Translations under genes and position numbers: made by a program | Shown: piece by piece, positions 1 to 64,000 of the stretch | Layout: every line of letters starts with the position of its first letter | How positions within the stretch are numbered: the stretch's first letter is position 1 | Notes under the pieces: generated by a model | Database searches by the model: none | What the model was told of the DNA's origin: nothing | The model's input: only the letters and a program-made list of their open reading frames with translations | Origin: Anaerolineae bacterium | GTDB lineage: Bacteria > Chloroflexota > Anaerolineae > Promineifilales > Promineifilaceae | Length of the DNA stretch: 64,000 bases | Assembly (NCBI GenBank): GCA_023954475.1 | Contig: JAMLHW010000003.1 | Location: 62,001 to 126,000, forward strand | Direction: 5' to 3'

Positions 1-1747
1 CCTCTGTTCGTGATGGCAGCTTCGCCCAGACATCTGCGTCGGCTACATGCCAGCGACCTTGCCCATTGCGCCTTAAGCCGCCCCTTTCCTGCAATGCCGC
101 TACCAACTCTACTGTGAAAAGAGCGTGTCCCTGCGTCCGCTCAAAGATCATCTCGCGAACAGTCTCGTCCAAATCGTACTGTGCCGAATCCAACCACGCA
201 TTGACAAAGGAACGACCGTCGGCGCGATCCAGAGCCACTTCAATCTCGCCGCAATCTTGTGTTAGCTCGTGTACAAATCGAATAAGTGGATGGCGGTCGG
301 CGTCAGGTTGAGATGGCAGCAATTCTTCCGGCCGATAGCTCCCCAGCAATAGAATAGGATACCCGGCAATCTGCCGCCACAGATGAAAAAGCAGATCAAT
401 TGAGGCGTCGTCAATCCAATGCAGATCGTCCAGTAGCAGCAACAACGGGCCATGCTGGCTGAATTCCTGCAGGAAGCGCCCCATTTGCTGAAAAATCAGC
501 TCTTGAGCAGGGGAATTTGCATCTGTTACTGTTCTTGCATCCTCCGGCAGCAACGCGGGGTCAACCAACATGGTCATACAGTCCGGCGCTGCGCTTTGTA
601 ACAACTTCACGGCCGTTTGCCGTAGCTGCCAAAGGCGGTTGACTTGCGCTCGTGTCAGCGTACCGTTGCGCCACAATGGCTCAATGTCACCCACGGCCTG
701 CGCCAGCATGCTGCGAAATGGCAAATAAGGATTACCCGGTCCGGCATGCGCCTCACAGTTGCCAAAGAGAGGAATCAGAGATGGGAACTGCGCCTGTGCT
801 TGTCTGGCAAAAGTTCGCAGCAGGCTAGTCTTTCCACTTCCTGCTTCGCCTGTGACGAAGGCGATCCGCCCTTGCCCGACAACACTCTCATCAAGAAATC
901 CATGCAACCTGTCTAGTTCTACCTCCCGGGATACAAAAGGATGCGCAACGGTCGTTTGCGGTTCGGCCAGAAAAGCAGGCGGTAACTGCACCGGCGACAT
1001 TTCTGTTGCCCTGTCACGAATTTTGTTGTAAATCCGACGTGTTGCCGGCTCTGGCGGCACGCCGATCTCGGTCACCAACTGCTGCTCAAACTCTTCGTAG
1101 TGGGTCAGAGCTGTGTTACGCTGCCCTGTCTGCACCAGCAATCGCAACAATTGGCGTTGGCCTGGCTCATACCACGGTTCGATGCAGACCTGCTGCCACG
1201 CATAGCCTATGGCTGTTTCTAACTGGTGATGGGCTTCGTAGTACGTAGTGAGTTCGTGGAACAAATGCAGTTGTTGACGCTGTAATGCCTCTCGTTTGAG
1301 CAGAACCCATTCTTCAAAGGCGATGCTGTCGCTGATGGAGAATCCTTCCAGAAAAGGGCCTCTGACCAGCGCTACGGCTTTCTCCATTTCTGCAAGGCTC
1401 GGCACCGCATCACTTAGCAGTTGCTCAAATTGAACCGCGTCGATAATAGCGTCTGCTGCACGGTTGAATTGGAGAGTCTGGCGGGTGATGTGTAGGTAGT
1501 GGGCGTCTTCATCATCAATCAGTTGCCGACAATTGGCCAGGGCACGGCGCAAATTCGCCCGTGCCTTCTTCTCTGGCTGTCCGGGCCACAGTAGCGCTGC
1601 CAGCGTCTCCCTGCGTAGTGGCCGATCCGCTTCCAACGCCAGGTAGACTAGTAAGGCGCGCACTTTATCGGAAAGAAAGCCAGAGCCTGAGGCGTGTGCG
1701 GTCGTGATTTCCAATGGCCCAAGAGTGGAGATGACAAGCTTTGTCAC
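1..1747 (-). CDS. BTAD (SARP-like) transcriptional regulator with AAA ATPase domain, C-terminus cut by window edge
   Basis: The reverse strand reads open without a stop from a GTG at 1747, preceded by GGAGGG seven bases upstream, to the left edge (582 codons seen). The N-terminal ~95 residues look like the winged-helix DNA-binding domain of SARP/AfsR regulators (LLVYLALEADRPLRRETLA, then LLWPGQPEKKARANLRRAL). Residues ~100-245 match a bacterial transcriptional activator (BTAD) TPR-like domain. An AAA/NACHT-like ATPase follows with Walker A GEAGSGKTSLL near residue 300 and Walker B LLLLLDDLHWID near residue 440. Such proteins usually end in TPR or LuxR-type segments, which would lie beyond the edge. 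It probably senses a signal and controls nearby genes; the target is unknown. The gene contains no TCGGCCGA palindrome, unlike most of the window, which may mean recent acquisition. Confidence 0.88.
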   Translation of the reverse strand, partial: MTKLVISTLGPLEITTAHASGSGFLSDKVRALLVYLALEADRPLRRETLAALLWPGQPEKKARANLRRALANCRQLIDDEDAHYLHITRQTLQFNRAADAIIDAVQFEQLLSDAVPSLAEMEKAVALVRGPFLEGFSISDSIAFEEWVLLKREALQRQQLHLFHELTTYYEAHHQLETAIGYAWQQVCIEPWYEPGQRQLLRLLVQTGQRNTALTHYEEFEQQLVTEIGVPPEPATRRIYNKIRDRATEMSPVQLPPAFLAEPQTTVAHPFVSREVELDRLHGFLDESVVGQGRIAFVTGEAGSGKTSLLRTFARQAQAQFPSLIPLFGNCEAHAGPGNPYLPFRSMLAQAVGDIEPLWRNGTLTRAQVNRLWQLRQTAVKLLQSAAPDCMTMLVDPALLPEDARTVTDANSPAQELIFQQMGRFLQEFSQHGPLLLLLDDLHWIDDASIDLLFHLWRQIAGYPILLLGSYRPEELLPSQPDADRHPLIRFVHELTQDCGEIEVALDRADGRSFVNAWLDSAQYDLDETVREMIFERTQGHALFTVELVAALQERGGLRRNGQGRWHVADADVWAKLPSRTE

Positions 1748-1997
1748 GTTTATACCCTCCACGGACAGTGTACCTCCAAATCAAGAAGATGACCATGCGC
1801 ACATCCATCTAAACGGGATTCGTTGGCAATCCAGAAGGATACTGGACGATTTCTTAACGCTATTTTGGTATGGTGATGGAGAATAACCGTGTCGTTGACA
1901 AGGTTTACGCACTCGGTGGGAACATGGAATGAATGGCACAATCACAATCGTGATAGTACCAGACGAAAGTATGTACCTCTTGTAATTGAGTTGGGCA

Positions 1998-2201
1998 ATG
2001 GGAACAGAGAAAGCAACCTACCGTTCATTTCTACTGCGATTGTGGCAGGTGGAACAAAACGGAGATCGATTGTGGCGCTGTTCGCTGGAGGAAACTGGCA
2101 CGTGCCGGCAGCGCAATTTTGCTGATTTGGAGGCGTTGTTTGGCTATTTAAGCGCTGAAACGAACGTGCCGCCTCCTGCTCGAGAGGAGACTAAGCGATG
2201 A
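1998..2201 (+). CDS. Small conserved protein (67 aa), first gene of a two-gene unit
   Basis: A short frame with the core YRSFLLRLWQVEQNGDRLWR followed by SLEETGT and LEALFGYL. I recognise this pattern (FLLRLW...WR.SLE...F..LEALF.FL) as a small protein family common in Chloroflexota, with no known function. The ATG at 1998 is chosen; an in-frame TTG lies at 1986. Its TGA overlaps the ATG of the next gene (ATGA at 2198-2201), so the two are probably translationally coupled. It faces away from the BTAD regulator across about 250 bases that must hold both promoters; no convincing -35/-10 pair is visible there. No signal peptide or membrane segment is present. Confidence 0.6.
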   Translation: MGTEKATYRSFLLRLWQVEQNGDRLWRCSLEETGTCRQRNFADLEALFGYLSAETNVPPPAREETKR

Positions 2202-3889
2202 AGAAACTAGTTTGTTTTTTGGTGATTCTATTCATCTTGCTCAGTGGTTGTGGTGGGGACAGTAGCGATACGAATTCAGCGGCTACTGATCCGGCTGAAT
2301 CTCCAGCTACAGCAACGGTCGTGCCCACGCCTACCCCTATGCCGGAGCCAACCGAGGCTGTCGCTTTGATCACTTCGGCCGAAAATATGACCGGCATCTG
2401 GTCAGGAACCTTGGCAGGCGAAACCGGATACGTCATGTACACGGCAGATGGTCGCTACATGGTCGCACTTTCACAGGACGCATTAGCCTCAGCGCCCCGC
2501 GTATCTGGTGAATATTGGTTTGAAGACAACCAAATTCACCTGCGCGATCTGGAAAATGTCGGACATTGGACTCCGTGTGATACGGAAACCGTTGGCGTCT
2601 ACGATGTAGTTGACCTGGGCGATGGACGGGTCACGTTCCAGATGGTTGTTGATGAATGCGGCGACAGCGGGTTTACCCGCAGCTACTTATTCACCAACAT
2701 GATGCAGAAGTGGATTTCAGAGCCGGTCGAGGTAACCGTGCCGGAGTCATCGGCTATGCCGGAATCGGCGGACACGACAATGCCTGAGTTGGCGGCAGAT
2801 CTGCAAGACATCGCCGATACTTGGGACAACCAGAACGGCGTGCCTGGCGTGATTCTGTTAGTCGATGCGCCGGATTTGGACTTCAAGTGGCAGGGTGCAG
2901 CCGGCATGGCTAATCCGGAGGAGGGAGAGCCTATGTTGCCCGGCGATCAATTCATCATCTCCAGCATGACGAAGATGATTACGGCCGCGACCGTCATGAA
3001 GTTGGTTGAGCAAGGTGACCTGGCGTTGGATGATCCCATCAGCCTCTACCTGCCGGCCGAGCTTGTTTCGCGGCTCCTTGTGCTGGACGGCGAATCATAC
3101 GGCGACGCCATCACGGTGCGCCAACTGCTCAACCATACCAGTGGCCTGGGTGACTTCTCGAACGGCGAAGACGCCGACGGCAACAGGCTACCTGATTTCA
3201 AGGATCTGGTTCTGAATGAGCCGGACACGATCTGGGATGGATCGATGGTGCTGGAGTGGGCCATCGCCAACGCGCCGCCGGTGGCCCGGCCGGGAGAGAC
3301 TTTCAACTACAGCGACACCAACTACCAGTTGCTGGGCATGATTATCGAATCGACCTCGGGACTGGCGCTACACGACGCCTATCGCCAGTTCATCTTTGAA
3401 CCTCTGGGGATGGACCACACCTATTTTGAGTTTTGGGAAGCAGTCATTCCCGGTCCGGACGGCCGGAGCGTCAGCAACGCCTATTACTATGGAAACCTAT
3501 GGAATGAGCTAGATAGTCATTCCTATGAGTGGGGTTCGGGCGGGCTTGTGTCAACGGCCGCTGATATGAACACGTTTCTTTGGGCCTGGGTAAACGACGA
3601 TCTGTTTGCCGATCCGGCCAGCAAAGAGTCAATGATGGAATGGGTCGAAACGGCCGATGCAGGCGTTTATTACGGGTTGGGCATCTACCGCTTCGTGCTT
3701 GACGATTGGGATATTCCTGGTCTAGGCGAAATGCTAGGGCACGACGGCCTATTCAACAGCCAGGCTTTTTATTGGCCGGAGAAAAACGCGACCATCGTGG
3801 GGACCCTGAATTCAAATGAACCGCGGCTGGGGTACATTGGCATGATGATAGAGGTGATGACAGCCGTTGCGGAACACACAGCACCATAG
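2198..3889 (+). CDS. Serine hydrolase lipoprotein (beta-lactamase class C / penicillin-binding-like family)
   Basis: The 563-residue product starts with a lipoprotein signal peptide ending in the lipobox LSGC (Cys18), then a Pro/Thr linker. Residues ~55-170 form a beta-rich domain of a lipocalin-like type (GIWSGTLAGETGYVMYTADG). The C-terminal half is a class C beta-lactamase-type serine hydrolase: SMTK at 256-259 supplies the nucleophile and lysine, YSDTN at 371 the tyrosine motif, and HDG at 515-517 the third motif. Members act on D-Ala peptides, esters or beta-lactams; the substrate cannot be read from sequence. The protein should sit outside the membrane, lipid-anchored. It is coupled to the small upstream gene by an ATGA overlap; GAGAGGA upstream is a good ribosome site. 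Confidence 0.88.
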   Translation: MKKLVCFLVILFILLSGCGGDSSDTNSAATDPAESPATATVVPTPTPMPEPTEAVALITSAENMTGIWSGTLAGETGYVMYTADGRYMVALSQDALASAPRVSGEYWFEDNQIHLRDLENVGHWTPCDTETVGVYDVVDLGDGRVTFQMVVDECGDSGFTRSYLFTNMMQKWISEPVEVTVPESSAMPESADTTMPELAADLQDIADTWDNQNGVPGVILLVDAPDLDFKWQGAAGMANPEEGEPMLPGDQFIISSMTKMITAATVMKLVEQGDLALDDPISLYLPAELVSRLLVLDGESYGDAITVRQLLNHTSGLGDFSNGEDADGNRLPDFKDLVLNEPDTIWDGSMVLEWAIANAPPVARPGETFNYSDTNYQLLGMIIESTSGLALHDAYRQFIFEPLGMDHTYFEFWEAVIPGPDGRSVSNAYYYGNLWNELDSHSYEWGSGGLVSTAADMNTFLWAWVNDDLFADPASKESMMEWVETADAGVYYGLGIYRFVLDDWDIPGLGEMLGHDGLFNSQAFYWPEKNATIVGTLNSNEPRLGYIGMMIEVMTAVAEHTAP

Positions 3890-4238
3890 TGTGAGGACGC
3901 ATGCCATCGACAAAAGTATTGGCGATTCAAGAGGAATAGACATAGACAGATATTGGATATGCTATCGTGTACGTAGCCTTCGGTTATGGAATGGCATTGT
4001 GAATGTGATCTCCGTTCGCTGTGCTCACATCCGTGAGGTCGCAAACTTGAGTCCCTTATGCCCATGGAAAAAGCCCTCTACTGTAGAGGGCTTTCGTGGT
4101 TGATTTCTCTTCAATCTTCCCTCGCCTGTAAGTCGGGAAGATTTTCTGGCACATTTGCTCCGAGAAGCAGTCCTCAAGCTGCCGGATCAGTTCCGTTCGC
4201 CTGATTCGTGGCATCTGCGTGCCGATTCTGCAAGTGTT
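3890..4238. other. Intergenic stretch between convergent genes
   Basis: About 350 bases between the serine hydrolase and the leftward sulfur operon. It holds one clear hairpin terminator (4070-4093). Otherwise no coding pattern, RNA gene or repeat is recognisable. There is no TCGGCCGA palindrome. Confidence 0.6.
4070..4093. terminator. Hairpin terminator between convergent operons
   Basis: AGCCCTCTA and TAGAGGGCT form a 9-bp stem around a CTG loop, flanked by A-rich sequence on the left and TTT on the right, so it could stop transcription from both sides. Confidence 0.7.
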
Positions 4239-4739
4239 CTAAATAAAGATAATCTGTGCGTCTTCACTTAATTCCATGAAGTCAGTTGCGCCGACGATGC
4301 CCTCGACACCTTCATACAAATCTTCTTCGTGCAGTTGGAACATGTCTGTCGATAAACGGCATGCATAGAGCTTGCCGCCGGCGTCTGTGATCATCTCTAG
4401 AAATTCCGGAATTTCGGGGAACTCCAGCTTGTCCATTTCCTTTTTGATCATTGATGTCGCCATATTGGTCATGCCCGGAAAACCGGCCACCGCGTTGGGA
4501 ATGCCAATGGTACGGTTGCCGAAATTCATCTTGTGCGGATTGCCGATAGGCGTGAACTTGAGGTTGCTCATCTCACGCTTGGTGATCATATCCAGTCCCC
4601 AGAACGTGAAGAAAATCGTCACGTCAATCCCTTCCATCAAGGCGGCGTTCGCCAATACTAGACCCGGATATGCCATATCAAGCGTACCCTTTGAACAAAT
4701 AATGCATAATTTGCGATCAGTTTCTTTTTCGTCCCACAT
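4239..4739 (-). CDS. DsrE/DsrF-like sulfur-handling protein (DsrE2 type)
   Basis: The 166-residue soluble protein begins with a Rossmann-like strand carrying paired cysteines (LCIICSKGTLDMAYPGLVLA; Cys12 and Cys15), then EGIDVTIFFTFWGLDMI, which is typical of the DsrE2 / peroxiredoxin-associated DsrE group. A further cysteine lies in KLYACRLSTDMF. Family members bind and pass on sulfane sulfur. It is the last gene of a leftward operon with TusE, DUF1641 and an SQR homologue, so a role in handling sulfur released by sulfide oxidation is likely. GAGGTG lies in front of the ATG. The exact acceptor is unknown. Confidence 0.85.
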   Translation of the reverse strand: MWDEKETDRKLCIICSKGTLDMAYPGLVLANAALMEGIDVTIFFTFWGLDMITKREMSNLKFTPIGNPHKMNFGNRTIGIPNAVAGFPGMTNMATSMIKKEMDKLEFPEIPEFLEMITDAGGKLYACRLSTDMFQLHEEDLYEGVEGIVGATDFMELSEDAQIIFI

Positions 4740-4792
4740 GATGTCACCTCGTTTGTCGTAGTTGGTACTGTTGTGTCAACAGGCTGTCGTTG

Positions 4793-5110
4793 CTAAATAC
4801 AGCCATGTGGTTTGCCTAATCCGGAGACGTAGGCAATCTTTTTGGCCGGCTTTTTCGGGAACAATTCGTACAGGTCCTTTGTCGGCACGCCGGCGGCTAC
4901 TTTGAGACGACGCAGCGTGGGTGCTTCGCCTCGCTCGTCAAAGTCAGAGCGTGAAAACTCGATTACTTGCCAGTGTGATGCCGTCAATTCATCGATACCG
5001 ACTTCGTGTGCCAATTCCTGGGCCACATCTTTATCCCAATCTTGCGGGTTGGCCAGGAAGCCATCTTCATCAAATTCAATTGTTTTGCCTGCAATTTCTC
5101 GACTTGTCAT
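4793..5110 (-). CDS. TusE/DsrC/DsvC family sulfur relay protein
   Basis: At 105 residues this is the usual length for TusE/DsrC. FDEDGFLANPQDWDKDVAQE, the central HWQVIEFSR, and the C-terminal GLGKPHGCI are diagnostic. The conserved near-C-terminal cysteine (Cys104) is present, but the second cysteine about ten residues upstream, which true DsrC proteins use to form a trisulfide with sulfite reductase, is replaced (PAKKIAYVSG). It is therefore TusE-like, a single-thiol sulfur carrier rather than a DsrAB partner; no dsrAB is in the window. Its neighbours suggest it receives sulfur from the DsrE-like protein or the SQR homologue. Confidence 0.88.
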   Translation of the reverse strand: MTSREIAGKTIEFDEDGFLANPQDWDKDVAQELAHEVGIDELTASHWQVIEFSRSDFDERGEAPTLRRLKVAAGVPTKDLYELFPKKPAKKIAYVSGLGKPHGCI

Positions 5111-5168
5111 GGTTTAGTTCTCCAAAAGGTTATAGTTTGATCGGGTGAGTTTGTTTTCTCATCCCTGA

Positions 5169-5864
5169 TTATGTGTCAGACATCGTTTTTAAGACGTTGA
5201 GTGTTTTGCTCAACCCACGTCGTACGCCGGGATCGTTGAGCTGGCGCATAATGGCGAAGAGGGAGGGAGTTTCGGCCGAATCCTCTTCTGTCAATTCTAT
5301 TACCGAACTTCTCAGCAGACGCATCAGTTCCGGCTGCGTCATTTCCTTGAGCGTATCCAGAATCAGCACGATGTTCTCACCCAACTGTTCAATGTCGTCC
5401 TCGGTGTAATTGGTCACAATTCGATCGAGGATGCCCATGCCGCCAGCTACAAACGTAAAGTAGCCTTTGCGCTCCATCTCGTCCAAACGCGCCATTACGG
5501 TCACAAACGCATCCTGCGACAATGGGCTGAGATCACTACCCAACTCGACCAGACTCTCAAACTGATCGAGCATTTGCTCCAAGTTGCGCGTATTGCGTAA
5601 CAGCCGCTTGAACAGGTGCAAAATGTCTTCAAGCTGGACATGAGGCTCGATCTCTTCCAATTGCGTTACGGTTAACCGGTACATATCCATCGCGATCGGC
5701 GTCATATCTTGCTTCAGTTCTGACCATTCCAACCGAGCCTGCTGCTGTGCCCGCGCTTCTTCGGCGAGAAATGCAACTTGTGCGGTCAGCGCGTCGATCT
5801 TGCGATTGAGATCAGCGATGGTTTCAGATTCGGCCGATATGGGATTTATCACCAACGTATCCAT
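5169..5864 (-). CDS. DUF1641 domain protein
   Basis: The 231-residue soluble, mainly helical protein starts with a likely coiled coil (residues ~15-50, IADLNRKIDALTAQVAFLAE). Its middle, with GYFTFVAGGMGILDRIVTNY, matches DUF1641, a family often found next to sulfide:quinone oxidoreductases and formate dehydrogenase-type genes. The function is unknown; a membrane-associated or scaffolding partner of the oxidoreductase has been suggested from gene order only. The start lies 9 bases after the SQR stop, so the two are surely cotranscribed. Confidence 0.8.
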   Translation of the reverse strand: MDTLVINPISAESETIADLNRKIDALTAQVAFLAEEARAQQQARLEWSELKQDMTPIAMDMYRLTVTQLEEIEPHVQLEDILHLFKRLLRNTRNLEQMLDQFESLVELGSDLSPLSQDAFVTVMARLDEMERKGYFTFVAGGMGILDRIVTNYTEDDIEQLGENIVLILDTLKEMTQPELMRLLRSSVIELTEEDSAETPSLFAIMRQLNDPGVRRGLSKTLNVLKTMSDT

Positions 5865-5873
5865 GCCAACCTC

Positions 5874-7106
5874 CTAATTCCATTTGCCGGCCATCGACAT
5901 CTGCGACGTGATCGGCATTTCCTTGCCCTTGAGCAAAATATTCCAATACATCCAACGGAACATCATTTTGCCCCAATGGTTCATTTCCGATTCCTGCAGC
6001 AAAGAGAATGGACCAACGCCAGGCAACGGGAATTTGCCCGGCAGCGGCTCAACATCGTAGTTAAAGTCGATCAAAATGCCTTTGCCGAAGCCGGATTCGA
6101 TGTAGCAGTTCGCATGGCCGTCAAACTGATGCGTCATTTCCAGCCCATCGATATAGCGCAGGAAATTTTCAGTCCATGTTTCAACTGCGAAATGGGCGAC
6201 CGAACCAGCTTTGGATGTCGGCAGCGCTGCTGCATCGCCGAGGGCAAAAATGTTGTCATAATCAGCGTGCACAAATGTGTGTTTGTCAACCGGCACATGG
6301 TTCAATTCGTCGCCCAAACCGGACTGTGCGATCATTTCAGCGCCCATGTTGACGGGAATTGTCACCAGCATATCGTATGGCACTTCATTTTCATCATACG
6401 ACCGCAATACCTTCGCATCCTGATCCACGCCTTCTGCATAGAAATCGGTAACGAGGTGAACATTTTTGCGCTCCAGAATATCGCCGAGCAACGCACCGGC
6501 ACGTGGCTTGGTGAACGCACCCGGCAGCGGTGTGACAAAGGTGATATCAACTTTGTCGCGCAAACCCTGTTCATGGAACCACCAATCAGCCAGGAAGACG
6601 AATTCCAGTGGTGCAACCGGACATTTGAACGGCATTTCCATGATGTTGACAACCAGTCGCCCGCCATCCCAATACCGGAGCCGCTTGGCGAGCGTTACTG
6701 CGCCGCTGTGCGTATAGAATTCATGAATCGTATCGCCCCAGCCCGGCCCTTCTAGCCCCGGAGTTTCTTCCGGCACAGGACGCGTCCCGGTGGCGATGAC
6801 GAGGTAATCGTATTCCAGATAGCGACTGTCTTTGGCCAAACGAACCCGATTCTTTTCCGGTTCGATTTGTTCAATGGGAGACATGATCAAATTGACACCG
6901 GCGGGAATGTAGTTGCGTTTTGGTTTGATGACATCGTTAGGACCATAGATGCCGAACGGGATAAACAGGAATCCAGGCTGATAGTAATGAGTTTCATCTT
7001 GATCGACGATGGTGATGTCCCATTCGAGCAGATCGAGATGGTGAATCATTTTGTTAGCAACCATTGTGCCGGCGGTTCCTGCACCTAAAATCAATAATTT
7101 TTTCAT
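5874..7106 (-). CDS. Sulfide:quinone oxidoreductase-like FAD flavoprotein
   Basis: The 410-residue protein starts with the FAD-binding LLILGAGTAGT and has a second dinucleotide region (YDYLVIATGTRPVPEETPGL) and the C-terminal FAD motif NIFALGDAAALPTSKAG. Only two cysteines occur, Cys162 in FKCPVAPLEF and Cys334 in GHANCYIESG; they align with the redox-active pair of SQRs. Family members oxidise sulfide to polysulfide and reduce quinone at the membrane. The ATG at 7106 is chosen because AAAGGAG lies nine bases before it; an in-frame TTG further out lies inside that site. It is the first enzyme gene after the regulator. A flavocytochrome or related disulfide reductase is the alternative. Confidence 0.87.
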   Translation of the reverse strand: MKKLLILGAGTAGTMVANKMIHHLDLLEWDITIVDQDETHYYQPGFLFIPFGIYGPNDVIKPKRNYIPAGVNLIMSPIEQIEPEKNRVRLAKDSRYLEYDYLVIATGTRPVPEETPGLEGPGWGDTIHEFYTHSGAVTLAKRLRYWDGGRLVVNIMEMPFKCPVAPLEFVFLADWWFHEQGLRDKVDITFVTPLPGAFTKPRAGALLGDILERKNVHLVTDFYAEGVDQDAKVLRSYDENEVPYDMLVTIPVNMGAEMIAQSGLGDELNHVPVDKHTFVHADYDNIFALGDAAALPTSKAGSVAHFAVETWTENFLRYIDGLEMTHQFDGHANCYIESGFGKGILIDFNYDVEPLPGKFPLPGVGPFSLLQESEMNHWGKMMFRWMYWNILLKGKEMPITSQMSMAGKWN

Positions 7107-7168
7107 CTGATTGGCTCCTTTAGACAAGAGGTGAAAGTGGAAAAGCGTGATTTTTCACCCATCATCCT

Positions 7169-7888
7169 TCATCCTTTCAATATGGTGCGCTCGCTGGCAA
7201 TGTGTGACACGATGTCAGCAATGCGCTGAATGAGTGCGAGGACGTGGTCGCGTTCCGCACTGGTCAAATGGTAAACGTCATCGAGGTGTGGCTGAAGTAG
7301 ATCGACTGTTACGCCGAGTTTGTGTGCCATGTTATCCAGTTGCGTACCTGTTGGCGGCCAGTTGTCCGGCGCAAGTCCGCCGACAAATACCATACCCTCC
7401 AGTGAGCTGCCCACGCGAATCAATCCGCGTGCGCACAGTAAGCCCAAAGAACTGTGGGTGAATGTCGGCGCAATAACGGGTTTTGCAGCCATTTCGTGCC
7501 AATGATCGACGCATGTTTGCCACACTTGCGGGTAGGCATGTAGCGCAGTGAACAGGCCGCAGGGATTGCTCGGCTCGGTGATCGGATTGCCCTGCATATC
7601 GGTCATAATGATCATCACGTCGAGTGCATCGGCGAATCCGTCTTGCACCAGTTGGACGCAATCGAGCGGCAAAATGTCGTGTAGACGACTGCTGGAAGTC
7701 GACTGGTTGTTGTGTTGAGCAACTGTGTTTTTATTGCCGAGCAGAGTGTGGATTTCGGCCGAATCAAATCGCCATTGCCGACCAACTTTAACAGCCGGGA
7801 TGCGCCCGTCTTCAGCCATGCGGTATACCGTTGAGCGATCTACCAGAAGAATTTCCTGAACATCTTTGGCTGTAAGCAATGTTGACAT
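7169..7888 (-). CDS. Excisionase-type HTH regulator with PocR sensory domain
   Basis: The N-terminus (LLTAKDVQEILLVDRSTVYR) is an excisionase/MerR-like helix-turn-helix of residues ~3-50. After a Ser/Asn-rich linker, residues ~75-235 match the PocR ligand-binding domain, including the hallmark SNPCGLF and a later Cys in LLCARGLIRVG. PocR domains bind small ligands or metals. The ATG at 7888 has GGATCGGA upstream; the frame stays open for another 57 codons with an odd His/Met-rich stretch (MHAMHMHHMHSM), which I judge to be operator DNA rather than protein. It lies 62 bases upstream of the SQR gene, same strand, and most likely controls this sulfur operon and itself. Confidence 0.82.
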   Translation of the reverse strand: MSTLLTAKDVQEILLVDRSTVYRMAEDGRIPAVKVGRQWRFDSAEIHTLLGNKNTVAQHNNQSTSSSRLHDILPLDCVQLVQDGFADALDVMIIMTDMQGNPITEPSNPCGLFTALHAYPQVWQTCVDHWHEMAAKPVIAPTFTHSSLGLLCARGLIRVGSSLEGMVFVGGLAPDNWPPTGTQLDNMAHKLGVTVDLLQPHLDDVYHLTSAERDHVLALIQRIADIVSHIASERTILKG

Positions 7889-8231
7889 CGATTCCGATCC
7901 ATTTGTGAAATAATGAACAAGTATAGATGGAATGATACGGGTGCAGAACGGGTAGCAACAGTGACTTTCGGCCGAATCGCGTATGACAAATGTCACATCC
8001 TGCATACTATGCATGTGATGCATGTGCATGGCGTGCATTTTGTCGGTGCAAACTCCCATGTGGCCGCAGCGTTTTCGGTCAGTATCCGCACTTGAACCTC
8101 AATTCAATGCATATCAGAAACTCCTCAGACGCACTCGTAACAATTTTCACAAACAGTTGACAGAGTTATACTAGCGGATGGTGTCCGGTACTTATGCCGG
8201 TTTGACTACGTACTAATTCAAGGAAAATCTC
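7889..8231. other. Divergent control region between PocR-type regulator and RND transporter
   Basis: 343 bases. It contains TGACA-AA-TGTCA, five TGCAT repeats, one TCGGCCGA (7968), and further right TTGACA (8157-8162) and TATACT (8167-8172), which are too close together to form one promoter. AAGGA precedes the RND start at 8232. No small gene is convincing. Confidence 0.55.
7984..8038. promoter_or_regulatory. Candidate operator: inverted repeat plus five TGCAT repeats
   Basis: TGACA (7984-7988) and TGTCA (7991-7995) form a 5-bp inverted repeat with a 2-base centre. It is followed by TGCAT at 8001, 8010, 8019, 8025 and 8034, two of them within the palindrome ATGCAT. Spacings of 9, 9, 6 and 9 bases suggest ordered protein binding. 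The PocR-type regulator is the obvious candidate binder. The role is inferred from position only. Confidence 0.45.
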
Positions 8232-11200
8232 ATGCTTTCCAGATTCTTCGATAAAATCACGCGTCTATCCGTGCGGTTCAAATGGGTGACGTTGATCCTC
8301 ACTTTTACTGTGTTGGCTGCCGGACTTTATGCTTTGACCCAGCTCAATCAGGAACTGCTGCCTCCGATTAGTTTCCCGCAAACAATTGTCGTGACGCAAT
8401 GGTCTGACTCGGAATCGGCCGAACAGCTTCTTAGCGAAATAACCGATCCGCTTGATGCTGCCTTGAGTGAAATCGAAGGCGTTGTCAATGTTGAGTCGAC
8501 GACCAACAATAGCTTTGCCGTGACGATTGTGCGCAACGAATTTGGACTGAATCAGGATCGCGTCGTCGAAACCATCGAAACGTTGACTGATGCATTTGCT
8601 CTGCCTGAAGGGGCTGAGATACAAGTGTTCACCTTCGACTTGGGTGATCTGCCGGTCGTGATTTCCAGTATCAGTTCATCGGAATTGACACTGCCCGAAC
8701 TCAAAGCTGTGATCGAAAACGAACTGCGACCTACGTTACTCGACATCGAAAACGTCAGTGAGGTTGCCGTCAGTGGTGGTCAGGAATTGCCCAAAGATGA
8801 GCCGGCAGCCGGTGTTGCCGATGATTCGGCCGAACCGGAGCCGGAACCAACCGCCACACCCAATCCTGCCGCCGCCGAAAAACCGCTCAGCCGCCTCAAT
8901 TTCACCTTGCGCACTGCGCTCAGCGCTTACGGCTTTGATGACATTGAAAATGCGCAGGATATTACGGCGGAGCAGGCATTGGCAGTCATCGGCCTTGGTG
9001 ATATTGCTATACAGGCGTTGGAGCAACTCAGTGACGAAAATCTGCTGGCCATTGATCCGGAAACATTGGCTTACCTGCCTAGCGACTATACTGAAACACT
9101 CGATTCTGACTTGCTCGATGAGCTGAATGCGCGTTCGGCCGAATTTGGTGGCGTGGGCCAATTCACCCTTGCTGAAGCCGTTGCAGCCAAAGAAGCCGGC
9201 GTCAACGTGCTGACAGGTGAACCGCTCGATGCGGCCGCAATCATTGAAGTGCCAACTGCGACACCAGAACCTGAACCAACGGCCGAACCGGTCGAAGAGA
9301 CCGTCGCTACTGGGGTTGCGTTGCCAGACGAATGGGTACAAGCGGCAGCGGCTCAAGGCGTCACAATTACGACCACGGCTGATTTGACGCCCGAATTTAT
9401 CGGCGCGCTCGTCACGCTGGCTCCGGAATCACTCCAACTGTTGACGCCGGAAATGGTGCTGGCGCTGTCGGCCGAACAGTTGGCCGCGCTTCCTGAAGAA
9501 TATTTCGCTACATTGGACGAGGAAACCCAGGCTGCGTTGGCGGAAAAGGCGGCTGCAAATGATGTCGCCATGGCCGAATCTGAACCGGTGGCCTTGCCCG
9601 AAGAATGGGTGCAAGGGGCAGCGGCTCAAGGCGTCACAATTACGACCACGGCCGATTTGACGCCTGAATTTATCGGCGCGATAGTCACGCTGGCTCCGGA
9701 ATCACTCCAACTGTTGACACCGGAAATGTTGCTGGCGATGTCGGCCGAACAGTTGGCCGCGCTTCCTGAAGAATATTTCGCTACATTGGACGAGGAAACC
9801 CAGACTGCGCTGGCCGAAAAGGCGGCTGCAGATGCTGGTGCCATGGCCGACTCTGAACCGGTTGCCTTGCCCGAAGAATGGGTGCAAGCGGCAGCGGCTC
9901 AAGGCGTCACAATTACGACTACGGCTGATTTGACGCCCGAATTCATCGGTGCGATTGTGACACTTGCGCCGGAATCGTTGCAATTGTTGACACCGGAGAT
10001 GGTGCTGGCATTGTCGCCCGAACAACTGGCTGTTTTGCCGGAAGAATTCATTGCGTCGCTTGACGAAGGGACGCAAGCCGCATTGCTGGCACGGCTCGAA
10101 TCTTCGGCCGAAACACCCACAGTTGAACCGGTCGCGTTGCCGGAAGAATTGGTCGCCGGCGCTGCGGCACAGGGCTTGACCATCACGACAACTGCCGATC
10201 TGACCCCTGAACTGCTGGGCGGCATTGCGCAAGTTGCACCTGAATCACTGCAACTGCTGACGCCGGAAATGTGGCGGTCTATGCCGCCGGAAACGCTGGC
10301 TGCTGTCTTGCCGGTTGCGGGTGCGGCGTTGGATGCTGATTTGGTGGCCCAATTGGCGGCGATTGTGGCGGCTGCAACTGGTGAAATGCCCGATTCGGCC
10401 GAATTGCCGCAATCGTGGATCGACGCTGCTGCGACTGCCGGATTTCCTATTGAAACGACAGAAGACATCTTGCCCGAAGCGCTTTCCGGCATCGCCGGAC
10501 TCGCCCCCGAACTGCTTGCCGACCTCACGCCCGAGATAATTCTGGCGCTGACACCGGCCAATCAGGCCGCATTGCCGGCCGACTACATCGCGACGCTCGA
10601 TGAAGGATTGCAGGAAACGTTGGCCATCATCGCCATTCGCGATGCGCAATTCCAGTTGGCGCAGGCAGAAGAAAGCGGTGCTGACGAAGAAATGGTCGAG
10701 GAAGAACCGGTCGATCCGGCCCGCTTGCCTGATCTGCTGGTCAACGGTTTTGCGCAGCAGGGGCTGGAGATCGAAAACGCGCAAGACATTCCGGCCGATT
10801 TGATGCGCCAGTTGAGCGGCATCGGCGAGCAAGCGACGCAGTTGCTTGGTTTGCTGACACCAGACAATTTGCGCCTGTTGCAGCCGGAGGTAATCGCCTT
10901 GCTGCCGGAGGCGTTCCTCGACACGCTGGACGCCGATTTGCGTGCTGAGTTGGACGAACTGGCTGCCGAATTTGGCGGTGCGGGTCAACTTGCCATTCAG
11001 GAAGCGGAGGAAGCGGCTGCGCTGGCTGAAGGCGCACCTGCTTTATCCGGTGCCTGGCTCGAACCGGGTCCTGATGGCGAACCACCGCTATTTACGACGG
11101 CGGCTGACCTCGTGAATAATCCGTTTGCCCCTGGCGCAGCCGCTCTGTTGAGCTTCTTGCCGCAGCAGGCGGAAGATCCCGGTGCACTCATGTCATCGCT

Positions 11201-13517
11201 GACACCGAATGTGATTGCGTTCATCATCGAAAATGAGCCTGATTTCCTGGCCAACATGCCGACGACGGTGCTGGAACTGATGTCGGCCGAAACGTTGCAA
11301 TTTATCATCGATGAATATGGTGATGATCTCGACGCTGAAAAACGGGACCGTCTGGCTGCCATTGCAGCCGGCGAGGTAGAAGTGTTTGTACCCGAATCGA
11401 GTATCACGCGTAGCAACAGCAATCCCGCTCTCATCCTGCAAGTGTTCAAAGAAGGTGACGCAAACACAGTTACCGTCGCACACGAAATCTTTGACGCGCT
11501 CGATGCGTTTGAAGCCAACAATGGCGTTGATATCGAACTCGCATTTGAACAGGCGTCGTTCATTGAAGATTCGATTAACGGTGTCGCCCGCGAAGGGTTG
11601 CTCGGTGCATTCTTTGCCGTCATCGTTATTCTGATTTTCCTCAGTGGTCGCGTCAATGGTAAATACAAGCTCAGTTGGCGTGCAACCTTGATTGTTGCGT
11701 TGTCCATTCCGACTTCGGTCTTGTTCGCGATTTTGCTCATGTGGCTGTTGCCGGTCACCGTTGGTCAGCAGTTTGAGACAATTCGCGATGGCACAAACAG
11801 TTCGTTCTTACGCGCGGTGTTGAGTCTTATTCCGGCGTTTGTGACGCTCAATATCATGACGCTCAGTGGTCTGACAGTGGCAATCGGCCGAGTTGTTGAC
11901 GACTCGATCGTTGTACTCGAAAACAGCTATCGTTATATCCAAAAAGGCCACGATCCAGAGCAGGCTGTCTTCCAGGGTACGCAGGAAGTGGCAGTTGCCA
12001 TTTTCTCCGCCACGATTACGACCATGGCCGTTTTCCTGCCGCTGGGTCTCATTGGCGGTTTGATCGGTACGTTCTTCCTGCCGTTCGGACTGACTGTCAC
12101 CTACGCTCTGGCGGCTAGTTTTATCGTGTCGATCACGGCAGTTCCGGCTTTAACTTCGATGTTGATTCGCAAGGAAAACATCCCGGAAGAGAAAGAAACG
12201 TGGATGCAGCGCACCTACACACCGATGCTCGTGACTGCGCTCAAACACCGCGCGGTCACAATGATTATTGCGCTTTTGCTCTTCTTCGGCGCGATCTATC
12301 TGTTGACGACGTTGCCCCAGAGCTTTATTCCGTCGTTGGGTGAACCGACGGTCAATGTGACCATTCAATTGCCCAGTGATACGGGTATTCTCGAAACAAA
12401 TGAAAGGGTCACCGAATTTGAAGAAACGGTGAGCGCTATTGCGGGGGTTGAGACAATTCTGACGGAAGTCGGCGGTGCCGGCGGCTTTGAGTCGTTTTTT
12501 GGTGGCGGCGGTGTCGCGCAAAATGCAGCTAATTTGACGATTTCGGTGCTTGAAGAGTATCAGGAAGAGATTGATGGGATTGCTGAAACGGTGCGTATGG
12601 AAGCGGCTGATGCGTTCGGCGAAGACAATGCGTCCGTTTCTGCTGCCAGTCAAACTGGTTTCAGTGGATTCAGTATTATTGTAACGGCAGATTCGCTCGA
12701 AGATCTCCTCAAATCGGCCGATGATATTCAGGCAGCACTGGCAGAACTCGATGCTGACGGCAACGGAAAACCCGACTTGTTTAACATCACGACTAATGCC
12801 GATGCCGCCCGCGACGGTGCTACCATCATCCGCATCGATGGCCGCCCGGCGATCAGCTTCAGTGCTGAACTGGATACGGCCGATACAATTGGTATTGCCA
12901 CCTCCGCCAAAGAAGCCATCAACGCGATTCCAGGCCTGCCTGCCAATACTGAAGCAAGTGAAGGGTTTGATACGCAGCAGCAAACGGAAGGGTTTGCCAG
13001 CATGGTTTCGGCAATCGGCATCTCGATCATCATCGTTTACATCATCATGGCGATCACGTTCCGCAGTCTTGTCCACCCGTTTGTGATTCTATTCAGTCTG
13101 CCATTTGCCATGGTCGGCGCTGCACTGGCGCTGTGGCTCACGGGTAGTGTGCTCGGTATCGCAGCTATGGTCGGTATGTTGATGCTGGTCGGTGTGGTGG
13201 TGACGAACGGTATTGTCCTTATGGAGCTGGTCAAGCAGCTCAAGGAAAAGGGCGAATTGACTTACGATGCGCTGGTTGAAGCGGGTCGCACGCGTCTGCG
13301 GCCGATCTGGATGACGGCGTTGACGGCGATTCTGGCATTGATTCCGCTGGCATTGAGCAGGGAAGGCGGTGCGATTATCGCAGGTGAACTGGGCATTACC
13401 GTGATTGGTGGTTTGCTGGTGGCGACGGCATTGACGTTGATCGTGGTGCCGGTTGTTTACAGCTTGCTCGATCAGGGTATTGTCGGTTTCAAGCGGCGTA
13501 TTGGCCGCAGCCAGTAG
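8232..13517 (+). CDS. RND-family efflux transporter with giant repeat-built periplasmic insert
   Basis: The 1761-residue protein starts as a normal AcrB/HAE-type RND permease (first TM ~17-37, then the porter segment LNQELLPPISFPQTIVV). After residue ~185 (NVSEVAVSGG) comes a Pro/Glu linker and about 870 residues of degenerate ~90-residue repeats, rejoining the RND fold near residue 1060 (NPALILQVFKEGDANTV). Two membrane blocks follow (~1115-1330 and ~1590-1750). The RND proton-relay signature VVDDSIVVLE has Asp1223 and Asp1224. Normal RND pumps have 1000-1100 residues, so about 700 are extra. The insert sits where the porter and docking domains face the outside. No membrane-fusion protein or outer-membrane channel gene is adjacent, fitting a cell without a typical TolC system. 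AAGGA lies ahead of the ATG. Confidence 0.9.
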   Translation: MLSRFFDKITRLSVRFKWVTLILTFTVLAAGLYALTQLNQELLPPISFPQTIVVTQWSDSESAEQLLSEITDPLDAALSEIEGVVNVESTTNNSFAVTIVRNEFGLNQDRVVETIETLTDAFALPEGAEIQVFTFDLGDLPVVISSISSSELTLPELKAVIENELRPTLLDIENVSEVAVSGGQELPKDEPAAGVADDSAEPEPEPTATPNPAAAEKPLSRLNFTLRTALSAYGFDDIENAQDITAEQALAVIGLGDIAIQALEQLSDENLLAIDPETLAYLPSDYTETLDSDLLDELNARSAEFGGVGQFTLAEAVAAKEAGVNVLTGEPLDAAAIIEVPTATPEPEPTAEPVEETVATGVALPDEWVQAAAAQGVTITTTADLTPEFIGALVTLAPESLQLLTPEMVLALSAEQLAALPEEYFATLDEETQAALAEKAAANDVAMAESEPVALPEEWVQGAAAQGVTITTTADLTPEFIGAIVTLAPESLQLLTPEMLLAMSAEQLAALPEEYFATLDEETQTALAEKAAADAGAMADSEPVALPEEWVQAAAAQGVTITTTADLTPEFIGAIVTLAPESLQLLTPEMVLALSPEQLAVLPEEFIASLDEGTQAALLARLESSAETPTVEPVALPEELVAGAAAQGLTITTTADLTPELLGGIAQVAPESLQLLTPEMWRSMPPETLAAVLPVAGAALDADLVAQLAAIVAAATGEMPDSAELPQSWIDAAATAGFPIETTEDILPEALSGIAGLAPELLADLTPEIILALTPANQAALPADYIATLDEGLQETLAIIAIRDAQFQLAQAEESGADEEMVEEEPVDPARLPDLLVNGFAQQGLEIENAQDIPADLMRQLSGIGEQATQLLGLLTPDNLRLLQPEVIALLPEAFLDTLDADLRAELDELAAEFGGAGQLAIQEAEEAAALAEGAPALSGAWLEPGPDGEPPLFTTAADLVNNPFAPGAAALLSFLPQQAEDPGALMSSLTPNVIAFIIENEPDFLANMPTTVLELMSAETLQFIIDEYGDDLDAEKRDRLAAIAAGEVEVFVPESSITRSNSNPALILQVFKEGDANTVTVAHEIFDALDAFEANNGVDIELAFEQASFIEDSINGVAREGLLGAFFAVIVILIFLSGRVNGKYKLSWRATLIVALSIPTSVLFAILLMWLLPVTVGQQFETIRDGTNSSFLRAVLSLIPAFVTLNIMTLSGLTVAIGRVVDDSIVVLENSYRYIQKGHDPEQAVFQGTQEVAVAIFSATITTMAVFLPLGLIGGLIGTFFLPFGLTVTYALAASFIVSITAVPALTSMLIRKENIPEEKETWMQRTYTPMLVTALKHRAVTMIIALLLFFGAIYLLTTLPQSFIPSLGEPTVNVTIQLPSDTGILETNERVTEFEETVSAIAGVETILTEVGGAGGFESFFGGGGVAQNAANLTISVLEEYQEEIDGIAETVRMEAADAFGEDNASVSAASQTGFSGFSIIVTADSLEDLLKSADDIQAALAELDADGNGKPDLFNITTNADAARDGATIIRIDGRPAISFSAELDTADTIGIATSAKEAINAIPGLPANTEASEGFDTQQQTEGFASMVSAIGISIIIVYIIMAITFRSLVHPFVILFSLPFAMVGAALALWLTGSVLGIAAMVGMLMLVGVVVTNGIVLMELVKQLKEKGELTYDALVEAGRTRLRPIWMTALTAILALIPLALSREGGAIIAGELGITVIGGLLVATALTLIVVPVVYSLLDQGIVGFKRRIGRSQ
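9321..10403 (+). repeat. Tandem ~273-base coding repeats inside the RND gene
   Basis: Units start at 9321, 9594, 9867, 10137 and 10404 (periods 273, 273, 270, 267). Each encodes LPxxWVxxAAAQGVTITTT, then DLTPEF, LAPESLQLLTPEM, LSAEQLAALPEE and LDEETQAAL. Units one and two are nearly identical in DNA, so duplication is recent. More diverged units extend to about 8890 on the left and 11000 on the right. TCGGCCGA sits at the same point of units one and two (9468, 9741) and is lost in unit three. Confidence 0.9.
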
Positions 13518-13537
13518 ACTGTTCTTCTAAAGAATCA

Positions 13538-13574
13538 GGGCATCGGCCGATTTCGATTCGGCCGATGCCCTTTT
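13538..13574. terminator. Bidirectional hairpin terminator built from two TCGGCCGA copies
   Basis: GGGCATCGGCCGA (13538-13550) pairs perfectly with TCGGCCGATGCCC (13558-13570) around a 7-base loop, followed by TTTT. It separates the convergent RND and prs genes. Both arms carry the window's iterated palindrome, so each arm can also fold on itself. Confidence 0.85.
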
Positions 13575-13605
13575 CCTTTGCTATAGGACGAATTGGCTAT
13601 CCGTC

Positions 13606-14568
13606 TTACTCGTTGAATAACTCGCCGACACTGCGTCCTTCGTGCGTGCGCAAAATCACCTCACCCAGAAGCGATGCAACGCTCAGCACCGTGATGTTGG
13701 GCAGCATGTTTTTCTCTGGAATCGGAATCGTGTCAGTCGTGATAATCTCTTTTATAGGCAGACTGCTGAAGCGTTCAGTTGCAGGATCTGACAGCACCGG
13801 ATGGGTAAACACAACTTGCACGTCCAGCGCACCGTGTGCCTTGACCACTTCAATGGCCTGCTTGATCGAACCGGCCGTATCCACCAAATCATCGACGATA
13901 ATCACATTTTTACCTTCGACATTGCCGATCAGCGACAATGCTTCGCGGCGTCCATCGTTGCCGATGCGCCGTTTTTCGATGAAAGCCAGTGGCACATTGA
14001 GTGCGGCGGCGTAATTGCGCCCTTTTTTAGCGAAACCCAGGTCGGGTGTCACTACTACGCTGTTGGACAAATCCTGTTTGCGCAGATAGTCGGTCAAAAT
14101 GTAAAAAGCGGTTAGCGCGTCGCCCGGTATTTTGTAGAATCCCTGAATTTGATCGGAGTGCAAATCGACTGTAATCCAGCGATCAGCGCCGGATACTTCG
14201 ATCAGGTCAGCGAGCAGACGCGCAGAAATCGGGATGCGCGGCTGGTCTTTTTTGTCGCTTTGCGAATAAGCCAGGAAAGGCATGACCACGGTCACACGTC
14301 CGGCGGAGTCGCGTTTCACACAGTCGATGGCGAGCAACATTTCCATGATGTTGCGGTGTACGGGGCGTGAATGTCCCTGAATGATGTAGACGTCCTGACC
14401 GCGCACACTGCCGCCCAATTTGACGAGTAGATTCTCATTTGGAAAGTCGATAACCTTCCAGGGGCTAAGGGGAATGTTGAGATGGTCGGAAATACGTTGT
14501 GCCAGTTCGGGACAACTTGAGCCGGCAAACAGTTTGATGTCGCCGTAGCTAATTGTAGAACTAGTCAT
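13606..14568 (-). CDS. prs: Ribose-phosphate pyrophosphokinase (PRPP synthetase)
   Basis: The 320-residue protein makes PRPP from ribose 5-phosphate and ATP for nucleotide, His and Trp synthesis. Visible motifs are KLFAGSSCPELAQRI at the N-terminus, DVYIIQGHSRPVHRNIMEML, the flexible-loop region PFLAYSQSDKKDQPRIPIS, VDLHSDQIQGFYKIP, and the PRPP loop NVIIVDDLVDTAGSI, which differs slightly from the usual DTGGT. The ATG at 14568 is chosen because GGGAGG lies five bases upstream; a TTG seven codons earlier lacks a site. It stands alone, facing the RND gene across a shared terminator. Confidence 0.95.
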   Translation of the reverse strand: MTSSTISYGDIKLFAGSSCPELAQRISDHLNIPLSPWKVIDFPNENLLVKLGGSVRGQDVYIIQGHSRPVHRNIMEMLLAIDCVKRDSAGRVTVVMPFLAYSQSDKKDQPRIPISARLLADLIEVSGADRWITVDLHSDQIQGFYKIPGDALTAFYILTDYLRKQDLSNSVVVTPDLGFAKKGRNYAAALNVPLAFIEKRRIGNDGRREALSLIGNVEGKNVIIVDDLVDTAGSIKQAIEVVKAHGALDVQVVFTHPVLSDPATERFSSLPIKEIITTDTIPIPEKNMLPNITVLSVASLLGEVILRTHEGRSVGELFNE

Positions 14569-14801
14569 AGTACCTCCCGATTGTGACAACCACTTGCTGC
14601 CGTATTGCAGTGTGATTATAGCGTTTATCGGCCGAAATCTGTAGCCGTCGCACTATCTCTGCCATAAATATCATGTGCCGGTCATTGTCGCATGCTAGAC
14701 TGTTCTGCCTCATAAAACTCCGTAAAAACTAACAGGTGAACTGTACCTCAGGATTGTGTTTGGAGGCTTGCATCTGCCGTGTGACGCGTTAAGCTTTCCG
14801 G

Positions 14802-16181
14802 ATGCTGTGCAGATTTTGCTTTGTGCTCTTGATGTTGCTGATGTTGTCGGTAGCCTGCCAAACGGGTGCAGCAACGCCTCCGGTGGCTGAAGAACCTGTG
14901 GCGACGGTTGTGCAGAGCCGTGTCACTGTTTCGGCCGAATCCATTGCGCCCACAACCGCTCCAACAATCGTTCCACCAACAGCAACAGCGCTACCAACAC
15001 CCACACCGACGCCTTTCGTCATCATCAATCCATCTGAGCCTTGCGGCATCTTGCTGCCGCTGACATTACCAGCGCAGTCAGCAACAAGCGATGCCATTGA
15101 TTTTGACGAACTGCCTGACAACATACCGGAACTTGCCTTACCCGCTTTGATGGAACTGCTGGCTGATCCCGGCCATGTCGGTCTCGCTGCCTATCGCGTC
15201 GGTGATAAAGCTAACGGCATCTTTCTCAATGCCGATACGCCGATGCCGCTGGCGTCGGCGGTCAAGCTCATCCACGCCATTGCCTATGTCCGCGCTGTCG
15301 AAAATGGTGAGCTGGATCCGACCACGGTCATACCCGTTGCCGATCTTGATGCCTTTTACCTGCCTGGCTCTGATTTGAACTCACACCGATTGGCGTTACA
15401 GGAATTGGCAGCAGACGGGAAACTGGTTGAAGATGGCACAGGTGTTTTGTTGCGCGACATACCGTGGATGATGATGCGGTATAGTTCCAATGCGGCAACG
15501 GATTATTTGCATGTTTTACTTGGACAGGAACGCATCGAACAAACCATTATTGATCTCGAATTGACACCTCATAGCGCTCCGTGCCCGTTTATCGGCCGAT
15601 TTCTGCTGATGGGCAATCACACGCGCACGATTTCTGACCGCACCGCGTTGGAGGAGTTGATTGCCGAGCCCGAACGGTATGCACAAGATGTGGCGCTGCT
15701 GACCGATACATTTAGTCAGGATGCTGCATTTCGTTCGGCCGAAACACGCTGGGGTCGGCCGAATCCCAATACGCGCACGCAAGAAATGTACACCGCTGTC
15801 TGGGATACGCGCAGTACGGCTCGTGTTTATGCAAACCTGATGGCACGAATTGCCGCCGGTGATCTCGGTTCGCCTTACGGCAATGCCCTGCTGCGCAGCT
15901 ATCTCGATTGGCCGCTGGAAGCGTTTCCGCGCAATCAGGAATTGTTCTCGGCAATTGGATTCAAAGGTGGAACATTGCCCGGTGTTTTAACCACCGTATA
16001 TTATGGTTATCCGTGGGGTTCGGCCGAACCGATTGTCGTCGCGCTTTTTTACAATGACTTACCGTTGCGCACCTATCAGCAATGGCGTCGCTCACTACCC
16101 CACGACGAATTGGCACACTGGCTGCTACGCGATCCGGAGGCAATTCCTACACTGCGCACGCTGCTTGATCAATCACCTTGA
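14802..16181 (+). CDS. Class A beta-lactamase-like serine hydrolase lipoprotein
   Basis: The 459-residue product carries a signal peptide ending in the lipobox LSVAC (Cys19) and a Thr/Pro linker to about residue 75. The catalytic domain shows SAVK at 152-155 (SxxK), YSSNAAT for the SxN motif, and FKGGTLPGV for the KTG-type motif. This order fits the beta-lactamase2 / class A family of secreted serine hydrolases. Real antibiotic resistance is not implied: many environmental members are peptidases or esterases of unknown substrate. The last 13 bases overlap the end of the convergent HD-domain gene. The upstream ~230 bases contain one TCGGCCGA and no strong promoter. Confidence 0.83.
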   Translation: MLCRFCFVLLMLLMLSVACQTGAATPPVAEEPVATVVQSRVTVSAESIAPTTAPTIVPPTATALPTPTPTPFVIINPSEPCGILLPLTLPAQSATSDAIDFDELPDNIPELALPALMELLADPGHVGLAAYRVGDKANGIFLNADTPMPLASAVKLIHAIAYVRAVENGELDPTTVIPVADLDAFYLPGSDLNSHRLALQELAADGKLVEDGTGVLLRDIPWMMMRYSSNAATDYLHVLLGQERIEQTIIDLELTPHSAPCPFIGRFLLMGNHTRTISDRTALEELIAEPERYAQDVALLTDTFSQDAAFRSAETRWGRPNPNTRTQEMYTAVWDTRSTARVYANLMARIAAGDLGSPYGNALLRSYLDWPLEAFPRNQELFSAIGFKGGTLPGVLTTVYYGYPWGSAEPIVVALFYNDLPLRTYQQWRRSLPHDELAHWLLRDPEAIPTLRTLLDQSP

Positions 16182-16879
16182 GTTGTAGCGCCGGATGCAA
16201 GAAAATGTTCCCACCGGGCGTATTCACGCTCCATATTAGCCCGTGCCTGTGCTTCACAGCGTGCACGCATCGCTGACGTGTAGTAAATGTGTTTGCGGCG
16301 TAAAAATACCTGCAATTGCGCCATGCGTCCCAGTGCATACTGCGCATCAGAAACGTGTCCATATTCACGCCTTACGCGCTTTGAACTGTCCTCATAGACT
16401 ACCTCAGCTGCACCCAGCGTTGCCAAATCCGCATCGACCAGAATCATACCGTCTCCGGTTTTGGGAGCATGTTGATGTCGGGTGTCGTCGATTAAAGTAT
16501 GAATCATACTCACTGTGGTTTCCGGCAAATGCAATGGGGCAAGAGCTTCTTCTGCATACCGGGCGCTATCATGTTCGTTGGTTGCTGAACGGGGATTGTA
16601 GATCGCATCGTGAAACCAGGCAGCCAGACGGATGGCATTGAGATCATCGGCGAATGGTTTTAGAAACTCAATGTCCTGCAAAATCTGTTTGAGGTGGGCC
16701 AGATTATGGTAATAGCGTCCGTCAGCTTTGTAACGACCTGTCAAATCTGCAAACAAACTGCGAGCAAACGGCTCATCAGCGCCATACTCTTGCAATAGCG
16801 ACCACCAACTGTCCCATAATCTGTCGATTATATCGTTGCGTTGGCTTTTGGGAGCACTCTGTTCTTCAAACTGCGTCAC
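16169..16879 (-). CDS. HD-superfamily metal-dependent phosphohydrolase (predicted)
   Basis: The 236-residue soluble protein has the pattern of the small HD proteins of the COG4339 type: RYYHNLAHL (His58, His62), AAWFHDAIY (His90-Asp91), and a later TLIDDTRHQH and VDADLATLG that supply remaining metal ligands. The substrate is unknown; the family is related to nucleotide phosphohydrolases. The start is GTG at 16879. It follows the Ser/Thr kinase stop by only 16 bases, a gap almost entirely filled by one TCGGCCGA palindrome, so both are probably one transcript. Confidence 0.82.
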   Translation of the reverse strand: MTQFEEQSAPKSQRNDIIDRLWDSWWSLLQEYGADEPFARSLFADLTGRYKADGRYYHNLAHLKQILQDIEFLKPFADDLNAIRLAAWFHDAIYNPRSATNEHDSARYAEEALAPLHLPETTVSMIHTLIDDTRHQHAPKTGDGMILVDADLATLGAAEVVYEDSSKRVRREYGHVSDAQYALGRMAQLQVFLRRKHIYYTSAMRARCEAQARANMEREYARWEHFLASGATTQGD

Positions 16880-16895
16880 GACTATCGGCCGAATC

Positions 16896-19760
16896 CTATG
16901 GGCCAGGTGCGGGTGGCGTGAATGTAGCCGTCGGTCCGACCGGCGTGTCCGTTGGAGCAGGAGGTGTATCAGTCGGTGCAGGCGGCGTGTCGGTCGGCGC
17001 GGGTGGCGTAAAGGTTGCTGTCGGTACCGGTGGTGTAAAGGTCGCTGTCGGTGCCGGAGGCGTAAATGTCGCTGTTGGCGCCGGCGGTGTAAAAGTAGCC
17101 GTAGGCGCAGGCGGCGTAAACGTTGCTGTTGGTGTCGGCGTATCTGTCCCCGGTGGCGCAGGCGGCGTAAACGTCGGCGTTGGCGTTGGCGTCAGTGTGA
17201 CCGGAGCGGGCGGTGTAAACGTCGGCGTCGGCGATGGCGTCGGCGTAAACGTCAAAGTTGGCGGCAGCGGTCGTGTGCGGGTCGGAGGTGGCGGCGGACC
17301 TTGTGGTGTCGCTGTCATCGTCGGTGAAGGCGTCACCAATGGCACACACGGGTCAAGCCCCTGTTGCACTTTTTGACCGTCGGAAATTGCGTCTCCCGTT
17401 GTACTCCACAGCACGGGGCTTAAGCAGCCGCTCTGGATCTCGAACAGGTCTGTCAACCCATCACTATCTGTATCCCCGAGCAGCAGATTAGTGCCAAAGC
17501 GAAACGTTTCATCACCATCCAGCACGCCGTCGCCATCGGTATCAGGATTATTGGGGTTGCTGCCAATAAGCGCTTCCTGGCCATTGCTGACCGAATCGCC
17601 GTCGTTATCATCAAGTGGACTGGGTAAGGTCACAGTCGGTGTCGGCGATCCATTTGACGGCACAGTTCCCGGCAAAATGATGACTTGAGTCGGTGTGGCT
17701 GTTGGTGTTGGCCCGCGCCCTCCCGGAGGGAAAATGAGCAGTGCTGTAATGAGAAAACAAGCCGACAGCAAGATGACAAAAGCGAGACCCGATAGCCAGC
17801 CAGGAATTATCGACTTGGCTAGCGCTTCGCCCGTTTGTATCTGGGTACCCCCACCGGATGAAGTCACTTCTACTCGGAATGGTAAGATCGTGTTCCCCGG
17901 TATCAAACGCGATCGTTTGGGCGACAGTGTCAGATTTACATCCTTGCTGTCACCCGCAGGAACTGCAACCCGGCCGGTTTCTCCGCCAAACACAATTTCG
18001 TCGGAATCATCTCGGCCGACGACAGAATAGTTAACCGTTGCGTTCCCCAAATTGCGCACTTTCACATTGACAGCGCCGGGCAGCACCGGATCGGTTGGAG
18101 CGATGTCCATTTCAAACCGTTCGAATGCATCGACGTTTAGTGTGGCACCGGTGCCAACTTGCGCGTCAGGGTGGTTTTGTGAGACCAATTCCACTCGAAA
18201 ACGATGACGCCCATTGGCTGTCGAAGCGCGACGCGGTGGTTTTACCTGAAAACTGAGATTAATGCGTTCGCCGGGTGGCACCGTTTCAAATTGATCGGGC
18301 AGGCGTACCCAATCATCGGGTAAGCCAACGACACGCAGCTGTACACGATCTTCAACATGGGCCTGGTTTGTTACGTCGGCATTGAAATCGGCCGAATGAC
18401 CTGGTTCGACACGCTTGGCAGTTTGCGCCAGAAAAAGGCGTAACGGAGCGGCTGAACTACTTGTTGCGGCGGCAGCTGCAGCACCGGCAGCCGCACCCGC
18501 AGCAGCGATGGCCCTGTCTCGTTCCGGCCCTTCCAGCACCATTTTGTACGGCCCGATCCGCACACTATCACCAGGGCGCAACAATACTTGTTCATCGACA
18601 TTTAGTCGCCGGTCGCCAACATACGTGTCGCCGTCATCACTGCGATTCTGGAGTTGCCATCCGGCTTCTGTTGCGACCAGCCGTGCATGAAATCGCGAAA
18701 CCGTATCATACGGCAAAATGATCTCGTTCTTGGCATCGCGACCCAACCGATAGAGCGGCAAGATCAGCGGCGTGCGCGTCGGTGTGCCCCGCCCTGTGTC
18801 GATAACCAGGGTATAACCGTCAGGCGGTGTATCGACCTCACGCGCATCGCTTCTTGGCGTAGAAAATACGCGTGTCGGTGCATCATCAAGCGCTAGTAAC
18901 GTGTTGCGCAACACCTCGGCCATCTCAGCGCCGCTCGTAAAGCGATCTTCCCGGTCTTTTGCCAGGGCGCGATTGAGCAATGTATCGATTAGTGGTGGTG
19001 CATCAGGGCGAATCGAACTGGCAGTAGTGGGCATGTCCCCACGCAAATGTGTCATTACCGCCTGGGAGACCGTCTCAAATTCAAACGGCAATCGTCCGGT
19101 AATCAGTTCGTACAAAACGACGCCCAATGAGTAGAGATCGGTACGCCCGTCCAGCTCTTTGCCTTCAAGCTGTTCTGGTGACATATAGACCGGCGTTCCC
19201 ATCATCACACCCATATTGGTGATGCGTTCGCCGGAGAGCAGTTGAACCAGTCCAAAATCCGTCAAAATGGCGCGAAATGGCGCAAAACGGGGTTCTTCCG
19301 GGCGTTGTACCCGTTTCAGAATGATGTTACCTGACTTTACATCGCGGTGAATGATATTTTGACCGTGCGCGTAGCCGAGTGCATCGGCCATCTGAATGCC
19401 GACTTGCACTGCGTGCGGCAACGGGAACAAGCGGTTCTGCGTTCCCAGGCGGTGCAGATGCTCGCGCAAGCTCCCGTCGCGCAAATACTCCATGGCGATA
19501 TAGAGATTGCTGTCGGCGTCCTCGCCAAATTCGTAGATTTGAACGATGGAGGGATGGTCGAGTTGTGCGGCGGCGCTGGCTTCCTGCTTCAGACGTTCGC
19601 GAAATTCGGGTCGGCGAGCAAAATGGGGGTGCATGACCTTGAGCGCAACTTGTCGACCCAAATTCAGATCGCGAGCGCGATACACGCTGCCCATACCCCC
19701 ATCACCGATGCGTTCTTCGATGAGGTAGTTGGCGATTTGGCGTCCGATCAAGTCACTCAT
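16896..19760 (-). CDS. Transmembrane Ser/Thr protein kinase with FHA domain and extracellular calcium-type repeats
   Basis: Residues 1-280 are a PknB-type kinase: GDGGMGSVYRARD glycine loop, VALKVM (Lys41), IIHRDVKSGNI and LTDFGL. Residues ~335-420 form an FHA domain (YRLGRDAKNEIILPYDTVSR, then FHARL) that reads phosphothreonine. Two Ig-like/NEW1-type beta segments follow, still before a single membrane helix at ~657-680 (LSGLAFVILLSACFLITALL). Outside the membrane come thrombospondin type-3-like calcium repeats (DDNDGDSVSNGQE, NPDTDGDGVLDGDE, GDTDSDGLTDLFE) and a long TFTPPAPTA repeat tail to the C-terminus. The layout suggests calcium- or wall-linked sensing transmitted to the cytosolic kinase, though the order kinase, FHA, Ig-like segments and then TM is unusual. 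The HD gene lies directly downstream. Confidence 0.9.
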   Translation of the reverse strand: MSDLIGRQIANYLIEERIGDGGMGSVYRARDLNLGRQVALKVMHPHFARRPEFRERLKQEASAAAQLDHPSIVQIYEFGEDADSNLYIAMEYLRDGSLREHLHRLGTQNRLFPLPHAVQVGIQMADALGYAHGQNIIHRDVKSGNIILKRVQRPEEPRFAPFRAILTDFGLVQLLSGERITNMGVMMGTPVYMSPEQLEGKELDGRTDLYSLGVVLYELITGRLPFEFETVSQAVMTHLRGDMPTTASSIRPDAPPLIDTLLNRALAKDREDRFTSGAEMAEVLRNTLLALDDAPTRVFSTPRSDAREVDTPPDGYTLVIDTGRGTPTRTPLILPLYRLGRDAKNEIILPYDTVSRFHARLVATEAGWQLQNRSDDGDTYVGDRRLNVDEQVLLRPGDSVRIGPYKMVLEGPERDRAIAAAGAAAGAAAAAATSSSAAPLRLFLAQTAKRVEPGHSADFNADVTNQAHVEDRVQLRVVGLPDDWVRLPDQFETVPPGERINLSFQVKPPRRASTANGRHRFRVELVSQNHPDAQVGTGATLNVDAFERFEMDIAPTDPVLPGAVNVKVRNLGNATVNYSVVGRDDSDEIVFGGETGRVAVPAGDSKDVNLTLSPKRSRLIPGNTILPFRVEVTSSGGGTQIQTGEALAKSIIPGWLSGLAFVILLSACFLITALLIFPPGGRGPTPTATPTQVIILPGTVPSNGSPTPTVTLPSPLDDNDGDSVSNGQEALIGSNPNNPDTDGDGVLDGDETFRFGTNLLLGDTDSDGLTDLFEIQSGCLSPVLWSTTGDAISDGQKVQQGLDPCVPLVTPSPTMTATPQGPPPPPTRTRPLPPTLTFTPTPSPTPTFTPPAPVTLTPTPTPTFTPPAPPGTDTPTPTATFTPPAPTATFTPPAPTATFTPPAPTATFTPPVPTATFTPPAPTDTPPAPTDTPPAPTDTPVGPTATFTPPAPGP
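16915..17270 (-). repeat. Low-complexity coding repeat (TFTPPAPTA units) in kinase tail
   Basis: Tandem units of about 27-30 bases encoding Thr-Pro-Ala-rich repeats at the C-terminus of the kinase. On the + strand they read as GGCGTAAACGTCGG-like units. Such tails usually span the cell wall. Likely to vary in copy number; this is protein-coding, not a CRISPR array. Confidence 0.85.
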
Positions 19761-19863
19761 GCCGGGTATGCTTTACTCTTCTCGATGGGCAAAAATCAAT
19801 TAACTGGAAACGCTGTGCGTTACTACAGTTGCGCGGCGTCCTGATTGACATTGTTTGCGTGCA

Positions 19864-20925
19864 TTATACCTCAGATGGCGTCTGGATCAGCACGCTCTGT
19901 AATGATTGTAGAAACGCAGCGACGGCATCCTCGTCAACCCAATAGTGGGTCACAGCCCGAAACAGCCGTGATCCTTCTGCGCCAACCCAAATATTGTCAC
20001 GCTCGCGCATGGTTGTGGCGATTGCTTCGGCCGAAAAGGGCACATCATCTGCCAGCTGAAAGAATACCATATTGGTCACGACCCGATCCACATCGACCTC
20101 GATGCCGGGAATCTGGGCTAACCCATGCGCCAGACGCTGCGCATTGGCGTGATCTTCAGCTAGACGGTCGATCATCTGCTCCAGCGCTACAATGCCGGCA
20201 GCGGCCAATACCCCGGCTTGACGCATACCACCGCCGAGCGATTTACGTACACGACGTGCACGGTGAATGAATTCGGCCGAACCGCATAACAACGAGCCGA
20301 CCGGCGCACACAACCCTTTGCTCAAGCAGAAAGATACCGAATCGACATGTTGTACAATCTCGCTTGCGTCAATGCCGAGTGCAACAGTAGCATTGAACAA
20401 CCGCGCCCCGTCCAGATGCACCGCCAAACCGTGTTTGTCGGCGATACGGCGTATGTTGGCGAAATAAGACGGCGGCAGCGCATTGCCGTAGCGTCCGCCG
20501 ACCGAATTTTCCACCAGGATCAGACGACTGCGCGGCCAATGCGGATCGTCACCGCGCACAGCGCTTTCAATGGCGTCGTGCGCCATACGTCCTTCTGCAT
20601 CCACCGGCAACGGATGTGGCACAACGCCGCCCAGCGTCGCCATGCCGCCCGCTTCCCAGCAATATGTGTGGTAGGCGTCGCCGACAATGGCTTCGTCGCC
20701 GCGTGTGGTGTGACTGAGAATGGCGGTCAGGTTGCCCATTGTGCCGCTGGCGACGAAAAGCGCCGCTTCTTTGCCGGTTTTCGCTGCGGCCAGCGCTTCG
20801 AGTCGATTGACGGTTGGGTCTTCACCGTAAACGTCATCACCGAGCGGCGCTGTATGCATTGCCTGTCGCATAGCCGGTGTCGGCCATGTAACGGTGTCAG
20901 AACGAAAATCAATGCGGTCCATCAT
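19864..20925 (-). CDS. ltaE: Low-specificity L-threonine aldolase
   Basis: The 353-residue PLP enzyme splits L-threonine or L-allo-threonine to glycine and acetaldehyde. RIDFRSDTVTWPTPAMRQAM, the PLP phosphate-binding VASGTMGNLTA, HLDGARLFNA and the Schiff-base lysine in SFCLSKGLCAPVGS (Lys203) are all present. It overlaps the upstream lipid-kinase gene by four bases (ATGA), so they are translationally coupled. Two adjacent ATG codons open the frame; the first is used here. Glycine made here could feed the glycine cleavage genes at 35-38 kb, but that link is inference. Confidence 0.93.
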   Translation of the reverse strand: MMDRIDFRSDTVTWPTPAMRQAMHTAPLGDDVYGEDPTVNRLEALAAAKTGKEAALFVASGTMGNLTAILSHTTRGDEAIVGDAYHTYCWEAGGMATLGGVVPHPLPVDAEGRMAHDAIESAVRGDDPHWPRSRLILVENSVGGRYGNALPPSYFANIRRIADKHGLAVHLDGARLFNATVALGIDASEIVQHVDSVSFCLSKGLCAPVGSLLCGSAEFIHRARRVRKSLGGGMRQAGVLAAAGIVALEQMIDRLAEDHANAQRLAHGLAQIPGIEVDVDRVVTNMVFFQLADDVPFSAEAIATTMRERDNIWVGAEGSRLFRAVTHYWVDEDAVAAFLQSLQSVLIQTPSEV

Positions 20926-21884
20926 AATTTTTCGACCGAGATGCCTTGTTTGCTGAATAAACTGGCGGGAGCTGTATCGGGAATCAACATGCGCAGTGCT
21001 CGGGGCCGTATTTCGGCCGAAAACGGCGTCTCACCACCGGCATCACCGTCAATTTGGAACGGCATGGCCGGATCAGTTGCCATGCGTACCTGACGCCCGT
21101 GAACCATGACGACTGCTTCATCTTCCAAATGACCGCCGGTCGCCACTTGCCACAGGTTGCGCATCAGATCGCGCCGCGTTTTGCCGGGAAACAACCACAC
21201 TTCAAACATCCCGTCATCAAATAACGCGCCAGGGCTTAACTCGATTACGCCGCCGCCAAACAAACGGCAATTGCTGATGATGGCAAACAGAAAATCGCCA
21301 TTGATGCGTGTGCCGTCGACTTCTACATCCAGTTTCCAGCGCGGTAATTGGCGTGCTGAATACGCGCCTTTGAGGACGTAACCGGCGGCACCGAGTCGCT
21401 TGAATCGCTTGGAACGCGGTTCGATCTGGTCGACGAGATAACTGTCGATGCCGACACTGCCCCAGAGCAGCCAAAAGCGTCCATCCCCATTCTGACCCAA
21501 ATCGGCCGAAAATACCCGCCCCCTGTACAACGCTTCGGCTGCATCGATCGCTCGATTGGGCTGGCGGCGGCTGGGGCGGGGCATCTGCATCTCCTTTGCC
21601 AATGAATTGCCCGTGCCGATAGGGATGGTCGCCATCACCGTATCAGTGAAAGCTAGGCCGGTAGCCACTTCGCCTTGCGTGCCGTCACCGCCGGCGGCAA
21701 AGACCAGTTGAAATCCCTGCGCCGCTGCCTGACGAGCCAGTTCTGTCGCGTGACCGGCGTATTCAGTTGCCTTCACGGAGACATCCCACTCGCGGGAACG
21801 CCAATAACGGGCGACATCTTCCATCATTTCGGCACAGTTGAGTGGTCCGGCTAAGGGGTTGTAAATCAGCGTAGCGCGCTGCAA
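20922..21884 (-). CDS. YegS/DgkB-like lipid or sphingosine-type kinase
   Basis: The 320-residue protein shows the diacylglycerol-kinase catalytic fold: LIYNPLAGP, the nucleotide-binding FAAGGDGTQGEVATGL (GGDGT at 65-69), IPIGTGNSLAKEM, and the C-terminal beta-sandwich with FGGGVIELSPGALFDDG. Family members phosphorylate diacylglycerol or phosphatidylglycerol at the membrane face. The start is TTG at 21884 with GAGGA upstream; no ATG is available before the conserved N-terminus. The end overlaps ltaE by four bases. Confidence 0.9.
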   Translation of the reverse strand: MQRATLIYNPLAGPLNCAEMMEDVARYWRSREWDVSVKATEYAGHATELARQAAAQGFQLVFAAGGDGTQGEVATGLAFTDTVMATIPIGTGNSLAKEMQMPRPSRRQPNRAIDAAEALYRGRVFSADLGQNGDGRFWLLWGSVGIDSYLVDQIEPRSKRFKRLGAAGYVLKGAYSARQLPRWKLDVEVDGTRINGDFLFAIISNCRLFGGGVIELSPGALFDDGMFEVWLFPGKTRRDLMRNLWQVATGGHLEDEAVVMVHGRQVRMATDPAMPFQIDGDAGGETPFSAEIRPRALRMLIPDTAPASLFSKQGISVEKL

Positions 21885-22192
21885 AATGTGTCCTCGATCT
21901 ACTGGTTTGCGCTGGAGACTGCGACTTACCTGTCGCTGTCCTCACAAGCGCATGTGCGGCTGAATTATAGCCAGCCGTCGCTAATCTGTGAAGTTTCGGC
22001 CGAAAACCGCCGTTGTCAGCCACTAAACCACACGCCGGCACGCTAATTCGTTAGCATCGCCTCAATAGCGCAACGCACAGCACACGCGTCTGTTGCACTG
22101 CACTACCACTGGGATATAATGGGACAGCTTGCCGGTGCGACGTTTTCGGCACGACGACCAGGCAGGTAATTTAACCAGATGGAGTTTTGAAA
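21885..22192. other. Intergenic region between lipid-kinase gene and rpsO
   Basis: 308 bases separating divergent genes. It contains one TCGGCCGA (21996), the rpsO promoter (22093-22120) and about 66 bases of rpsO leader. The leader could hold an S15 autoregulatory structure, but I see no recognisable consensus. Confidence 0.6.
22093..22120 (+). promoter_or_regulatory. Sigma-70-type promoter of rpsO
   Basis: TTGCAC (22093-22098) and a perfect TATAAT (22115-22120) are separated by 16 bases. Transcription should begin near 22127, giving a leader of about 66 bases. Confidence 0.75.
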
Positions 22193-22462
22193 ATGCCTTT
22201 AACACAAGCAGAAAAGACCGAATTGATCAAGAAGTATGGTCAGCACGAAGGGGACTCCGGTTCGCCTGAAGTTCAAATAGCAATTTTTGACGCCCGTATT
22301 CGCCAGTTGCAAGCACACCTGAACGCAAACAAGCACGATGAGAGTTCGCGGCGTGGTTTGTTGAAACTGGTTGGTAAGCGCCGCCGCTTTCTGGCGTATC
22401 TGCGCAAAAACCATCCCGACCGTTATCGTCACATCATTGCTGAACTGGGATTGCGCCGTTAA
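22193..22462 (+). CDS. rpsO: 30S ribosomal protein S15
   Basis: The 89-residue product has the full S15 length and signature: [20 protein letters not shown], then [16 protein letters not shown] and [11 protein letters not shown]. It binds 16S rRNA in the central domain during 30S assembly. GGAG lies eight bases before the ATG at 22193; an in-frame TTG two codons earlier is not needed. As in many bacteria it precedes pnp, here separated by about 460 bases. Confidence 0.98.
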
Positions 22463-22920
22463 TTTCTCGTCGAAAACTGGCAGGCGATGGCGTATCCCGC
22501 GATTGCCTGCCTGGATTGAATGTTAAGAAATTGCCCACGTGCCGACTAACACAAAATAGATGTCATTTTTGAACAGTCACAATTACCAGGACAGAAATTG
22601 GTTTTTCCGGTTTCTTGGGGTAACAGTGAATAGTTCGCCATTATAAATGAGGAACGCACTTCAGATTAGATTCAACAAATAGCAAGGTGGCTCGCCGGAT
22701 TTGAGCAGCGCATTAGGAATTGGGCATTGTCCTATACTGGAAAGCGTCCGGTATGCGCCAATCCCCAGTCCCTAACCCCCCAATCTGCGAGCAACACAAC
22801 TGTATAGACAGTTTTCAGCCTGGATGTGACTTGTCTCGAATGAGGTTTTATGGTCACAGTTTCGGCCGAAATGCAAGCGCAATCTTCTGCTGTGCGTTCC
22901 CACTACAAAAAGGAATCACA
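22463..22920. other. rpsO-pnp spacer with two structured elements
   Basis: 458 bases. GGCAGGCGAT (22479-22488) pairs with ATTGCCTGCC (22502-22511) with one G-T pair; no T-run follows, so it may be an RNase III-type processing or stability hairpin rather than a terminator. A second imperfect inverted repeat of about 17 bases lies at 22713-22729 and 22758-22774 (TTAGGAATTGGGCATTG against a copy of its complement). One TCGGCCGA is at 22862. The reading frame stays open from 22720 into pnp, but there is no protein similarity there. Confidence 0.5.
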
Positions 22921-25119
22921 ATGAACGAAGAACACAGATTTACAACGAAAATCGGTGACCATGAGATCACCGTCAAGACAGGCAAACTGGCTTTTCAGGC
23001 CGGCGGCGCTGTCATCATGCAACAAGGCGAAGCTATCGTGCTTGCCACGGCAACGATGTCGTCAAAGCCGCGCGAAGGAATGAATTTCTTCCCGCTCAGC
23101 GTCGATTTTGAAGAAAAACTGTACGCTGTCGGCCGAATTCCCGGCAGCTTCTTCAAACGCGAAGGACGACCGACGACCGCCAGCATCCTGACCAGTCGCC
23201 TTACAGATCGCCCGCTGCGCCCACTATTCCCCGATGGCATGCGCAACGAAGTCCAGTTAATCATCACCGCACTTTCGGCCGATCAGATCAATTTTCTCGA
23301 TATCCTTACAGTCAATGCTGCCAGCACTGCGCTGACCATTTCCGACATCCCATGGAATGGGCCAATTGGCGCAGTCCGCATCGGATACATTGATGGTCAA
23401 TTAGTCGCCAATCCGACCATTCAGCAGATGGAAGAGAGCCAACTCGACCTGAAGCTGGCCGGCTCACGCGACGCCATCATCATGGTTGAAGCCGGTGCTG
23501 ATGAAGTTTCGGAAGCATTGATGATCGAAGCGCTCGAATTCGGTCACAAAGCATTGCAACCGCTGATCGACATGCAACTCGACATGCGCGAAAAAGTCGG
23601 CAAGCCAAAACGCGAAATCGAATTCATCCACGTCGATGCCGATTTGCGTCAACGCGTGCAAAACGCAGCCGGCGATCGCATTCTCGATCTTGTCACCAAC
23701 GTCACCGATCGCCATGAGCGCAACGAAGGTATGCGGGCGATCACCGACGATGTCATCGACGAGATGACAGACGAAGAAGACGGCGGGGATAACCCGTCCC
23801 ACATCTATGAGGTGCTGCAAGACGAGCAAAAATATGCCATTCGCAACCGCATTCTCAACGAAGGTATTCGTCCGGATGGACGCAGCTTGACGCAGGTTCG
23901 CGAACTGTCGTCGGAAGTTGGCCTCTTGCCGCGTACACACGGATCCGGTTTGTTCCAGCGTGGCGAAACACAAGTTTTGTCGCTGGCAACATTGGGTATG
24001 CCGCGTGAAGCACAAAAACTCGACGGCCTTGAGCCGGAAGAACGCCGTCGTTATCTGCATCACTACAACTTTCCACCATTCAGCACGGGTGAGACCTGGT
24101 TTTTGCGCGGCCCCAAGCGGCGCGAAATTGGTCACGGCGCACTGGCAGAAACCGCTTTGCGTCCCATGATCCCGTCCGAGGAAGAGTTTCCGTACACCAT
24201 TCGCGTCGTATCTGAAGTGTTGTCGTCCAACGGCAGCACAAGCCAGGCGAGTGTTTGTGCATCCAGTCTGGCGCTGATGGATTGTGGCGTGCCGATCAAG
24301 AAGGTAGTCGGCGGTGTGGCAATGGGCTTGATTTACGATGACAAGAGCGGAAAATACGCGATTCTCACCGATATTCAGGGTTTGGAAGATCATTTGGGCG
24401 ATATGGATTTCAAGGTGGCCGGGTCGAAGGACGGTATTACGGCAATTCAGATGGACATCAAGATTTCTGGTCTGTCGATGGATTTGATGCGAGAGGCATT
24501 GGAACAAGCGCGTATCGGCCGAATTGAGATCATCGATTCCATGTTGGCCGTTATGCCTGCTCCGCGTGCCGAACTAAGCGAAAGCGCACCGCGCATGATG
24601 ACCATCAAAATCGATCCGAGCCAAATCGGCACAGTCATTGGTAAGGGCGGCGCCACCGTGCGCAGCATTCAGGACGAATACGAAGTCTCGATTGACATCG
24701 CCGAAGACGGTACAGTGTTTATTGCCGGCGTCGATGGTGAAAAAGCCGATGAAGCATTGCGTCTGATTGAGCAAATGACACGTGGTGCAGAGTTAGGTGA
24801 AATTTACGACGGCAAAGTGACCCGCACTGTCGATTTCGGTGCATTTGTCGAGATCATTCCCGGCATCGAAGGATTGGTACACATCTCGCAAATCTCACGC
24901 GAACGTATCGACACCGTTGAGGATGCCATCAAGGTCGGCGACCAAATCATGGTGATGGTTACCAACATCGATGGCGACAACGGCAAAATACGTCTGTCGC
25001 GCCGCGCTGTGCTGGAAGGGTGGACGCTCGAAGAAGCCCGCGACGCCGACCGTGGCACATCACGCAGCGGAAGCTCGCGTGGCAACCGCAACAGCCGTGG
25101 GCGTGATCGCCGTCGCTAA
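22921..25119 (+). CDS. pnp: Polyribonucleotide nucleotidyltransferase (PNPase)
   Basis: The 732-residue enzyme degrades RNA 3' to 5' phosphorolytically and works in mRNA turnover. Two RNase PH domains are seen (GGAVIMQQGEAIVLATATMS near the N-terminus; GSGLFQRGETQVLSLATLG in the second core), with the catalytic stretch LGDMDFKVAGSKDGITAIQM. A KH domain (IGTVIGKGGATVRSIQ) and an S1 domain (GKVTRTVDFGAFVEIIPGIE) follow, ending in an Arg/Ser/Gly-rich tail. The ATG at 22921 with AAAAAGGA upstream fits the normal N-terminus; the open frame to 22720 is not part of it. Confidence 0.97.
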   Translation: MNEEHRFTTKIGDHEITVKTGKLAFQAGGAVIMQQGEAIVLATATMSSKPREGMNFFPLSVDFEEKLYAVGRIPGSFFKREGRPTTASILTSRLTDRPLRPLFPDGMRNEVQLIITALSADQINFLDILTVNAASTALTISDIPWNGPIGAVRIGYIDGQLVANPTIQQMEESQLDLKLAGSRDAIIMVEAGADEVSEALMIEALEFGHKALQPLIDMQLDMREKVGKPKREIEFIHVDADLRQRVQNAAGDRILDLVTNVTDRHERNEGMRAITDDVIDEMTDEEDGGDNPSHIYEVLQDEQKYAIRNRILNEGIRPDGRSLTQVRELSSEVGLLPRTHGSGLFQRGETQVLSLATLGMPREAQKLDGLEPEERRRYLHHYNFPPFSTGETWFLRGPKRREIGHGALAETALRPMIPSEEEFPYTIRVVSEVLSSNGSTSQASVCASSLALMDCGVPIKKVVGGVAMGLIYDDKSGKYAILTDIQGLEDHLGDMDFKVAGSKDGITAIQMDIKISGLSMDLMREALEQARIGRIEIIDSMLAVMPAPRAELSESAPRMMTIKIDPSQIGTVIGKGGATVRSIQDEYEVSIDIAEDGTVFIAGVDGEKADEALRLIEQMTRGAELGEIYDGKVTRTVDFGAFVEIIPGIEGLVHISQISRERIDTVEDAIKVGDQIMVMVTNIDGDNGKIRLSRRAVLEGWTLEEARDADRGTSRSGSSRGNRNSRGRDRRR

Positions 25120-25172
25120 TCCATACCGTTGGATGCATTGAACCTGTCTCGAAGTTGTTAATTTTGGATAGA

Positions 25173-25206
25173 AAGGCGTGGCATGAGTAGTGTCACGCCT
25201 TTTTTG
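25173..25206 (+). terminator. Rho-independent terminator after pnp
   Basis: AAGGCGTG pairs with CACGCCTT across a 13-base loop that can partly pair further, followed by a run of seven T. Confidence 0.85.
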
Positions 25207-25213
25207 TTGGTGC

Positions 25214-25219
25214 TATAAT
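25214..25219 (+). promoter_or_regulatory. -10 hexamer close to the PerM-type gene
   Basis: A perfect TATAAT lies 11 bases before the GTG at 25231 and immediately after the pnp terminator. No good -35 is seen. Transcription would begin about five bases before the GTG, so the message would be nearly leaderless. Confidence 0.55.
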
Positions 25220-25230
25220 GTCTGGAAAGT

Positions 25231-26526
25231 GTGGCTAAATTCCAGTCCCAGAGTACAAAGCGTATGAGTTTGTCTCACCAAAAACCGCCTGACGATTCAC
25301 ATATTTCTCCTCCCTGGTCGGCGAGTACTAAATTCATTGTGACCGGTACATTGCTGTTCTTGTTGTTGGCGGCGTTGTATTTGCTGCGCCAGATGGTACT
25401 GCCTCTGATTCTGGCACTGATCCTGGCATACGTGTTACATCCGGCGGTCTCATTTATTGTGCGCCGTACCGGGATAAAACGAGGATTGGTAACAGGCGTT
25501 GTCTTTCTACTCTTGATCGCCATTTTGATTTCCATACCGGCGGCAACCATTCCAGCCATTGTTAGCCAGATCAACACGTTTATCACCAATTTGCCGCGCA
25601 CAATAGAGCAAGTAGCTGCATTTCTGGAAACGCCGCCTGAAATTCAGATATTTACGTTTACAATTCCCGTGGCGCAACTGCCTGTCGATCAATATCTTGA
25701 TAGCTTGATTAGGTTGGTGCAGACTGCTGGAACGCAGTCGCTGGTTTTACTGCGCGATGTCGCATCAGCCACGGTGAATACGGTTGTTTGGGTCGTGTTT
25801 GTCTTGTTTGTTGCCTTCTGGATGGTAAAGGACGACCGCAAATTATATGATGGGTTGGTGTCGCTTGTGCCTCGCGCCTATCAGCCTGATGCCCGTCGAC
25901 TGGGAATTGAAATTGATACCGTTTGGAATGCGTTCTTGCGCGGCCAGGTTGTCCTGTCGTTGACAATTGGCTCCGTTGTTTTTGTGGTAGCCTGGATTTT
26001 GGGTCTGCCCAGTCCAATCGTGCTAGGCGTGATTGCCGGTGTATTGGAAGTTGTTCCCTACATCGGGCCAATTTTGGCGATGATCCCTGCCGCGTTGCTG
26101 GCTTACTTTCAATATGATCAGAGCTGGTTGGGTTCACAAATTGGGCCATTCTGGTTTACGGCAATCGTCATTGTTGCATACTGGGGCGTGCAACAGGCAG
26201 AAAACTATTTCATTGTGCCGCGTGTTATGGGACGCCAACTGAAGTTACATCCGGTTGTTGTGTTTGTCGCCGCGCTGGCCGGTGCGCGTGTGGTCGGTGT
26301 CCTGGGCATTTTCCTGGCATCGCCGATTTTGGCGACGATGCGGATTTTCGGCCGATATATTTCTCGCAAATTGTCTGACCGGCCACCATTTTCCGCGTCC
26401 GATGAAGATTTTGAGCCATTGCCTGTTGAAACGGTTCCAGATTCGGCCGAAAACAACGTGTCGTCTACTGCACCGACTGCTACAATTGCCGCCGAAACAA
26501 CATCACCTGAAGAACGGAGTCTGTAA
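25231..26526 (+). CDS. AI-2E/PerM-family membrane protein
   Basis: The 431-residue protein has about eight membrane segments. The first pair includes FIVTGTLLFLLLAALYLL and MVLPLILALILAYVLHP, the latter characteristic of the PerM / YdiK / TqsA family; the conserved C-terminal part has VLGVIAGVLEVVPYIGPILA and LHPVVVFVAALAGARVVGVL. Members have been linked to autoinducer-2 export or Na+/H+ antiport; substrate is not readable here. The GTG at 25231 fits the promoter position; an ATG at 25264 is the alternative. A charged, Ser/Thr-rich cytosolic tail of ~70 residues follows. The stop overlaps the next ATG (TAATG). Confidence 0.88.
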   Translation: MAKFQSQSTKRMSLSHQKPPDDSHISPPWSASTKFIVTGTLLFLLLAALYLLRQMVLPLILALILAYVLHPAVSFIVRRTGIKRGLVTGVVFLLLIAILISIPAATIPAIVSQINTFITNLPRTIEQVAAFLETPPEIQIFTFTIPVAQLPVDQYLDSLIRLVQTAGTQSLVLLRDVASATVNTVVWVVFVLFVAFWMVKDDRKLYDGLVSLVPRAYQPDARRLGIEIDTVWNAFLRGQVVLSLTIGSVVFVVAWILGLPSPIVLGVIAGVLEVVPYIGPILAMIPAALLAYFQYDQSWLGSQIGPFWFTAIVIVAYWGVQQAENYFIVPRVMGRQLKLHPVVVFVAALAGARVVGVLGIFLASPILATMRIFGRYISRKLSDRPPFSASDEDFEPLPVETVPDSAENNVSSTAPTATIAAETTSPEERSL

Positions 26527-26714
26527 TGTCACAACGTGTCGAACCGGTTGAGCCGAATGTCATAGCCGAGACTGAGAATTTTGTGGTTTGGTACAGTGAA
26601 GAAGACGAAGATGTCGTCTATCATATCGAACTCGGCGGCATTACATTGCATGTCAGTTCGGAAGAGTGGGATGAATTTGTCGTGCTGGTAAAATCGGCCG
26701 ATCTGGTTGACTGA
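26526..26714 (+). CDS. Small acidic conserved hypothetical protein (62 aa)
   Basis: Begins on the last base of the upstream stop (TAATG) and so is probably cotranslated with the PerM-type gene. The product is acidic, without membrane segments: NFVVWYSEEDEDVVYHIEL, then GGITLHVSSEEWDEFVVLV. The alternating pattern suggests a small beta-sheet protein. I do not recognise a family with known function. TCGGCCGA lies at 26694 in the last codons. Confidence 0.65.
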   Translation: MSQRVEPVEPNVIAETENFVVWYSEEDEDVVYHIELGGITLHVSSEEWDEFVVLVKSADLVD

Positions 26715-26761
26715 CCCCCGGGTTTTAAGCAATTCGGTAAACCATTCAACGTAAACTGCCC

Positions 26762-27457
26762 ATGGCCGAATACAATCCAATGATTCGTGACCTGCCCAGC
26801 GGGGAACGGCCACGTGAACGCTTGATGCATTACGGCGCACAGGCTGTCAGTTCGGCCGAATTGCTTGCCATCATTATCCGTACCGGCAGCGGCGGCGAAA
26901 ATGTGCTGCGCCTGGCCGAACGACTGCTGGCCGCATTCGATGGTCTGAATGGTGTTGCCAGAGCATCCCTCACCGAATTACAACAAGTGAAAGGCATCGG
27001 CCCGGCTAAAGCGGTCGAAATCAAAGCCGCGCTTGAATTGGGTCGCCGCTTGTTGGTAACTGCGCCTGAAGAACGACCTGTCGTCTCCACTCCGGCTGAC
27101 GCTGCCAATTTGCTGATGTCTGAAATGTCGTTGCTGGAAAAAGAGCACTTGCGCGTCATTTTGCTCGACACACGTAATCGCGTTATCAGCATGCCAACCA
27201 TCTATGTCGGCAGTTTGAACTCGTCTGTTGTGCGCATTGCTGAGCTGTTTCGTCCGGCGATCAAGCAGAATGCGGCAGCGATCATTGTGGCGCACAATCA
27301 TCCGTCTGGCGATCCGTCACCGTCGCCGGAGGATGTGCGGGTGACGCGAGAAATCAGTAAAGCGGGGAAGTTGTTGAGTATTGAACTGCTCGACCACGTG
27401 ATTATCGGCCGAAATCGGTTCATCTCGCTCAAAGAACGCGGTTTGGGCTTTGATTAA
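26762..27457 (+). CDS. radC: RadC-family JAB/MPN domain protein
   Basis: The 231-residue protein has the usual RadC architecture: the N-terminal [20 protein letters not shown], a helix-hairpin-helix ([20 protein letters not shown]) and a C-terminal JAMM metal site with [14 protein letters not shown] (His178, His180, Asp191). Despite the name, a direct repair role for RadC is not established; it is a predicted metallohydrolase. It ends four bases before the convergent FecR-like gene's stop. Confidence 0.93.
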
Positions 27458-27461
27458 GCTG

Positions 27462-28805
27462 CTACTGAAAGCCGTTGCGACGTGTTTGTGCGTCAGGGGA
27501 CGGCAATAAGGCACCCGTTTCGTCAACCGCAGGCGTCTCCGACGCGGCATTTTCGCCAATCAAGGCTACATCAATAATATCGTAGACAAATGAATGGCCG
27601 GCTGCAATCAGGCTGATACTTTTGACCGTTATCGGCCGAATACCCTCTTGCGCCCAGCGTTCAATCAAATTGTCTGATTCATAGAAGACAACCTCGCCCA
27701 GTCGATTCGCACCCCAATGTTCGTTTAGATTCAATGGGTAGCCGCAAACACTGCAAAAATTGGGCGCGTCGGTTGAGGGTTGTCCGGTGGCGTAAATGCC
27801 TTGTTGCCAAACTTGTGCCTGTCCGTTTTGATCGTTGTACTCGATTCGTACCGTTAACGGACATTCCGTGCCCAAACTGCCGCACACAGGCAAACTCTGT
27901 GTCAAGAAGCGCATGCTGACCAGTAGCTTGAGTGCTTCATAAGCCGAAACATCCTGGTCGACAATTTGGCGGACGGACGCATCAGCGTGACCGATTCCGA
28001 CGCGATCGATGCGCAGCACCGATTCATCGTTGATCGTTTCGATGTCTATGGTGCCGGTTGGTTGGTCGGGTAGCTCGACATTCCACGTCGAGACGACCCA
28101 TTCTGCCAGACTGTCGCCGAATCCGCCGTTGCGCACAATGTTGCGAGCTGTCTGGAACGGGCCAGAAGGGGATTCGCCAATATTGATGATGCCGCGTTGG
28201 TTTGGTGCCAGCGCCAGTTCCGAGCTGCCGTCTGTCAGCGTTGCGTGTCCCTCGCTTACGGAGAGCTGGGTGCCGGTATTGGAAACGTCAATGAAATATT
28301 GTCCCGGCTCTGTGACGGAAACTGCACCGTGCTGTGTTTTAACCAGAAAGTCAACGGCGCGGCGCAAAGGATCGGGAACTGTCAGGCGGATGCGTCCGCT
28401 GTTGAGTTGCATTGAGATGGTTTGTGGTGCGTGGCTGGTTTCAAAGCGGGGAGCTTCGGCCGATTCCAGATCGAGATTGGTATTGCCGTACAATTGTACG
28501 CGCCCTGCCAGACTCATATCAGGTGCAAACAATTCGACAAGACCGGTATCGGCCGAATTGGTGATCAATTCGATGGGAATATCCGTTTCTCTGGCGCTGT
28601 CCGTAGCCAGCAGAGCCGATGTCTCACCGTCTGCATGTACCATGGCCAATGTACCCTGATTGGTTTGCGCAGAGACAATGAGGGGGCGCGTCGATTGCTG
28701 GCGGATCAGATTAGCGCCGACCGGAATCGCGATCAGCGACAAAATACAGACGAAGAAACTCGCGAGCAAAACAGCCCACGCGAGCCGTTGTCGACTACCT
28801 CTCAT
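27462..28805 (-). CDS. Membrane-anchored FecR-like protein
   Basis: The 447-residue protein starts with a signal anchor (residues ~8-31, LAWAVLLASFFVCILSLIAI). Residues ~40-215 show the beta-rich FecR-like pattern (LNSGRIRLTVPDP, TQHGAVSVTEPGQYFIDVS, LSVSEGHATLTD, ELALAPNQRG). The C-terminal part (ARNIVRNGGFGDSLAEWVVS onward) resembles a carbohydrate-binding-like jelly roll, with four cysteines. There is no adjacent ECF sigma factor or TonB receptor, so classic iron signalling is unlikely; a surface-binding role is a guess. It overlaps acylphosphatase by four bases and follows it in the transcript. Confidence 0.7.
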   Translation of the reverse strand: MRGSRQRLAWAVLLASFFVCILSLIAIPVGANLIRQQSTRPLIVSAQTNQGTLAMVHADGETSALLATDSARETDIPIELITNSADTGLVELFAPDMSLAGRVQLYGNTNLDLESAEAPRFETSHAPQTISMQLNSGRIRLTVPDPLRRAVDFLVKTQHGAVSVTEPGQYFIDVSNTGTQLSVSEGHATLTDGSSELALAPNQRGIINIGESPSGPFQTARNIVRNGGFGDSLAEWVVSTWNVELPDQPTGTIDIETINDESVLRIDRVGIGHADASVRQIVDQDVSAYEALKLLVSMRFLTQSLPVCGSLGTECPLTVRIEYNDQNGQAQVWQQGIYATGQPSTDAPNFCSVCGYPLNLNEHWGANRLGEVVFYESDNLIERWAQEGIRPITVKSISLIAAGHSFVYDIIDVALIGENAASETPAVDETGALLPSPDAQTRRNGFQ

Positions 28806-29080
28806 GAATATCGTATCGTAAACGTAGTAAACTCACCTGTTGCGGCGCTGCGCTTCGTATCGAGCCGGTCTACTATAGCAGCCGGTGATCCGTGTTGCAG
28901 AAATGCTTCAAGCGCATCCAGCATGTCGTTGCTACCTTCAGCAACGACGCGTACTGCGCCGTCTGGCCGATTGCAAACCCAGCCCACAATGCCCAATGCA
29001 ACCGCTCTGCGACGCGTGAAATAGCGGAACGAAACACCTTGCACACGACCATATACGGTAGCTGTCAGTCGCTCAGTCAT
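28802..29080 (-). CDS. acyP: Acylphosphatase
   Basis: The 92-residue protein has the complete acylphosphatase signature YGRVQGVSFR (Arg19) and GWVCNRPDGAVRV (Asn37), the two catalytic residues that hydrolyse acyl phosphates. A TATAAT on the same strand (29090-29095) ends nine bases before the ATG, with no ribosome site between, so the message may be leaderless. The TGA overlaps the ATG of the FecR-like gene. Confidence 0.94.
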   Translation of the reverse strand: MTERLTATVYGRVQGVSFRYFTRRRAVALGIVGWVCNRPDGAVRVVAEGSNDMLDALEAFLQHGSPAAIVDRLDTKRSAATGEFTTFTIRYS

Positions 29081-29165
29081 TTGCCTATAATTATACTCTC
29101 TCCCAGAGAGAAAATGGGAAGCCGTGGCGTGATCAGATGGGTACAGGGTGAGAATCGTCGGGCAG

Positions 29166-30206
29166 TTAAGGGTTGTTCAGGTCACGCAGAATGCGTCCGG
29201 CCATGCCGGGTCCTGCATAGACGAGGCCGGTGTAGATTTGCACAAGCGCCGCACCGACATCGAGCTTGGCACGCACATCATCGGCCGAAACGACACCCCC
29301 AACGCCAATGATCGGCAATTTGCCACCCGTTTGCGCGTGAATATGGGCAATGACAGCGGTGCTGCGGGCGCGTAACGGAGTGCCGCTCATACCGCCCGTT
29401 TCGTCGCGATTGGGATCACGCAACCCGGAACGACTGAGTGTTGTATTGGTTGCAATGATGCCGTCAATGTCATGATCCAGCGCAGCGGCCAGGATTTCAT
29501 CCAGTTCGTCCCATGTCAAGTCCGGCGCGATTTTGAGCAGAATCGGTTTGCGTGGTACTGATCCGCTGAGTGTGCCGGCTTCGGCCGATAAGCGGCTCAA
29601 CATCGCGTCCAGATAGGCGCGTCCCTGCAGCTCACGCAGCCCCGGTGTGTTCGGCGAACTGACATTGACCGCCAGATAATCGGCATAGTCATACACAGCA
29701 CGCATCACGATGACATAATCTTCCACGGCATCGTCCAAAGCCGTCTCTTTCTGTTTGCCCAAACTGACACCGAGGACAAAGTCGCGCGGTTTGCGGTTGA
29801 GCGCCTGCAAACGCGGCACGGCAGCCAACGCACCGTGATTTGGGAAACCCATCCGGTTGATCAGCGCAGCGTCTTCTTTAAGCCTGAAAATGCGCGGACG
29901 TGGATTGCCCTGCTGGAACCACGGCGTCAGCGTGCCCACTTCGACGTGTCCAAAACCGAGTGCAGCCAATCCCGACGCCACGCGGGCGTCCTTATCAAAA
30001 CCGGCGGCGACGCCGATGCGGTTGGGAAAGGTGAGGCCAAACAATTGGACGGGATCGGGTTGGACAGCTCCTCGTAGTGTATGGAGCAGTTTTCGGCCGA
30101 AAACCGACCCCTGCGCCCGCGCCAACGCCGCCACCGTGCGCTCATGCGTTGTTTCGGCATCAATGCGCGACAGTACCGGGAAAACGAGTGATTTGTACAA
30201 ACTCAT
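29166..30206 (-). CDS. pyrD: Dihydroorotate dehydrogenase, class 2 (quinone-dependent)
   Basis: The 346-residue FMN enzyme oxidises dihydroorotate to orotate in pyrimidine synthesis, passing electrons to membrane quinone. The N-terminal helical extension (YKSLVFPVLSRIDAETTHER) and the catalytic serine in NVSSPNTPGLR (Ser184) mark class 2. GVAAGFDKDARVASGLAALG, INRMGFPNHG and IGVGGVVSADDV are FMN-site segments. The gap to lepA is 47 bases, same strand, so they may share a transcript. Confidence 0.95.
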   Translation of the reverse strand: MSLYKSLVFPVLSRIDAETTHERTVAALARAQGSVFGRKLLHTLRGAVQPDPVQLFGLTFPNRIGVAAGFDKDARVASGLAALGFGHVEVGTLTPWFQQGNPRPRIFRLKEDAALINRMGFPNHGALAAVPRLQALNRKPRDFVLGVSLGKQKETALDDAVEDYVIVMRAVYDYADYLAVNVSSPNTPGLRELQGRAYLDAMLSRLSAEAGTLSGSVPRKPILLKIAPDLTWDELDEILAAALDHDIDGIIATNTTLSRSGLRDPNRDETGGMSGTPLRARSTAVIAHIHAQTGGKLPIIGVGGVVSADDVRAKLDVGAALVQIYTGLVYAGPGMAGRILRDLNNP

Positions 30207-30253
30207 GCTACAAACGGAAACCGGGCTTCTCGAAGCTATCCGGCTTTAGAAAA

Positions 30254-32056
30254 TTAGTCATCGTGGAGCCGCAAAACGGCCATGAACGCCTCTTGAGGCA
30301 CTTCCACAGAGCCGATCATCTTCATGCGCTTCTTGCCTTTCTTTTGCTTCTCCAGAAGCTTCTTTTTACGTGTGATGTCGCCACCGTAACATTTCGCCAA
30401 CACATCTTTGCGCAGCGCTTTGACATTGGCGCGACTGATCACGCGCTTACCGACAGCCGCCTGAATCGGTACTTCAAACAATTGACGCGGTATGCGCTTT
30501 TTCAGTTCAGTCACTAATTTAGTGCCGCGTTCATACGACATATCACGATGTACGATCATCGTCAAAGCGTCTACTGGTTGCTTATTGACCAGCACATCTA
30601 GCTTGACCAGGTCCGACGTGCGATAACCGGCAAACTCGTAGTCCATCGACGCATAGCCACGCGTGCCGCTCTTGAGCTTATCATAGAAATCGACGATTAA
30701 TTCAGCCAAAGGAATGTCGTATTTGAACACAATGCGCCCCGAAGCCGGGTATTCCTGACCGACAAACTCACCACGTCGCTTTGTCGCCAGTTCCATGATC
30801 ACGCCGTAATATTCTTCCGGGGAAAAAATCTGGACGTGCATCCATGGTTCGGCGATCTCAACATATTCGTCCTCAGACGGCAAATCGGCCGGACTTTGAA
30901 TCACCTTGATGTCGCCGGAATTGAGCAGTACTTCGTAGCGTACACTTGGCGCAGTCGCCAGAATGTCGAGATCGTACTCGCGTTCCAGCCGTTCCTGTAT
31001 GATCTCCATGTGAAACAGGCCTAAAAATCCACAGCGAAATCCAAAATTAAGCGCGTTCGACGTCTCCGGCTCGTAGACTAGCGCGGCGTCATTGAGTTGC
31101 AGCTTTTCCAGGGCATCTTTCAAATCTTGATAATCTTCATTTTCCGTCGGGAAAAATCCGGCAAACACCATTGGCTTGGCTGCCTGATAGCCTGGCAATG
31201 GCGCGGCAGCCGGTCTAGTGTGTGACGTAATTGTGTCACCAACACGGCATTCACGTACCGACTTCAAGCCTGTCGCGACATAACCGACTTCACCTGCCTG
31301 TAACTGTTTAACAGGTTTCATTTGTGGCGCAAACACACCAATTTCCAGCGGTTCGACGTCTACATGCGTTGCAAACATGGCGATGCGTTCGCGATCACGC
31401 AAAGTACCTTCAACAACACGTACATAAGCCACGACCCCTTTGTAAGAATCGTAATGTGAATCAAAAATCAGCGCTTGCAACGGTGCTTCATCGTCACCGG
31501 TCGGCGGTGGCACAATGCGCAACACTGTCTCCAATATCTGTTCGACATTTTGGCCGGTCTTGGCGCTGACCGGAATCACATCAGCGGCATTGATGCCGGT
31601 GATACTTTCGATTTCTTCGGCCACTTCGTCGGGCAGTGCGGCGGGCAAGTCGATTTTGTTGACGACCGGTACGAGTTCCAAATTGGCATCGATGGCCAGA
31701 TACAGGTTGGCGAGTGTTTGTGCTTCGACACCTTGCGCTGCATCGACGACGAGCAATGCACCTTCACATGCCTGTAACGCGCGGCTGACTTCGTAACCGA
31801 AATCGACATGGCCGGGCGTGTCAATCAGGTTCATGATGTATGTATCGCCGTCGTCGGCATCGTAGGTCATGCGTACGGCTGATGCTTTGATGGTGACGCC
31901 CTTCTCACGCTCGAGATCCATGGTGTCGAGCAGTTGTTCCTGCATATCCCGGTCGGAAACAGTGCCGGTGAGCTGCAGCAACCGATCTGCCAGGGTAGAT
32001 TTACCGTGGTCGATATGGGCGATGATACAGAAGTTGCGAATTTTGTTTTGATCCAT
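30254..32056 (-). CDS. lepA: Elongation factor 4 (LepA) GTPase
   Basis: The 600-residue protein has the full LepA length: G1 IAHIDHGKSTLADRL, switch region EKGVTIKASAVRM, DTPGHVDFGYEV, and VNKIDLP; the C-terminal LepA-specific domain carries KANVKAL-type basic residues (RANVKALRKDVLAKCYGGD, KKKLLEKQKKGKKRMK). It binds ribosomes and aids translation or assembly under stress. It has no TCGGCCGA copy in 1.8 kb, unusual here. A same-strand TATAAT (32066-32071) ends nine bases before its ATG. Confidence 0.97.
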   Translation of the reverse strand: MDQNKIRNFCIIAHIDHGKSTLADRLLQLTGTVSDRDMQEQLLDTMDLEREKGVTIKASAVRMTYDADDGDTYIMNLIDTPGHVDFGYEVSRALQACEGALLVVDAAQGVEAQTLANLYLAIDANLELVPVVNKIDLPAALPDEVAEEIESITGINAADVIPVSAKTGQNVEQILETVLRIVPPPTGDDEAPLQALIFDSHYDSYKGVVAYVRVVEGTLRDRERIAMFATHVDVEPLEIGVFAPQMKPVKQLQAGEVGYVATGLKSVRECRVGDTITSHTRPAAAPLPGYQAAKPMVFAGFFPTENEDYQDLKDALEKLQLNDAALVYEPETSNALNFGFRCGFLGLFHMEIIQERLEREYDLDILATAPSVRYEVLLNSGDIKVIQSPADLPSEDEYVEIAEPWMHVQIFSPEEYYGVIMELATKRRGEFVGQEYPASGRIVFKYDIPLAELIVDFYDKLKSGTRGYASMDYEFAGYRTSDLVKLDVLVNKQPVDALTMIVHRDMSYERGTKLVTELKKRIPRQLFEVPIQAAVGKRVISRANVKALRKDVLAKCYGGDITRKKKLLEKQKKGKKRMKMIGSVEVPQEAFMAVLRLHDD

Positions 32057-32065
32057 AGATACCTA

Positions 32066-32071
32066 ATTATA
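32066..32071 (-). promoter_or_regulatory. -10 hexamer of lepA
   Basis: TATAAT reading leftward, nine bases before the lepA ATG, with TTGGCT 18 bases further upstream (32090-32095). The implied start site is two or three bases before ATG, so the message may be leaderless. AGG before the ATG could still act as a weak ribosome site. Confidence 0.5.
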
Positions 32072-32198
32072 ATGGTGACGACGAACCATAGCCAATGTCG
32101 TGCGTTTGATACCTGTTTGACTACTGTTTATGCTCAGAAATCTGCGCTAAATGCGTTATAATCGTGCGCAGCACAAGACCTGAACAAGCGAGTCGCGC

Positions 32199-33272
32199 AT
32201 GAAAGCATTTGTAACCGGTGGGAGTGGCTTCATCGGCCGATCCCTGATTTCACAACTTATCAACCGAGGCTACGACGTAGTCGCACTGGCTCGCAGTGCA
32301 GCGAGCAGCAGCATGATTCAGTCGCTTGGCGCCACCGCTGTGCCCGGCGACATCACTGACAAGGAATCGATGCGTGCTGCGATGGTAGACAGTGACGTCG
32401 TTTTCCACACTGCTGTCTGGTACGAAATCGGCAGCCGGGACCGCACATCGGCCGAAGCGATCAACGTCGACGGCACGCGCAATGTCCTTACCCTGGCTGT
32501 CGAACTCGGCATTCCCAAAATCATCTACACCAGCACAATGGCCATTTTTGGCGACACACATGGCAAGATCGTCGATGAAACCTACATCGCCGCCGGACCG
32601 TTCGACACGGAATACGAGCGCACAAAATGGTTGGCACATTACAAAGTCGCTGTACCCTTGATTCGCAATGGGGCACCGATCACCATCGTCATGCCCGGCA
32701 TGGTTTACGGCCCTGGTGATACCAGCTTTCTATCGTATTTGATGCGCCTGTTCTACCGTGGTTTACCCGCGCTGCTCGGACCTGATACCGTATTTTGTTA
32801 CGTTCACGTCGATGATGCGGCGTGCGGTCTCATTTTGGCAGCAGAGCGTGGACGAGCCGGAGAAACCTACATTTTATCCGGCCCTGCCGTGCCTCTGGAT
32901 GAAATGATGGATTTCTGGGCCAATCTAACGGCACGCCCGGCACCGAAAACGGCGCTAGCCAATCCGCGCATCCGTGCGCTGGCCCCGATTGTGGGCGTCG
33001 TGGGTAATCATGTTGCCTTGCCGCCGATTGTTACCGACGAAGCACTGCGTATGATGGGGCGAACGACGATTGCCACGTCGGTAAAGGCAGAGCGGGAGTT
33101 GGGCTGGCGTACGCGTCCCTTGCAATCTGGCATGTTGGAGACGTTGCGCTGGGTGGCAGAAACGCAGCCTGATCCAACTGTCAAGCCGGAAACGGTGTTG
33201 GTTGCTCTGGCAGGTGCCGGCGTGGCGCTCGGCACAGTCTGGCTGATTCGCCGTCTGCGCAGCAAACGCTAA
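32199..33272 (+). CDS. NAD-dependent epimerase/dehydratase (extended SDR)
   Basis: The 357-residue protein has the SDR nucleotide motif VTGGSGFIGRSL at the N-terminus, the active-site YERTK with upstream IYTSTMAIFG, and IVMPGMVYGPGDTS of the extended SDR family. The C-terminus adds a likely membrane helix (VLVALAGAGVALGTVWLIRR), so the enzyme may be membrane-attached. The substrate is unknown; similar proteins act on nucleotide sugars, flavonoid-like or steroid-like substrates. TATAAT at 32157-32162 gives a leader of about 30 bases. Confidence 0.87.
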   Translation: MKAFVTGGSGFIGRSLISQLINRGYDVVALARSAASSSMIQSLGATAVPGDITDKESMRAAMVDSDVVFHTAVWYEIGSRDRTSAEAINVDGTRNVLTLAVELGIPKIIYTSTMAIFGDTHGKIVDETYIAAGPFDTEYERTKWLAHYKVAVPLIRNGAPITIVMPGMVYGPGDTSFLSYLMRLFYRGLPALLGPDTVFCYVHVDDAACGLILAAERGRAGETYILSGPAVPLDEMMDFWANLTARPAPKTALANPRIRALAPIVGVVGNHVALPPIVTDEALRMMGRTTIATSVKAERELGWRTRPLQSGMLETLRWVAETQPDPTVKPETVLVALAGAGVALGTVWLIRRLRSKR

Positions 33273-33295
33273 ACTCCACTAACAAAATCCGCAAG

Positions 33296-34555
33296 CTAAC
33301 GTCCAGATTGGTAGTTGAGTGCTGCGCTTTGACGTCGATAGCGCTCCGCCAAGGCGGCGTTGCCTGCGTTTGTTGCCGTGCGAATGGCTATGTCGAAGGC
33401 AATGCGCGCATCTTGTTCGCGACCGAGGCGTCGCAATACGACACCTTGCTCGTAGTAGATGCCGGATTTGTCTATCGCTTTGCCTTGCCTTTCGGCCGAA
33501 TCAGCTGCATCCAATGCCAGATCAAACTCGCGTAGAGCGTCCTCTAATCGGCCGATGTCCCCGTAGTACATGCCCGCCATACGATGTGCTGTCATCAACT
33601 GCGCCGAATCAGTTAGGCCCAGCGCCAACGCTTTGATCGCCCCTTGCGCCGATTTAGGTGGCAGCCGCTCGTGGCCGCCCGCTTCGGTGATGGCAAGCAA
33701 AAGTTGGGCTTCGGCCGAATCGGGACGCCGCTTGACCAATTGATTAGCTTCCCATGTGGCGCGTTTGGGTGCACCGCCGTTGAGCAATACCTGAATTCGG
33801 CCCCATTGCTCTGCCGGATCGTCGGGATGGGTTGCGCCGCGACCGAGAGGGATCGCTTGCCGGCGCTGGGATTCGGCCGAATCAAAGGCAACCGCTTCGA
33901 ACCAGCCACGACGATCCAACAGGAAATAGCCCAGCAGCATACCTGCGTGGAAAACGGCTGTCATCCCACTCAAAAATGGCGTCGCGTTAAAATCATATAT
34001 TGTGCGCCAATCGCCAAACGCCAGCAGCGCGGTGAAAATCGGATAATAAATAAAGGCGAAGAAAATCTGAAAACGAACCACACGCCGCCCCAAATATCGC
34101 ACCCAATTCGATGCGTTGTGACGCGTCCACCAATACACACCAAGCGCCAGCAAAACGTTGCCCAACGTGCCGGCAAGACTGAGCAACCAGTGCTGCCAAT
34201 CGTTAAATGTGCGATCTGGCAAGACGTAACCCCAGTAAAAGAAGTAGCCAAATTCGACGACCACGCCGCCGAATGCCCAAACAACAATGGCATGAGCCAG
34301 TTCGTGAATGAAAACGCCGATAGGAACGAAAATGTAGAATGAGGCGTCTTCAGCAACTTTTTTCTTGAAGCTGGTCAATGGCTCGACAACGAGTTGCGCC
34401 CATTCGCGCCACATCATGTTACCAAGCTTGATGCCGCGCCAGACGTAAACAAATGACAATAGGGTGAAAAGCAGCAGCAAAGGCTGCCAAGGTGGCCCTA
34501 AGGTTGTTTGGTAGGCACGAATGAACGGTTCGAGAATGCCCATAGTGGCATGCAT
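33296..34555 (-). CDS. Membrane metalloprotease-like protein (M50/site-2-like) with C-terminal TPRs
   Basis: The 419-residue protein has several membrane helices in residues 20-245 with a zinc-site motif at the start of one: FIHELAHAIVVW (His84, Glu85, His88). A matching second motif of the M50 family (an aspartate in NDWQHWLLSLAGTLGN) is plausible. Residues ~270-415 form TPR-like helices (AHRMAGMYYGDIGRLEDALR, YYEQGVVLRRLGREQDA). It could be a regulated intramembrane protease with a substrate-recruiting TPR domain. The gene carries four TCGGCCGA copies within 390 bases. ATG at 34555 or 34543 could be the start. Confidence 0.72.
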   Translation of the reverse strand: MHATMGILEPFIRAYQTTLGPPWQPLLLLFTLLSFVYVWRGIKLGNMMWREWAQLVVEPLTSFKKKVAEDASFYIFVPIGVFIHELAHAIVVWAFGGVVVEFGYFFYWGYVLPDRTFNDWQHWLLSLAGTLGNVLLALGVYWWTRHNASNWVRYLGRRVVRFQIFFAFIYYPIFTALLAFGDWRTIYDFNATPFLSGMTAVFHAGMLLGYFLLDRRGWFEAVAFDSAESQRRQAIPLGRGATHPDDPAEQWGRIQVLLNGGAPKRATWEANQLVKRRPDSAEAQLLLAITEAGGHERLPPKSAQGAIKALALGLTDSAQLMTAHRMAGMYYGDIGRLEDALREFDLALDAADSAERQGKAIDKSGIYYEQGVVLRRLGREQDARIAFDIAIRTATNAGNAALAERYRRQSAALNYQSGR

Positions 34556-34666
34556 GATAGCTGACTCAATGCTGTTTGCAAAGCGGCACTTGGTTGGTCA
34601 CATGCGATACCAACGATACCTCGCACAACTTGCCGTTTTGCCGTTCATTTCGGCCGATATTCATGC

Positions 34667-34672
34667 TATAAT
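34667..34672 (+). promoter_or_regulatory. -10 hexamer of gcv operon
   Basis: TATAAT about 40 bases ahead of the first riboswitch aptamer. A clear -35 is missing; TCGGCCGA (34650-34657) lies in the would-be spacer. Confidence 0.6.
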
Positions 34673-34709
34673 CAACACAGACAAAAGTAAATATGAACCA
34701 AACGACCGC

Positions 34710-34910
34710 CCGGGAGAGTGTTCGTTGACAAGGTAGCGAAACGCCGAAGGTGCAAGAGCGATACAGCTTATCGCTTGAATCTCTCAGGCAAACGGACCGG
34801 GTAGTTGGGTGCTTCTGGAAAGGACGATTCGCTTCGTGCGATTCGCACACCGAAGGGGCAAGGGCGATATGAAGCATATCGCGTGAATCTCTCAGGTCAA
34901 TGACAGGGGA
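34710..34910 (+). promoter_or_regulatory. Tandem glycine riboswitch (two aptamers)
   Basis: Aptamer 1 (about 34710-34803) has GGGAGAG, CGCCGAAGGTGCAAG and AATCTCTCAGGCAAACGGAC. Aptamer 2 (about 34811-34910) has CACCGAAGGGGCAAGG and AATCTCTCAGGTCAATGACA. These are the conserved cores of the gcvT-type glycine riboswitch. Each has a variable stem (GCGATACAGCTTATCGC; GCGATATGAAGCATATCGC). It stands before gcvH-gcvP and should turn them on when glycine is high, through the terminator that follows. Confidence 0.96.
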
Positions 34911-34944
34911 CGCCGGCAACACAGCATGTTGCGGCGTCCCTTTT
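34907..34944 (+). terminator. Riboswitch-controlled terminator
   Basis: GGGACGCCGGCAAC pairs with GTTGCGGCGTCCC (one bulged G), then TTTT. Its left arm begins at the end of aptamer 2, so glycine binding that holds the closing stem of aptamer 2 can compete with it. Confidence 0.88.
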
Positions 34945-35005
34945 ACATTTGAACGACAGACTACAGCAGTCTGATTTTTTTAATCAACAAGTGATGGAGG
35001 TTGTT

Positions 35006-35395
35006 ATGTCCGAAGTACGCGAAGGATTACTGTACACAAAGGAAGATGAATGGATAGACGTTGATGGTGATACGGCCACGGTTGGTGTTACCGATCATGC
35101 ACAAGATGCCCTGTCCGATATTGTTTATCTGGAATTGCCGGACATGGGTGAATCATTTCGTGCCGGCGACTCGTTTGGCGTCGTTGAGTCCGTCAAAGCC
35201 GCTGCCGATCTCTACATACCCATTGACGGCGTTGTGACCGCAGTCAACGAAGCGCTGATTGATGAACCGGAAACCATCAATAGCGATCCATACGGCGCAT
35301 GGATGGTCAAGCTGACCATCGCTGACAAAGCACAACTCGATGAGTTAATGGACGCAGCTGCCTACAAAGCCTATTTGGCAGAACGCGAGTCTTAA
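35006..35395 (+). CDS. gcvH: Glycine cleavage system H protein
   Basis: The 129-residue protein carries the lipoyl arm of glycine cleavage. EDEWIDVDGDTATVGVTDHA, then ESVKAAADLYIPIDG with the lipoyl lysine Lys64, and NSDPYGAWMVKL are diagnostic. GGAGG lies six bases before the ATG at 35006; a longer frame to 34949 overlaps the terminator region and is not used. It is followed 51 bases later by gcvP. It shuttles the aminomethyl group from GcvP to GcvT, and gcvT is not in this window. Confidence 0.97.
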   Translation: MSEVREGLLYTKEDEWIDVDGDTATVGVTDHAQDALSDIVYLELPDMGESFRAGDSFGVVESVKAAADLYIPIDGVVTAVNEALIDEPETINSDPYGAWMVKLTIADKAQLDELMDAAAYKAYLAERES

Positions 35396-35446
35396 TTGTC
35401 AGTACGTGAGAATTATTTTCAAAATCGTTAGTATAGAGAGCGCACC

Positions 35447-38371
35447 ATGTTGCATACCAAACCAAACACTATCCAGACAGGCAACGGTACCGGCCCCCAC
35501 ACGGATAACCTGAGCCTGTTGGCGGCAACCGACACATTTGCCCGCCGCCATATCGGTCCCGACGCAGCCGCCGTCGCTCACATGCTAGAAGTTGTCGGCG
35601 CGGCGTCGTTGGACGAATTAATGCATCAAACCATTCCCGATGCAATTCGCATGGAGGGTAAGCTGCAGCTCGACGCGCCGCTTTCCGAATCGGAAGCATT
35701 ACGCGAACTGCGTGGACTTGCCGCCCAAAACAAGCTGTTCCGTTCCTATATCGGAATGGGCTATTATGACACATTGACGCCCACCGTCATCCTGCGCAAT
35801 ATCCTCGAAAATCCGGGCTGGTATACACAATACACGCCGTATCAGGCTGAAATTGCGCAAGGTCGGCTGGAGGCGTTGATCAATTTCCAGACGATGGTCA
35901 GTGAATTGACCGGTATGGAAATCGCCAATGCTTCGCTGCTGGACGAAGGGACGGCGGCGGCAGAAGCGATGACGATGGCGCAACGCGCCATGCCGCGCAA
36001 GTCAAAAGCGAACACGTTTTTCGTTTCAGATCGCTGTCACCCACAGACGATTGCTGTCGTTGCGGCCCGTGCATTGCCGCTCGGTATTGACGTTGTTGTG
36101 GGTGATTACGCGTCGTATGATTTTTCGGCCGAAACATTCGGTGTGTTGCTCCAATATCCCGACACAGACGGCACGATTTATGATTATGAACCGTTTGCTG
36201 CTCAGGCGCACGCTCACGGCGCACTCGTCGTCGTCGCCGCTGACCTTTTGGCACTGACCTTGCTGCGCCCACCAGGAGAATTTGGTGCGGATATCGTTGT
36301 CGGCAACACGCAGCGTTTCGGCGTGCCAATGGGCTTTGGTGGGCCACATGCCGCCTATCTGGCAACGGCCGAACAACATAAACGCATCATGCCCGGTCGC
36401 TTGATCGGCGTTTCCATCGACGCTACCGGTGCGCCAGGCTATCGACTTGCGTTACAGACGCGCGAGCAGCACATCCGCCGTGATCGCGCCACGAGCAACA
36501 TTTGCACCGCCCAGGTTTTGCTGGCAATCATGGCGTCGATGTATGCTGTTTACCACGGACCGAACGGTCTGACGCGCATCGCACGTCGCGTGCAGCTGCT
36601 CACAGCCGTTCTGGCGCGAGGATTGGCGCAGTTGGGCTATGTTGTTCCCGAGGAGCCGCACTTTGACACGTTACGCGTCGGTGGCGATTTTGATTCGGCC
36701 GAAATCCAATCCCGCGCTTTGGTCAATCAAGTCAACTTGCGCTACTTCGACAACGGCGACATCGGCATTGCGCTTGACGAAACTGTTTCTCTCGATGATC
36801 TAAGTACCTTGTTCGCTATCTTCGGCGACGACGGCTCGCTGGATATCGAAACATTGGCGGCTGCCGTTGACTTGACCTATCCCGACACGCTGCAGCGGAC
36901 GAGCGATTTCCTTACACATCCTGTTTTTAACAGCTATCACTCCGAAACAGAGATGCTGCGCTACATCACAAAGCTGCAAAATCGCGACTTGTCGCTGGCG
37001 TATTCGATGATTTCGCTCGGATCCTGCACGATGAAGCTCAATGCGACCACCGAAATGATTCCGATTACGTGGCCGGAATTTGCCGGACTGCATCCGTTTG
37101 TGCCGGCCGACCAATATGCCGGATACACGGCGTTATTTGCCCAGCTTGAGCACGACCTGGCTGAAATCACCGGCTTTGATGCCGTTTCGCTGCAACCTAA
37201 TTCCGGTGCACAGGGCGAATATGCCGGGTTAATGACGATTCGCGGCTACCATCATGCCCACGGCAATGATCATCGCCATATTTGCCTCATTCCCGAATCG
37301 GCGCACGGCACCAATCCGGCCAGTGCTGTCATGGCTGGCATGGATGTTGTCGTCGTCAAATGCGATCAAAACGGAAATATCGACGTTGACGATTTGCGTG
37401 CCAAGGCTGAACAACACGCACATGAATTGGCAGCGCTGATGGTGACGTATCCGTCGACGCATGGTGTGTTTGAAATGGCGATGCGGGAGATTTGCCAGAT
37501 CATTCACGACAACGGCGGTCTGGTTTATCTCGACGGTGCCAACATGAATGCCCAGGTTGGTCTAGCACGTCCGGGCGACTACGGGGCTGATGTGTGCCAT
37601 CTCAACTTGCACAAGACGTTTTGCATTCCGCATGGGGGTGGTGGGCCGGGAATGGGTCCAATCTGTATGACGGCGGCATTGGCTCCTTATCGGCCGAATC
37701 ACCCTGTCATTCCAACTGGTGGCGCTGAAGCTTCCGGCCCAATCGCCGCCGCGCCGTGGGGCAGCGCAGCCATATTGCCTATTTCCTATGCCTACATCCG
37801 GATGATGGGTGAGCCGGGTCTGACCCGCGCCAGCCAAATCGCTGTCCTCAATGCCAACTATATGGCGCAACGACTTGATCCGTACTTCCCCGTGCTTTAC
37901 ACAGGGGCCAACGGACGTGTGGCACACGAGTGCATCATTGATTTGCGGCCAATCAAGGAGACATCCGGCGTTTCGGTCGATGATGTTGCCAAACGTCTGA
38001 TGGATTACGGTTTCCACGCGCCGACGATGTCGTTCCCTGTTCCGGGAACGTTGATGATCGAGCCGACAGAGAGTGAGTCACTTGCCGAACTGGATCGTTT
38101 TTGTGATGCAATGATTGCGATCTGGGAAGAGATACAGCAGGTGGAAACGGGCGTGATCGCTCTGGAGGATAGTCCGTTGGTGCACGCACCGCACACTGCG
38201 GCGATGATCAGCTCGGCCGAATGGGACAAACCGTATTCACGCGAGACAGCCGCATTTCCGGCATCATGGCTGCGTCAGAACAAATTCTGGCCGCCCGTCG
38301 CGCGTATCGACAACGTGTATGGCGACCGCAATCTGGTTTGCGCCTGTATTCCAGTTGAAGCGTATGCGTAG
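35447..38371 (+). CDS. gcvP: Glycine dehydrogenase (decarboxylating), P protein
   Basis: The 974-residue single-chain P protein decarboxylates glycine with PLP and loads the remainder on GcvH. The N-terminal half ([47 protein letters not shown]) and the C-terminal half ([32 protein letters not shown]) are both present, so it is not split into P1 and P2. The PLP lysine is in [17 protein letters not shown] (Lys723). Cotranscribed with gcvH under the glycine riboswitch. Confidence 0.97.
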
Positions 38372-38402
38372 CACGCACAAAGTGCGGATAAGTTTTGTCT
38401 GC

Positions 38403-38433
38403 GAAGCCGAACTTGCTAGACAGGTTCGGCTTC
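38403..38433. terminator. Hairpin terminator shared by gcvP and spoVS
   Basis: GAAGCCGAAC pairs perfectly with GTTCGGCTTC around an 11-base loop. It lies between convergent genes; T-richness is modest on both sides. Confidence 0.75.
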
Positions 38434-38452
38434 ATTGCTTACAGGCATAGCG

Positions 38453-38719
38453 TTATTGCGGTTTAACCAAAAACCGGATAGCAGTGCGTTCTGCGCCTTC
38501 GATTTCGACCTCAACAAAAGACGGAACGCAAGCAATGTGGGTACCTTCTTCTTCCAGGTATCCTTTAGCAATGGCTATTGCTTTGACAGCTTGGTTAACG
38601 GCGGCTGCGCCAATGGCTTGCACTTCGGCTCGATCTGATTCGCGTATGACTCCGGCAATGGCACCGGCAACTGATGCAGTTCGCGAGCGGGCAGATACTT
38701 TAATGATGTCAAGTTCCAT
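38453..38719 (-). CDS. spoVS: SpoVS-like (stage V sporulation protein S) small protein
   Basis: The 88-residue protein matches SpoVS end to end: IIKVSARSRTASVAGAIAGV, then IGAAAVNQAVKAIAIAKGYL and CVPSFVEVEIEGAERTAIRF. SpoVS is an Alba-fold protein needed late in Bacillus sporulation but widespread in non-spore-formers, where its role is unclear, probably nucleic-acid binding. The ATG at 38719 has GGGAGG upstream; the open frame runs 60 codons further but crosses the promoter. No other sporulation gene is seen. Confidence 0.95.
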   Translation of the reverse strand: MELDIIKVSARSRTASVAGAIAGVIRESDRAEVQAIGAAAVNQAVKAIAIAKGYLEEEGTHIACVPSFVEVEIEGAERTAIRFLVKPQ

Positions 38720-38752
38720 GTCCGGCCTCCCGGCGAACGTGCCTAGGGCACG

Positions 38753-38812
38753 ATGTACGGCACATGACCGTACATATTTGCATTGTATTCCATTCGTTTG
38801 AGCGTTGTCAAG
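38753..38812 (-). promoter_or_regulatory. spoVS promoter with overlapping inverted-repeat operator
   Basis: On the minus strand, TTGACA (38807-38812) and TACAAT (38782-38787) are 19 bases apart. Around the implied start lies a perfect inverted repeat: ATGTACGG (38753-38760) and CCGTACAT (38768-38775), 7 bases apart. Its place over +1 suits a repressor. The regulator is unknown. Confidence 0.6.
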
Positions 38813-38894
38813 CCGTTTGCAGTCGTCAATTGTAGGTGTGGGATAGGGTTTTTCGGCCGAAAAAACTGACTCGTTCGACGACCCGATGCGCTGG

Positions 38895-38900
38895 TACAAT
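38895..38900 (+). promoter_or_regulatory. -10 hexamer immediately ahead of trmD
   Basis: TACAAT ends six bases before the trmD ATG at 38907. With normal spacing transcription starts at the ATG itself. No ribosome-binding site fits in the gap, so the message is probably leaderless. Confidence 0.55.
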
Positions 38901-38906
38901 ACGGTG

Positions 38907-39653
38907 ATGAAAATCGCTATTTTTACCTTGTTTCCAGAGATGTTTGACAGTTATCTCAATGCCAGTATCCTGCAACGGGCGCAGGCGAGCGGTCGGCTGA
39001 CAGTTGACCTACACAACATTCGTGACTATACCCGCGATAAGCACTACATTGCTGACGATACCCCGTTCGGTGGGGGCGGAGGGATGATCATCAAGCCGGA
39101 ACCAGTTTTTCATGCGGTTGAGAACGTGGTGGAAAATTCGGCCGAAACGCCGATCATTTTATTGACACCACAGGGTCGCTTATTTACGCAAGACGTGGCC
39201 GCCGAATTGGCACAATACAAGCGGCTGGCATTGATTTGTGGTCGGTATGAGGGTGTCGATGAACGCGTGCGCCAGCACCTCGTCACCGACGAAATCTCGG
39301 TTGGCGATTTTGTACTTACCGGCGGTGAACTGGCGGCGCTGATCATCGTCGATGCGGTCGCGCGGCTGCTGCCGGGTGTGCTCGGTGCAGAAGGGGCTGC
39401 CGCAAGCGACAGTCATGCCACCGGCTTGCTCGAGGGCCCGCACTACACAGCGCCGCCTGTTTTTCGCGGTTGGACTGTGCCGGATGTGCTGCGTTCCGGC
39501 CACGGCGACAACATTGCACGTTGGCGACGTGAACAGGCATTGCGGCGCACATGGGAGCGTCGCCCTGAGATGTTGCTCACTGCACCTCTTGATGAAGCGG
39601 ATCGCTGCTTTCTGGCTGTTTTGGCGCTGGAAACGGCGCAGAGTCAGTCCTAA
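38907..39653 (+). CDS. trmD: tRNA (guanine-N1)-methyltransferase
   Basis: The 248-residue enzyme methylates G37 of tRNAs and uses the trefoil-knot SPOUT fold. [20 protein letters not shown], the [16 protein letters not shown] loop, [13 protein letters not shown], and the knot segment [20 protein letters not shown] are all conserved. It usually lies with rpsP, rimM and rplS; here it stands alone beside spoVS. The ATG at 38907 is the normal N-terminus; an ATG seven codons earlier precedes the -10 box and is rejected. Confidence 0.96.
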
Positions 39654-39954
39654 GTAAATTGAGCCTTATTTCGGCCGATTTCAGACCTTTTTTACCCCAT
39701 ACCCTTCTTCAAAATCTGTTAAACTGCAAAAAGACGTTCCATTTGCAGTAAAAGTCGATTTCCGGCGGATATTTCGGCCGATGATCAACTTGAAAATTGC
39801 CTCCGAATTTGCGTGAAAACCGTCCATTTTCCCCTTCCAATTTGGATCATCATGGTGTATACTGTTGGCACAAAGTGGAAGATAGTGGGGCAAAGTGGGA
39901 CAATTGACCTCTTGACGTGCCTCTTAATACGCTATAGTGGGATAATTGAAACAA
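39654..39954. other. Upstream region of the dcw cluster
   Basis: About 300 AT-richer bases with TCGGCCGA at 39671 and 39774, the MraZ operator repeats, and candidate -35 hexamers TTGACC (39904-39909) and TTGACG (39912-39917) with TATAGT at 39933-39938. The first 180 bases show no gene. Confidence 0.6.
39872..39940 (+). promoter_or_regulatory. MraZ operator: phased GTGG direct repeats and promoter
   Basis: AAAGTGG (39872), ATAGTGG (39882) and AAAGTGG (39892) recur with an exact 10-base period, one helical turn. A fourth ATAGTGG (39934) overlaps the probable -10 TATAGT. GTGG/TGGG direct repeats in front of mraZ are the known type of MraZ binding site, so MraZ probably autoregulates the division and wall cluster here. 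Confidence 0.82.
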
Positions 39955-40380
39955 ATGTTCTTGGGCGAATACACCCACAGCATCGACGACAAGGGGCGAT
40001 TGACGATCCCCGCCAAATTCCGAGGTGACCTCGCTGCCGGATTGGTATTGACGCGCGGATTTGACCAAAATCTGATGATCTATCCTTTAACCGGCTGGCA
40101 AACATTGGCAGAGCGCATTCAGGAAAAGCCTGTCGCTGACAAACTCATGCGCGAGTTTCGTCGTCGCGTGTTCTCCGGCGCAACTGACTTGTCACCAGAC
40201 CGTCAGGGTCGGATCATTGTGCCGCCATTTTTGCGCGAATTTGCCGGTATTGACGGGGAAGCTGTTGTTGTCGGGATGTTTGACTATCTTGAACTCTGGA
40301 GCGTCGAGCGTTGGGAAGCACAGCGCACTTCTATTGAAGATGGTTCCGATGATATGCGCTGGCAAGACCTGGGTATATAA
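39955..40380 (+). CDS. mraZ: Transcriptional regulator MraZ
   Basis: The 141-residue protein has two AbrB-like halves: FLGEYTHSIDDKGRLTIPAK and GATDLSPDRQGRIIVPPFLR. MraZ forms rings and binds GTGG-type repeats ahead of its own operon, which are present just upstream. The ATG at 39955 gives the conserved N-terminus; a TTG three codons earlier is possible. First gene of the dcw cluster, followed after 82 bases by rsmH. Confidence 0.96.
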   Translation: MFLGEYTHSIDDKGRLTIPAKFRGDLAAGLVLTRGFDQNLMIYPLTGWQTLAERIQEKPVADKLMREFRRRVFSGATDLSPDRQGRIIVPPFLREFAGIDGEAVVVGMFDYLELWSVERWEAQRTSIEDGSDDMRWQDLGI

Positions 40381-40462
40381 CGCGGGTTATGTATTGCAGG
40401 TCAACGGTGACGAAGCGATCATTTGATTCTGCCGGTCAAACCTCACCGATTTTCGGGATTTA

Positions 40463-41386
40463 ATGACCAATTTTTTACATAGATCGGTACTTTACCAGGA
40501 GTGCCTGACGGCCTTGCAGCCGTACTCAGGCGGAACATATATTGACGGAACGGTTGGTGCAGGCGGCCACACACGCGGCATTCTTGAACACAGTGCGCCA
40601 GATGGCAAGGTGCTGGCTTTTGACCGGGATCCGACTGCATTAGAAGTGGCTCGCGCGCAAGTGGGGGCTTCGGCAGATCGCGTCACCTGGCTTCAGGCGA
40701 GCTATGCTGACATGCAGCTTTTGGCTCCTCAAAATGGGTTTGTGCAGGTCGATGGCATTTTGCTTGATTTAGGTGTCTCATCGATGCAGTTGGATACGCC
40801 GTCACGTGGTTTTGCGTTGCGTTATGATGCAATGTTGGATATGCGCTTTGATCCGGATCAGCCACAAACGGCAGCAGATTTGGTAAACACATTGCCGGAA
40901 GCAGCATTAGCCAATGTGTTTTGGCAATATGGTGAAGTGCGCAACAGTCGGCAATTGGCGCGTGTGATCGTAAATAATCGGCCGATAACGACTACCATCC
41001 AACTTGCCGATCTGGTCAGCGCCAACTCACCACGTCGCAACAAGCGCATTCATCCGGCGACACAAGTATTTCAAGCGTTGCGTATCGCTGTTAACGACGA
41101 ACTCGGCGCACTCGAACGTGGTTTGCCCGGTGCCATTGAATTGCTCAAACCGGGTGGACGCATCGCCGTAATCAGCTTCCATTCGCTTGAGGACCGTTTT
41201 GTCAAGAATTTATTTCGCGATTTGAGCCGCGACTGTATTTGCCCGCCTCACCAGCCGATCTGCACCTGTGACTGGCAGCCCGTCGTGCGGTTGGTGACGC
41301 GCAAGGCAATTCAGGCATCAGACGAAGAAATGCAAGTGAACCCGCGCAGTCGGAGTGCGCGATTGCGGGTAGCTGAGAAATTATGA
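40463..41386 (+). CDS. rsmH: 16S rRNA (cytosine-1402-N4)-methyltransferase RsmH
   Basis: The 307-residue SAM enzyme methylates C1402 in the decoding centre. HRSVLYQECLTALQP, YIDGTVGAGGHTRGIL (SAM loop), LAFDRDPTAL, ILLDLGVSSMQLD and VISFHSLEDRFVK are diagnostic. A CxC/CxxH-type cluster (CICPPHQPICTC) lies near the C-terminus, as usual. Also called mraW, it always follows mraZ. Confidence 0.97.
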   Translation: MTNFLHRSVLYQECLTALQPYSGGTYIDGTVGAGGHTRGILEHSAPDGKVLAFDRDPTALEVARAQVGASADRVTWLQASYADMQLLAPQNGFVQVDGILLDLGVSSMQLDTPSRGFALRYDAMLDMRFDPDQPQTAADLVNTLPEAALANVFWQYGEVRNSRQLARVIVNNRPITTTIQLADLVSANSPRRNKRIHPATQVFQALRIAVNDELGALERGLPGAIELLKPGGRIAVISFHSLEDRFVKNLFRDLSRDCICPPHQPICTCDWQPVVRLVTRKAIQASDEEMQVNPRSRSARLRVAEKL

Positions 41387-41420
41387 AACCCCGACATCAG
41401 ACGGGATAGCGTTCAGATTC

Positions 41421-41897
41421 ATGAGAACACCATCTGCACAGAATGATGAGCATTCGCGGTGGCTCACCCAGGCGCAAGTGGCCTTAGGGTGGGCGATTGT
41501 GCTTTTATTACTGGGCAGCGTGGGGGCGCTTTATCTGGGACAGGTAAGCCGAACGGCACTGGTAGGCAGCGAGGCGCTGGAATTGGAGCGTACTTTGACT
41601 GTGCTGAATGATGAAAATCACGACATTGAACAAGCGATCGCAGCGGCGACTTCCATAGGCGCGATGGAACTCAGGGCGCGGGAAATGGGTTTGGAATTTG
41701 TTCGGCCGAAACCGGAAGAGATCGACTATTTGAACACAACCGTTTATATAGCGCCTTCTGCGCCGGTTACACTCGCAACTGACACAGATATTGTGGCGCA
41801 ACCAGTGACACCGCCGACAATAGGCGATGCTCTGTTGATCATTATCCAAGACAATTTTACGCAATTATTCCAGGGAGAATCTCGTGCAAACCGCTAG
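41421..41897 (+). CDS. FtsL-like septum formation protein
   Basis: The 158-residue protein sits in the FtsL position between rsmH and ftsI. It has a short cytosolic N-terminus, one membrane helix (residues ~21-41, VALGWAIVLLLLGSVGALYL) and a following coiled-coil stretch (ALELERTLTVLNDENHDIEQ). It then has AREMGLEFVRP, close to the AxxxGM pattern of FtsL/DivIC proteins. The ~50-residue C-terminal tail is longer than normal FtsL. Sequence similarity is weak in this family, so the call rests on position and layout. Its end overlaps ftsI by 14 bases. Confidence 0.75.
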   Translation: MRTPSAQNDEHSRWLTQAQVALGWAIVLLLLGSVGALYLGQVSRTALVGSEALELERTLTVLNDENHDIEQAIAAATSIGAMELRAREMGLEFVRPKPEEIDYLNTTVYIAPSAPVTLATDTDIVAQPVTPPTIGDALLIIIQDNFTQLFQGESRANR

Positions 41898-43590
41898 TAA
41901 AAGACGAGTATGGGTTATTGCTATCGCCATGATTGCAGCAATGCTCATTGTTACGGCGCGGCTGGTGCAATTGCAGGTTGTACAAGCCGAAGAATTGAAG
42001 CAGCTCGGCGACGGTATGCGTACCGAAGTCAAGGATACAACACCTGAACGCGGGCAGATTCTGGACAAAAACGGCAACATCTTTGCGACATCAGGCCGTG
42101 ATTATCAGCTTGGGGGCGTACCGCCATGGATTACAAAGCCGGAAGCGGAGCGGCTCGCCACTGCCCTGGCTCCTATTTTGCAACAACCACGCTATGAGAT
42201 TTTGGAAAAATTACTGTTGGAACAGCAACATGTGCGGCTTTCTGATCACTTTTTTGGCGGCAGATTGCCGGCGGAAGCAGTAGAAGCGATCCGTGAAATT
42301 GATCATCGTGCCTTGCGCCTGGAACCGCAGCCGCGCCGCCTCTATCCGCAGGGCGAGATGCTGTGTCACGCGTTGGGATTTGTGGACTTTGACAATATCG
42401 GCCGAAGTGGAATCGAAGCATACTATCAGGACGAACTGGCAGGAGAACCGGCTTACATCGCACAGCCTCTCTCGCCGCTTTACCCGCGTACTAATGACAC
42501 AGCATTGCAGGGTGCCAATCTCGTTTTGACGGTTGACCGCACAGTACAGCGCACTGTTGAAACTTATTTGCGCGAAGCCATCGATTTTTACGATGCAACA
42601 GGAGGCAGCATCATTGCAATGGACCCACGCACCGGCGCAATCTTGGCAATGGCAGATTGGCCGTGTTATTCGCCGTATGATTTTTTTGATTATGATGAGT
42701 CGTTGCTTGTCAGTCCCTCACTCACCAAGCATTATGAGCCGGGATCGGTGATGAAACTGGTCAATATGGCAATTGCGCTTGACAGTGGCAAGGTTTCGCC
42801 GAGTACGACATACGATGATTTTGGTTTCTACGAGTTTGGCGACATACCGATTTACAATGCGGACCGTAAGTCGTACGGTACAGTCAACATGACGCAGGTA
42901 TTGCAATGGTCGATCAACACAGCATCGGCCTGGTTGGCATCGCTGAATACGCCGGACACGTTTTATGACTATATGCATCGCTTTGGTTTCGGCCGAACCT
43001 TAGGCGTTGATATTGCCGGCGAATCCGGCGGGTACGTCGCAGTACCGGGCGATCCGCTTTGGACACAATCCAACGTCGCCACCAACGCCTTTGGGCAAGG
43101 CATCGCCGTCACCCCACTGCAAATGATTTCTGCTGCTTCTGCCATCGCCAACGGCGGTGAACAAATGCGGCCTTACATCGTGCAAGAACAGCAAATTGGC
43201 GAACGCGTTTACGTGCACCAACCGGAAATCATGAGTGTGCCCGTGAGCCGCGAAACGGCAAACCAGGTGACGGCCATGCTGGTTGAAGCTGCCGGATTGG
43301 GAAAAATCGACGGTTACACAGTTGCCGGCAAATCGGGTACGGCACAAATACCGGAAGGCGGCGTCTATCATCCAACCGACACGATCCATTCATACATTGG
43401 TTGGCTGCCTGCCGATGCACCCGAATTGATCATACTCATCAAACTCGACCGCGTCACAGCCGTGGAATGGGGTGGTGAGAGTGCTGGTCCGACATTTGCC
43501 AAGTTGGCTGAAGAATTGGCAGTTATGCTCAATATTCCACCTGACGAAATCCGACTGCAAAATGGACAGACAGTGGCTGCAACCGAATAA
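41884..43590 (+). CDS. ftsI: Septal transpeptidase FtsI (class B penicillin-binding protein)
   Basis: The 568-residue protein has an N-terminal membrane helix (VWVIAIAMIAAMLIVTARLV), a PBP dimerisation domain (PERGQILDKNGNIFATSGRD) and a transpeptidase domain with SVMK (288-291), SIN (343-345) and KSG (483-485). It cross-links peptidoglycan at the septum with FtsW. The start is GTG at 41884, with GGGAG upstream. No PASTA domains are present at the C-terminus. Confidence 0.95.
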   Translation: MQTASKRRVWVIAIAMIAAMLIVTARLVQLQVVQAEELKQLGDGMRTEVKDTTPERGQILDKNGNIFATSGRDYQLGGVPPWITKPEAERLATALAPILQQPRYEILEKLLLEQQHVRLSDHFFGGRLPAEAVEAIREIDHRALRLEPQPRRLYPQGEMLCHALGFVDFDNIGRSGIEAYYQDELAGEPAYIAQPLSPLYPRTNDTALQGANLVLTVDRTVQRTVETYLREAIDFYDATGGSIIAMDPRTGAILAMADWPCYSPYDFFDYDESLLVSPSLTKHYEPGSVMKLVNMAIALDSGKVSPSTTYDDFGFYEFGDIPIYNADRKSYGTVNMTQVLQWSINTASAWLASLNTPDTFYDYMHRFGFGRTLGVDIAGESGGYVAVPGDPLWTQSNVATNAFGQGIAVTPLQMISAASAIANGGEQMRPYIVQEQQIGERVYVHQPEIMSVPVSRETANQVTAMLVEAAGLGKIDGYTVAGKSGTAQIPEGGVYHPTDTIHSYIGWLPADAPELIILIKLDRVTAVEWGGESAGPTFAKLAEELAVMLNIPPDEIRLQNGQTVAATE

Positions 43591-43611
43591 CTCTACGGAC
43601 TACAGGCAATC

Positions 43612-45030
43612 ATGTTGACGATTGGTCATTTTCTCGAAGCACTAACTGACTACCGGGTAACCGGGGATGAGCCACGTGTATCGACCGTCGTCATTGATAG
43701 CCGTCAGGCGCAACAGAGCAGCGTATTTTTCGCCTTTAAAGGAGAAAATGTGGACGGTCACCAGTTTGTGCCTGCAGCATTTGCTATGGGTGCGATTGCT
43801 GCTCTGGTGGAGCGGCCAGATGGTGATGGTGCGTGGGTTGATTGTCGTGCAGGTGTAGAGAAATTGAGCTGGTCAGGCGAAACACCGCTGCAAATTGTGG
43901 TCGATGATACGCTTGTTGCGTTGCAACAGGTTGCCCGCTATTGGCGGCGTCGCTTTGATTGCCGCGTCATTGGCATTACGGGCAGTGTGGGCAAAACGAC
44001 GACCAAGGAGTTGACAGCGCGTGTTCTGTCACAGCGCTACTGCGTGCTAAAGTCGCAAGGCAATTACAACAACGAAATTGGATTGCCGTTGACATTGCTC
44101 GAATTGCGTCCAGAGCATGAGCGTGTGGTGTTGGAAATGGGGATGTACACGCAGGGTGATATTGCCTTGCTGGCCGACATTGCGCAGCCGCAAGTCGGCG
44201 TGATCACACTGGTAGGAACGGTGCATTTGGAGCGGGTCGGAACTCGTGAGGCTTTGGTAGCGGCTAAACGCGAATTGGTAGAGGCACTATCGGCCGATGA
44301 TATTGCCATCCTCAATGCAGATGAGCCATTGGTGATGTCGATGGTGCCACACACTCCGGCACATATTATTACGTATGGCCTGACGCCTTCGGCCGATTTG
44401 CGGGCCAGCGCCATTGAATCAATGGGTATGGCCGGAATCGGTTTTACATTGCATTACGGCAATGACAATGTACGTGTACAAATGCCGCTGCTGGGACGCC
44501 ATAGTGTGCACACCGCATTGCGAGCAGTCGCAGTTGGGTTGGTAGAAGGAATGCATTGGTCCGAAATCGTTGTGGGCTTGCAAACGCATCGCGATGAACT
44601 GCGTTTGCTGGCAGTCACCGGCCCGCATGGTTCGACCATTCTGGACGATACATATAATGCCAGCCCGGCTTCAACGATGGCTGCGTTGGAATTGCTCCAT
44701 GATTTGCCGGGAAGGCGCATCGCCGTGTTGGGCGACATGTTGGAACTTGGTTCGGCCGAAATCGATTCGCACCGGATGATCGGCATACGCGCCAGCGAAA
44801 TAGCTGATGTGTTGGTCGCCGTCGGCTCGCTGGGGCACATTGCCGGTGAAGAAGCGCTGGCAGTCGGCATGTCGGCCGAACAAGTCTATTTGGCGGAGAC
44901 GGCGACCGATGCCGTTCCGATTTTGTTCGAGATCATTCAGCCGGACGACGTGATTTTGGTCAAAGGCTCCCGTGGAGGCCGATTGGATCGCATCGTCGCT
45001 GCACTGACGGAATCGGCCGAAAAAGCGTAA
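43612..45030 (+). CDS. murF: UDP-MurNAc-tripeptide:D-Ala-D-Ala ligase MurF
   Basis: The 472-residue Mur ligase has the ATP loop VIGITGSVGKTTTKELTARV, GNYNNEIGLPLTLLEL (MurF-specific), LEMGMYTQGDIALLADI, and LDDTYNASPASTMAALELL. It adds D-Ala-D-Ala to the UDP-muramyl tripeptide in the cytosol. It follows ftsI directly, where murE would be expected first; murE is not in this window. Five TCGGCCGA copies lie in the gene. Confidence 0.94.
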   Translation: MLTIGHFLEALTDYRVTGDEPRVSTVVIDSRQAQQSSVFFAFKGENVDGHQFVPAAFAMGAIAALVERPDGDGAWVDCRAGVEKLSWSGETPLQIVVDDTLVALQQVARYWRRRFDCRVIGITGSVGKTTTKELTARVLSQRYCVLKSQGNYNNEIGLPLTLLELRPEHERVVLEMGMYTQGDIALLADIAQPQVGVITLVGTVHLERVGTREALVAAKRELVEALSADDIAILNADEPLVMSMVPHTPAHIITYGLTPSADLRASAIESMGMAGIGFTLHYGNDNVRVQMPLLGRHSVHTALRAVAVGLVEGMHWSEIVVGLQTHRDELRLLAVTGPHGSTILDDTYNASPASTMAALELLHDLPGRRIAVLGDMLELGSAEIDSHRMIGIRASEIADVLVAVGSLGHIAGEEALAVGMSAEQVYLAETATDAVPILFEIIQPDDVILVKGSRGGRLDRIVAALTESAEKA

Positions 45031-45052
45031 GGTAATCTATTTTGAGTGACAG

Positions 45053-45085
45053 AGAAACCGAGTTTTTGCCAAAAACTCGGTTTCT
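45053..45085. repeat. Perfect 15-bp inverted repeat between murF and mraY
   Basis: AGAAACCGAGTTTTT and its exact complement are separated by GCC. The stem is long, and internal T and A runs make it terminator-like in both directions. It lies within an otherwise continuous operon, so it may attenuate transcription or be a dispersed palindromic (MITE-like) element; GAAACCGAGTTT-type intergenic hairpins are known from several phyla. A genome search would decide. Confidence 0.8.
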
Positions 45086-45119
45086 GAACCGCTAATTATC
45101 AAAGAACAGGACTCACTTC

Positions 45120-46106
45120 ATGCCATTTGCACTTACTTTAGGCGGCGTCACTTTCGTTCTCGCCGTCATTTGGGGAAGCCCGCTGATTGAACTGATGCGC
45201 CGGTTGCGCCTCGGTAAAAGCATTCGTGTCGACGGTCCCCAAAGCCACATGGTTAAAATGGGTACACCGGGGATGGGCGGTATTCTCATCATCGGTTGGG
45301 TCGTCATCATCAGCATCGTCGTCAACATCGTGCGCTGGGTCAACCAGCTTGAATTTGTCGAAAGCGCGTTTATTCCGCTGGCCGTCATGGTCGCGTATTC
45401 GATTTTGGGCGGCATTGATGATTATCAGGGTATCCGACAACGACCCGGCATCGGTATGTTGGCACGCGTCAAAATCTGGTTTCAGCTAGGCATAGCCTTG
45501 TTGGCAGGCTTGATCATCTATTTTTTCGTCAATGATGGGCGTGGATTGGTCGCAGTGCCGACCATTCCGTTCTTACTCGACATCGGCCTTCTGTACATTC
45601 CTGTTGCTGTTATTGTTATTTCAGGGATGGCGAACGCAGTCAATATCACCGATGGGCTGGATGGATTGGCAGGAACGATTGCCGCAGTCTGTTTTTTGGC
45701 GTACGGTGGCATTGCGTTTTTGCAGGGCCAACAATTCTTGCTGACATTCAGCATGATTGTGGTCGGCGCCTGCTTTGCTTTTTTGTGGTTCAACGCCAAA
45801 CCCGCGCAGATGTTTATGGGTGATGTCGGGTCGCAGGCGTTGGGCGGCGCATTAGGTGTCGTCGCGCTGATGACCAATCAATGGCTGATCTTGCCTGTAA
45901 TTGCCATTGTACCGATGGCGACGATGCTATCGACGATTTTGCAAGTCCTTTATTTTCGCTGGACAGGCGGCAAACGGCTGTTTAAGATGGCGCCATTGCA
46001 TCACCATTTTGAGTTGATCGGCTGGAGTGAAACGCAAATTGTACAGCGTTGGTGGCTGTTGAGTATTTTGGCGGCGATGGTTGGTATCGCACTGGCATTG
46101 GTATGA
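45120..46106 (+). CDS. mraY: Phospho-MurNAc-pentapeptide transferase MraY
   Basis: The 328-residue integral membrane enzyme makes lipid I. About ten helices are visible; GTPGMGGILI, DDYQGI, the catalytic NAVNITDGLDGLAGT, FLWFNAKPAQMFMGDVGSQA and the histidine motif PLHHHFELIGW are conserved. Preceded by AGGA. Its TGA overlaps the murD ATG. Confidence 0.97.
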   Translation: MPFALTLGGVTFVLAVIWGSPLIELMRRLRLGKSIRVDGPQSHMVKMGTPGMGGILIIGWVVIISIVVNIVRWVNQLEFVESAFIPLAVMVAYSILGGIDDYQGIRQRPGIGMLARVKIWFQLGIALLAGLIIYFFVNDGRGLVAVPTIPFLLDIGLLYIPVAVIVISGMANAVNITDGLDGLAGTIAAVCFLAYGGIAFLQGQQFLLTFSMIVVGACFAFLWFNAKPAQMFMGDVGSQALGGALGVVALMTNQWLILPVIAIVPMATMLSTILQVLYFRWTGGKRLFKMAPLHHHFELIGWSETQIVQRWWLLSILAAMVGIALALV

Positions 46107-47479
46107 TGATGACGCAAGATCGACAGCAGACGCGTTTAGACGCATTGACCGGCAAGCGATTGCTGATCCTCGGTCTGGCGCGCCAGGGCAAGGCGTTGGC
46201 GCGATTTGCCGTCGGGCGTGGTGCGCAGGTGATCGTCTCGGATTTGCGTTCGGCCGAAACGTTGCATGCTGACATAGCTGAGTTGGCCGATTTACCAGTC
46301 GAACTGGTGCTGGGCAACCATCCGTTGACATTACTCGATGACATCGATGTGCTGGCGATTAGCGGCGGTGTTCCGGCCGATGCGCCGCTCGTCGTTGCGG
46401 CGCGGGATCGCGGTATTTCTGTCACCAATGATTCGCTTGAATTTCTGCTGCGTTGCCCGGCTCCGATTGTCGGAATCACCGGAGCAGCAGGCAAGTCGAC
46501 GACGACATCACTGGTCGGTGCGATGGGAACGGCAGCCGGTCGGCCGACGTGGGTTGGCGGCAATATCGGCCGACCGCTACTGGCTGATTTGGATGCGATT
46601 CGGCCGAATGACCTCGTCGTGCAGGAATTGTCGAGCTTCCAGCTTGAGATTTGGACGCATAGTCCGCCGATTGCGACGATTTTGAACATCACACCCAATC
46701 ATCTCGATCGGCACAAGACGATGGCGGTGTACACACAGGCCAAAGCCAATATTCTGCGTTTTCAGCCTGAAGACGGCATCGCCGTGCTGCCGTACGGCGA
46801 TCTGGCACATCTGGAAGGGTTGGTTCAGGGACGGTTGCGCCATTTTTGCCTCGATGAACCGGTTGCGGATGGTGCATTTGCACGCGACGGTGCGATTTGG
46901 CTGCGCAACGGCGAGCATGAACAGCGCGTCTGTGCGTTAGATGACATTCAGCTGCGTGGCGAGCACAATGTGCGCAATGTATTGGCGGCGGTTGTGTTGG
47001 CAGCTTCGGCCGATATTTCGGCCGAAGCCATCAGCGAAGCAATCCGTACCTTTACCGGCATTCCTCACCGGCTGGAGCTGGTGGCAAAAGTCGATGGCGT
47101 AGCCTATGTCAATGACTCCATCGCGACGGCTCCCGAACGCGCCATTGCTGCCGTCCGTGCCTATGATGAGCCATTGATCTTGCTCACTGGTGGTCGTGAC
47201 AAAGACCTGGATTGGGAGACGTGGCTAGAAGTTGTCGCAGGTCGCGCAAAGCATGTCATTTTATTCGGCGAATTGGCGGGAATGCTGGAAGCGCGTCTCG
47301 CTGGCGTGGAGATTGCCTTTGATCGGGTCGTTTCGCTGGCCGATGCGGTCATGCTGGCCCGCCAACTGGCTGAACCCGGCGATGTTGTTCTGCTGTCTCC
47401 CGGCGGCACGAGCTTCGATGCGTATAGCGATTTTGCCCAGCGTGGCGATGAATTCCGTCAACTTGTGAGGAACTGGTAA
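46103..47479 (+). CDS. murD: UDP-MurNAc-L-Ala:D-Glu ligase MurD
   Basis: The 458-residue ligase adds D-glutamate. LLILGLARQGKALARFAVGR is the N-terminal nucleotide fold; VGITGAAGKSTTTSLV is the ATP loop; FQLEIW, NITPNHLDRHKTM, GEHNVRNVLAAV and TGGRDKDLDWETW follow in order. The ATG at 46103 overlaps the mraY stop (ATGA); two more ATGs follow. TCGGCCGA copies cluster here (seven), including two at 47006 and 47018 only 12 bases apart. Confidence 0.95.
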   Translation: MMMTQDRQQTRLDALTGKRLLILGLARQGKALARFAVGRGAQVIVSDLRSAETLHADIAELADLPVELVLGNHPLTLLDDIDVLAISGGVPADAPLVVAARDRGISVTNDSLEFLLRCPAPIVGITGAAGKSTTTSLVGAMGTAAGRPTWVGGNIGRPLLADLDAIRPNDLVVQELSSFQLEIWTHSPPIATILNITPNHLDRHKTMAVYTQAKANILRFQPEDGIAVLPYGDLAHLEGLVQGRLRHFCLDEPVADGAFARDGAIWLRNGEHEQRVCALDDIQLRGEHNVRNVLAAVVLAASADISAEAISEAIRTFTGIPHRLELVAKVDGVAYVNDSIATAPERAIAAVRAYDEPLILLTGGRDKDLDWETWLEVVAGRAKHVILFGELAGMLEARLAGVEIAFDRVVSLADAVMLARQLAEPGDVVLLSPGGTSFDAYSDFAQRGDEFRQLVRNW

Positions 47480-48744
47480 TGGTTATCGACAATAAACGTA
47501 TTCCACGCAAAAGTGCGCCCATTAGCGCCACACTGCGCATCCGTTTTGACGTCTGGTTGGCGCTGGCCGTCTTGGGATTGGTGGTTGCCGGCATGCTCAA
47601 CGTCTACAGTTCGACACTGGTACTGGGTTACGAGGGAACCGGCGATCCGCTCTATTATTTCCGCACCCAAATGTATGCGTTGGGATTGGGTTTACTGGCA
47701 ATTGTCGTCATCATGCAGTTTGACTACACGTTCCTCAAGAAATTTTCGATTCCAGTGATGGCAGGAACACTGTTGTTGTTGATAGCTGTTCTGGTTATAG
47801 GCGAAGTGACGTTTGGCGCAATTCGCGGCCTGAGTGAAGGTTCATATCAGCCGTCAGAGATCGCCAAATTGGCGACCATTCTCTACATTTCACATTGGCT
47901 GGCGAGTAAAGGTGACCGCATCAAGAGCGTGACCTATGGGTTGTTTCCGTTTTCATTGATGGTTGGCGTGGTTTGCTTTTTGGTCATGCAGCAGCCCGAT
48001 TTGAGTACGTCGAGTCTGGTGGCGTTGATCGCGTTCAGCCTGTTTTTTGTAGCCGGTGCCGACTGGCGTCAGTTTGCAGTTGCTATTGTCATGGCGCTGG
48101 TCGTTTTTGGTATCTTGATGGTTACATTGCCACATGCCGTTGAGCGCATCGAACAATGGCAGGAGATGCTGCGCGACCCTAGCAATGCTGTCTGGCAAGT
48201 ACAGCAGGGGTTGATCTCGCTGGGATCCGGCGGCATATTTGGTACGGGCATCGGCCGAGGTGCGAATAAATATTTCCTGCCCGTTGCCCATTCAGACGGC
48301 GCATTCGCAGTGTGGGGTGAGGAATTGGGACTGATTGGCGGACTCGCCGTTATTTTGTCATTTGCCGTCGTCGTCTGGCGTGGTTTCGTCATCGCGCAAA
48401 GAGCGCGGACATCATATGGATTTCTGCTGGCAATGGGTGTGTCGTGTTGGATTGGGTTCCAGGCGTTAATCAACGTAGCGGTGATTACGGCCACGGTTCC
48501 GGCGACAGGCATGCCTTTACCTTTTCTCAGCTATGGCGGTACGTCATTGGCTGTGACGTTGGCCGGCGTCGGTGTCTTGCTGAGCGTCTCGCGTGATATG
48601 GCGCTCGATAAAACACTCAAGCCATCACAATCGATATTAGGAAGAATACGTGAAACTGGTAATAAGCGGTGGCGGAACCGGGGGACACATTTATCCGGCT
48701 CTGGCGGTCGTCGAACAACTACAAGCCGCCGGCGTGACAACTGA
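47479..48744 (+). CDS. ftsW: Septal glycosyltransferase FtsW (SEDS family)
   Basis: The 421-residue protein has about ten membrane helices and the SEDS signatures QPSEIAKLATILYISHWLAS, QQPDLSTSSLVALIAF, LIGGLAVILS and ATGMPLPFLSYGGTSL. It polymerises glycan from lipid II together with FtsI. It starts on the last base of the murD stop. The last 31 codons, a basic tail (GNKRWRNRGTHLSGSGG), lie in the start of murG in another frame. Confidence 0.95.
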   Translation: MVIDNKRIPRKSAPISATLRIRFDVWLALAVLGLVVAGMLNVYSSTLVLGYEGTGDPLYYFRTQMYALGLGLLAIVVIMQFDYTFLKKFSIPVMAGTLLLLIAVLVIGEVTFGAIRGLSEGSYQPSEIAKLATILYISHWLASKGDRIKSVTYGLFPFSLMVGVVCFLVMQQPDLSTSSLVALIAFSLFFVAGADWRQFAVAIVMALVVFGILMVTLPHAVERIEQWQEMLRDPSNAVWQVQQGLISLGSGGIFGTGIGRGANKYFLPVAHSDGAFAVWGEELGLIGGLAVILSFAVVVWRGFVIAQRARTSYGFLLAMGVSCWIGFQALINVAVITATVPATGMPLPFLSYGGTSLAVTLAGVGVLLSVSRDMALDKTLKPSQSILGRIRETGNKRWRNRGTHLSGSGGRRTTTSRRRDN

Positions 48745-49753
48745 CCAAATTTTATGGATCGGTACACGAGGGCAAATGGAAGAGAAATTGGTGCCGCAGG
48801 CTGGTCTGAGACTGGCAACAATCGATGGTGGACCTATTGCGGGCGTACCGATACGAGATAAGGCGATGAATGCAGGGCGATTAGGACGAGGATTGGTTCA
48901 GGCAAATCGGCTGTTACGCGAGTTTCGGCCGAATGTCCTTTTCCTCACCGGCGGCTATGTCAACGTACCCGTAGCACTGGTAGCACGCACACGGCGCATT
49001 CCTGCCGCTGTCTATCTCCCTGATGTCGAACCCGGTGCAGCGATCAAACGAATCAGCCGCTGGGTGGACAAGATTGGCTGCACGGCTGACGGATCGCAGC
49101 GCTATTTCAAACCGGGGCAGGTGGTTGTGACCGGTTACCCGGTGCGCACTGAGTTGCGACAGGCATTGTCGCTGAGTAGAGTTGAGGCGCGACAGGCACT
49201 GGGCGTGGATGTGAATCGGCCGAATTTGTTTGTCTTTGGCGGCAGCCGTGGTGCGCAGAGCATCAACCGGGCTTTGATGGCAATTTTGCCGGAACTGCTC
49301 ATCGACGCGGAAGTTGTCCACGTCAGCGGTACTCTCACATGGGACGAGGTTGATGAAAATGCGCAAACATTAGCGCCAGAGCTGCGTGCCCATTATCATC
49401 CTTACCCGTATTTACATGCGGAGATGGCGTTGGCATTCCGTTCGGCCGATTTGATTGTGGCGCGTGCCGGAGCCAGTATGTTAGGCGAAGGGCCAGCGTT
49501 TGGCGTGCCGGCTATCCTTGTTCCTTATCCACATGCATGGCGCTACCAAAAAGTCAACGCCGACTACCTGGCAGAACGCGGTGCAGCCATACGTCTCAAC
49601 GACGACATGTTGCAAAAAGACCTGCTGCCAACCGTGCGTCAGTTACTATTTGATGACCGACGACTGGCAGCTATGGCGCAAGCTGCCTGGAAACTGGATC
49701 GTCCGCAAGCCGCCGCTGACCTGGCGCAACTGCTACAATTGCTGGTGACATGA
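48650..49753 (+). CDS. murG: UDP-GlcNAc transferase MurG
   Basis: The 367-residue peripheral membrane enzyme turns lipid I into lipid II. The N-terminal VISGGGTGGHIYPALAVVEQ and the C-terminal donor site VARAGASMLGEGPAFGVPAI with PYPHAWRYQKVNADYLAERG are family hallmarks. The start is GTG at 48650 with GGAAGAA upstream; it must lie here because the glycine loop begins six codons later, so the gene overlaps ftsW by 95 bases. Confidence 0.95.
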   Translation: MKLVISGGGTGGHIYPALAVVEQLQAAGVTTDQILWIGTRGQMEEKLVPQAGLRLATIDGGPIAGVPIRDKAMNAGRLGRGLVQANRLLREFRPNVLFLTGGYVNVPVALVARTRRIPAAVYLPDVEPGAAIKRISRWVDKIGCTADGSQRYFKPGQVVVTGYPVRTELRQALSLSRVEARQALGVDVNRPNLFVFGGSRGAQSINRALMAILPELLIDAEVVHVSGTLTWDEVDENAQTLAPELRAHYHPYPYLHAEMALAFRSADLIVARAGASMLGEGPAFGVPAILVPYPHAWRYQKVNADYLAERGAAIRLNDDMLQKDLLPTVRQLLFDDRRLAAMAQAAWKLDRPQAAADLAQLLQLLVT

Positions 49754-49832
49754 GTGCGAGGTGTGAACAAGCAGCCGCACCTGAAGCACAGTTCGACATG
49801 ACGATTAAGCGCATATACAGGGAACAGATACC

Positions 49833-50435
49833 ATGATCATGCTCTGGGCCACACTAGTCATTATGATGGGGTTTTTTGCCATCATCGGCTCTTCACGCGG
49901 CTGGGGACGTGAGGTGGTTGCGTCGGCTGGACTCATCTTGGCGATCTTTGCCATTGACCAGGGCGGTGCGTGGGCATTAGGCTGGATAAATGCTGTTCCT
50001 CCGGCTGATGTGCCGCTAGAAAGTGTGCCGATTCCGGAATTGGAACGAATTCAACGTATTCAAATTATCGCGTTGACCTCGTTTATGCTCATTATGGCCG
50101 CGTTTAGCTTTCAGGGACCGACGCTAACCAATGTTGTCGCTGCCCGTCTCCGTATACGTGAAGGATTTCAGGAACGGATATTGGGCTTCTTTGTAGGTGC
50201 AATCAACGGTTATCTGTTGGTTGGCTCGATTATATCTTTCAATGAATGGATCTTAGGTAGCATTGGATGGGAACGGTTGCCGGTAAACAGGATGTACATT
50301 ATGGAGCCAATTGTCACGCGGCCAATTGCCGGGGGAGTTGACTGGATGAATTATTTGCCGCCACAGTTTATGGCGCCGTTCTTACTGCCGTTGCTGATCA
50401 TCGTATTTTTATTTGTCATTATTGTGTTGATTTAA
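49833..50435 (+). CDS. CvpA-like membrane protein in the dcw cluster
   Basis: The 200-residue protein has four or five membrane helices (MIMLWATLVIMMGFFAIIGS at the N-terminus, IIALTSFMLIMAAFSF, FFVGAINGYLLVGSIIS, FLLPLLIIVFLFVIIVLI). The SRGWGREVVASAGLILAIFA start and GFFVGAINGYLL resemble the CvpA family, whose members influence envelope functions. It sits between murG and murC, an unusual guest. Function is unknown. Confidence 0.65.
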   Translation: MIMLWATLVIMMGFFAIIGSSRGWGREVVASAGLILAIFAIDQGGAWALGWINAVPPADVPLESVPIPELERIQRIQIIALTSFMLIMAAFSFQGPTLTNVVAARLRIREGFQERILGFFVGAINGYLLVGSIISFNEWILGSIGWERLPVNRMYIMEPIVTRPIAGGVDWMNYLPPQFMAPFLLPLLIIVFLFVIIVLI

Positions 50436-50533
50436 GCAATGTACCTGACTACCCGGATCTCAGAAGTTTGAGAATATAGTCACGAAATCGTGATGAAAAC
50501 CTCTGGCGTCCATTTTGAAGAAATTTGTAAATT

Positions 50534-51979
50534 ATGTCTGCGAGTGAAAGCAATTTGTCTGCTGGTATAGCAATGCAACCCGGTATGCACATCCATCTAG
50601 TTGGTATCGGTGGTGCTGGTATTTCTGCCATCGCCCAGGTATTGTTGGGATTGGGTTACCGTGTTTCCGGTTCAGATATGCAGGCAAATACGCAAACTGT
50701 TGAATTGCAGGCTGCTGGTGCGACGGTGTTTGTCGGCCATTCGGCCGAACACATCGCCGGCGCACGTTTACTCGTCATTTCATCTGCTATTCCTCACGAC
50801 AATCCCGAAGTCGTTGCCGCGCGCGCTGCAGACGTTCCTGTGCTCAAACGAGCCGATTTTCTCGGCCGATTGATGGTTGGTAAACGCGGGGTTGCCGTTG
50901 CCGGTTCCCACGGCAAAACGACGACGACCGCCATGATCTCTCATCTTGTCATTGCTGCCGGGCTGGATCCAACCGTCATTGTCGGCGGCATTATGCCCAC
51001 TTTGGGCAGTAATGGCCGCGCGGGACAGGGTGATGTCTTCATTGTCGAAGCGGACGAATACGATCACATGTTTTTGGGTCTGAAGCCGGAAATCGCTGTC
51101 GTGACTAATATTGAGCACGATCATCCCGACATCTATGAGACAGAAGCGGCTTATCTCAATGCGTTTACCCAATTTGTCAACCTGCTGCCGTCGCACGGAT
51201 TGCTCATTGCCTGTGCAGATGATGCCGGTGTTCTGCAGTTGTTGGATCGCGATTTGCCCACACGCAATATTTGCCGGTACGGTTTGACTGAAGACGAGGT
51301 GTTGTGTGCAGTCGAGTTGCGGCGCAATGCATTGGGCGGCACAGATTTTCTTGTTTTGCAAGAGGGCGCACTTGTCGGCTTGATGCGGCTGCGTGTGCCG
51401 GGTTACCATAATGTGCGCAATGCTCTGGCCGCCATTGCGGTGGCGTTGGAACTGGGCATCGATGCGGGCACAATTCAGACAGCGCTGGCATCATTTGGCG
51501 GTGTCGGCCGACGCTTTCAGGAGATTGCCACAGTCGGCGGTGTGACAGTTGTCGATGATTACGCACACCATCCGACCGAGATTCAAATGACATTGCAGGC
51601 CGCCCGCCAACGCTATCCGGGGCGTCGTGTCTGGGCTGTGTGGCAGCCGCACACGTTTAGCCGCACGCGGCTGCTGCTGGAGGATTTTGCGACCTGTTTT
51701 GAGGAAGCTGATCGGGTGATTGGCCTCGATATTTATCGCAGTCGCGAGAAGGACACGCTCGGTGTCACAACGGCTCAGGTCATCGAAATGATGGATCATC
51801 CTTACGCACACTATATCGGCCGAATTGAGGATGCCGCTGATTACATTCTGGATCGCGTTTTGCCGGACGACGTCATCCTCACATTAGGTGCCGGTGACGG
51901 CAACAAAGTGGGCGAGTTGATAGTCGCTGACTTGCAACGCAGGGTAAAAAATCTGAACGGAAATGCCCATGAAAACTGA
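50534..51979 (+). CDS. murC: UDP-MurNAc:L-Ala ligase MurC
   Basis: The 481-residue ligase adds the first L-alanine. IHLVGIGGAGISAIAQVLLG, the ATP loop VAGSHGKTTTTAMISHL, EADEYDHMFL, NIEHDHPDIYE and VVDDYAHHPTEIQMTL are conserved. It overlaps murB by 17 bases. Four TCGGCCGA copies. Confidence 0.96.
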   Translation: MSASESNLSAGIAMQPGMHIHLVGIGGAGISAIAQVLLGLGYRVSGSDMQANTQTVELQAAGATVFVGHSAEHIAGARLLVISSAIPHDNPEVVAARAADVPVLKRADFLGRLMVGKRGVAVAGSHGKTTTTAMISHLVIAAGLDPTVIVGGIMPTLGSNGRAGQGDVFIVEADEYDHMFLGLKPEIAVVTNIEHDHPDIYETEAAYLNAFTQFVNLLPSHGLLIACADDAGVLQLLDRDLPTRNICRYGLTEDEVLCAVELRRNALGGTDFLVLQEGALVGLMRLRVPGYHNVRNALAAIAVALELGIDAGTIQTALASFGGVGRRFQEIATVGGVTVVDDYAHHPTEIQMTLQAARQRYPGRRVWAVWQPHTFSRTRLLLEDFATCFEEADRVIGLDIYRSREKDTLGVTTAQVIEMMDHPYAHYIGRIEDAADYILDRVLPDDVILTLGAGDGNKVGELIVADLQRRVKNLNGNAHEN

Positions 51980-52928
51980 TACACAGACCGACTTACGGGA
52001 CAGCGAACCCTTTGCAACTGCGTTTGGCGACCGGTTCAAACGCAAGCAGACATTGGCTAAATACACGTCGGCACGTGTCGGCGGCGCAGCTGAGATGTTT
52101 GTGACTGTCGAAACCGCAGCAGAATTGCAGATGGCGGTTGAATTGGCCCATCAGCACAACATTCCATTTTTCGTTTTGGGTGGCGGGTCAAACATTTTGA
52201 TAGCTGATGAAGGCGTGTCCGGTTTGATTATTCTCAACAAGGCCAAAAATGTCACGTTTCGCAACAGCGGCGTCGGCGTGGTTTGTTCGGCCGAATCCGG
52301 TGTGAACTTATCGGCATTGACGCGCAAATGTATCAGCAAAGGGCTGGGTGGTCTGGAATGGGCCATCGGCATTCCCGGCACGGTCGGCGGTGCGGTCGTC
52401 GGAAATTCCGGTGCGCACGGTGGTGACATGGCCGGCAACCTGCTCTCAGCAATGATTTGGGTGCCGGGCGAAGGCGTGCGAATGTTCAGCAATCGCGAAA
52501 TGCAGTATGGCTACCGCGACAGCATTTTGAAGCACGAACAGCAGCAAGACAGCCCGCGACGCGTCGTACTTTCGGCCGAATTGCAGCTCAAGCCGGAAGC
52601 GGTCGAAATTTTGACTGCACGTGCTGAAGGGTTTACGGCCCATCGCAAACAGACGCAGCCTGCCGGAGCCAGCATGGGATCGATGTTCAAAAATCCGGCG
52701 CATTATTACGCCGGGTACTTGCTGGAAGCGGCCGGGATGAAAGGGTTTGCCGTTGGCGACGCACAGATTTCGGAAAAACACGCCAACTTTTTTATGAATA
52801 ACGGCAACGCTTCGGCCGAAGACATTCGCGCCTTACTCGCCGAAGCATGGAACGTCGTTCGTGAACAGTTCGGTATCGAAATGGAAACGGAAGTCGAACT
52901 CGTGGGTAACTGGCGATTTGACGAGTAG
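51963..52928 (+). CDS. murB: UDP-N-acetylenolpyruvoylglucosamine reductase MurB
   Basis: The 321-residue FAD enzyme reduces UDP-GlcNAc-enolpyruvate to UDP-MurNAc. YTSARVGGAAEMFV, FVLGGGSNILIADEGVSG, GIPGTVGGAVVGNSGAHGG, and GSMFKNPAHYYAGYLLEAAG with the proton-donor serine near the end of the substrate site are visible. Length and the GSMFKNP type fit type II MurB. Two ATGs (51963, 51969) are candidates; both lie inside the murC end. Confidence 0.95.
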   Translation: MPMKTDTQTDLRDSEPFATAFGDRFKRKQTLAKYTSARVGGAAEMFVTVETAAELQMAVELAHQHNIPFFVLGGGSNILIADEGVSGLIILNKAKNVTFRNSGVGVVCSAESGVNLSALTRKCISKGLGGLEWAIGIPGTVGGAVVGNSGAHGGDMAGNLLSAMIWVPGEGVRMFSNREMQYGYRDSILKHEQQQDSPRRVVLSAELQLKPEAVEILTARAEGFTAHRKQTQPAGASMGSMFKNPAHYYAGYLLEAAGMKGFAVGDAQISEKHANFFMNNGNASAEDIRALLAEAWNVVREQFGIEMETEVELVGNWRFDE

Positions 52929-52957
52929 AGAATTGATTTTGCAGCAACTAGCGACCA

Positions 52958-54100
52958 ATGAGTAAGAAGCTAAAAGTCGGCATTATTTTTGGTGGGCGCT
53001 CCGGCGAGCACGATGTATCGCTCAACTCAGCGCAATCTGTCATGAACGCGCTTGATAAGTCGCGTTACGACATCGTGCCCATCGGCATCACGCGGTCGGG
53101 CAAATGGATTACCGGCGGTGCTGTAGCCGCTTTGACCGGTGGTTCCGACGCCACACGACCTGCCGCACTGCTGGCCGGTGCCGGCACGAGTGCTTTGATG
53201 CAATTTGATACTGAATCGCGCATGTCGGCAGCAGCCGATCTCGATGTCGTTATTCCGGTGCTACACGGCACATACGGCGAAGACGGCACGGTGCAGGGTT
53301 TGCTCGAACTGGCGAATGTGCCCTACGTCGGCGCTGGTGTCGTCGGTTCGGCTGTCGGTATGGACAAGGCGATTTTCAAGGCGGTTATGCAGGCGCATGG
53401 CATTCCCATTTTGCCGTGGCAGTTAGTGCGCCGCGCTGACTGGCAAACCAATGGCGATTTAGTCATAGCTGAAGTGGAAGCGACTCTACGCTATCCCGTC
53501 TTCACCAAGCCAGCAAATCTGGGATCGAGCGTGGGCATCTGCAAATGTGCGAATCGCGCCGAATTGATACATGGTTTGCATGAAGCTGCGCGCTTTGACC
53601 GGCGCATCGTCGTTGAGCAAGGTATTGATGCGCGGGAACTGGAAGTGTCGGTTCTGGGTAATGATGAACCGATTGCCAGCATTGTCGGTGAAATTCGGCC
53701 GAAACGCGCTTTTTACGATTATGTCGCCAAATATATCAGCGATGATTCCGACCTGTTGATTCCGGCTCCGATTTCGGCCGAATTGTCCGACCGCATTCGC
53801 CGACTGGCTGTCGATGCATTTCAGGCTATCGATTGCGCCGGATTAGGCCGCGTCGATTTCCTGCTCGATCGCACCGACGATGCCGTCTACATCAATGAGA
53901 TCAACACCATTCCCGGCTTCACACACATCTCGATGTATCCGAAACTGTGGGAAGCAACCGGCATCAGCTATTCAGAACTGCTCGACCGGCTCATCGAGCT
54001 GGCGCTGGATCGGTTTGCCGAAAAAGCGACATCGACGACGATATTTGACCCGGCAGCGTTGGCGGACCAGCGCAATCAAACATCAACCTCATCAGTATGA
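52958..54100 (+). CDS. ddl: D-alanine:D-alanine ligase
   Basis: The 380-residue ATP-grasp enzyme makes D-Ala-D-Ala for Mur[74 protein letters not shown] and [20 protein letters not shown] are diagnostic. The tyrosine-type loop ([20 protein letters not shown]) suggests D-Ala-D-Ala rather than D-lactate specificity. It overlaps ftsQ by four bases. Confidence 0.96.
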
Positions 54101-55074
54101 ACGAATTGAGGCAAGAACGAAAACGGCGCTTGCGCAAACAGCCGCGACGCCGCATGCAAGCAGCGACTTCTGTGCCGTTGCCCAAAGTTGCACCCGTCCC
54201 GAAAACGGTACGCAAGCGTCGCTTGCGCAAATCGACTGAACCGTTGCGTCTGGCAGGATCATCATTGCGTACTGTACTCTTCTCGACCCGTTGGTATAGT
54301 GTGGCGCTGCTGGCATTGTGCATCTACGCTCTTTATCTGATTGGTGACAATCCTCGCTATTATCTGACAAATATTTCTGTGCAGGGTGCGACGGCTCTAT
54401 CGGCCGAAGATGTCACTGCCATAAGCGCATTGGGTGGCCAGCATATTTTTGCAGTGCGGCCCGACGAAGCAGCCGCAAAAATCGGTCAACTTCCCGGCGT
54501 GGTCATGGCTCGCGTCGAGACACACTGGCCCGACGAGACGCACATCGTCGTCGAAGAAGATACGCCGGTCATTGCCTGGACTGAAAACGGCAACACCTAT
54601 TGGGTCAACAACCGTGGCGAATACATTCCGGCCGCAACTATCGGCACACCGCCGATCAATATTGTGGCGGAACTGCCGCCGGTTGCCGTTGTTGACGATG
54701 TGGAAACGGCGGTTACTGATACAGATGCAGTTGAAGAGGAATCGGCCGAAAGTGTATCCGTGCCCATTGCCACTTTCCTGCGATTTGTCGCACCTGAACT
54801 CATGGTCGGCGCACAGCAGTTACACGACTTGCGCCCCGACATCGAACAATTCAACTATTCGCTCACCGGAGGGTTGGGATTCCAGGATGAGCGAGGCTGG
54901 TATGTTTACTTCGGCTCAGGCGCCGATATGGCACAGAAAGACGCATTACACGAAGCAATCGTTGCCGATTTGCGCAACAAATCGATTACGCCGACCTATA
55001 TCAGCGTCAGCGATTTGGCGAAACCGTACTATTTTGCACCTGGTTTGGCAGCGATAGAAACAGGAGAAGGGTGA
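54097..55074 (+). CDS. ftsQ: Cell division protein FtsQ (POTRA domain)
   Basis: The 325-residue protein has a strongly basic cytosolic N-terminus (RQERKRRLRKQPRRRM), one membrane helix (WYSVALLALCIYALYLIGD) and a POTRA domain (YYLTNISVQGATALSAEDVT; IGQLPGVVMARVETHWPDE) with the FtsQ beta domain after it. An acidic insert (DDVETAVTDTDAVEEESAES) interrupts the beta domain. It bridges early and late divisome proteins. Confidence 0.9.
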   Translation: MNELRQERKRRLRKQPRRRMQAATSVPLPKVAPVPKTVRKRRLRKSTEPLRLAGSSLRTVLFSTRWYSVALLALCIYALYLIGDNPRYYLTNISVQGATALSAEDVTAISALGGQHIFAVRPDEAAAKIGQLPGVVMARVETHWPDETHIVVEEDTPVIAWTENGNTYWVNNRGEYIPAATIGTPPINIVAELPPVAVVDDVETAVTDTDAVEEESAESVSVPIATFLRFVAPELMVGAQQLHDLRPDIEQFNYSLTGGLGFQDERGWYVYFGSGADMAQKDALHEAIVADLRNKSITPTYISVSDLAKPYYFAPGLAAIETGEG

Positions 55075-55110
55075 CAGGCAACACGGTGACGTCACCTTCG
55101 ACAAAACGAT

Positions 55111-56343
55111 ATGGAAGGCATTCTTTTCGGATTAGATATCGGCACAACCAAAGTGTGTGCCATAGTCGGTGAGATGCGCGACGGTCAATTGCAGATCATT
55201 GGCATCGGCATCGAGCCTGCGCGCGGCATGCGCAAAGGCATGATTGTCGATGTCAATGAAGCAAGCATCGCCATCGCCCGCGCCGTCGAAAAAGCAGAAC
55301 AATCATCCGGCTACGAGCTCAATCATGCGCTCGTCAGCATGGCTGGAGAACATCTCGATTCGACCAACAGTTGGGGTTCGACGACATTGCGCAGCCGCAG
55401 CGCCGGCGTGACGCGGGACGATGTGGAACGTGCTTTGCAGGCGGCGCAGCACGAGCAAATTCCCAATGACCGACAGGTTGTCCATTTGGTGCCGCGCACG
55501 TTCACGGTTGATGAGCATCAAGGTGTACAGAGTCCGCTGGGTATGTTTGGTACGAAGCTGGATGTAGAGGCGCACATTGTGACTGCGACAGCGGCAGCGC
55601 TCAAGAATTTGAGCAGTTGTGTCGAGAAGGTTGGGGTTGAGGCTGAGGAATTGGTGTTGAATGTGTTGGCATCGGCCGAAGCGGTTCTCGATTCGGCCGA
55701 AAAAGAGATGGGCGTCATCATTGCCGACATCGGTGGCGGCACGACCGACATTGCATTATACGCCGACGGTGCCGTGTGGCATACCGCCGTCATTCCCCTC
55801 GGCGGCTATCACATCACCAACGACATCGCTATCGGGCTGCGCGTACCGTACGATGTCGCAGAGTCGGTTAAACTGCGTTATGGTGACTGTCGGCCACAGG
55901 AAATTGATCCCGACAACGTATTCACCGTCACGCCGTTCGGCGGTGAGAAAATCGTCGTAGGCTGGCAAGATTTGGCGCTGGTCGTCGAGGCGCGCGTTGA
56001 AGAAATGTTTGATATGGTGCTGCAGTCACTCAAACAATCCGGATATCAGGGCATGTTACCGGCCGGCATTGTGTTGACCGGTGGCAGCGCCCAGTTGCGC
56101 GGCATTACGACCGTTGCCGAGCGGGTGCTCAATGTACCGGCCCGCGTCGCTCAGCCTAGAAAGCTGGTCGGCCTGGTCGATGCGCTGCAATCTCCCTCCT
56201 ATTCAACGGCAGTAGGGTTATTGTATTGGGCGATGAGCGGTTACAACGCGTTTCGTCCCAAAGAATCGGGGAACATTAACCCGCGTCGCGAGTGGGGCCG
56301 TCGTTTAGGCGGCTGGTTAAAGGTATTTTTGCCGGATTCGTGA
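55111..56343 (+). CDS. ftsA: Cell division actin homologue FtsA
   Basis: The 410-residue protein has actin-like nucleotide motifs FGLDIGTTKVCAIVGEM, VIIADIGGGTTDIALYADG and GIVLTGGSAQLRGI, the SHS2/1C domain after ARGMRKGMIVDVNEAS, and a C-terminal amphipathic helix (RRLGGWLKVFLPDS) for membrane binding. It tethers FtsZ to the membrane. ftsZ follows after 84 bases. Confidence 0.96.
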   Translation: MEGILFGLDIGTTKVCAIVGEMRDGQLQIIGIGIEPARGMRKGMIVDVNEASIAIARAVEKAEQSSGYELNHALVSMAGEHLDSTNSWGSTTLRSRSAGVTRDDVERALQAAQHEQIPNDRQVVHLVPRTFTVDEHQGVQSPLGMFGTKLDVEAHIVTATAAALKNLSSCVEKVGVEAEELVLNVLASAEAVLDSAEKEMGVIIADIGGGTTDIALYADGAVWHTAVIPLGGYHITNDIAIGLRVPYDVAESVKLRYGDCRPQEIDPDNVFTVTPFGGEKIVVGWQDLALVVEARVEEMFDMVLQSLKQSGYQGMLPAGIVLTGGSAQLRGITTVAERVLNVPARVAQPRKLVGLVDALQSPSYSTAVGLLYWAMSGYNAFRPKESGNINPRREWGRRLGGWLKVFLPDS

Positions 56344-56427
56344 ATTATGAGATGTGGAACATGTGAGGGCGCTAGGGCCAACCGAAATGTGTTCCAGTCT
56401 CCAAGTTATACAGGGTAGAGGTGAACA

Positions 56428-57579
56428 ATGAGATCGATGAACAGAATGCAAAGAATGCCGGAGTTGGAAGGCCATGCGTTAATTCGCGTGGTTGGCGTAG
56501 GTGGTGGCGGCAGCAATGCGGTCAACCGCATGATCAAGGAAGGGATTGTCGGCGTCGACTTTATCGCTGTCAATACCGATAGTCAGGCGCTGATGCACAG
56601 CGAAGCGCCATTGCTCGTGCATATTGGCGATCGCGTTTCGCGTGGTCTGGGCGCAGGCGGCAACCCTGAAATTGGTGAACGTGCCGCCGAGGAATCAGCC
56701 GAAGAGCTGCGCCAGGTGTTGAAAGGTTCCGACATGGTTTTTGTCACGGCCGGCATGGGCGGCGGTACCGGTACGGGAGCATCCCCTCAAATCGCCAAAG
56801 TAGCTCGCGAAGAAGGCGCCTTGACGATTGGCGTCGTGACACGGCCATTTTCGTTTGAAGGGGCACAGCGGGCCAAAGCAGCCGAAGCCGGGATCGAGAA
56901 TCTGAAGGATCAGGTCGATACGTTGATCGTCATCCCCAATGATCGGTTGCTGGAATCGGCCGATAAGCGTATTTCGCTGCTTGACTCGTTTCGCCTGGCC
57001 GACGATGTGCTGCGCCAGGGCATTCAGGGTATCAGCGAATTGATTACTGTGCCTGGCCTGATCAACCTCGACTTTGCCGACGTACGTACAATTATGTCGC
57101 TCGGTGGCGCGGCGTTGATGGCAGTCGGACGTGGACGCGGTGAAAATCGCGCCGAAGATGCGGCCCGTCAGGCGCTGTCCAGCAATTTGCTCGATGTCAC
57201 GATTGACGGTGCACGCGGTATCTTGTTCAATGTTACCGGTGGTCCCGATTTGGGCTTGTTCGAGATCAACCAGGCGGCGACGATCGTGCGCGAGACCGCT
57301 CATCCCGATGTGAATTTGATCTTCGGTGCTGTGATCGACGAGTCGATGGATGCGGACGAGATTCGCATCACCGTGATCGCGACGGGATTTGACCATGCGG
57401 GGCCATTGGTGCGCCGTTTTGGTGATCGGTCGACGACAGTGCGCACGACGCACCCTTCGTCGACTCGTGAATCCGTCCCGGCGAATGCGCCGTCGACGTC
57501 GCGCACTACACCGGTACGTGACCCGAATTATCGCGAAGATGACCTTGAGGTTCCGGCTTTCCTGCGTCGCCCTCGTTGA
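56428..57579 (+). CDS. ftsZ: Cell division GTPase FtsZ
   Basis: The 383-residue tubulin homologue forms the Z ring. [18 protein letters not shown], the GTP loop [19 protein letters not shown], the T7 loop [11 protein letters not shown], and the C-terminal tail [13 protein letters not shown], which binds FtsA, are present. GTAGAGGTG lies ahead of the ATG. Only one TCGGCCGA (56958). Confidence 0.98.
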
Positions 57580-57636
57580 GCGGCGCTGTATCAGTTGAAC
57601 CTGTCTAGCGGTCATCGGTTCATCATTCTACCCTCG

Positions 57637-57667
57637 GCGCAGGGGCAGTTGATTGCTGCCCCTGTGC
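57637..57667 (+). terminator. Hairpin terminator after ftsZ
   Basis: GCGCAGGGGCAG pairs with CTGCCCCTGTGC (12 bp with one G-T pair) around a 7-base loop; a weak T-rich stretch follows. Ends the dcw cluster. Confidence 0.75.
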
Positions 57668-57806
57668 ATGATTTTCCAGCCAATCCAGTCGCTTTGTAGG
57701 CAGATTACGGCACGTTTGTCAGCGTGTCGGAGACACCGGTTTTTGTCACAACACAACGAAATAATTTCCATTCTCTTCGGCCGAAACGTCTGTCGATTTT
57801 GCTCAA

Positions 57807-57839
57807 AAATCACCCGCCTTTTTACTTGGCAGGTGATTT
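57807..57839 (+). terminator. Second hairpin upstream of nrdR
   Basis: AAATCACCCGCC pairs with GGCAGGTGATTT with one mismatch; the 9-base loop holds a T run. It precedes the nrdR promoter candidate, so it is probably a terminator, though attenuation is possible. Confidence 0.5.
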
Positions 57840-57942
57840 CGCCTATGCTATACTTCTAATCCCGGATAGCATATGTGGGTTCATTTTGACAGATACCCCC
57901 CACATGTAGCCGTTTCTTCCGGGATCAACGTAAAGGTTACAT

Positions 57943-58392
57943 ATGCGCTGCCCATACTGTAAATTTGAACGCACACGCGTTATCGACACGACCCATGACG
58001 CCAGAGGTGGCATCCGTCGACGTCGGGTATGTGTGCAGTGCAGCGAACGATTTTCGACGTATGAGCGTCCCGTTTTGGCTACACCGCTGCTTATCAAGCG
58101 GGATGGGACGCGCGAGGCATTCTCACACGATAAGCTGGAGGCAGGGTTGCGTGTTGCTTGCGCCAAGCGCCCTATTTCTGCTGCTGATATTGAGCGCATT
58201 ATCGGTGAGATTGAGTCTGAGCTACAACAACTCGGCAAAGCGGAAGTGTCGAGTCGTTTGGTAGGCGATCGTGCCATTGCCAAGCTCAAAGAATTGGATG
58301 AAGTCGCCTATATCCGTTATGCCATAGTTTATTTGCGACTGGATGATCTGGAAGCCATACAAGGCGAGATCAATCGGTTGCTCAACGGATAA
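57943..58392 (+). CDS. nrdR: Transcriptional repressor NrdR
   Basis: The 149-residue repressor of ribonucleotide reductase genes has the zinc ribbon MRCPYC...CVQCSERF (Cys3, Cys6, Cys31, Cys34) and an ATP-cone (residues ~46-136, LLIKRDGTREAFSHDKLEAG) that senses dATP/ATP. It lies just upstream of nrdJ, its probable target; the ATP-cone is also found at the start of NrdJ here. Confidence 0.96.
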   Translation: MRCPYCKFERTRVIDTTHDARGGIRRRRVCVQCSERFSTYERPVLATPLLIKRDGTREAFSHDKLEAGLRVACAKRPISAADIERIIGEIESELQQLGKAEVSSRLVGDRAIAKLKELDEVAYIRYAIVYLRLDDLEAIQGEINRLLNG

Positions 58393-58564
58393 ATAGTACC
58401 GATTTTTCGGCCGAATTCATTCTGCTATCATCGCAGCGTGATTCGGCCGAATTATTTGTATTGATTTGCGTACCCTAAATTGGTGTGATCATAGCCGCCA
58501 ACATGATCACATTGATTCTTCTAATTTGTTGGCGCAAAATGCAACTCGATGGAGACCTAACCTG

Positions 58565-60871
58565 ATGATTAAATCGCCGGAGCCAGCCGCCAAAGTCAAT
58601 CCCAATGGAAAAAGAAACGAGACAATAAACAGTTTCAACGCCGAAAACGACACAATTCATTGGCCACAGACAATTGTGAAACGTGATGGCCGAATTGTTA
58701 CATTCGACATTGAACGCATTGAGAATGCGCTGCGCAAATGTTTTGCCAGTCTGGTTGAAGCACCGCGCACACCGGTAGAAGTCATCTCGCAGCGTGCGGT
58801 CAATGTAGTCGCCGCCAAATACGGTGAGCAACCGACGGTTGAGCAGGTTCAGGACATCGTCGAAATCGTTCTGCAGGCTGCCGGCGAGTACGAAGCTGCC
58901 AAGCACTACATTCTCTATCGCGCTGAACACGCCAAACTGCGGGCGTTGCGCCCTGTTCCCGATGCGGTACGCGCTGCCTTTGAGGCGTCTGATCCGTTTT
59001 TCCCGACGCAAATCCAGAAATTCCAGTTTTACGACAAATATTCGCGCTTCAATTATCGTCTCGGCCGACGTGAGACATGGATCGAAACCGTGACCCGTAC
59101 CGTCGATTTTTTGCGTGAGCTGTCACAGAATATATTGCCGCACGAAGTGTACGAGCGCCTGCATCGCGGCATTCTGGAAATGAAAGTGATGCCATCGATG
59201 CGCATGTTGGCTATGGCTGGCCCGGCGGCGCGGCGCAACAACGTCACCATCTACAACTGCTCTTACATGGGCGTCGACAGCATCGATGCGTTTGTCGAAG
59301 CCCTGATCATTTCGATGTGTGGTTGTGGTGTCGGCTACACGGTAGAGCGCAAATATGTCGATCAACTGCCACCTGTGCGGCGTCAACGAGGCGGGCCTGC
59401 ACCGACACACGTAGTTGCCGATTCGTCAGAAGGGTGGGCCGATGCGGTGCGCTTTGGCCTGACACAATGGTTTAACGGCGAAGACGTGCGTTTTGATTAC
59501 TCCAAAGTGCGGCCAGCCGGTGCGCCGTTGCATACCAAAGGTGGTCGTGCCTCAGGGCCGGAGCCGTTGCGCAAGATGCTGGAGTTTTCCCGCAGCCGCA
59601 TTTTGGCTCGTCAGGGCAGTTTTTTGCGACCGCTCGACGCGCATGACATCATGTGTGCCATTGGCAGCGCAGCCGTTTCCGGTGGCGTACGGCGTACGGC
59701 GATGATTGCGCTGTTTGATTACGATGACAAGGAAATGTTGTTTTGCAAAGACGGCATCAATCTGGCAGGCAATGAGCAGCGCTGGAATGCCAACAACAGT
59801 GCGGTGTGGACACGCGAGTACAGCCAGGCTGAGGTGGCTGATTTTGTGTTGCAGATGGTGAAGTCCGGGCGTGGCGAACCGGGTATTTTCAACCGGGCAG
59901 CGGCCATTCGCACGCGCCCGGAGCGTCGGGCGGAAGCTGATTTTGGCACTAATCCATGCGGGGAGATCATTCTTCGGCCGATGCAATTCTGCAATCTCAG
60001 CAGTGCGATTGCGCGTCACCATGATACTGAAGAAACGTTGATGGAAAAGGTAGAGTTGGCGACAATTCTGGGCACAATTCAATCAATGGCAACCCATTTT
60101 CCCGGATTGCGGCCACGGTGGCGCGAAAATTGTGAAGAAGAGCGACTGCTTGGCGTGGATCTAAACGGCCAACTCGACTCGCCTGCGGCACAAGACCCGG
60201 TGATTCAGGCCAAATTACAGGCACACGCCGTCAAAATCAATAAAGAATACGCTGCAAAATTGGGCATAAACCAGTCAGCGTCAGTGACCTGTGTCAAGCC
60301 TTCCGGCAACTCGTCCCAACTGCTGGATAGCTCATCCGGTATTCACGCCCGGTGGTCGCCTTATTACATTCGCAACGTGCGCGTGAGTGCCCATTCACCA
60401 TTGTTCAAGGTGATGCGTGATGCGAGCGTACCAATGGATCCGGAAAATGGCCAGGATGTGAACAATGCGGATACTTGGGTGATCCATTTCCCGGTCAAAG
60501 CGCCGTGGGAAGCGACGACGCGCCATCAGCTTTCTGCTATTGAGCAGTGTGAGTATTGGCTGCAGAACAAGACGAATTACACGGAGCATAATCCCAGTGT
60601 GACGATTACGTATCAGCAGGATGAAGTGCTCGATTTACTGAAATGGATTTGGGCGCACCAGCATCAAATTGGCGGCATGGCGTTCTTGCCGGCGTTTGAC
60701 GCCAACTATGACCAGATGCCGTATATCGAAATTACGGCTGAAGAGTTTGAGAAGCGGAACGCCGCTTTCCCAGACATTGACTTTTCCAAGATTTATCGCT
60801 ATGAAGATAAGGATTTGACGACGGCGGCGCAGGAAGTGGCTTGTTCTGCCGGGCATTGCGACCTGATTTGA
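58565..60871 (+). CDS. nrdJ: Adenosylcobalamin-dependent ribonucleoside-triphosphate reductase (class II)
   Basis: The 768-residue enzyme reduces ribonucleotides using coenzyme B12 and works with or without oxygen. An ATP-cone (IVKRDGRIVTFDIERIENAL) opens the protein. The catalytic barrel shows NCSYMGVDS (active-site Cys), MCGCGVGYTVERKYVDQLPP, TNPCGEIILRPMQFCNLSSA (Cys and Glu of the site), and the C-terminal redox pair CSAGHC, as in monomeric Lactobacillus-type RTPR. The ATG at 58565 with GGAG upstream is preferred; the frame stays open to 58466. Two TCGGCCGA copies lie in the nrdR-nrdJ gap. Confidence 0.94.
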   Translation: MIKSPEPAAKVNPNGKRNETINSFNAENDTIHWPQTIVKRDGRIVTFDIERIENALRKCFASLVEAPRTPVEVISQRAVNVVAAKYGEQPTVEQVQDIVEIVLQAAGEYEAAKHYILYRAEHAKLRALRPVPDAVRAAFEASDPFFPTQIQKFQFYDKYSRFNYRLGRRETWIETVTRTVDFLRELSQNILPHEVYERLHRGILEMKVMPSMRMLAMAGPAARRNNVTIYNCSYMGVDSIDAFVEALIISMCGCGVGYTVERKYVDQLPPVRRQRGGPAPTHVVADSSEGWADAVRFGLTQWFNGEDVRFDYSKVRPAGAPLHTKGGRASGPEPLRKMLEFSRSRILARQGSFLRPLDAHDIMCAIGSAAVSGGVRRTAMIALFDYDDKEMLFCKDGINLAGNEQRWNANNSAVWTREYSQAEVADFVLQMVKSGRGEPGIFNRAAAIRTRPERRAEADFGTNPCGEIILRPMQFCNLSSAIARHHDTEETLMEKVELATILGTIQSMATHFPGLRPRWRENCEEERLLGVDLNGQLDSPAAQDPVIQAKLQAHAVKINKEYAAKLGINQSASVTCVKPSGNSSQLLDSSSGIHARWSPYYIRNVRVSAHSPLFKVMRDASVPMDPENGQDVNNADTWVIHFPVKAPWEATTRHQLSAIEQCEYWLQNKTNYTEHNPSVTITYQQDEVLDLLKWIWAHQHQIGGMAFLPAFDANYDQMPYIEITAEEFEKRNAAFPDIDFSKIYRYEDKDLTTAAQEVACSAGHCDLI

Positions 60872-60899
60872 GCGTAGTGTTCTGATTTCAATTTTGTAT

Positions 60900-60933
60900 C
60901 GGGGTGGTTTTCGGCCGAAAACCGCCCCGTTTC
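60900..60933 (+). terminator. Hairpin terminator after nrdJ centred on TCGGCCGA
   Basis: A 30-base near-perfect palindrome: CGGGGTGGTTTTCGG followed by CCGAAAACCGCCCCG, one G-T pair, then TTTCTC. The iterated octamer forms its centre. Confidence 0.85.
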
Positions 60934-60949
60934 TCATCCAATACTGTCT

Positions 60950-61381
60950 ATGACCCTGCCTGCTGCTGAATTTCCCCATTGCCTGACACTCGATATTATC
61001 TACCGCGACATCGATGCCCTCGGTCACGTCAACAATGCTGTTTACATCACCCACATGGAAACAGCCCGCATCAAGTTTATGAGCACGGTTCTGAATGAGA
61101 ACAGTGCCAACGTTCCGTTGATTTTGGCTGAGATTCGCTGTGCTTACCGTTCGCCCGCCTATTACGGCGAGCAATTATTCATTGGAACCGGTGTGACGCG
61201 TTTCGGCACAAAGAGTTTTGACTTCAGCCAGACGATTGAAACGACCACTGGTCGTCTCGTCGCTGAGGGACATTCCACCATGGTCTGGTTTAACTACGAG
61301 CGTGACGCAACGGAGAAGGTTCCTGATTGGTTCAGGGACAAAGTGCGCGAGTTTCAGGCCGCTTGGCCGGAAGGTGGTTAA
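60950..61381 (+). CDS. Acyl-CoA thioesterase, 4HBT/YbgC hot-dog family
   Basis: The 143-residue protein has the hot-dog fold signature DIIYRDIDALGHVNNAVYIT with the catalytic-type aspartate region, and ETARIKFM and CAYRSPAYYGEQLFIG. It probably hydrolyses short or aromatic acyl-CoA thioesters. It starts 20 bases after the nrdJ terminator and overlaps the convergent methyltransferase end by four bases. Confidence 0.88.
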   Translation: MTLPAAEFPHCLTLDIIYRDIDALGHVNNAVYITHMETARIKFMSTVLNENSANVPLILAEIRCAYRSPAYYGEQLFIGTGVTRFGTKSFDFSQTIETTTGRLVAEGHSTMVWFNYERDATEKVPDWFRDKVREFQAAWPEGG

Positions 61382-62166
61382 TTGGGGACGTGGGTGCGTC
61401 GCTGTGTCTCGTAGAGAAGCAGACCGGTCGCAACGGCCAGATTGAGCGAACTGCTGACGCCGTGCATGGGGATGGAGACGCGTATTTCGGCCGAATCCAT
61501 CCCTTCAGACGACAAACCATGCCGTTCGCTGCCCAACAGCCACACCAATGGCGTCTGTAAAGGCGCATCCCACACTGTCAGCGACGCCTTGGCCGATGTC
61601 GCCACCACCTGCAAACCACCGGCACGTGCCCATGTCGTCACGGTGTTCAATGAAGGTGCCAATGCGATAGGCACGGCAAACAACGCACCCATACTGGCCT
61701 TGATCGCCGTAGCATGTGTCGGATCGGTTGTATCGCCAACTAAAATAACGCCATCGGCTCCAGTAGCGTCGACCGTGCGGATGATCGTGCCCAGATTGCC
61801 GGGATCGGCGATATTTTCCAGCGCCACAAAAACGCTATCGGGCAGGATGGGAAGCGAAGTCAGTTCGGCCGATTCAAAGGCGATAATCGCGCCAAATCCA
61901 CTGGGCGTATCCCGATCAGTGATGGCGCGGAACACCGTTTCGCTGACTTCAACCGATGGGATATTGAGTGTGAGGGCATTTCGGCCGATGTCACTGCGCA
62001 ACAGCGCGTCACACCAGACAATCGTTTCGACCGGAGCGCCTTCCTCCAGCGCCATCAGCACAACACGCAGCCCTTCGACAAAAAAAGCACCCTCACGGAG
62101 CCGGTGCTTTTTTTGCTGCAAGCGCCGAATGCGCTTGATCAGGGCGTTCTGCATACTCGTAATCAT
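61378..62166 (-). CDS. TrmH/SpoU-family RNA 2'-O-methyltransferase
   Basis: The 262-residue protein has the N-terminal substrate-binding domain (NALIKRIRRLQQKKHRLREG, AFFVEGLRVVLMAL) and a SPOUT domain with ALENIADPGNLGTIIRTVDA, WLLGSERHGLS and IPMHGVSSSLNLAVATGLLL. It methylates a ribose in rRNA or tRNA; which base cannot be told. Its ATG overlaps the lon stop, so they are coupled. Confidence 0.92.
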   Translation of the reverse strand: MITSMQNALIKRIRRLQQKKHRLREGAFFVEGLRVVLMALEEGAPVETIVWCDALLRSDIGRNALTLNIPSVEVSETVFRAITDRDTPSGFGAIIAFESAELTSLPILPDSVFVALENIADPGNLGTIIRTVDATGADGVILVGDTTDPTHATAIKASMGALFAVPIALAPSLNTVTTWARAGGLQVVATSAKASLTVWDAPLQTPLVWLLGSERHGLSSEGMDSAEIRVSIPMHGVSSSLNLAVATGLLLYETQRRTHVPN

Positions 62167-64000
62167 TCTGGATTGTGCCCGTTGGATGCCGGTGTTTCGG
62201 GCGGTAATGGCAACAACGCTGCGTCCAGCACGTCTTCCATGCGGTCTGTCAGGATGAATTCGATGTCTTGACGCAGTCGCTTGGGAATATCGTGCAAGTT
62301 GTTTTCATTGCGGCTGGGTATGATGACGATGTCAATGCCCAACCGTCGAGCGGCCAGTGCTTTTTCGCGCACGCCGCCGACCGGCAAGACGCGTCCGCGC
62401 AGCGTAATTTCGCCGGTCATGCCGACATTGCGGCGCACGGGACGCCGCGTAAACGCCGAAATCAGAGCCGTCGCCATTGCGATACCGGCTGATGGGCCGT
62501 CTTTCGGTACGGAACCTTCCGGGACGTGCAAATGAATATCGGTTTGTTCAAATAGATCTGGATCGATTCCCAGATCCTGGCAGCGACTACGCGTGTAGGT
62601 AAGGGCTGCACGCGCACTTTCTTGCATGATGTCGCCTAGTTGTCCGGTGAGTGAAAAGTTGCCTTTTCCAGGCATGAGATTGACTTCGATGGTCAGTATG
62701 TCTCCGCCCGCGGCAGTCCATGCCAGCCCGTTGACGAGACCAATTTCATCTTCTGCCCGCAGCATTTCGGCCGAAAAGCGCGGCGGACCGAGCAATTCAA
62801 CGATCTTCTTTTCCGTTACACGGCGAGCGACCCGTTTGTGTTCGACAACGCGGCGTGCAATCTTGCGGCACACATTGGCAATTTCGCGCTCCAGATTGCG
62901 CACACCCGCTTCATAAGTGTATTGACGGATCAACAGCTTGAGTGCGCTGTCATCGAAGCGCACCCGCTGATCTTCCAGCCCATGCTCGCGCAGTTGACGC
63001 GGAATAATAAAGCGATGGGCAATCTCTAGCTTTTCCTCTTCGAGGTAGCCGGGAAACTCAATGACTTCCATCCGATCCAGCAGCGGTCGTGGAATGGGAT
63101 ACAGTGTATTTGCCGTTGTCAGAAACAGCACATCAGATAAGTCAAAATCCAGTTCGAGATAATGATCCTGAAACGCGACATTTTGTTCAGGATCGAGCAC
63201 TTCCAGCAGGGCCGCTGCCGGATCGCCACGAAAATCCTGGCCGAGTTTGTCGATTTCGTCGAGTATGAATAGCGGATTTCGTGTGCCGGCGCGGCGCATT
63301 GATTGGATGATGCGACCCGGCAAGGCGCCAATATACGTCCGCCGGTGACCGCGAATTTCCGCTTCGTCGCGGATGCCGCCCAAGCTGAGGCGAATGAACT
63401 CGCGATTCAACGATGTGGCTATTGAACGGGCAATGGATGTTTTGCCTGTTCCCGGTGGCCCGACAAAGCACAAAATCGGTGTGCGCATTTCGTCGGGCGC
63501 GATTTGCCGCACGGCGATGTATTCGAGTATGCGTTCCTTTACTTTTTCCAGACCGTAATGGTCTTCGTCCAGCACGCGTTCCGCATGGGCGACATCGAGG
63601 TTGTCTTCACTTAGCGCAGTCCACGGCAAATCGAGAATCCAGTCGACGTAGGTGCGAATGACGCCCATCTCCGGTGACATGGGCGGCATTTTGGAGAGAC
63701 GGGCGATTTCTTTTTCAACCCGTGCGGCCACTGCGGGCGGCAATTCGATCTCGGCGGCCCGTTCGCGCAATTCGACCAATTCCTGGGTGAAAATATCGGA
63801 TTCACCCAGTTCGCCCTGGATGGCGCGCATTTGCTCGCGCAAGAAGTGTTCGCGCTGCGCTTTGTCAATACCTTCCTGTATTTCGGAGTGGATGCGCGTT
63901 TCTGTTTCCAGCAGATCGACTTCGCGGCCAAGCAGTACGCTGACTTCGCGCAGTCGTTCGTATGGGTCGAGGATGCCGAGCAGATGTTGCTTGACGCTGA
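62163..64000 (-). CDS. lon: ATP-dependent protease Lon, N-terminus cut by window edge
   Basis: 611 residues are visible and the frame is open to the right edge, where it reads KQHLLGILDPYERLREVSVL. Then come the linker AQREHFLREQMRAIQGELGE, the AAA+ Walker A FVGPPGTGKTSIARSIA, FILDEIDKLGQDFRGDPAAA, and the protease domain with the catalytic serine in VPKDGPSAGIAMATALISAF and a lysine in the REKALAARRLG region. Lon degrades damaged and regulatory proteins. The missing part is the N-terminal substrate domain. The usual tail is shortened to about 20 residues after the protease core. Only one TCGGCCGA (62768). Confidence 0.97.
   Translation of the reverse strand, partial: SVKQHLLGILDPYERLREVSVLLGREVDLLETETRIHSEIQEGIDKAQREHFLREQMRAIQGELGESDIFTQELVELRERAAEIELPPAVAARVEKEIARLSKMPPMSPEMGVIRTYVDWILDLPWTALSEDNLDVAHAERVLDEDHYGLEKVKERILEYIAVRQIAPDEMRTPILCFVGPPGTGKTSIARSIATSLNREFIRLSLGGIRDEAEIRGHRRTYIGALPGRIIQSMRRAGTRNPLFILDEIDKLGQDFRGDPAAALLEVLDPEQNVAFQDHYLELDFDLSDVLFLTTANTLYPIPRPLLDRMEVIEFPGYLEEEKLEIAHRFIIPRQLREHGLEDQRVRFDDSALKLLIRQYTYEAGVRNLEREIANVCRKIARRVVEHKRVARRVTEKKIVELLGPPRFSAEMLRAEDEIGLVNGLAWTAAGGDILTIEVNLMPGKGNFSLTGQLGDIMQESARAALTYTRSRCQDLGIDPDLFEQTDIHLHVPEGSVPKDGPSAGIAMATALISAFTRRPVRRNVGMTGEITLRGRVLPVGGVREKALAARRLGIDIVIIPSRNENNLHDIPKRLRQDIEFILTDRMEDVLDAALLPLPPETPASNGHNPE

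Follow-up and report, generated by a model that had tools for sequence, protein, structure and literature searches.

A conserved five-gene locus encoding a putative type III sulfide:quinone oxidoreductase, a DUF1641 protein and TusE and DsrE2 sulfur carriers

Gene content and arrangement of the locus

The locus lies in a window of 64 kb (the whole stretch of DNA that was analysed) and consists of five genes, all on the minus strand and spanning positions 7888–4239, which encode a regulator, an SQR-type flavoprotein, a DUF1641 protein, TusE and DsrE2, in this order (Table 1). The intergenic gaps, read from the sequence, are 62, 9, 58 and 53 nt from the regulator to DsrE2. All five genes were found where the original prediction had placed them, running in the same direction with short gaps, and this layout bears out its proposal of one compact operon. 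A TTG codon at 7127 is an alternative start of the SQR gene. Folding revealed a hairpin beyond the last gene with 12 pairs followed by UUUUU (-19 kcal/mol, z -4.3), which resembles an intrinsic terminator and is absent from the list produced by a consensus terminator scan. Most likely, the five-gene set comprises a switch and enzymes that take electrons from hydrogen sulfide and pass the leftover sulfur to carrier proteins.

Table 1. Genes and predicted signals of the locus (positions in the window)
Feature	Position	Strand	Size	Characteristics and basis
HTH-PocR regulator	7169..7888	-	239 aa	N-terminal HTH_17 (MerR/BldC/excisionase-like) and PocR sensory domain; Pfam, NCBIfam
Type III sulfide:quinone oxidoreductase (SQR), predicted Cys form	5874..7106	-	410 aa	NF049943; human SQOR alignment; model
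DUF1641 protein	5169..5864	-	231 aa	All helical; PF07849; profile matches; model
TusE-type DsrC family protein	4793..5110	-	105 aa	Single C-terminal Cys104
DsrE2-like sulfur carrier	4239..4739	-	166 aa	Cys15, Cys127
Intrinsic-terminator-like hairpin, 3' of last gene	4058..4106	-		RNA fold
Predicted operator, six TGCA sites	8001..8050	.		Sites at 8001, 8010, 8019, 8025, 8034, 8047; three at exact 9-bp steps
Presumed CRP/FNR-type palindrome TGTGACATTTGTCA	7984..7997	-		Upstream of regulator gene

The flavoprotein and its proposed DUF1641 partner

The flavoprotein matched the NCBIfam model NF049943 (type III SQR, selenoprotein subtype) over its full length with 641 bits, the cut-off being 525, and its structural model aligned to human SQOR with a Z score of 45.3 over 396 residues. 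Cys162 and Cys334 align with the two catalytic cysteines of human SQOR, residues 201 and 379. The pair is invariant in a 47-row alignment, although the relatives were found by patterns containing the active-site cysteines, which biases the sample against other residues there. The codon at 6107–6105 is TGC, encoding Cys334 (H-A-N-C334) and not the selenocysteine of an HxxU motif; of 119 related ORFs, some few being duplicates, 117 had the form H-A/S-N-C at this site, and the two others were not resolved. Judged by these residues, the protein is the cysteine form of type III SQR and not a selenoprotein, and its earlier designation as an SQR homologue can be sharpened to a genuine SQR-type flavoprotein with both active-site cysteines. 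A point against the function proposed below is that SQRs carry their own membrane-binding C-terminus, and in the cassette the C-terminal stretch is conserved with or without DUF1641.

The DUF1641 protein scored 28 bits against PF07849 (Pfam cut-off 21). Its profile matched ForE1 (E 2.1e-7), with similarity limited to the C-terminal half, about profile residues 105–225, and more weakly YjlC (E 0.003) and an 'NDH-2 membrane coupling protein'. ForE1 is described in the relevant passages of PMC8808070 as required for menadione reduction and menaquinone binding, and the PDB holds a model of the YjlC-YjlD complex, chain B of which has the SQR fold. DUF1641 proteins are also neighbours of further SQR-like proteins, both in Chloroflexota and in haloarchaea, and of a hydrogenase cluster; the passages of PMC7409299 and PMC9684190 that mention DUF1641 name it merely within lists. 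A fold search with the DUF1641 model (pTM 0.38) gave no match at E < 0.001, and its VIA rows were long-helix look-alikes that were not used as evidence. A clear DUF1641 gene was missing from 10 of 103 cassettes having TusE and DsrE2, and a genome-wide search at E 0.01 found none in seven of the eight tested genomes whose cassette is without it; DUF1641 is therefore not indispensable. The most plausible role of the protein is that of a subunit for quinone coupling, of the ForE/YjlC kind; this is likelier than the undefined accessory originally predicted, although some cassettes lack it.

The TusE and DsrE2 carriers

The TusE/DsrC protein (111.9 bits in Pfam) is the sole DsrC family member in the genome. 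Its last cysteine was kept in 105 of 105 rows, while the position of the second DsrC cysteine is occupied by Ala in 91, Ser in 13 and Thr in one of them, and by alanine in this protein. A lysine at that position was ruled out by the PDB alignment and by these column counts. With one cysteine where DsrC proper has two, the protein is of the TusE type, and TusE with Ala, Ser or Thr is the type of organisms without DsrAB. As the DsrC passages of PMC3397948 have it, the persulfide of Allochromatium vinosum DsrC resides on the cysteine equivalent to the last cysteine of TusE.

The DsrE2-like protein reached 124.6 bits against a cut-off of 25 for the wider Pfam family, and 123.7 bits against the equivalog model NF047629, below the cut-off of 210. 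The DsrE2 cysteine was conserved in all 81 readable rows. Counting against a relay, Metallosphaera DsrE2B is reported in the relevant part of PMC4175335 as unreactive with every sulfur compound tried.

Conservation and distribution of the cassette

The 80 best of 595 loci by SQR similarity were compared; chosen in this way and by cysteine-bearing patterns, they are not a random sample. Downstream sequence of 1.7 kb or more was available for 67 of them; 65 of these kept the order SQR-DUF1641-TusE-DsrE2, and TusE and DsrE2 lay beside SQR in all 67. This gene order is conserved far beyond chance. Beyond the cassette itself and its regulators, no plausible family of neighbouring genes recurred in more than 10 of the 80 loci, so that the cassette stands alone.

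According to record titles, from which the phyla were taken, the cassette occurs in Chloroflexota, Actinomycetota, Calditrichota, Neomarinimicrobiota, Bacteroidota and others, mostly in uncultured lineages. Cultured carriers include a Kineosporia strain, which has a version of the cassette, and, by record title, Thermoflexus. The NF049943 cut-off was passed in 19 of 400 genomes of the phylum; among 59 relatives, the SQR was present in 19. No relative was found on viral contigs, and plasmids yielded only distant SQRs, all below 60% identity.

The regulator and its predicted operator

The regulator combines HTH_17 (51.5 bits) with PocR (PF10114, 60.3 bits, Pfam cut-off 23.9), and had no match in the PDB at E 0.1. 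With 24.4 bits against the BldC model NF033787 (cut-off 77) it is not filed as a BldC member, though it may work like BldC. The upstream TGCA array looks like its landing site: a triple match at 9-bp steps occurs once in the whole 64 kb, where 0.05 are expected. TGCA repeats at exact 9-bp steps were present before the gene in 28 of 32 PocR loci (those with a motif-placeable start and enough upstream DNA, other PocR loci being dropped), against none of 30 loci without PocR, whose control region reached as far as 850 nt ahead of SQR. After thinning, the figures were 15 of 17 and 0 of 19. The BldC binding unit is also 9 bp long, as given in the relevant part of PMC5859096. The repeat array before PocR genes is new in this analysis, and gives an exact DNA prediction for the operator. 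Next to the array lies a palindrome which we take to be of the CRP/FNR type; similar sites were present in 16 of the 32 PocR loci.

Across lineages the regulator seat is exchanged among PocR, ArsR and Cys-rich MerR types; 23 of the 80 loci had no regulator of these classes and five had too little DNA. Conserved cysteines occupy one column in ArsR (15 of 15), nine columns in MerR (6 to 8 of 8) and three positions in PocR (39, 45 and 42 of 48). A thiol sensor formed by the PocR cysteines was weakened as a candidate: two of the three also occur in an unrelated Ilyobacter PocR protein, and they therefore need not be sulfur sensors. The link to carbon metabolites proposed for the regulator found no support: ArsR and MerR types take the same seat elsewhere and nothing was found that ties it to carbon.

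Sulfur metabolism in the rest of the genome

The original remark that no dsrAB lies nearby can be extended to the whole genome, where the sulfite reductase family (NIR_SIR), and hence DsrAB, had no match, 11 of 14 controls being positive. TusA is likewise absent from the genome, and the HdrABC genes lie on contig 7 among genes that by eye look NiFe hydrogenase-like; the combination of TusA and sulfur-oxidising Hdr-like genes that defines sHdr was not found. Rhodanese genes, considered as candidate sulfur acceptors, gave 18 matches in the genome; ten of the listed loci were inspected by eye, and none was read as a persulfide dioxygenase. Among the families covered in the genome (NIR_SIR, TusA, Hdr and rhodanese), no enzyme that would finally oxidise the sulfur turned up, which counts against the proposed relay and leaves it without a known end.

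Proposed function and alternative explanations

Given the compact operon, the SQR-type flavoprotein and carriers with the right cysteines, the original proposal of sulfide oxidation with a persulfide relay still appears to be the best reading of the locus. Gene content, order and conservation, the residues and the operator-like array are observed; what we infer is the activity of the enzyme, the contact between the partners, the order of the relay, the signal and the final acceptor of the sulfur. The cytoplasmic type III SQR would oxidise sulfide, hold the sulfur as a persulfide on Cys162/Cys334 and deliver the electrons to menaquinone by way of FAD. DUF1641 would bring the flavoprotein to the membrane and help to hold the quinone, a role modelled on ForE1 with the formate dehydrogenase ForC and on YjlC with NDH-2 (the role of YjlC is itself a supposition). 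The persulfide would move to Cys127 of DsrE2 and then to Cys104 of TusE, the sulfur remaining protein-bound. The HTH-PocR protein would bind the TGCA array before its own gene head-to-tail in the fashion of BldC and turn the operon on as sulfide or reactive sulfur species rise, with the CRP/FNR-type site adding redox or oxygen control. To this whole reading, a self-contained sulfide-oxidising module, we assign a probability of roughly 0.6.

At slightly less than even odds, the module could serve detoxification or signalling and not energy gain, the SQR clearing low-level sulfide, DsrE2 and TusE buffering persulfide, the regulator sensing reactive sulfur, and the sulfur leaving as polysulfide or low-molecular persulfide. 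The missing dissimilatory pathway (no NIR_SIR, no TusA, Hdr genes in a hydrogenase-like cluster), the isolation of the cassette and the conserved cysteines of the seat regulators would all suit this, but a quinone-linked SQR would yield energy anyway, so that the two readings overlap, and the PocR cysteines are partly shared with an unrelated protein. A biosynthetic role, in which sulfide becomes protein persulfide and TusE feeds a thiolation enzyme such as MnmA for tRNA or cofactor thiolation, is improbable: the only DsrC family protein of a genome lacking TusA does have a single cysteine, like Escherichia coli TusE, but an SQR present in about a third of relatives is too patchy for essential thiolation, and a regulator and a quinone enzyme better suit a conditional pathway. 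Hardly to be expected is another quinone-linked dehydrogenase of NDH-2-like type, with the carriers serving something else; structure comparison gives SQR, flavocytochrome c and NDH-2 a common fold and YjlC is modelled with YjlD, but both SQR cysteines are invariant, SQRs are the best matches, and TusE and DsrE2 adjoin in every testable locus.

A bolder form of the sulfide-oxidation reading is doubtful: a widespread two-subunit sulfide:menaquinone oxidoreductase (SQR with ForE-like DUF1641) that hands sulfur straight to DsrE2-TusE and so keeps it protein-bound, the path ending in an acceptor other than DsrAB or sHdr, under a new class of sensor-equipped BldC-like regulators (HTH_17-PocR) that read reactive sulfur and oligomerise on 9-bp TGCA repeats. 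Recurring in many mostly uncultured lineages, the cassette would mark sulfide use missed by dsr and sHdr surveys, and DUF1641 gains a testable job beside another class of flavoenzyme.

Comparison with known systems

Compared with the type III SQR of NF049943, the enzyme keeps both catalytic positions but has Cys334 in place of selenocysteine. As in Bacillus subtilis ForCE, where ForE1 is the DUF1641 protein, a catalytic redox protein would be paired with DUF1641 for menaquinone, although at this locus an SQR-type flavoprotein takes the place of the formate dehydrogenase, and only the C-terminal half is similar. In YjlC-YjlD (NDH-2 and membrane coupling protein), likewise, a DUF1641-like protein accompanies a flavoprotein that shares the fold, but the substrate is NADH and YjlC only weakly resembles the cassette profile. 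The A. vinosum DsrEFH-DsrC relay resembles the proposed one in that its donor belongs to the DsrE family and its acceptor, of the DsrC family, uses the penultimate cysteine; in contrast, the present system lacks DsrAB, has alanine for the second DsrC cysteine, and is proposed to receive sulfur directly from SQR. Like tusA-dsrE2-hdr (sHdr) clusters, it has a DsrE2 sulfur carrier without Dsr, but TusE replaces TusA and SQR replaces the Hdr-like complex. In the TusA-SQR-DUF1641 operons of the haloarchaeon Halobaculum, SQR is also followed directly by DUF1641 and accompanied by a carrier gene, but this carrier is TusA and lies upstream, whereas TusE-DsrE2 lie downstream here. Finally, the regulator shares with Streptomyces BldC a MerR-like HTH and, in its predicted operator, a direct-repeat unit of 9 bases in variable copy number, while BldC, whose model cut-off it does not reach, binds with the HTH alone, has no PocR domain, and recognises AATTXXXX(C) as against TGCANNNNN at this locus.

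Gene order and distribution of the cassette

The original prediction of five genes running on a single strand with short gaps held: all five are present, separated by 62, 9, 58 and 53 nt.

Features of the cassette region and its borders
Feature	Position	Strand or basis
HTH_17-PocR regulator, SQR flavoprotein, DUF1641, TusE-type DsrC family and DsrE2-like genes, in this order	7888–4239	minus
Strong hairpin with a trailing U run, closing the gene set	4106–4058	fold computation
RND-type (AcrB-type) transporter gene, divergent from the cassette, start at 8232	8232–13517	

The transporter (1761 aa) carries a long extra region, unusual for the family, in which a unit of ~91 aa is repeated in tandem (2.6 copies at a 273-bp period, 90% match).

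Genome contigs were scanned with an alignment of 13 sulfide:quinone oxidoreductases (SQRs), the best 80 of at least 595 relatives were kept, and gene order was scored only in the 67 loci with at least 1.7 kb of downstream DNA. The order SQR–DUF1641–TusE–DsrE2 on the same strand was found in 65 of these 67 loci, and the remaining two carried SQR–TusE–DsrE2. Going by their record titles, the loci belong to Chloroflexota, Actinomycetota, Neomarinimicrobiota, KSB1, Calditrichota, Ignavibacteria, Bacteroidota, Verrucomicrobiota, and WOR-3. The SQR is present in 19 of the 59 genomes searched as relatives, including the window's own, and the family cut-off was passed in 19 of 400 genomes of its phylum. 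TusE was not seen in the available DNA around more distant SQRs of the phylum (loci L122–L131), which ties the cassette to this particular clade of SQRs. On the SQR tree, the window protein groups next to those of MAGs of Acidimicrobiia and Actinomycetes (SH-aLRT 92), a placement that suggests transfer between phyla, or mixed bins. Beyond the cassette genes and regulators, no real-looking neighbour family occurred in more than 10 of the 80 loci. In Verrucomicrobia (loci L069 and L089), an OMPP1/FadL-type outer membrane protein gene immediately precedes SQR.

SQR and the sulfur carriers

The SQR scored 641 bits against NF049943, the selenoprotein subtype of type III SQRs (cut-off 525). This family is tabulated with selenocysteine in an HxxU motif (table in PMC13188914); the window protein has H-A-N-C instead and is therefore a cysteine form of the family. 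Its AlphaFold model (pLDDT 84.8) matched human SQOR with a Z score of 45.3 over 396 residues, compared with values near 38 for other SQRs, near 37 for flavocytochrome c, and near 34–36 for NDH-2. The cysteine pair of human SQOR aligned to Cys162 and Cys334, and the use of selenocysteine at the same position elsewhere would support a redox role for Cys334.

The last cysteine of TusE is retained in all 105 readable rows, while the position of the second DsrC cysteine is occupied by Ala (91), Ser (13), or Thr (1). According to PMC3397948, organisms lacking DsrAB nearly always have Ala, Ser or Thr at this position, and the persulfide is carried only by the penultimate DsrC cysteine, with a DsrE-family cysteine as the donor. 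In DsrE2, the YAC cysteine is retained in 81/81 readable rows and the N-terminal cysteine is present in 72 of 104. On chemical grounds, the relay would proceed from SQR to DsrE2 and then to TusE.

At 5.12 Mb and 97.9% completeness, the window's genome contains one copy each of TusE, DsrE2, and DUF1641, and neither a NIR_SIR protein nor TusA was found in it. Its HdrABC genes sit in a hydrogenase-like cluster. Taken together, these results leave the genome without the customary endpoints of a persulfide relay. The HdrABC cluster (L167, contig 7), with an HdrA2-like HdrA beside NiFe hydrogenase-like genes, likely encodes an electron-bifurcating complex.

Relatives and possible dispensability of DUF1641

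A DUF1641 profile built from 67 cassette proteins was searched against PDB. The top match was ForE1, the DUF1641-type partner of formate dehydrogenase ForC1 (E 2.1e-7), with YjlC next (0.003) and then a chain that carries the name NDH-2 membrane coupling protein (0.006); lower matches were mostly coiled coils and designed helical proteins. As described in PMC8808070, ForC1 without ForE1 loses formate:menadione activity and most of the bound menaquinone. PDB 9a63 is a model of the YjlC–YjlD complex, and the matched chain has an SQR/NDH-2 fold. A structure comparison of DUF1641 gave no informative match.

Among other DUF1641 genes of Chloroflexota, some adjoin another SQR-like gene (hhalign probability to the cassette profile 95.8), and others hypB and a hydrogenase small subunit (73.7, over the C-terminal 57 columns only). 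At two loci of other Chloroflexota (L153, L155), DUF1641 is flanked by SQR-like and rhodanese-domain genes. A TusA–SQR–DUF1641 arrangement occurs on haloarchaeal plasmids. In an Ignicoccus table (PMC3149612), a DUF1641 protein carries the gene number adjacent to that of an FAD pyridine-nucleotide-disulphide oxidoreductase, and the two are elevated together; DUF1641 is the first entry in a table of the Parageobacillus hydrogenase operon (PMC12976888). The theme common to these contexts may be a peripheral dehydrogenase that needs to meet quinone.

Of 103 cassettes that carry TusE and DsrE2, 10 have no DUF1641 or only an unclear one, and its presence changed at least six times on the SQR tree. 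No DUF1641 was detected anywhere in 7 of 8 genomes with such cassettes, using a weak Pfam model that gave only 2.9e-4 for one of two positive controls. These apparent absences speak against a strict requirement for DUF1641.

Regulators and upstream sites

Of the 80 loci, 33 have a PocR-HTH gene before SQR, 11 an ArsR gene, 8 a gene for a Cys-rich MerR, and 23 none of these; in the other 5 the preceding gene is not visible. Regulator class changed at least five times on the SQR tree, a quick tree with some open forks. The MerR-type regulators (loci L049, L050, L066, L068, L075, L077, L083) share nine conserved cysteines and could be sulfur or metal sensors. PocR has three near-invariant cysteines, whose sensor role is only suggestive because two of them recur in an unrelated PocR protein.

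TGCA sites recur at exact 9-bp steps before the PocR gene. The 32 regions examined contain 164 TGCA versus 25 in shuffles. Runs of at least two sites were found in 28/32 loci and of at least three in 19/32, while dinucleotide shuffles gave 0.7 and 0.015 loci, respectively; none of the 30 loci without PocR had such runs. After thinning to SQRs less than 80% identical, the array was present at 15 of 17 PocR loci versus 0 of 19 without PocR. In the window, six TGCA sites lie within 8001–8050. The regulator frame stays open as far upstream as the ATG at position 8059, and its translation would give a His/Met-rich peptide; since this stretch (7889–8059) coincides with the array, it is more likely an operator than coding. 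Palindromes of CRP/FNR type are present in 16 of the 32 regions, with the window copy at 7984–7997.

Comparison with known systems

BldC, whose MerR-like domain type resembles the HTH of the HTH-PocR protein, binds head-to-tail on nine-base AATTXXXX(C) repeats, as stated in PMC5859096. Given the 9-bp TGCA steps, head-to-tail binding is predicted by analogy for the HTH-PocR protein. All component families are known, and SQR paired with sulfur carriers is of a known kind. A literature search covering few subscription papers revealed no paper joining DUF1641 with 'sulfide quinone' and no account of the cassette of four genes, of the exchange of its regulators, or of the array with 9-bp steps.

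Follow-up and report, generated by a model that had tools for sequence, protein, structure and literature searches.

The window, a stretch of DNA of 64,000 nucleotides, harbors at 8232-13517 an unbroken open reading frame of 1761 residues, without an internal stop, which encodes an RND permease. When the 5.12-Mb genome (26 contigs) was searched with the pump protein, the sole match was the protein itself. A divergently oriented gene encoding a possible regulator of the pump precedes this reading frame, and a terminator-like hairpin directly follows it, the pump gene being probably transcribed alone. The features of the locus, in window coordinates, are as follows.

7169..8059, minus strand: HTH_17-PocR regulator, divergent from the pump gene (Pfam PocR 4e-16, HTH_17 1.7e-13)
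8232..13517, plus strand: RND permease, one unbroken reading frame (reading-frame inspection, Pfam, genome search)
8271..8345, plus strand: TM1, residues ~14-38 (hydropathy)
8349..8780, plus strand: PN1 and first half of PN2, residues ~40-183, with a conserved GGQ at the end (PF00873 match, AlphaFold2 strands and helices, fold match)
8781..11417, plus strand: insert in the docking-subdomain (DN) slot, residues 184-1062, 879 residues (Pfam, MdtB alignment, slot lengths)
8892..9140, plus strand: helical unit R1, residues 221-303 (profile match 1.1e-24)
9315..9554, plus strand: helical unit R2, residues 362-441 (profile match 3.9e-31; 273-bp tandem copy)
9588..9827, plus strand: helical unit R3, residues 453-532, 92% amino acid identity to R2 (profile match, tandem copy)
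9861..10097, plus strand: helical unit R4, residues 544-622 (profile match 1.9e-32)
10131..10367, plus strand: helical unit R5, residues 634-712 (profile match 5.7e-30)
10401..10634, plus strand: helical unit R6, residues 724-801 (profile match 7.4e-29)
10722..10964, plus strand: helical unit R7, residues 831-911 (profile match 3.8e-25)
11199..11369, plus strand: divergent C-terminal unit R8, residues 990-1046 (profile match 4.2e-6)
11418..11585, plus strand: second half of PN2, residues ~1063-1118 (MdtB and Pfam alignments, AlphaFold2)
11574..12329, plus strand: TM2-TM7, residues ~1115-1366 (hydropathy)
11898..11903, plus strand: Asp1223-Asp1224 proton-relay pair in TM4 (invariant in alignment A1)
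12486..12848, plus strand: C-terminal loop segment, residues 1419-1539, lacking DC (length against insert-less relatives)
12984..13490, plus strand: TM8-TM12, residues ~1585-1753 (hydropathy)
13537..13571, no strand assigned: intrinsic terminator-like hairpin of 14 pairs (hairpin search)

The RND core of the encoded protein is intact, as had been stated in an initial annotation of this DNA, with a PF00873 match of 460 bits over four stretches (cut-off, 28), hydropathy segments consistent with 12 transmembrane helices, large loops following TM1 and TM7, and the TM4 pair D1223-D1224, which is invariant across alignment A1. The TM11 Arg is likewise retained. At the position of K940, the Lys in TM10 of AcrB, the pump has Thr, a residue found there in 113 of 126 aligned proteins and, therefore, a trait of the wider group. 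The best sequence relatives of the pump in the PDB include chains of MdtB, AcrD and MexB. In the AlphaFold2 model of the first loop (30 sequences; mean pLDDT 84.1, pTM 0.40), PN1 and PN2 match the RND porter fold with Z scores of ~13-14, and the matches returned for the whole model were filled by RND porters. The 12-TM core, the porter fold and the Asp-Asp pair are shared with the tripartite HAE-1 pumps AcrB and MdtB, whereas DN, DC, an adjoining adaptor gene and a genomic TolC are all absent, and the TM10 Lys is changed.

The Pfam match breaks off at profile position ~181 and picks up at ~268, and the alignment to MdtB similarly breaks off at MdtB residue 191 and resumes at 284. DN, whose residue limits are established for AcrB, represents the N-terminal half of the docking (funnel) domain and interrupts PN2. 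Because the alignment gap matches the position of DN within PN2, residues 184 to 1062 replace exactly DN. The very large extracytoplasmic repeat insert proposed initially is thereby confirmed, but its supposed placement between porter subdomains is corrected, as it splits PN2 where DN sits. The C-terminal loop segment measures 121 residues versus 189 to 218 (mostly ~195-200) in insert-less relatives and is thus ~80 residues short, from which it follows that DC is also lost, a feature which the initial annotation had missed. Both docking subdomains are described in a review (PMC8277102).

The insert carries a net charge of -139 and no Cys residue. A special acidity was considered as a functional clue and rejected, since the value of -15.8 per 100 residues lies within the -14 to -18 of the porter parts; charge provides no clue to the role of the array, which is as acidic as the other extracytoplasmic parts.

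Eight units of ~80 residues each were detected within the insert, seven at about 1e-24 or better and the divergent C-terminal unit at 4e-6, by a profile made from 14 units, window units among them, such that these E-values are partly a product of its construction. The repeats first reported as about seven in number are real, but there are eight of them. R2, R3 and R4 share 82 to 92% protein identity and are encoded by DNA repeats spaced at 273 bp, with copies up to 92% identical, which identifies them as recent duplicates; all other unit pairs are 27 to 61% identical. The linkers between units range from 11 to ~78 residues, and those between some units of a related pump (L071) are longer still. 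A Pfam search of the insert yielded no convincing repeat family, as none of the matches obtained (for example, the compositional PF08484) had a stretch that passed by itself. Searched for elsewhere, the unit was confined to this pump gene at a threshold of 1e-6 across 249 genomes of the class; matches sit on reading frames which also match the pump, some of them cut by contig ends.

Each unit is modelled by AlphaFold2 as about six to eight short helices, with a unit pLDDT mostly above 90, and a three-unit model reached a pLDDT of 86.1 and a pTM of 0.45. While the units are confidently predicted, their overall arrangement is not fixed in these models, and an organization resembling beads on a string fits better than a rigid solenoid or tube. 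The solenoid-like array envisaged earlier is not borne out, as the pTM of the three-unit model and the spread of linker lengths point to flexible joins. As the insert leaves and rejoins one and the same PN2 fold, the chain is expected to loop out and back, and its reach would consequently be at most about half of its contour length.

Comparison of the three-unit model with the PDB returned no significant fold match, with no Foldseek hit below 0.03. The best weak likeness of the units was to mesothelin chains (Z 4.9 over 80 residues at 4.2 Å; Foldseek E 0.05), a Z score below 5 being within noise for helical repeats. Mesothelin, stereocilin and otoancorin are short-helix, ARM-like extracellular superhelices, to which the units bear this weak fold resemblance. 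As the mesothelin superfamily has been proposed to bind glycans (PMC2628672), the array could be envisaged as a substrate-capture or surface-adhesion module which binds glycans or other ligands outside the cell, in a mesothelin-like manner. This explanation is, however, considered improbable, given the noise-level fold scores and the lack of any sequence link to mesothelin, stereocilin or otoancorin. At the sequence level, a match was obtained with PDB entry 9zem (HeliScrew4), a solved protein which the unit profile detects at 5.7e-17 and which, like the window units, consists of short-helix repeats of the LTPEQxAAL type. It differs in being only 120 residues long and not a known pump part; its entry name suggests a designed protein, and a literature search on HeliScrew found no paper. 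Entry 9zem was absent from the fold-match list of the three-unit model, perhaps because it is newer than the structure library.

Within the family, 22 of the 52 genomes encode the pump protein or pieces of it, which excludes an assembly artefact or frame fusion; an artefact had been named in the initial annotation as a possible refutation. Further Chloroflexota families carry related forms, which are under purifying selection. Related long forms were identified in families f21, f35, f57 and f38 of the class and an intermediate form in f80 of the phylum, the unit number among relatives ranging from 1 to 8, although tandem copies may be miscounted in short-read assemblies. A short ortholog, that of L043, has 1378 residues. 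The DN slot spans 495 to 879 residues in f1, 466 to 479 in f35, 411 in f57, 517 to 773 in f21, 330 to 349 in f80 and 326 to 402 in f38, against mostly 67 to 150 (a few up to 250) in insert-less pumps of Chloroflexota, Bacillus and Actinobacteria.

In trees built from the slot-free core and rooted on HAE-1-like Chloroflexota pumps (L085-L088), all 31 tested proteins with a slot of at least 300 residues fell within one clade (IQ-TREE UFBoot 99; FastTree 0.982), such that pumps of this type have a single origin across Chloroflexota, the phylogeny which the initial annotation had called for. The DC-lost forms likewise constitute one clade (UFBoot 100), with which f38 groups (UFBoot 100). Among relatives without the insert, the pumps of Chloroflexota, Bacillus, Paenibacillus and Actinobacteria stand closest; the window pump groups with the Bacillus and Actinobacteria RND pumps, apart from L085-L088, in a tree whose deeper nodes are weakly supported and which took in a Bacillus haynesii relative (L143) and no named SwrC.

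Within the clade, f80 pumps keep both DN and DC and carry three ~55-residue units at the DN tip, f38 pumps keep both and combine LysM with one or two units, and the long forms have lost DN and DC together. The tree suggests a series in which units were added at the DN tip and then joined by LysM before the docking subdomains disappeared and the array grew. DN and DC include inter-protomer contacts in AcrB, and their joint loss is seen in this clade only among the proteins compared, which may be taken to mean that the array has assumed the trimer-locking role of DN through array-array contacts. Such a takeover is unlikely, since f80 and f38 carry units alongside DN and DC, and the units, therefore, did not originate as a substitute for this lock.

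Over 12 pairs, dN/dS was 0.08 to 0.18 for the insert and 0.05 to 0.14 for the core, up to 3.4 times higher for the insert, values which are rough owing to high dS in some pairs. The insert is, accordingly, constrained, though more loosely than the core. These values bear on the notion that the array has no specific role and arose passively, by tandem duplication within a loop that tolerates it. The recent 273-bp duplications and the copy number variation among relatives would lend themselves to this notion, as would the fact that in Bacillus, Actinobacteria and Lihuaxuella this slot is filled by Gly/Ala-rich or coiled-coil-like tails. Purifying selection on the insert, retention of the unit over several families and the coupled loss of DN and DC argue to the contrary, and little probability is attached to it.

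LysM domains were found in the docking slot of related Chloroflexota pumps, in two cases (coordinates of L084 and L119, respectively) and weakly in a third, L083.

L084 1588-3471, plus strand: LysM in the RND docking tip, alongside array-type units (7.7e-10)
L119 3419-4741, plus strand: LysM in the RND docking tip (2.3e-8)

These pumps resemble that of the window in bearing an extra domain in the docking slot, and L083 and L084, which combine LysM with one or two array-type units, belong to the same clade; they differ in keeping DN and DC, whereas the window pump gave no LysM match at E values up to 1. L119 (f77) falls outside the clade, with a weakly supported placement, and LysM at the docking slot probably arose more than once. 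By eye, Gly/Ala-rich tails can be present at the docking tip of the Bacillus and Actinobacteria pumps, as can a coiled-coil-like stretch in that of Lihuaxuella. The docking tip seems to be a general insertion point in the RND pumps of monoderms.

Enlarged docking tips of coiled-coil-like or Gly/Ala/Gln-rich character were recorded for L163 (Lihuaxuella), L165 (Carboxydothermus), L201 (Paenibacillus) and L179 (Actinocatenispora). A second repeat-like insertion, located between PN1 and PN2 and hence outside the DN slot, was observed in L074 (residues ~144-187) and L073 (residues ~131-170), f21/f57 relatives.

Searches of the genome, which is 98% complete, detected neither an outer membrane channel of the OEP/TolC type (PF02321) nor Omp85, although the controls were positive in seven genomes for each, and no outer membrane is, therefore, apparent. 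Chloroflexota have been described as monoderms with a multilayered envelope, one member encoding a PilO-LysM fusion (PMC13319060). HlyD-type adaptors are encoded elsewhere in the genome and none within the window, which bears out the earlier remark that no membrane-fusion protein gene lies nearby.

RND pumps of monoderms are already known, as are RND pumps with an extracytoplasmic extension of their own. The former include SwrC (YerP) of Bacillus subtilis and ApeX, which, like the window pump, are AcrB-like permeases without an outer membrane channel and which export amphiphiles (PMC12096827, PMC5596346), ApeX being described as devoid of a docking domain (PMC5596346). Outside Chloroflexota, no relatives closer than the Bacillus and Actinobacteria pumps were found, yet the monoderm pumps tested differ in having a DN slot of ~91-250 residues, ~195-200 residues at DC and no units. 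The latter are represented by mycobacterial MmpL5 (MmpS5L5), which has an MmpS partner and whose second periplasmic domain carries a 196-residue antiparallel coiled coil, an insertion said to form a tube and required for efflux (PMC12501195). Similar to the window pump, MmpL5 operates in an envelope without TolC, bears a large extracytoplasmic insertion and lacks an AcrB-type docking domain (PMC12501195); in the window pump, by contrast, the insertion lies in the DN slot of the first loop and comprises 879 residues of short-helix units. The literature search found no further large-insert RND pump, nor any case of DN and DC replaced by an array of helical units or of LysM in an RND docking slot. 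The claim that no RND protein of this build had been described accordingly holds for fold and position, as far as could be found, and is weakened by the MmpL5 precedent.

According to the initial suggestion, the insert could take the place of adaptor and tunnel, and a related possibility is that the three arrays of a trimer form a funnel or tube which conducts substrate across the wall, a role put forward for the coiled coil of MmpL5. The position of the insert at the apex slot, where the funnel of AcrB sits, the size of the array and the MmpL5 precedent for an RND-encoded conduit (PMC12501195) are compatible with such a duct. The low pTM values of both models indicate no fixed packing, however, unit number and linker length vary, and outer membrane markers were not found in the genome, rendering a conduit a rather unlikely solution. 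Replacement of adaptor and tunnel is similarly not supported, in view of the closed loop, the flexible joins and the variable unit number, in addition to the absence of OEP and Omp85. Flexible joins and a complement of one to eight units suit a tether better than a duct of fixed length.

It is, therefore, proposed, with a probability of roughly one half, that the protein is a stand-alone, wall-embedded exporter in which the former docking slot has become a wall-facing tether or spacer. The pump would be a proton-driven RND exporter of monoderms, related to those of Bacillus and Actinobacteria and working alone, probably as a homotrimer, which may collect amphiphilic or lipophilic compounds at the membrane surface, releasing them outside the membrane. 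With no TolC present for docking, DN and DC have been lost. DN has given way to some eight small helical domains strung along a loop; this chain would project from the porter top into the cell wall, where it may contact peptidoglycan or wall polysaccharide, hold the pump in place and keep its exit clear. The presence of peptidoglycan-binding domains at the same spot in related pumps makes it probable that the pump is seated in the cell wall by this chain, although LysM is confined to those relatives and no wall-binding motif was recognized in the window pump itself. The faster evolution of the insert, such as a spacer under loose constraint would show, is counted against this explanation. Of the earlier idea that the insert reaches through a thick wall, the part concerning entry into the wall is favored by the LysM domains in sister slots, and the part concerning a conduit is not. 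More tentatively, and as a somewhat doubtful extension, these proteins may constitute a new class of RND pump, in which the TolC-docking apparatus was remodelled in one lineage, via intermediates which survive, to become a chain which binds peptidoglycan or polysaccharide and fixes the pump in the wall of a monoderm, employing a repeat domain which is not in Pfam and has so far been seen only in these pumps.

The clade bears on the role of the outer end of RND pumps where an outer membrane is lacking. It represents a natural series, comprising a docking domain with units, units with LysM, and up to eight units in place of the docking domain, and thereby renders this question testable within one gene family. 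It also marks the docking tip as a possible general site for added parts, be they LysM, coiled-coil-like stretches, Gly/Ala-rich tails or bead arrays, and provides a sequence-defined helical unit which resembles the recently deposited HeliScrew4.

A MarR-family gene lies directly upstream of the pump gene, on the same strand, in 15 of 17 f1 orthologs (one of the 15 was checked against Pfam, and the others group with it by BLAST); the window pump gene has no upstream marR. MarR-family genes are usual neighbors of efflux genes for lipophilic compounds. A conserved operon with the window neighbors (sulfur genes and PRPP synthetase) was considered and rejected, as no flanking gene recurs beside close orthologs. 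Beside the PocR-type regulator, a cluster resembling those for sulfur oxidation occupies window positions 4239-7127 (minus strand).

4239-4739, minus strand: DsrE2
4793-5110, minus strand: DsrC
5169-5864, minus strand: DUF1641
5874-7127, minus strand: sulfide:quinone-reductase-like flavoprotein

Two genes encoding domains of the beta-lactamase family flank the region at 2198-3889 and 14802-16181 (both plus strand), and a gene at 16896-19760 (minus strand) encodes a Ser/Thr kinase with an FHA-like portion, after which come a membrane segment, calcium-binding-like "DTDGDG" repeats and a long proline-rich tail of the form (TFTPPAP)n.
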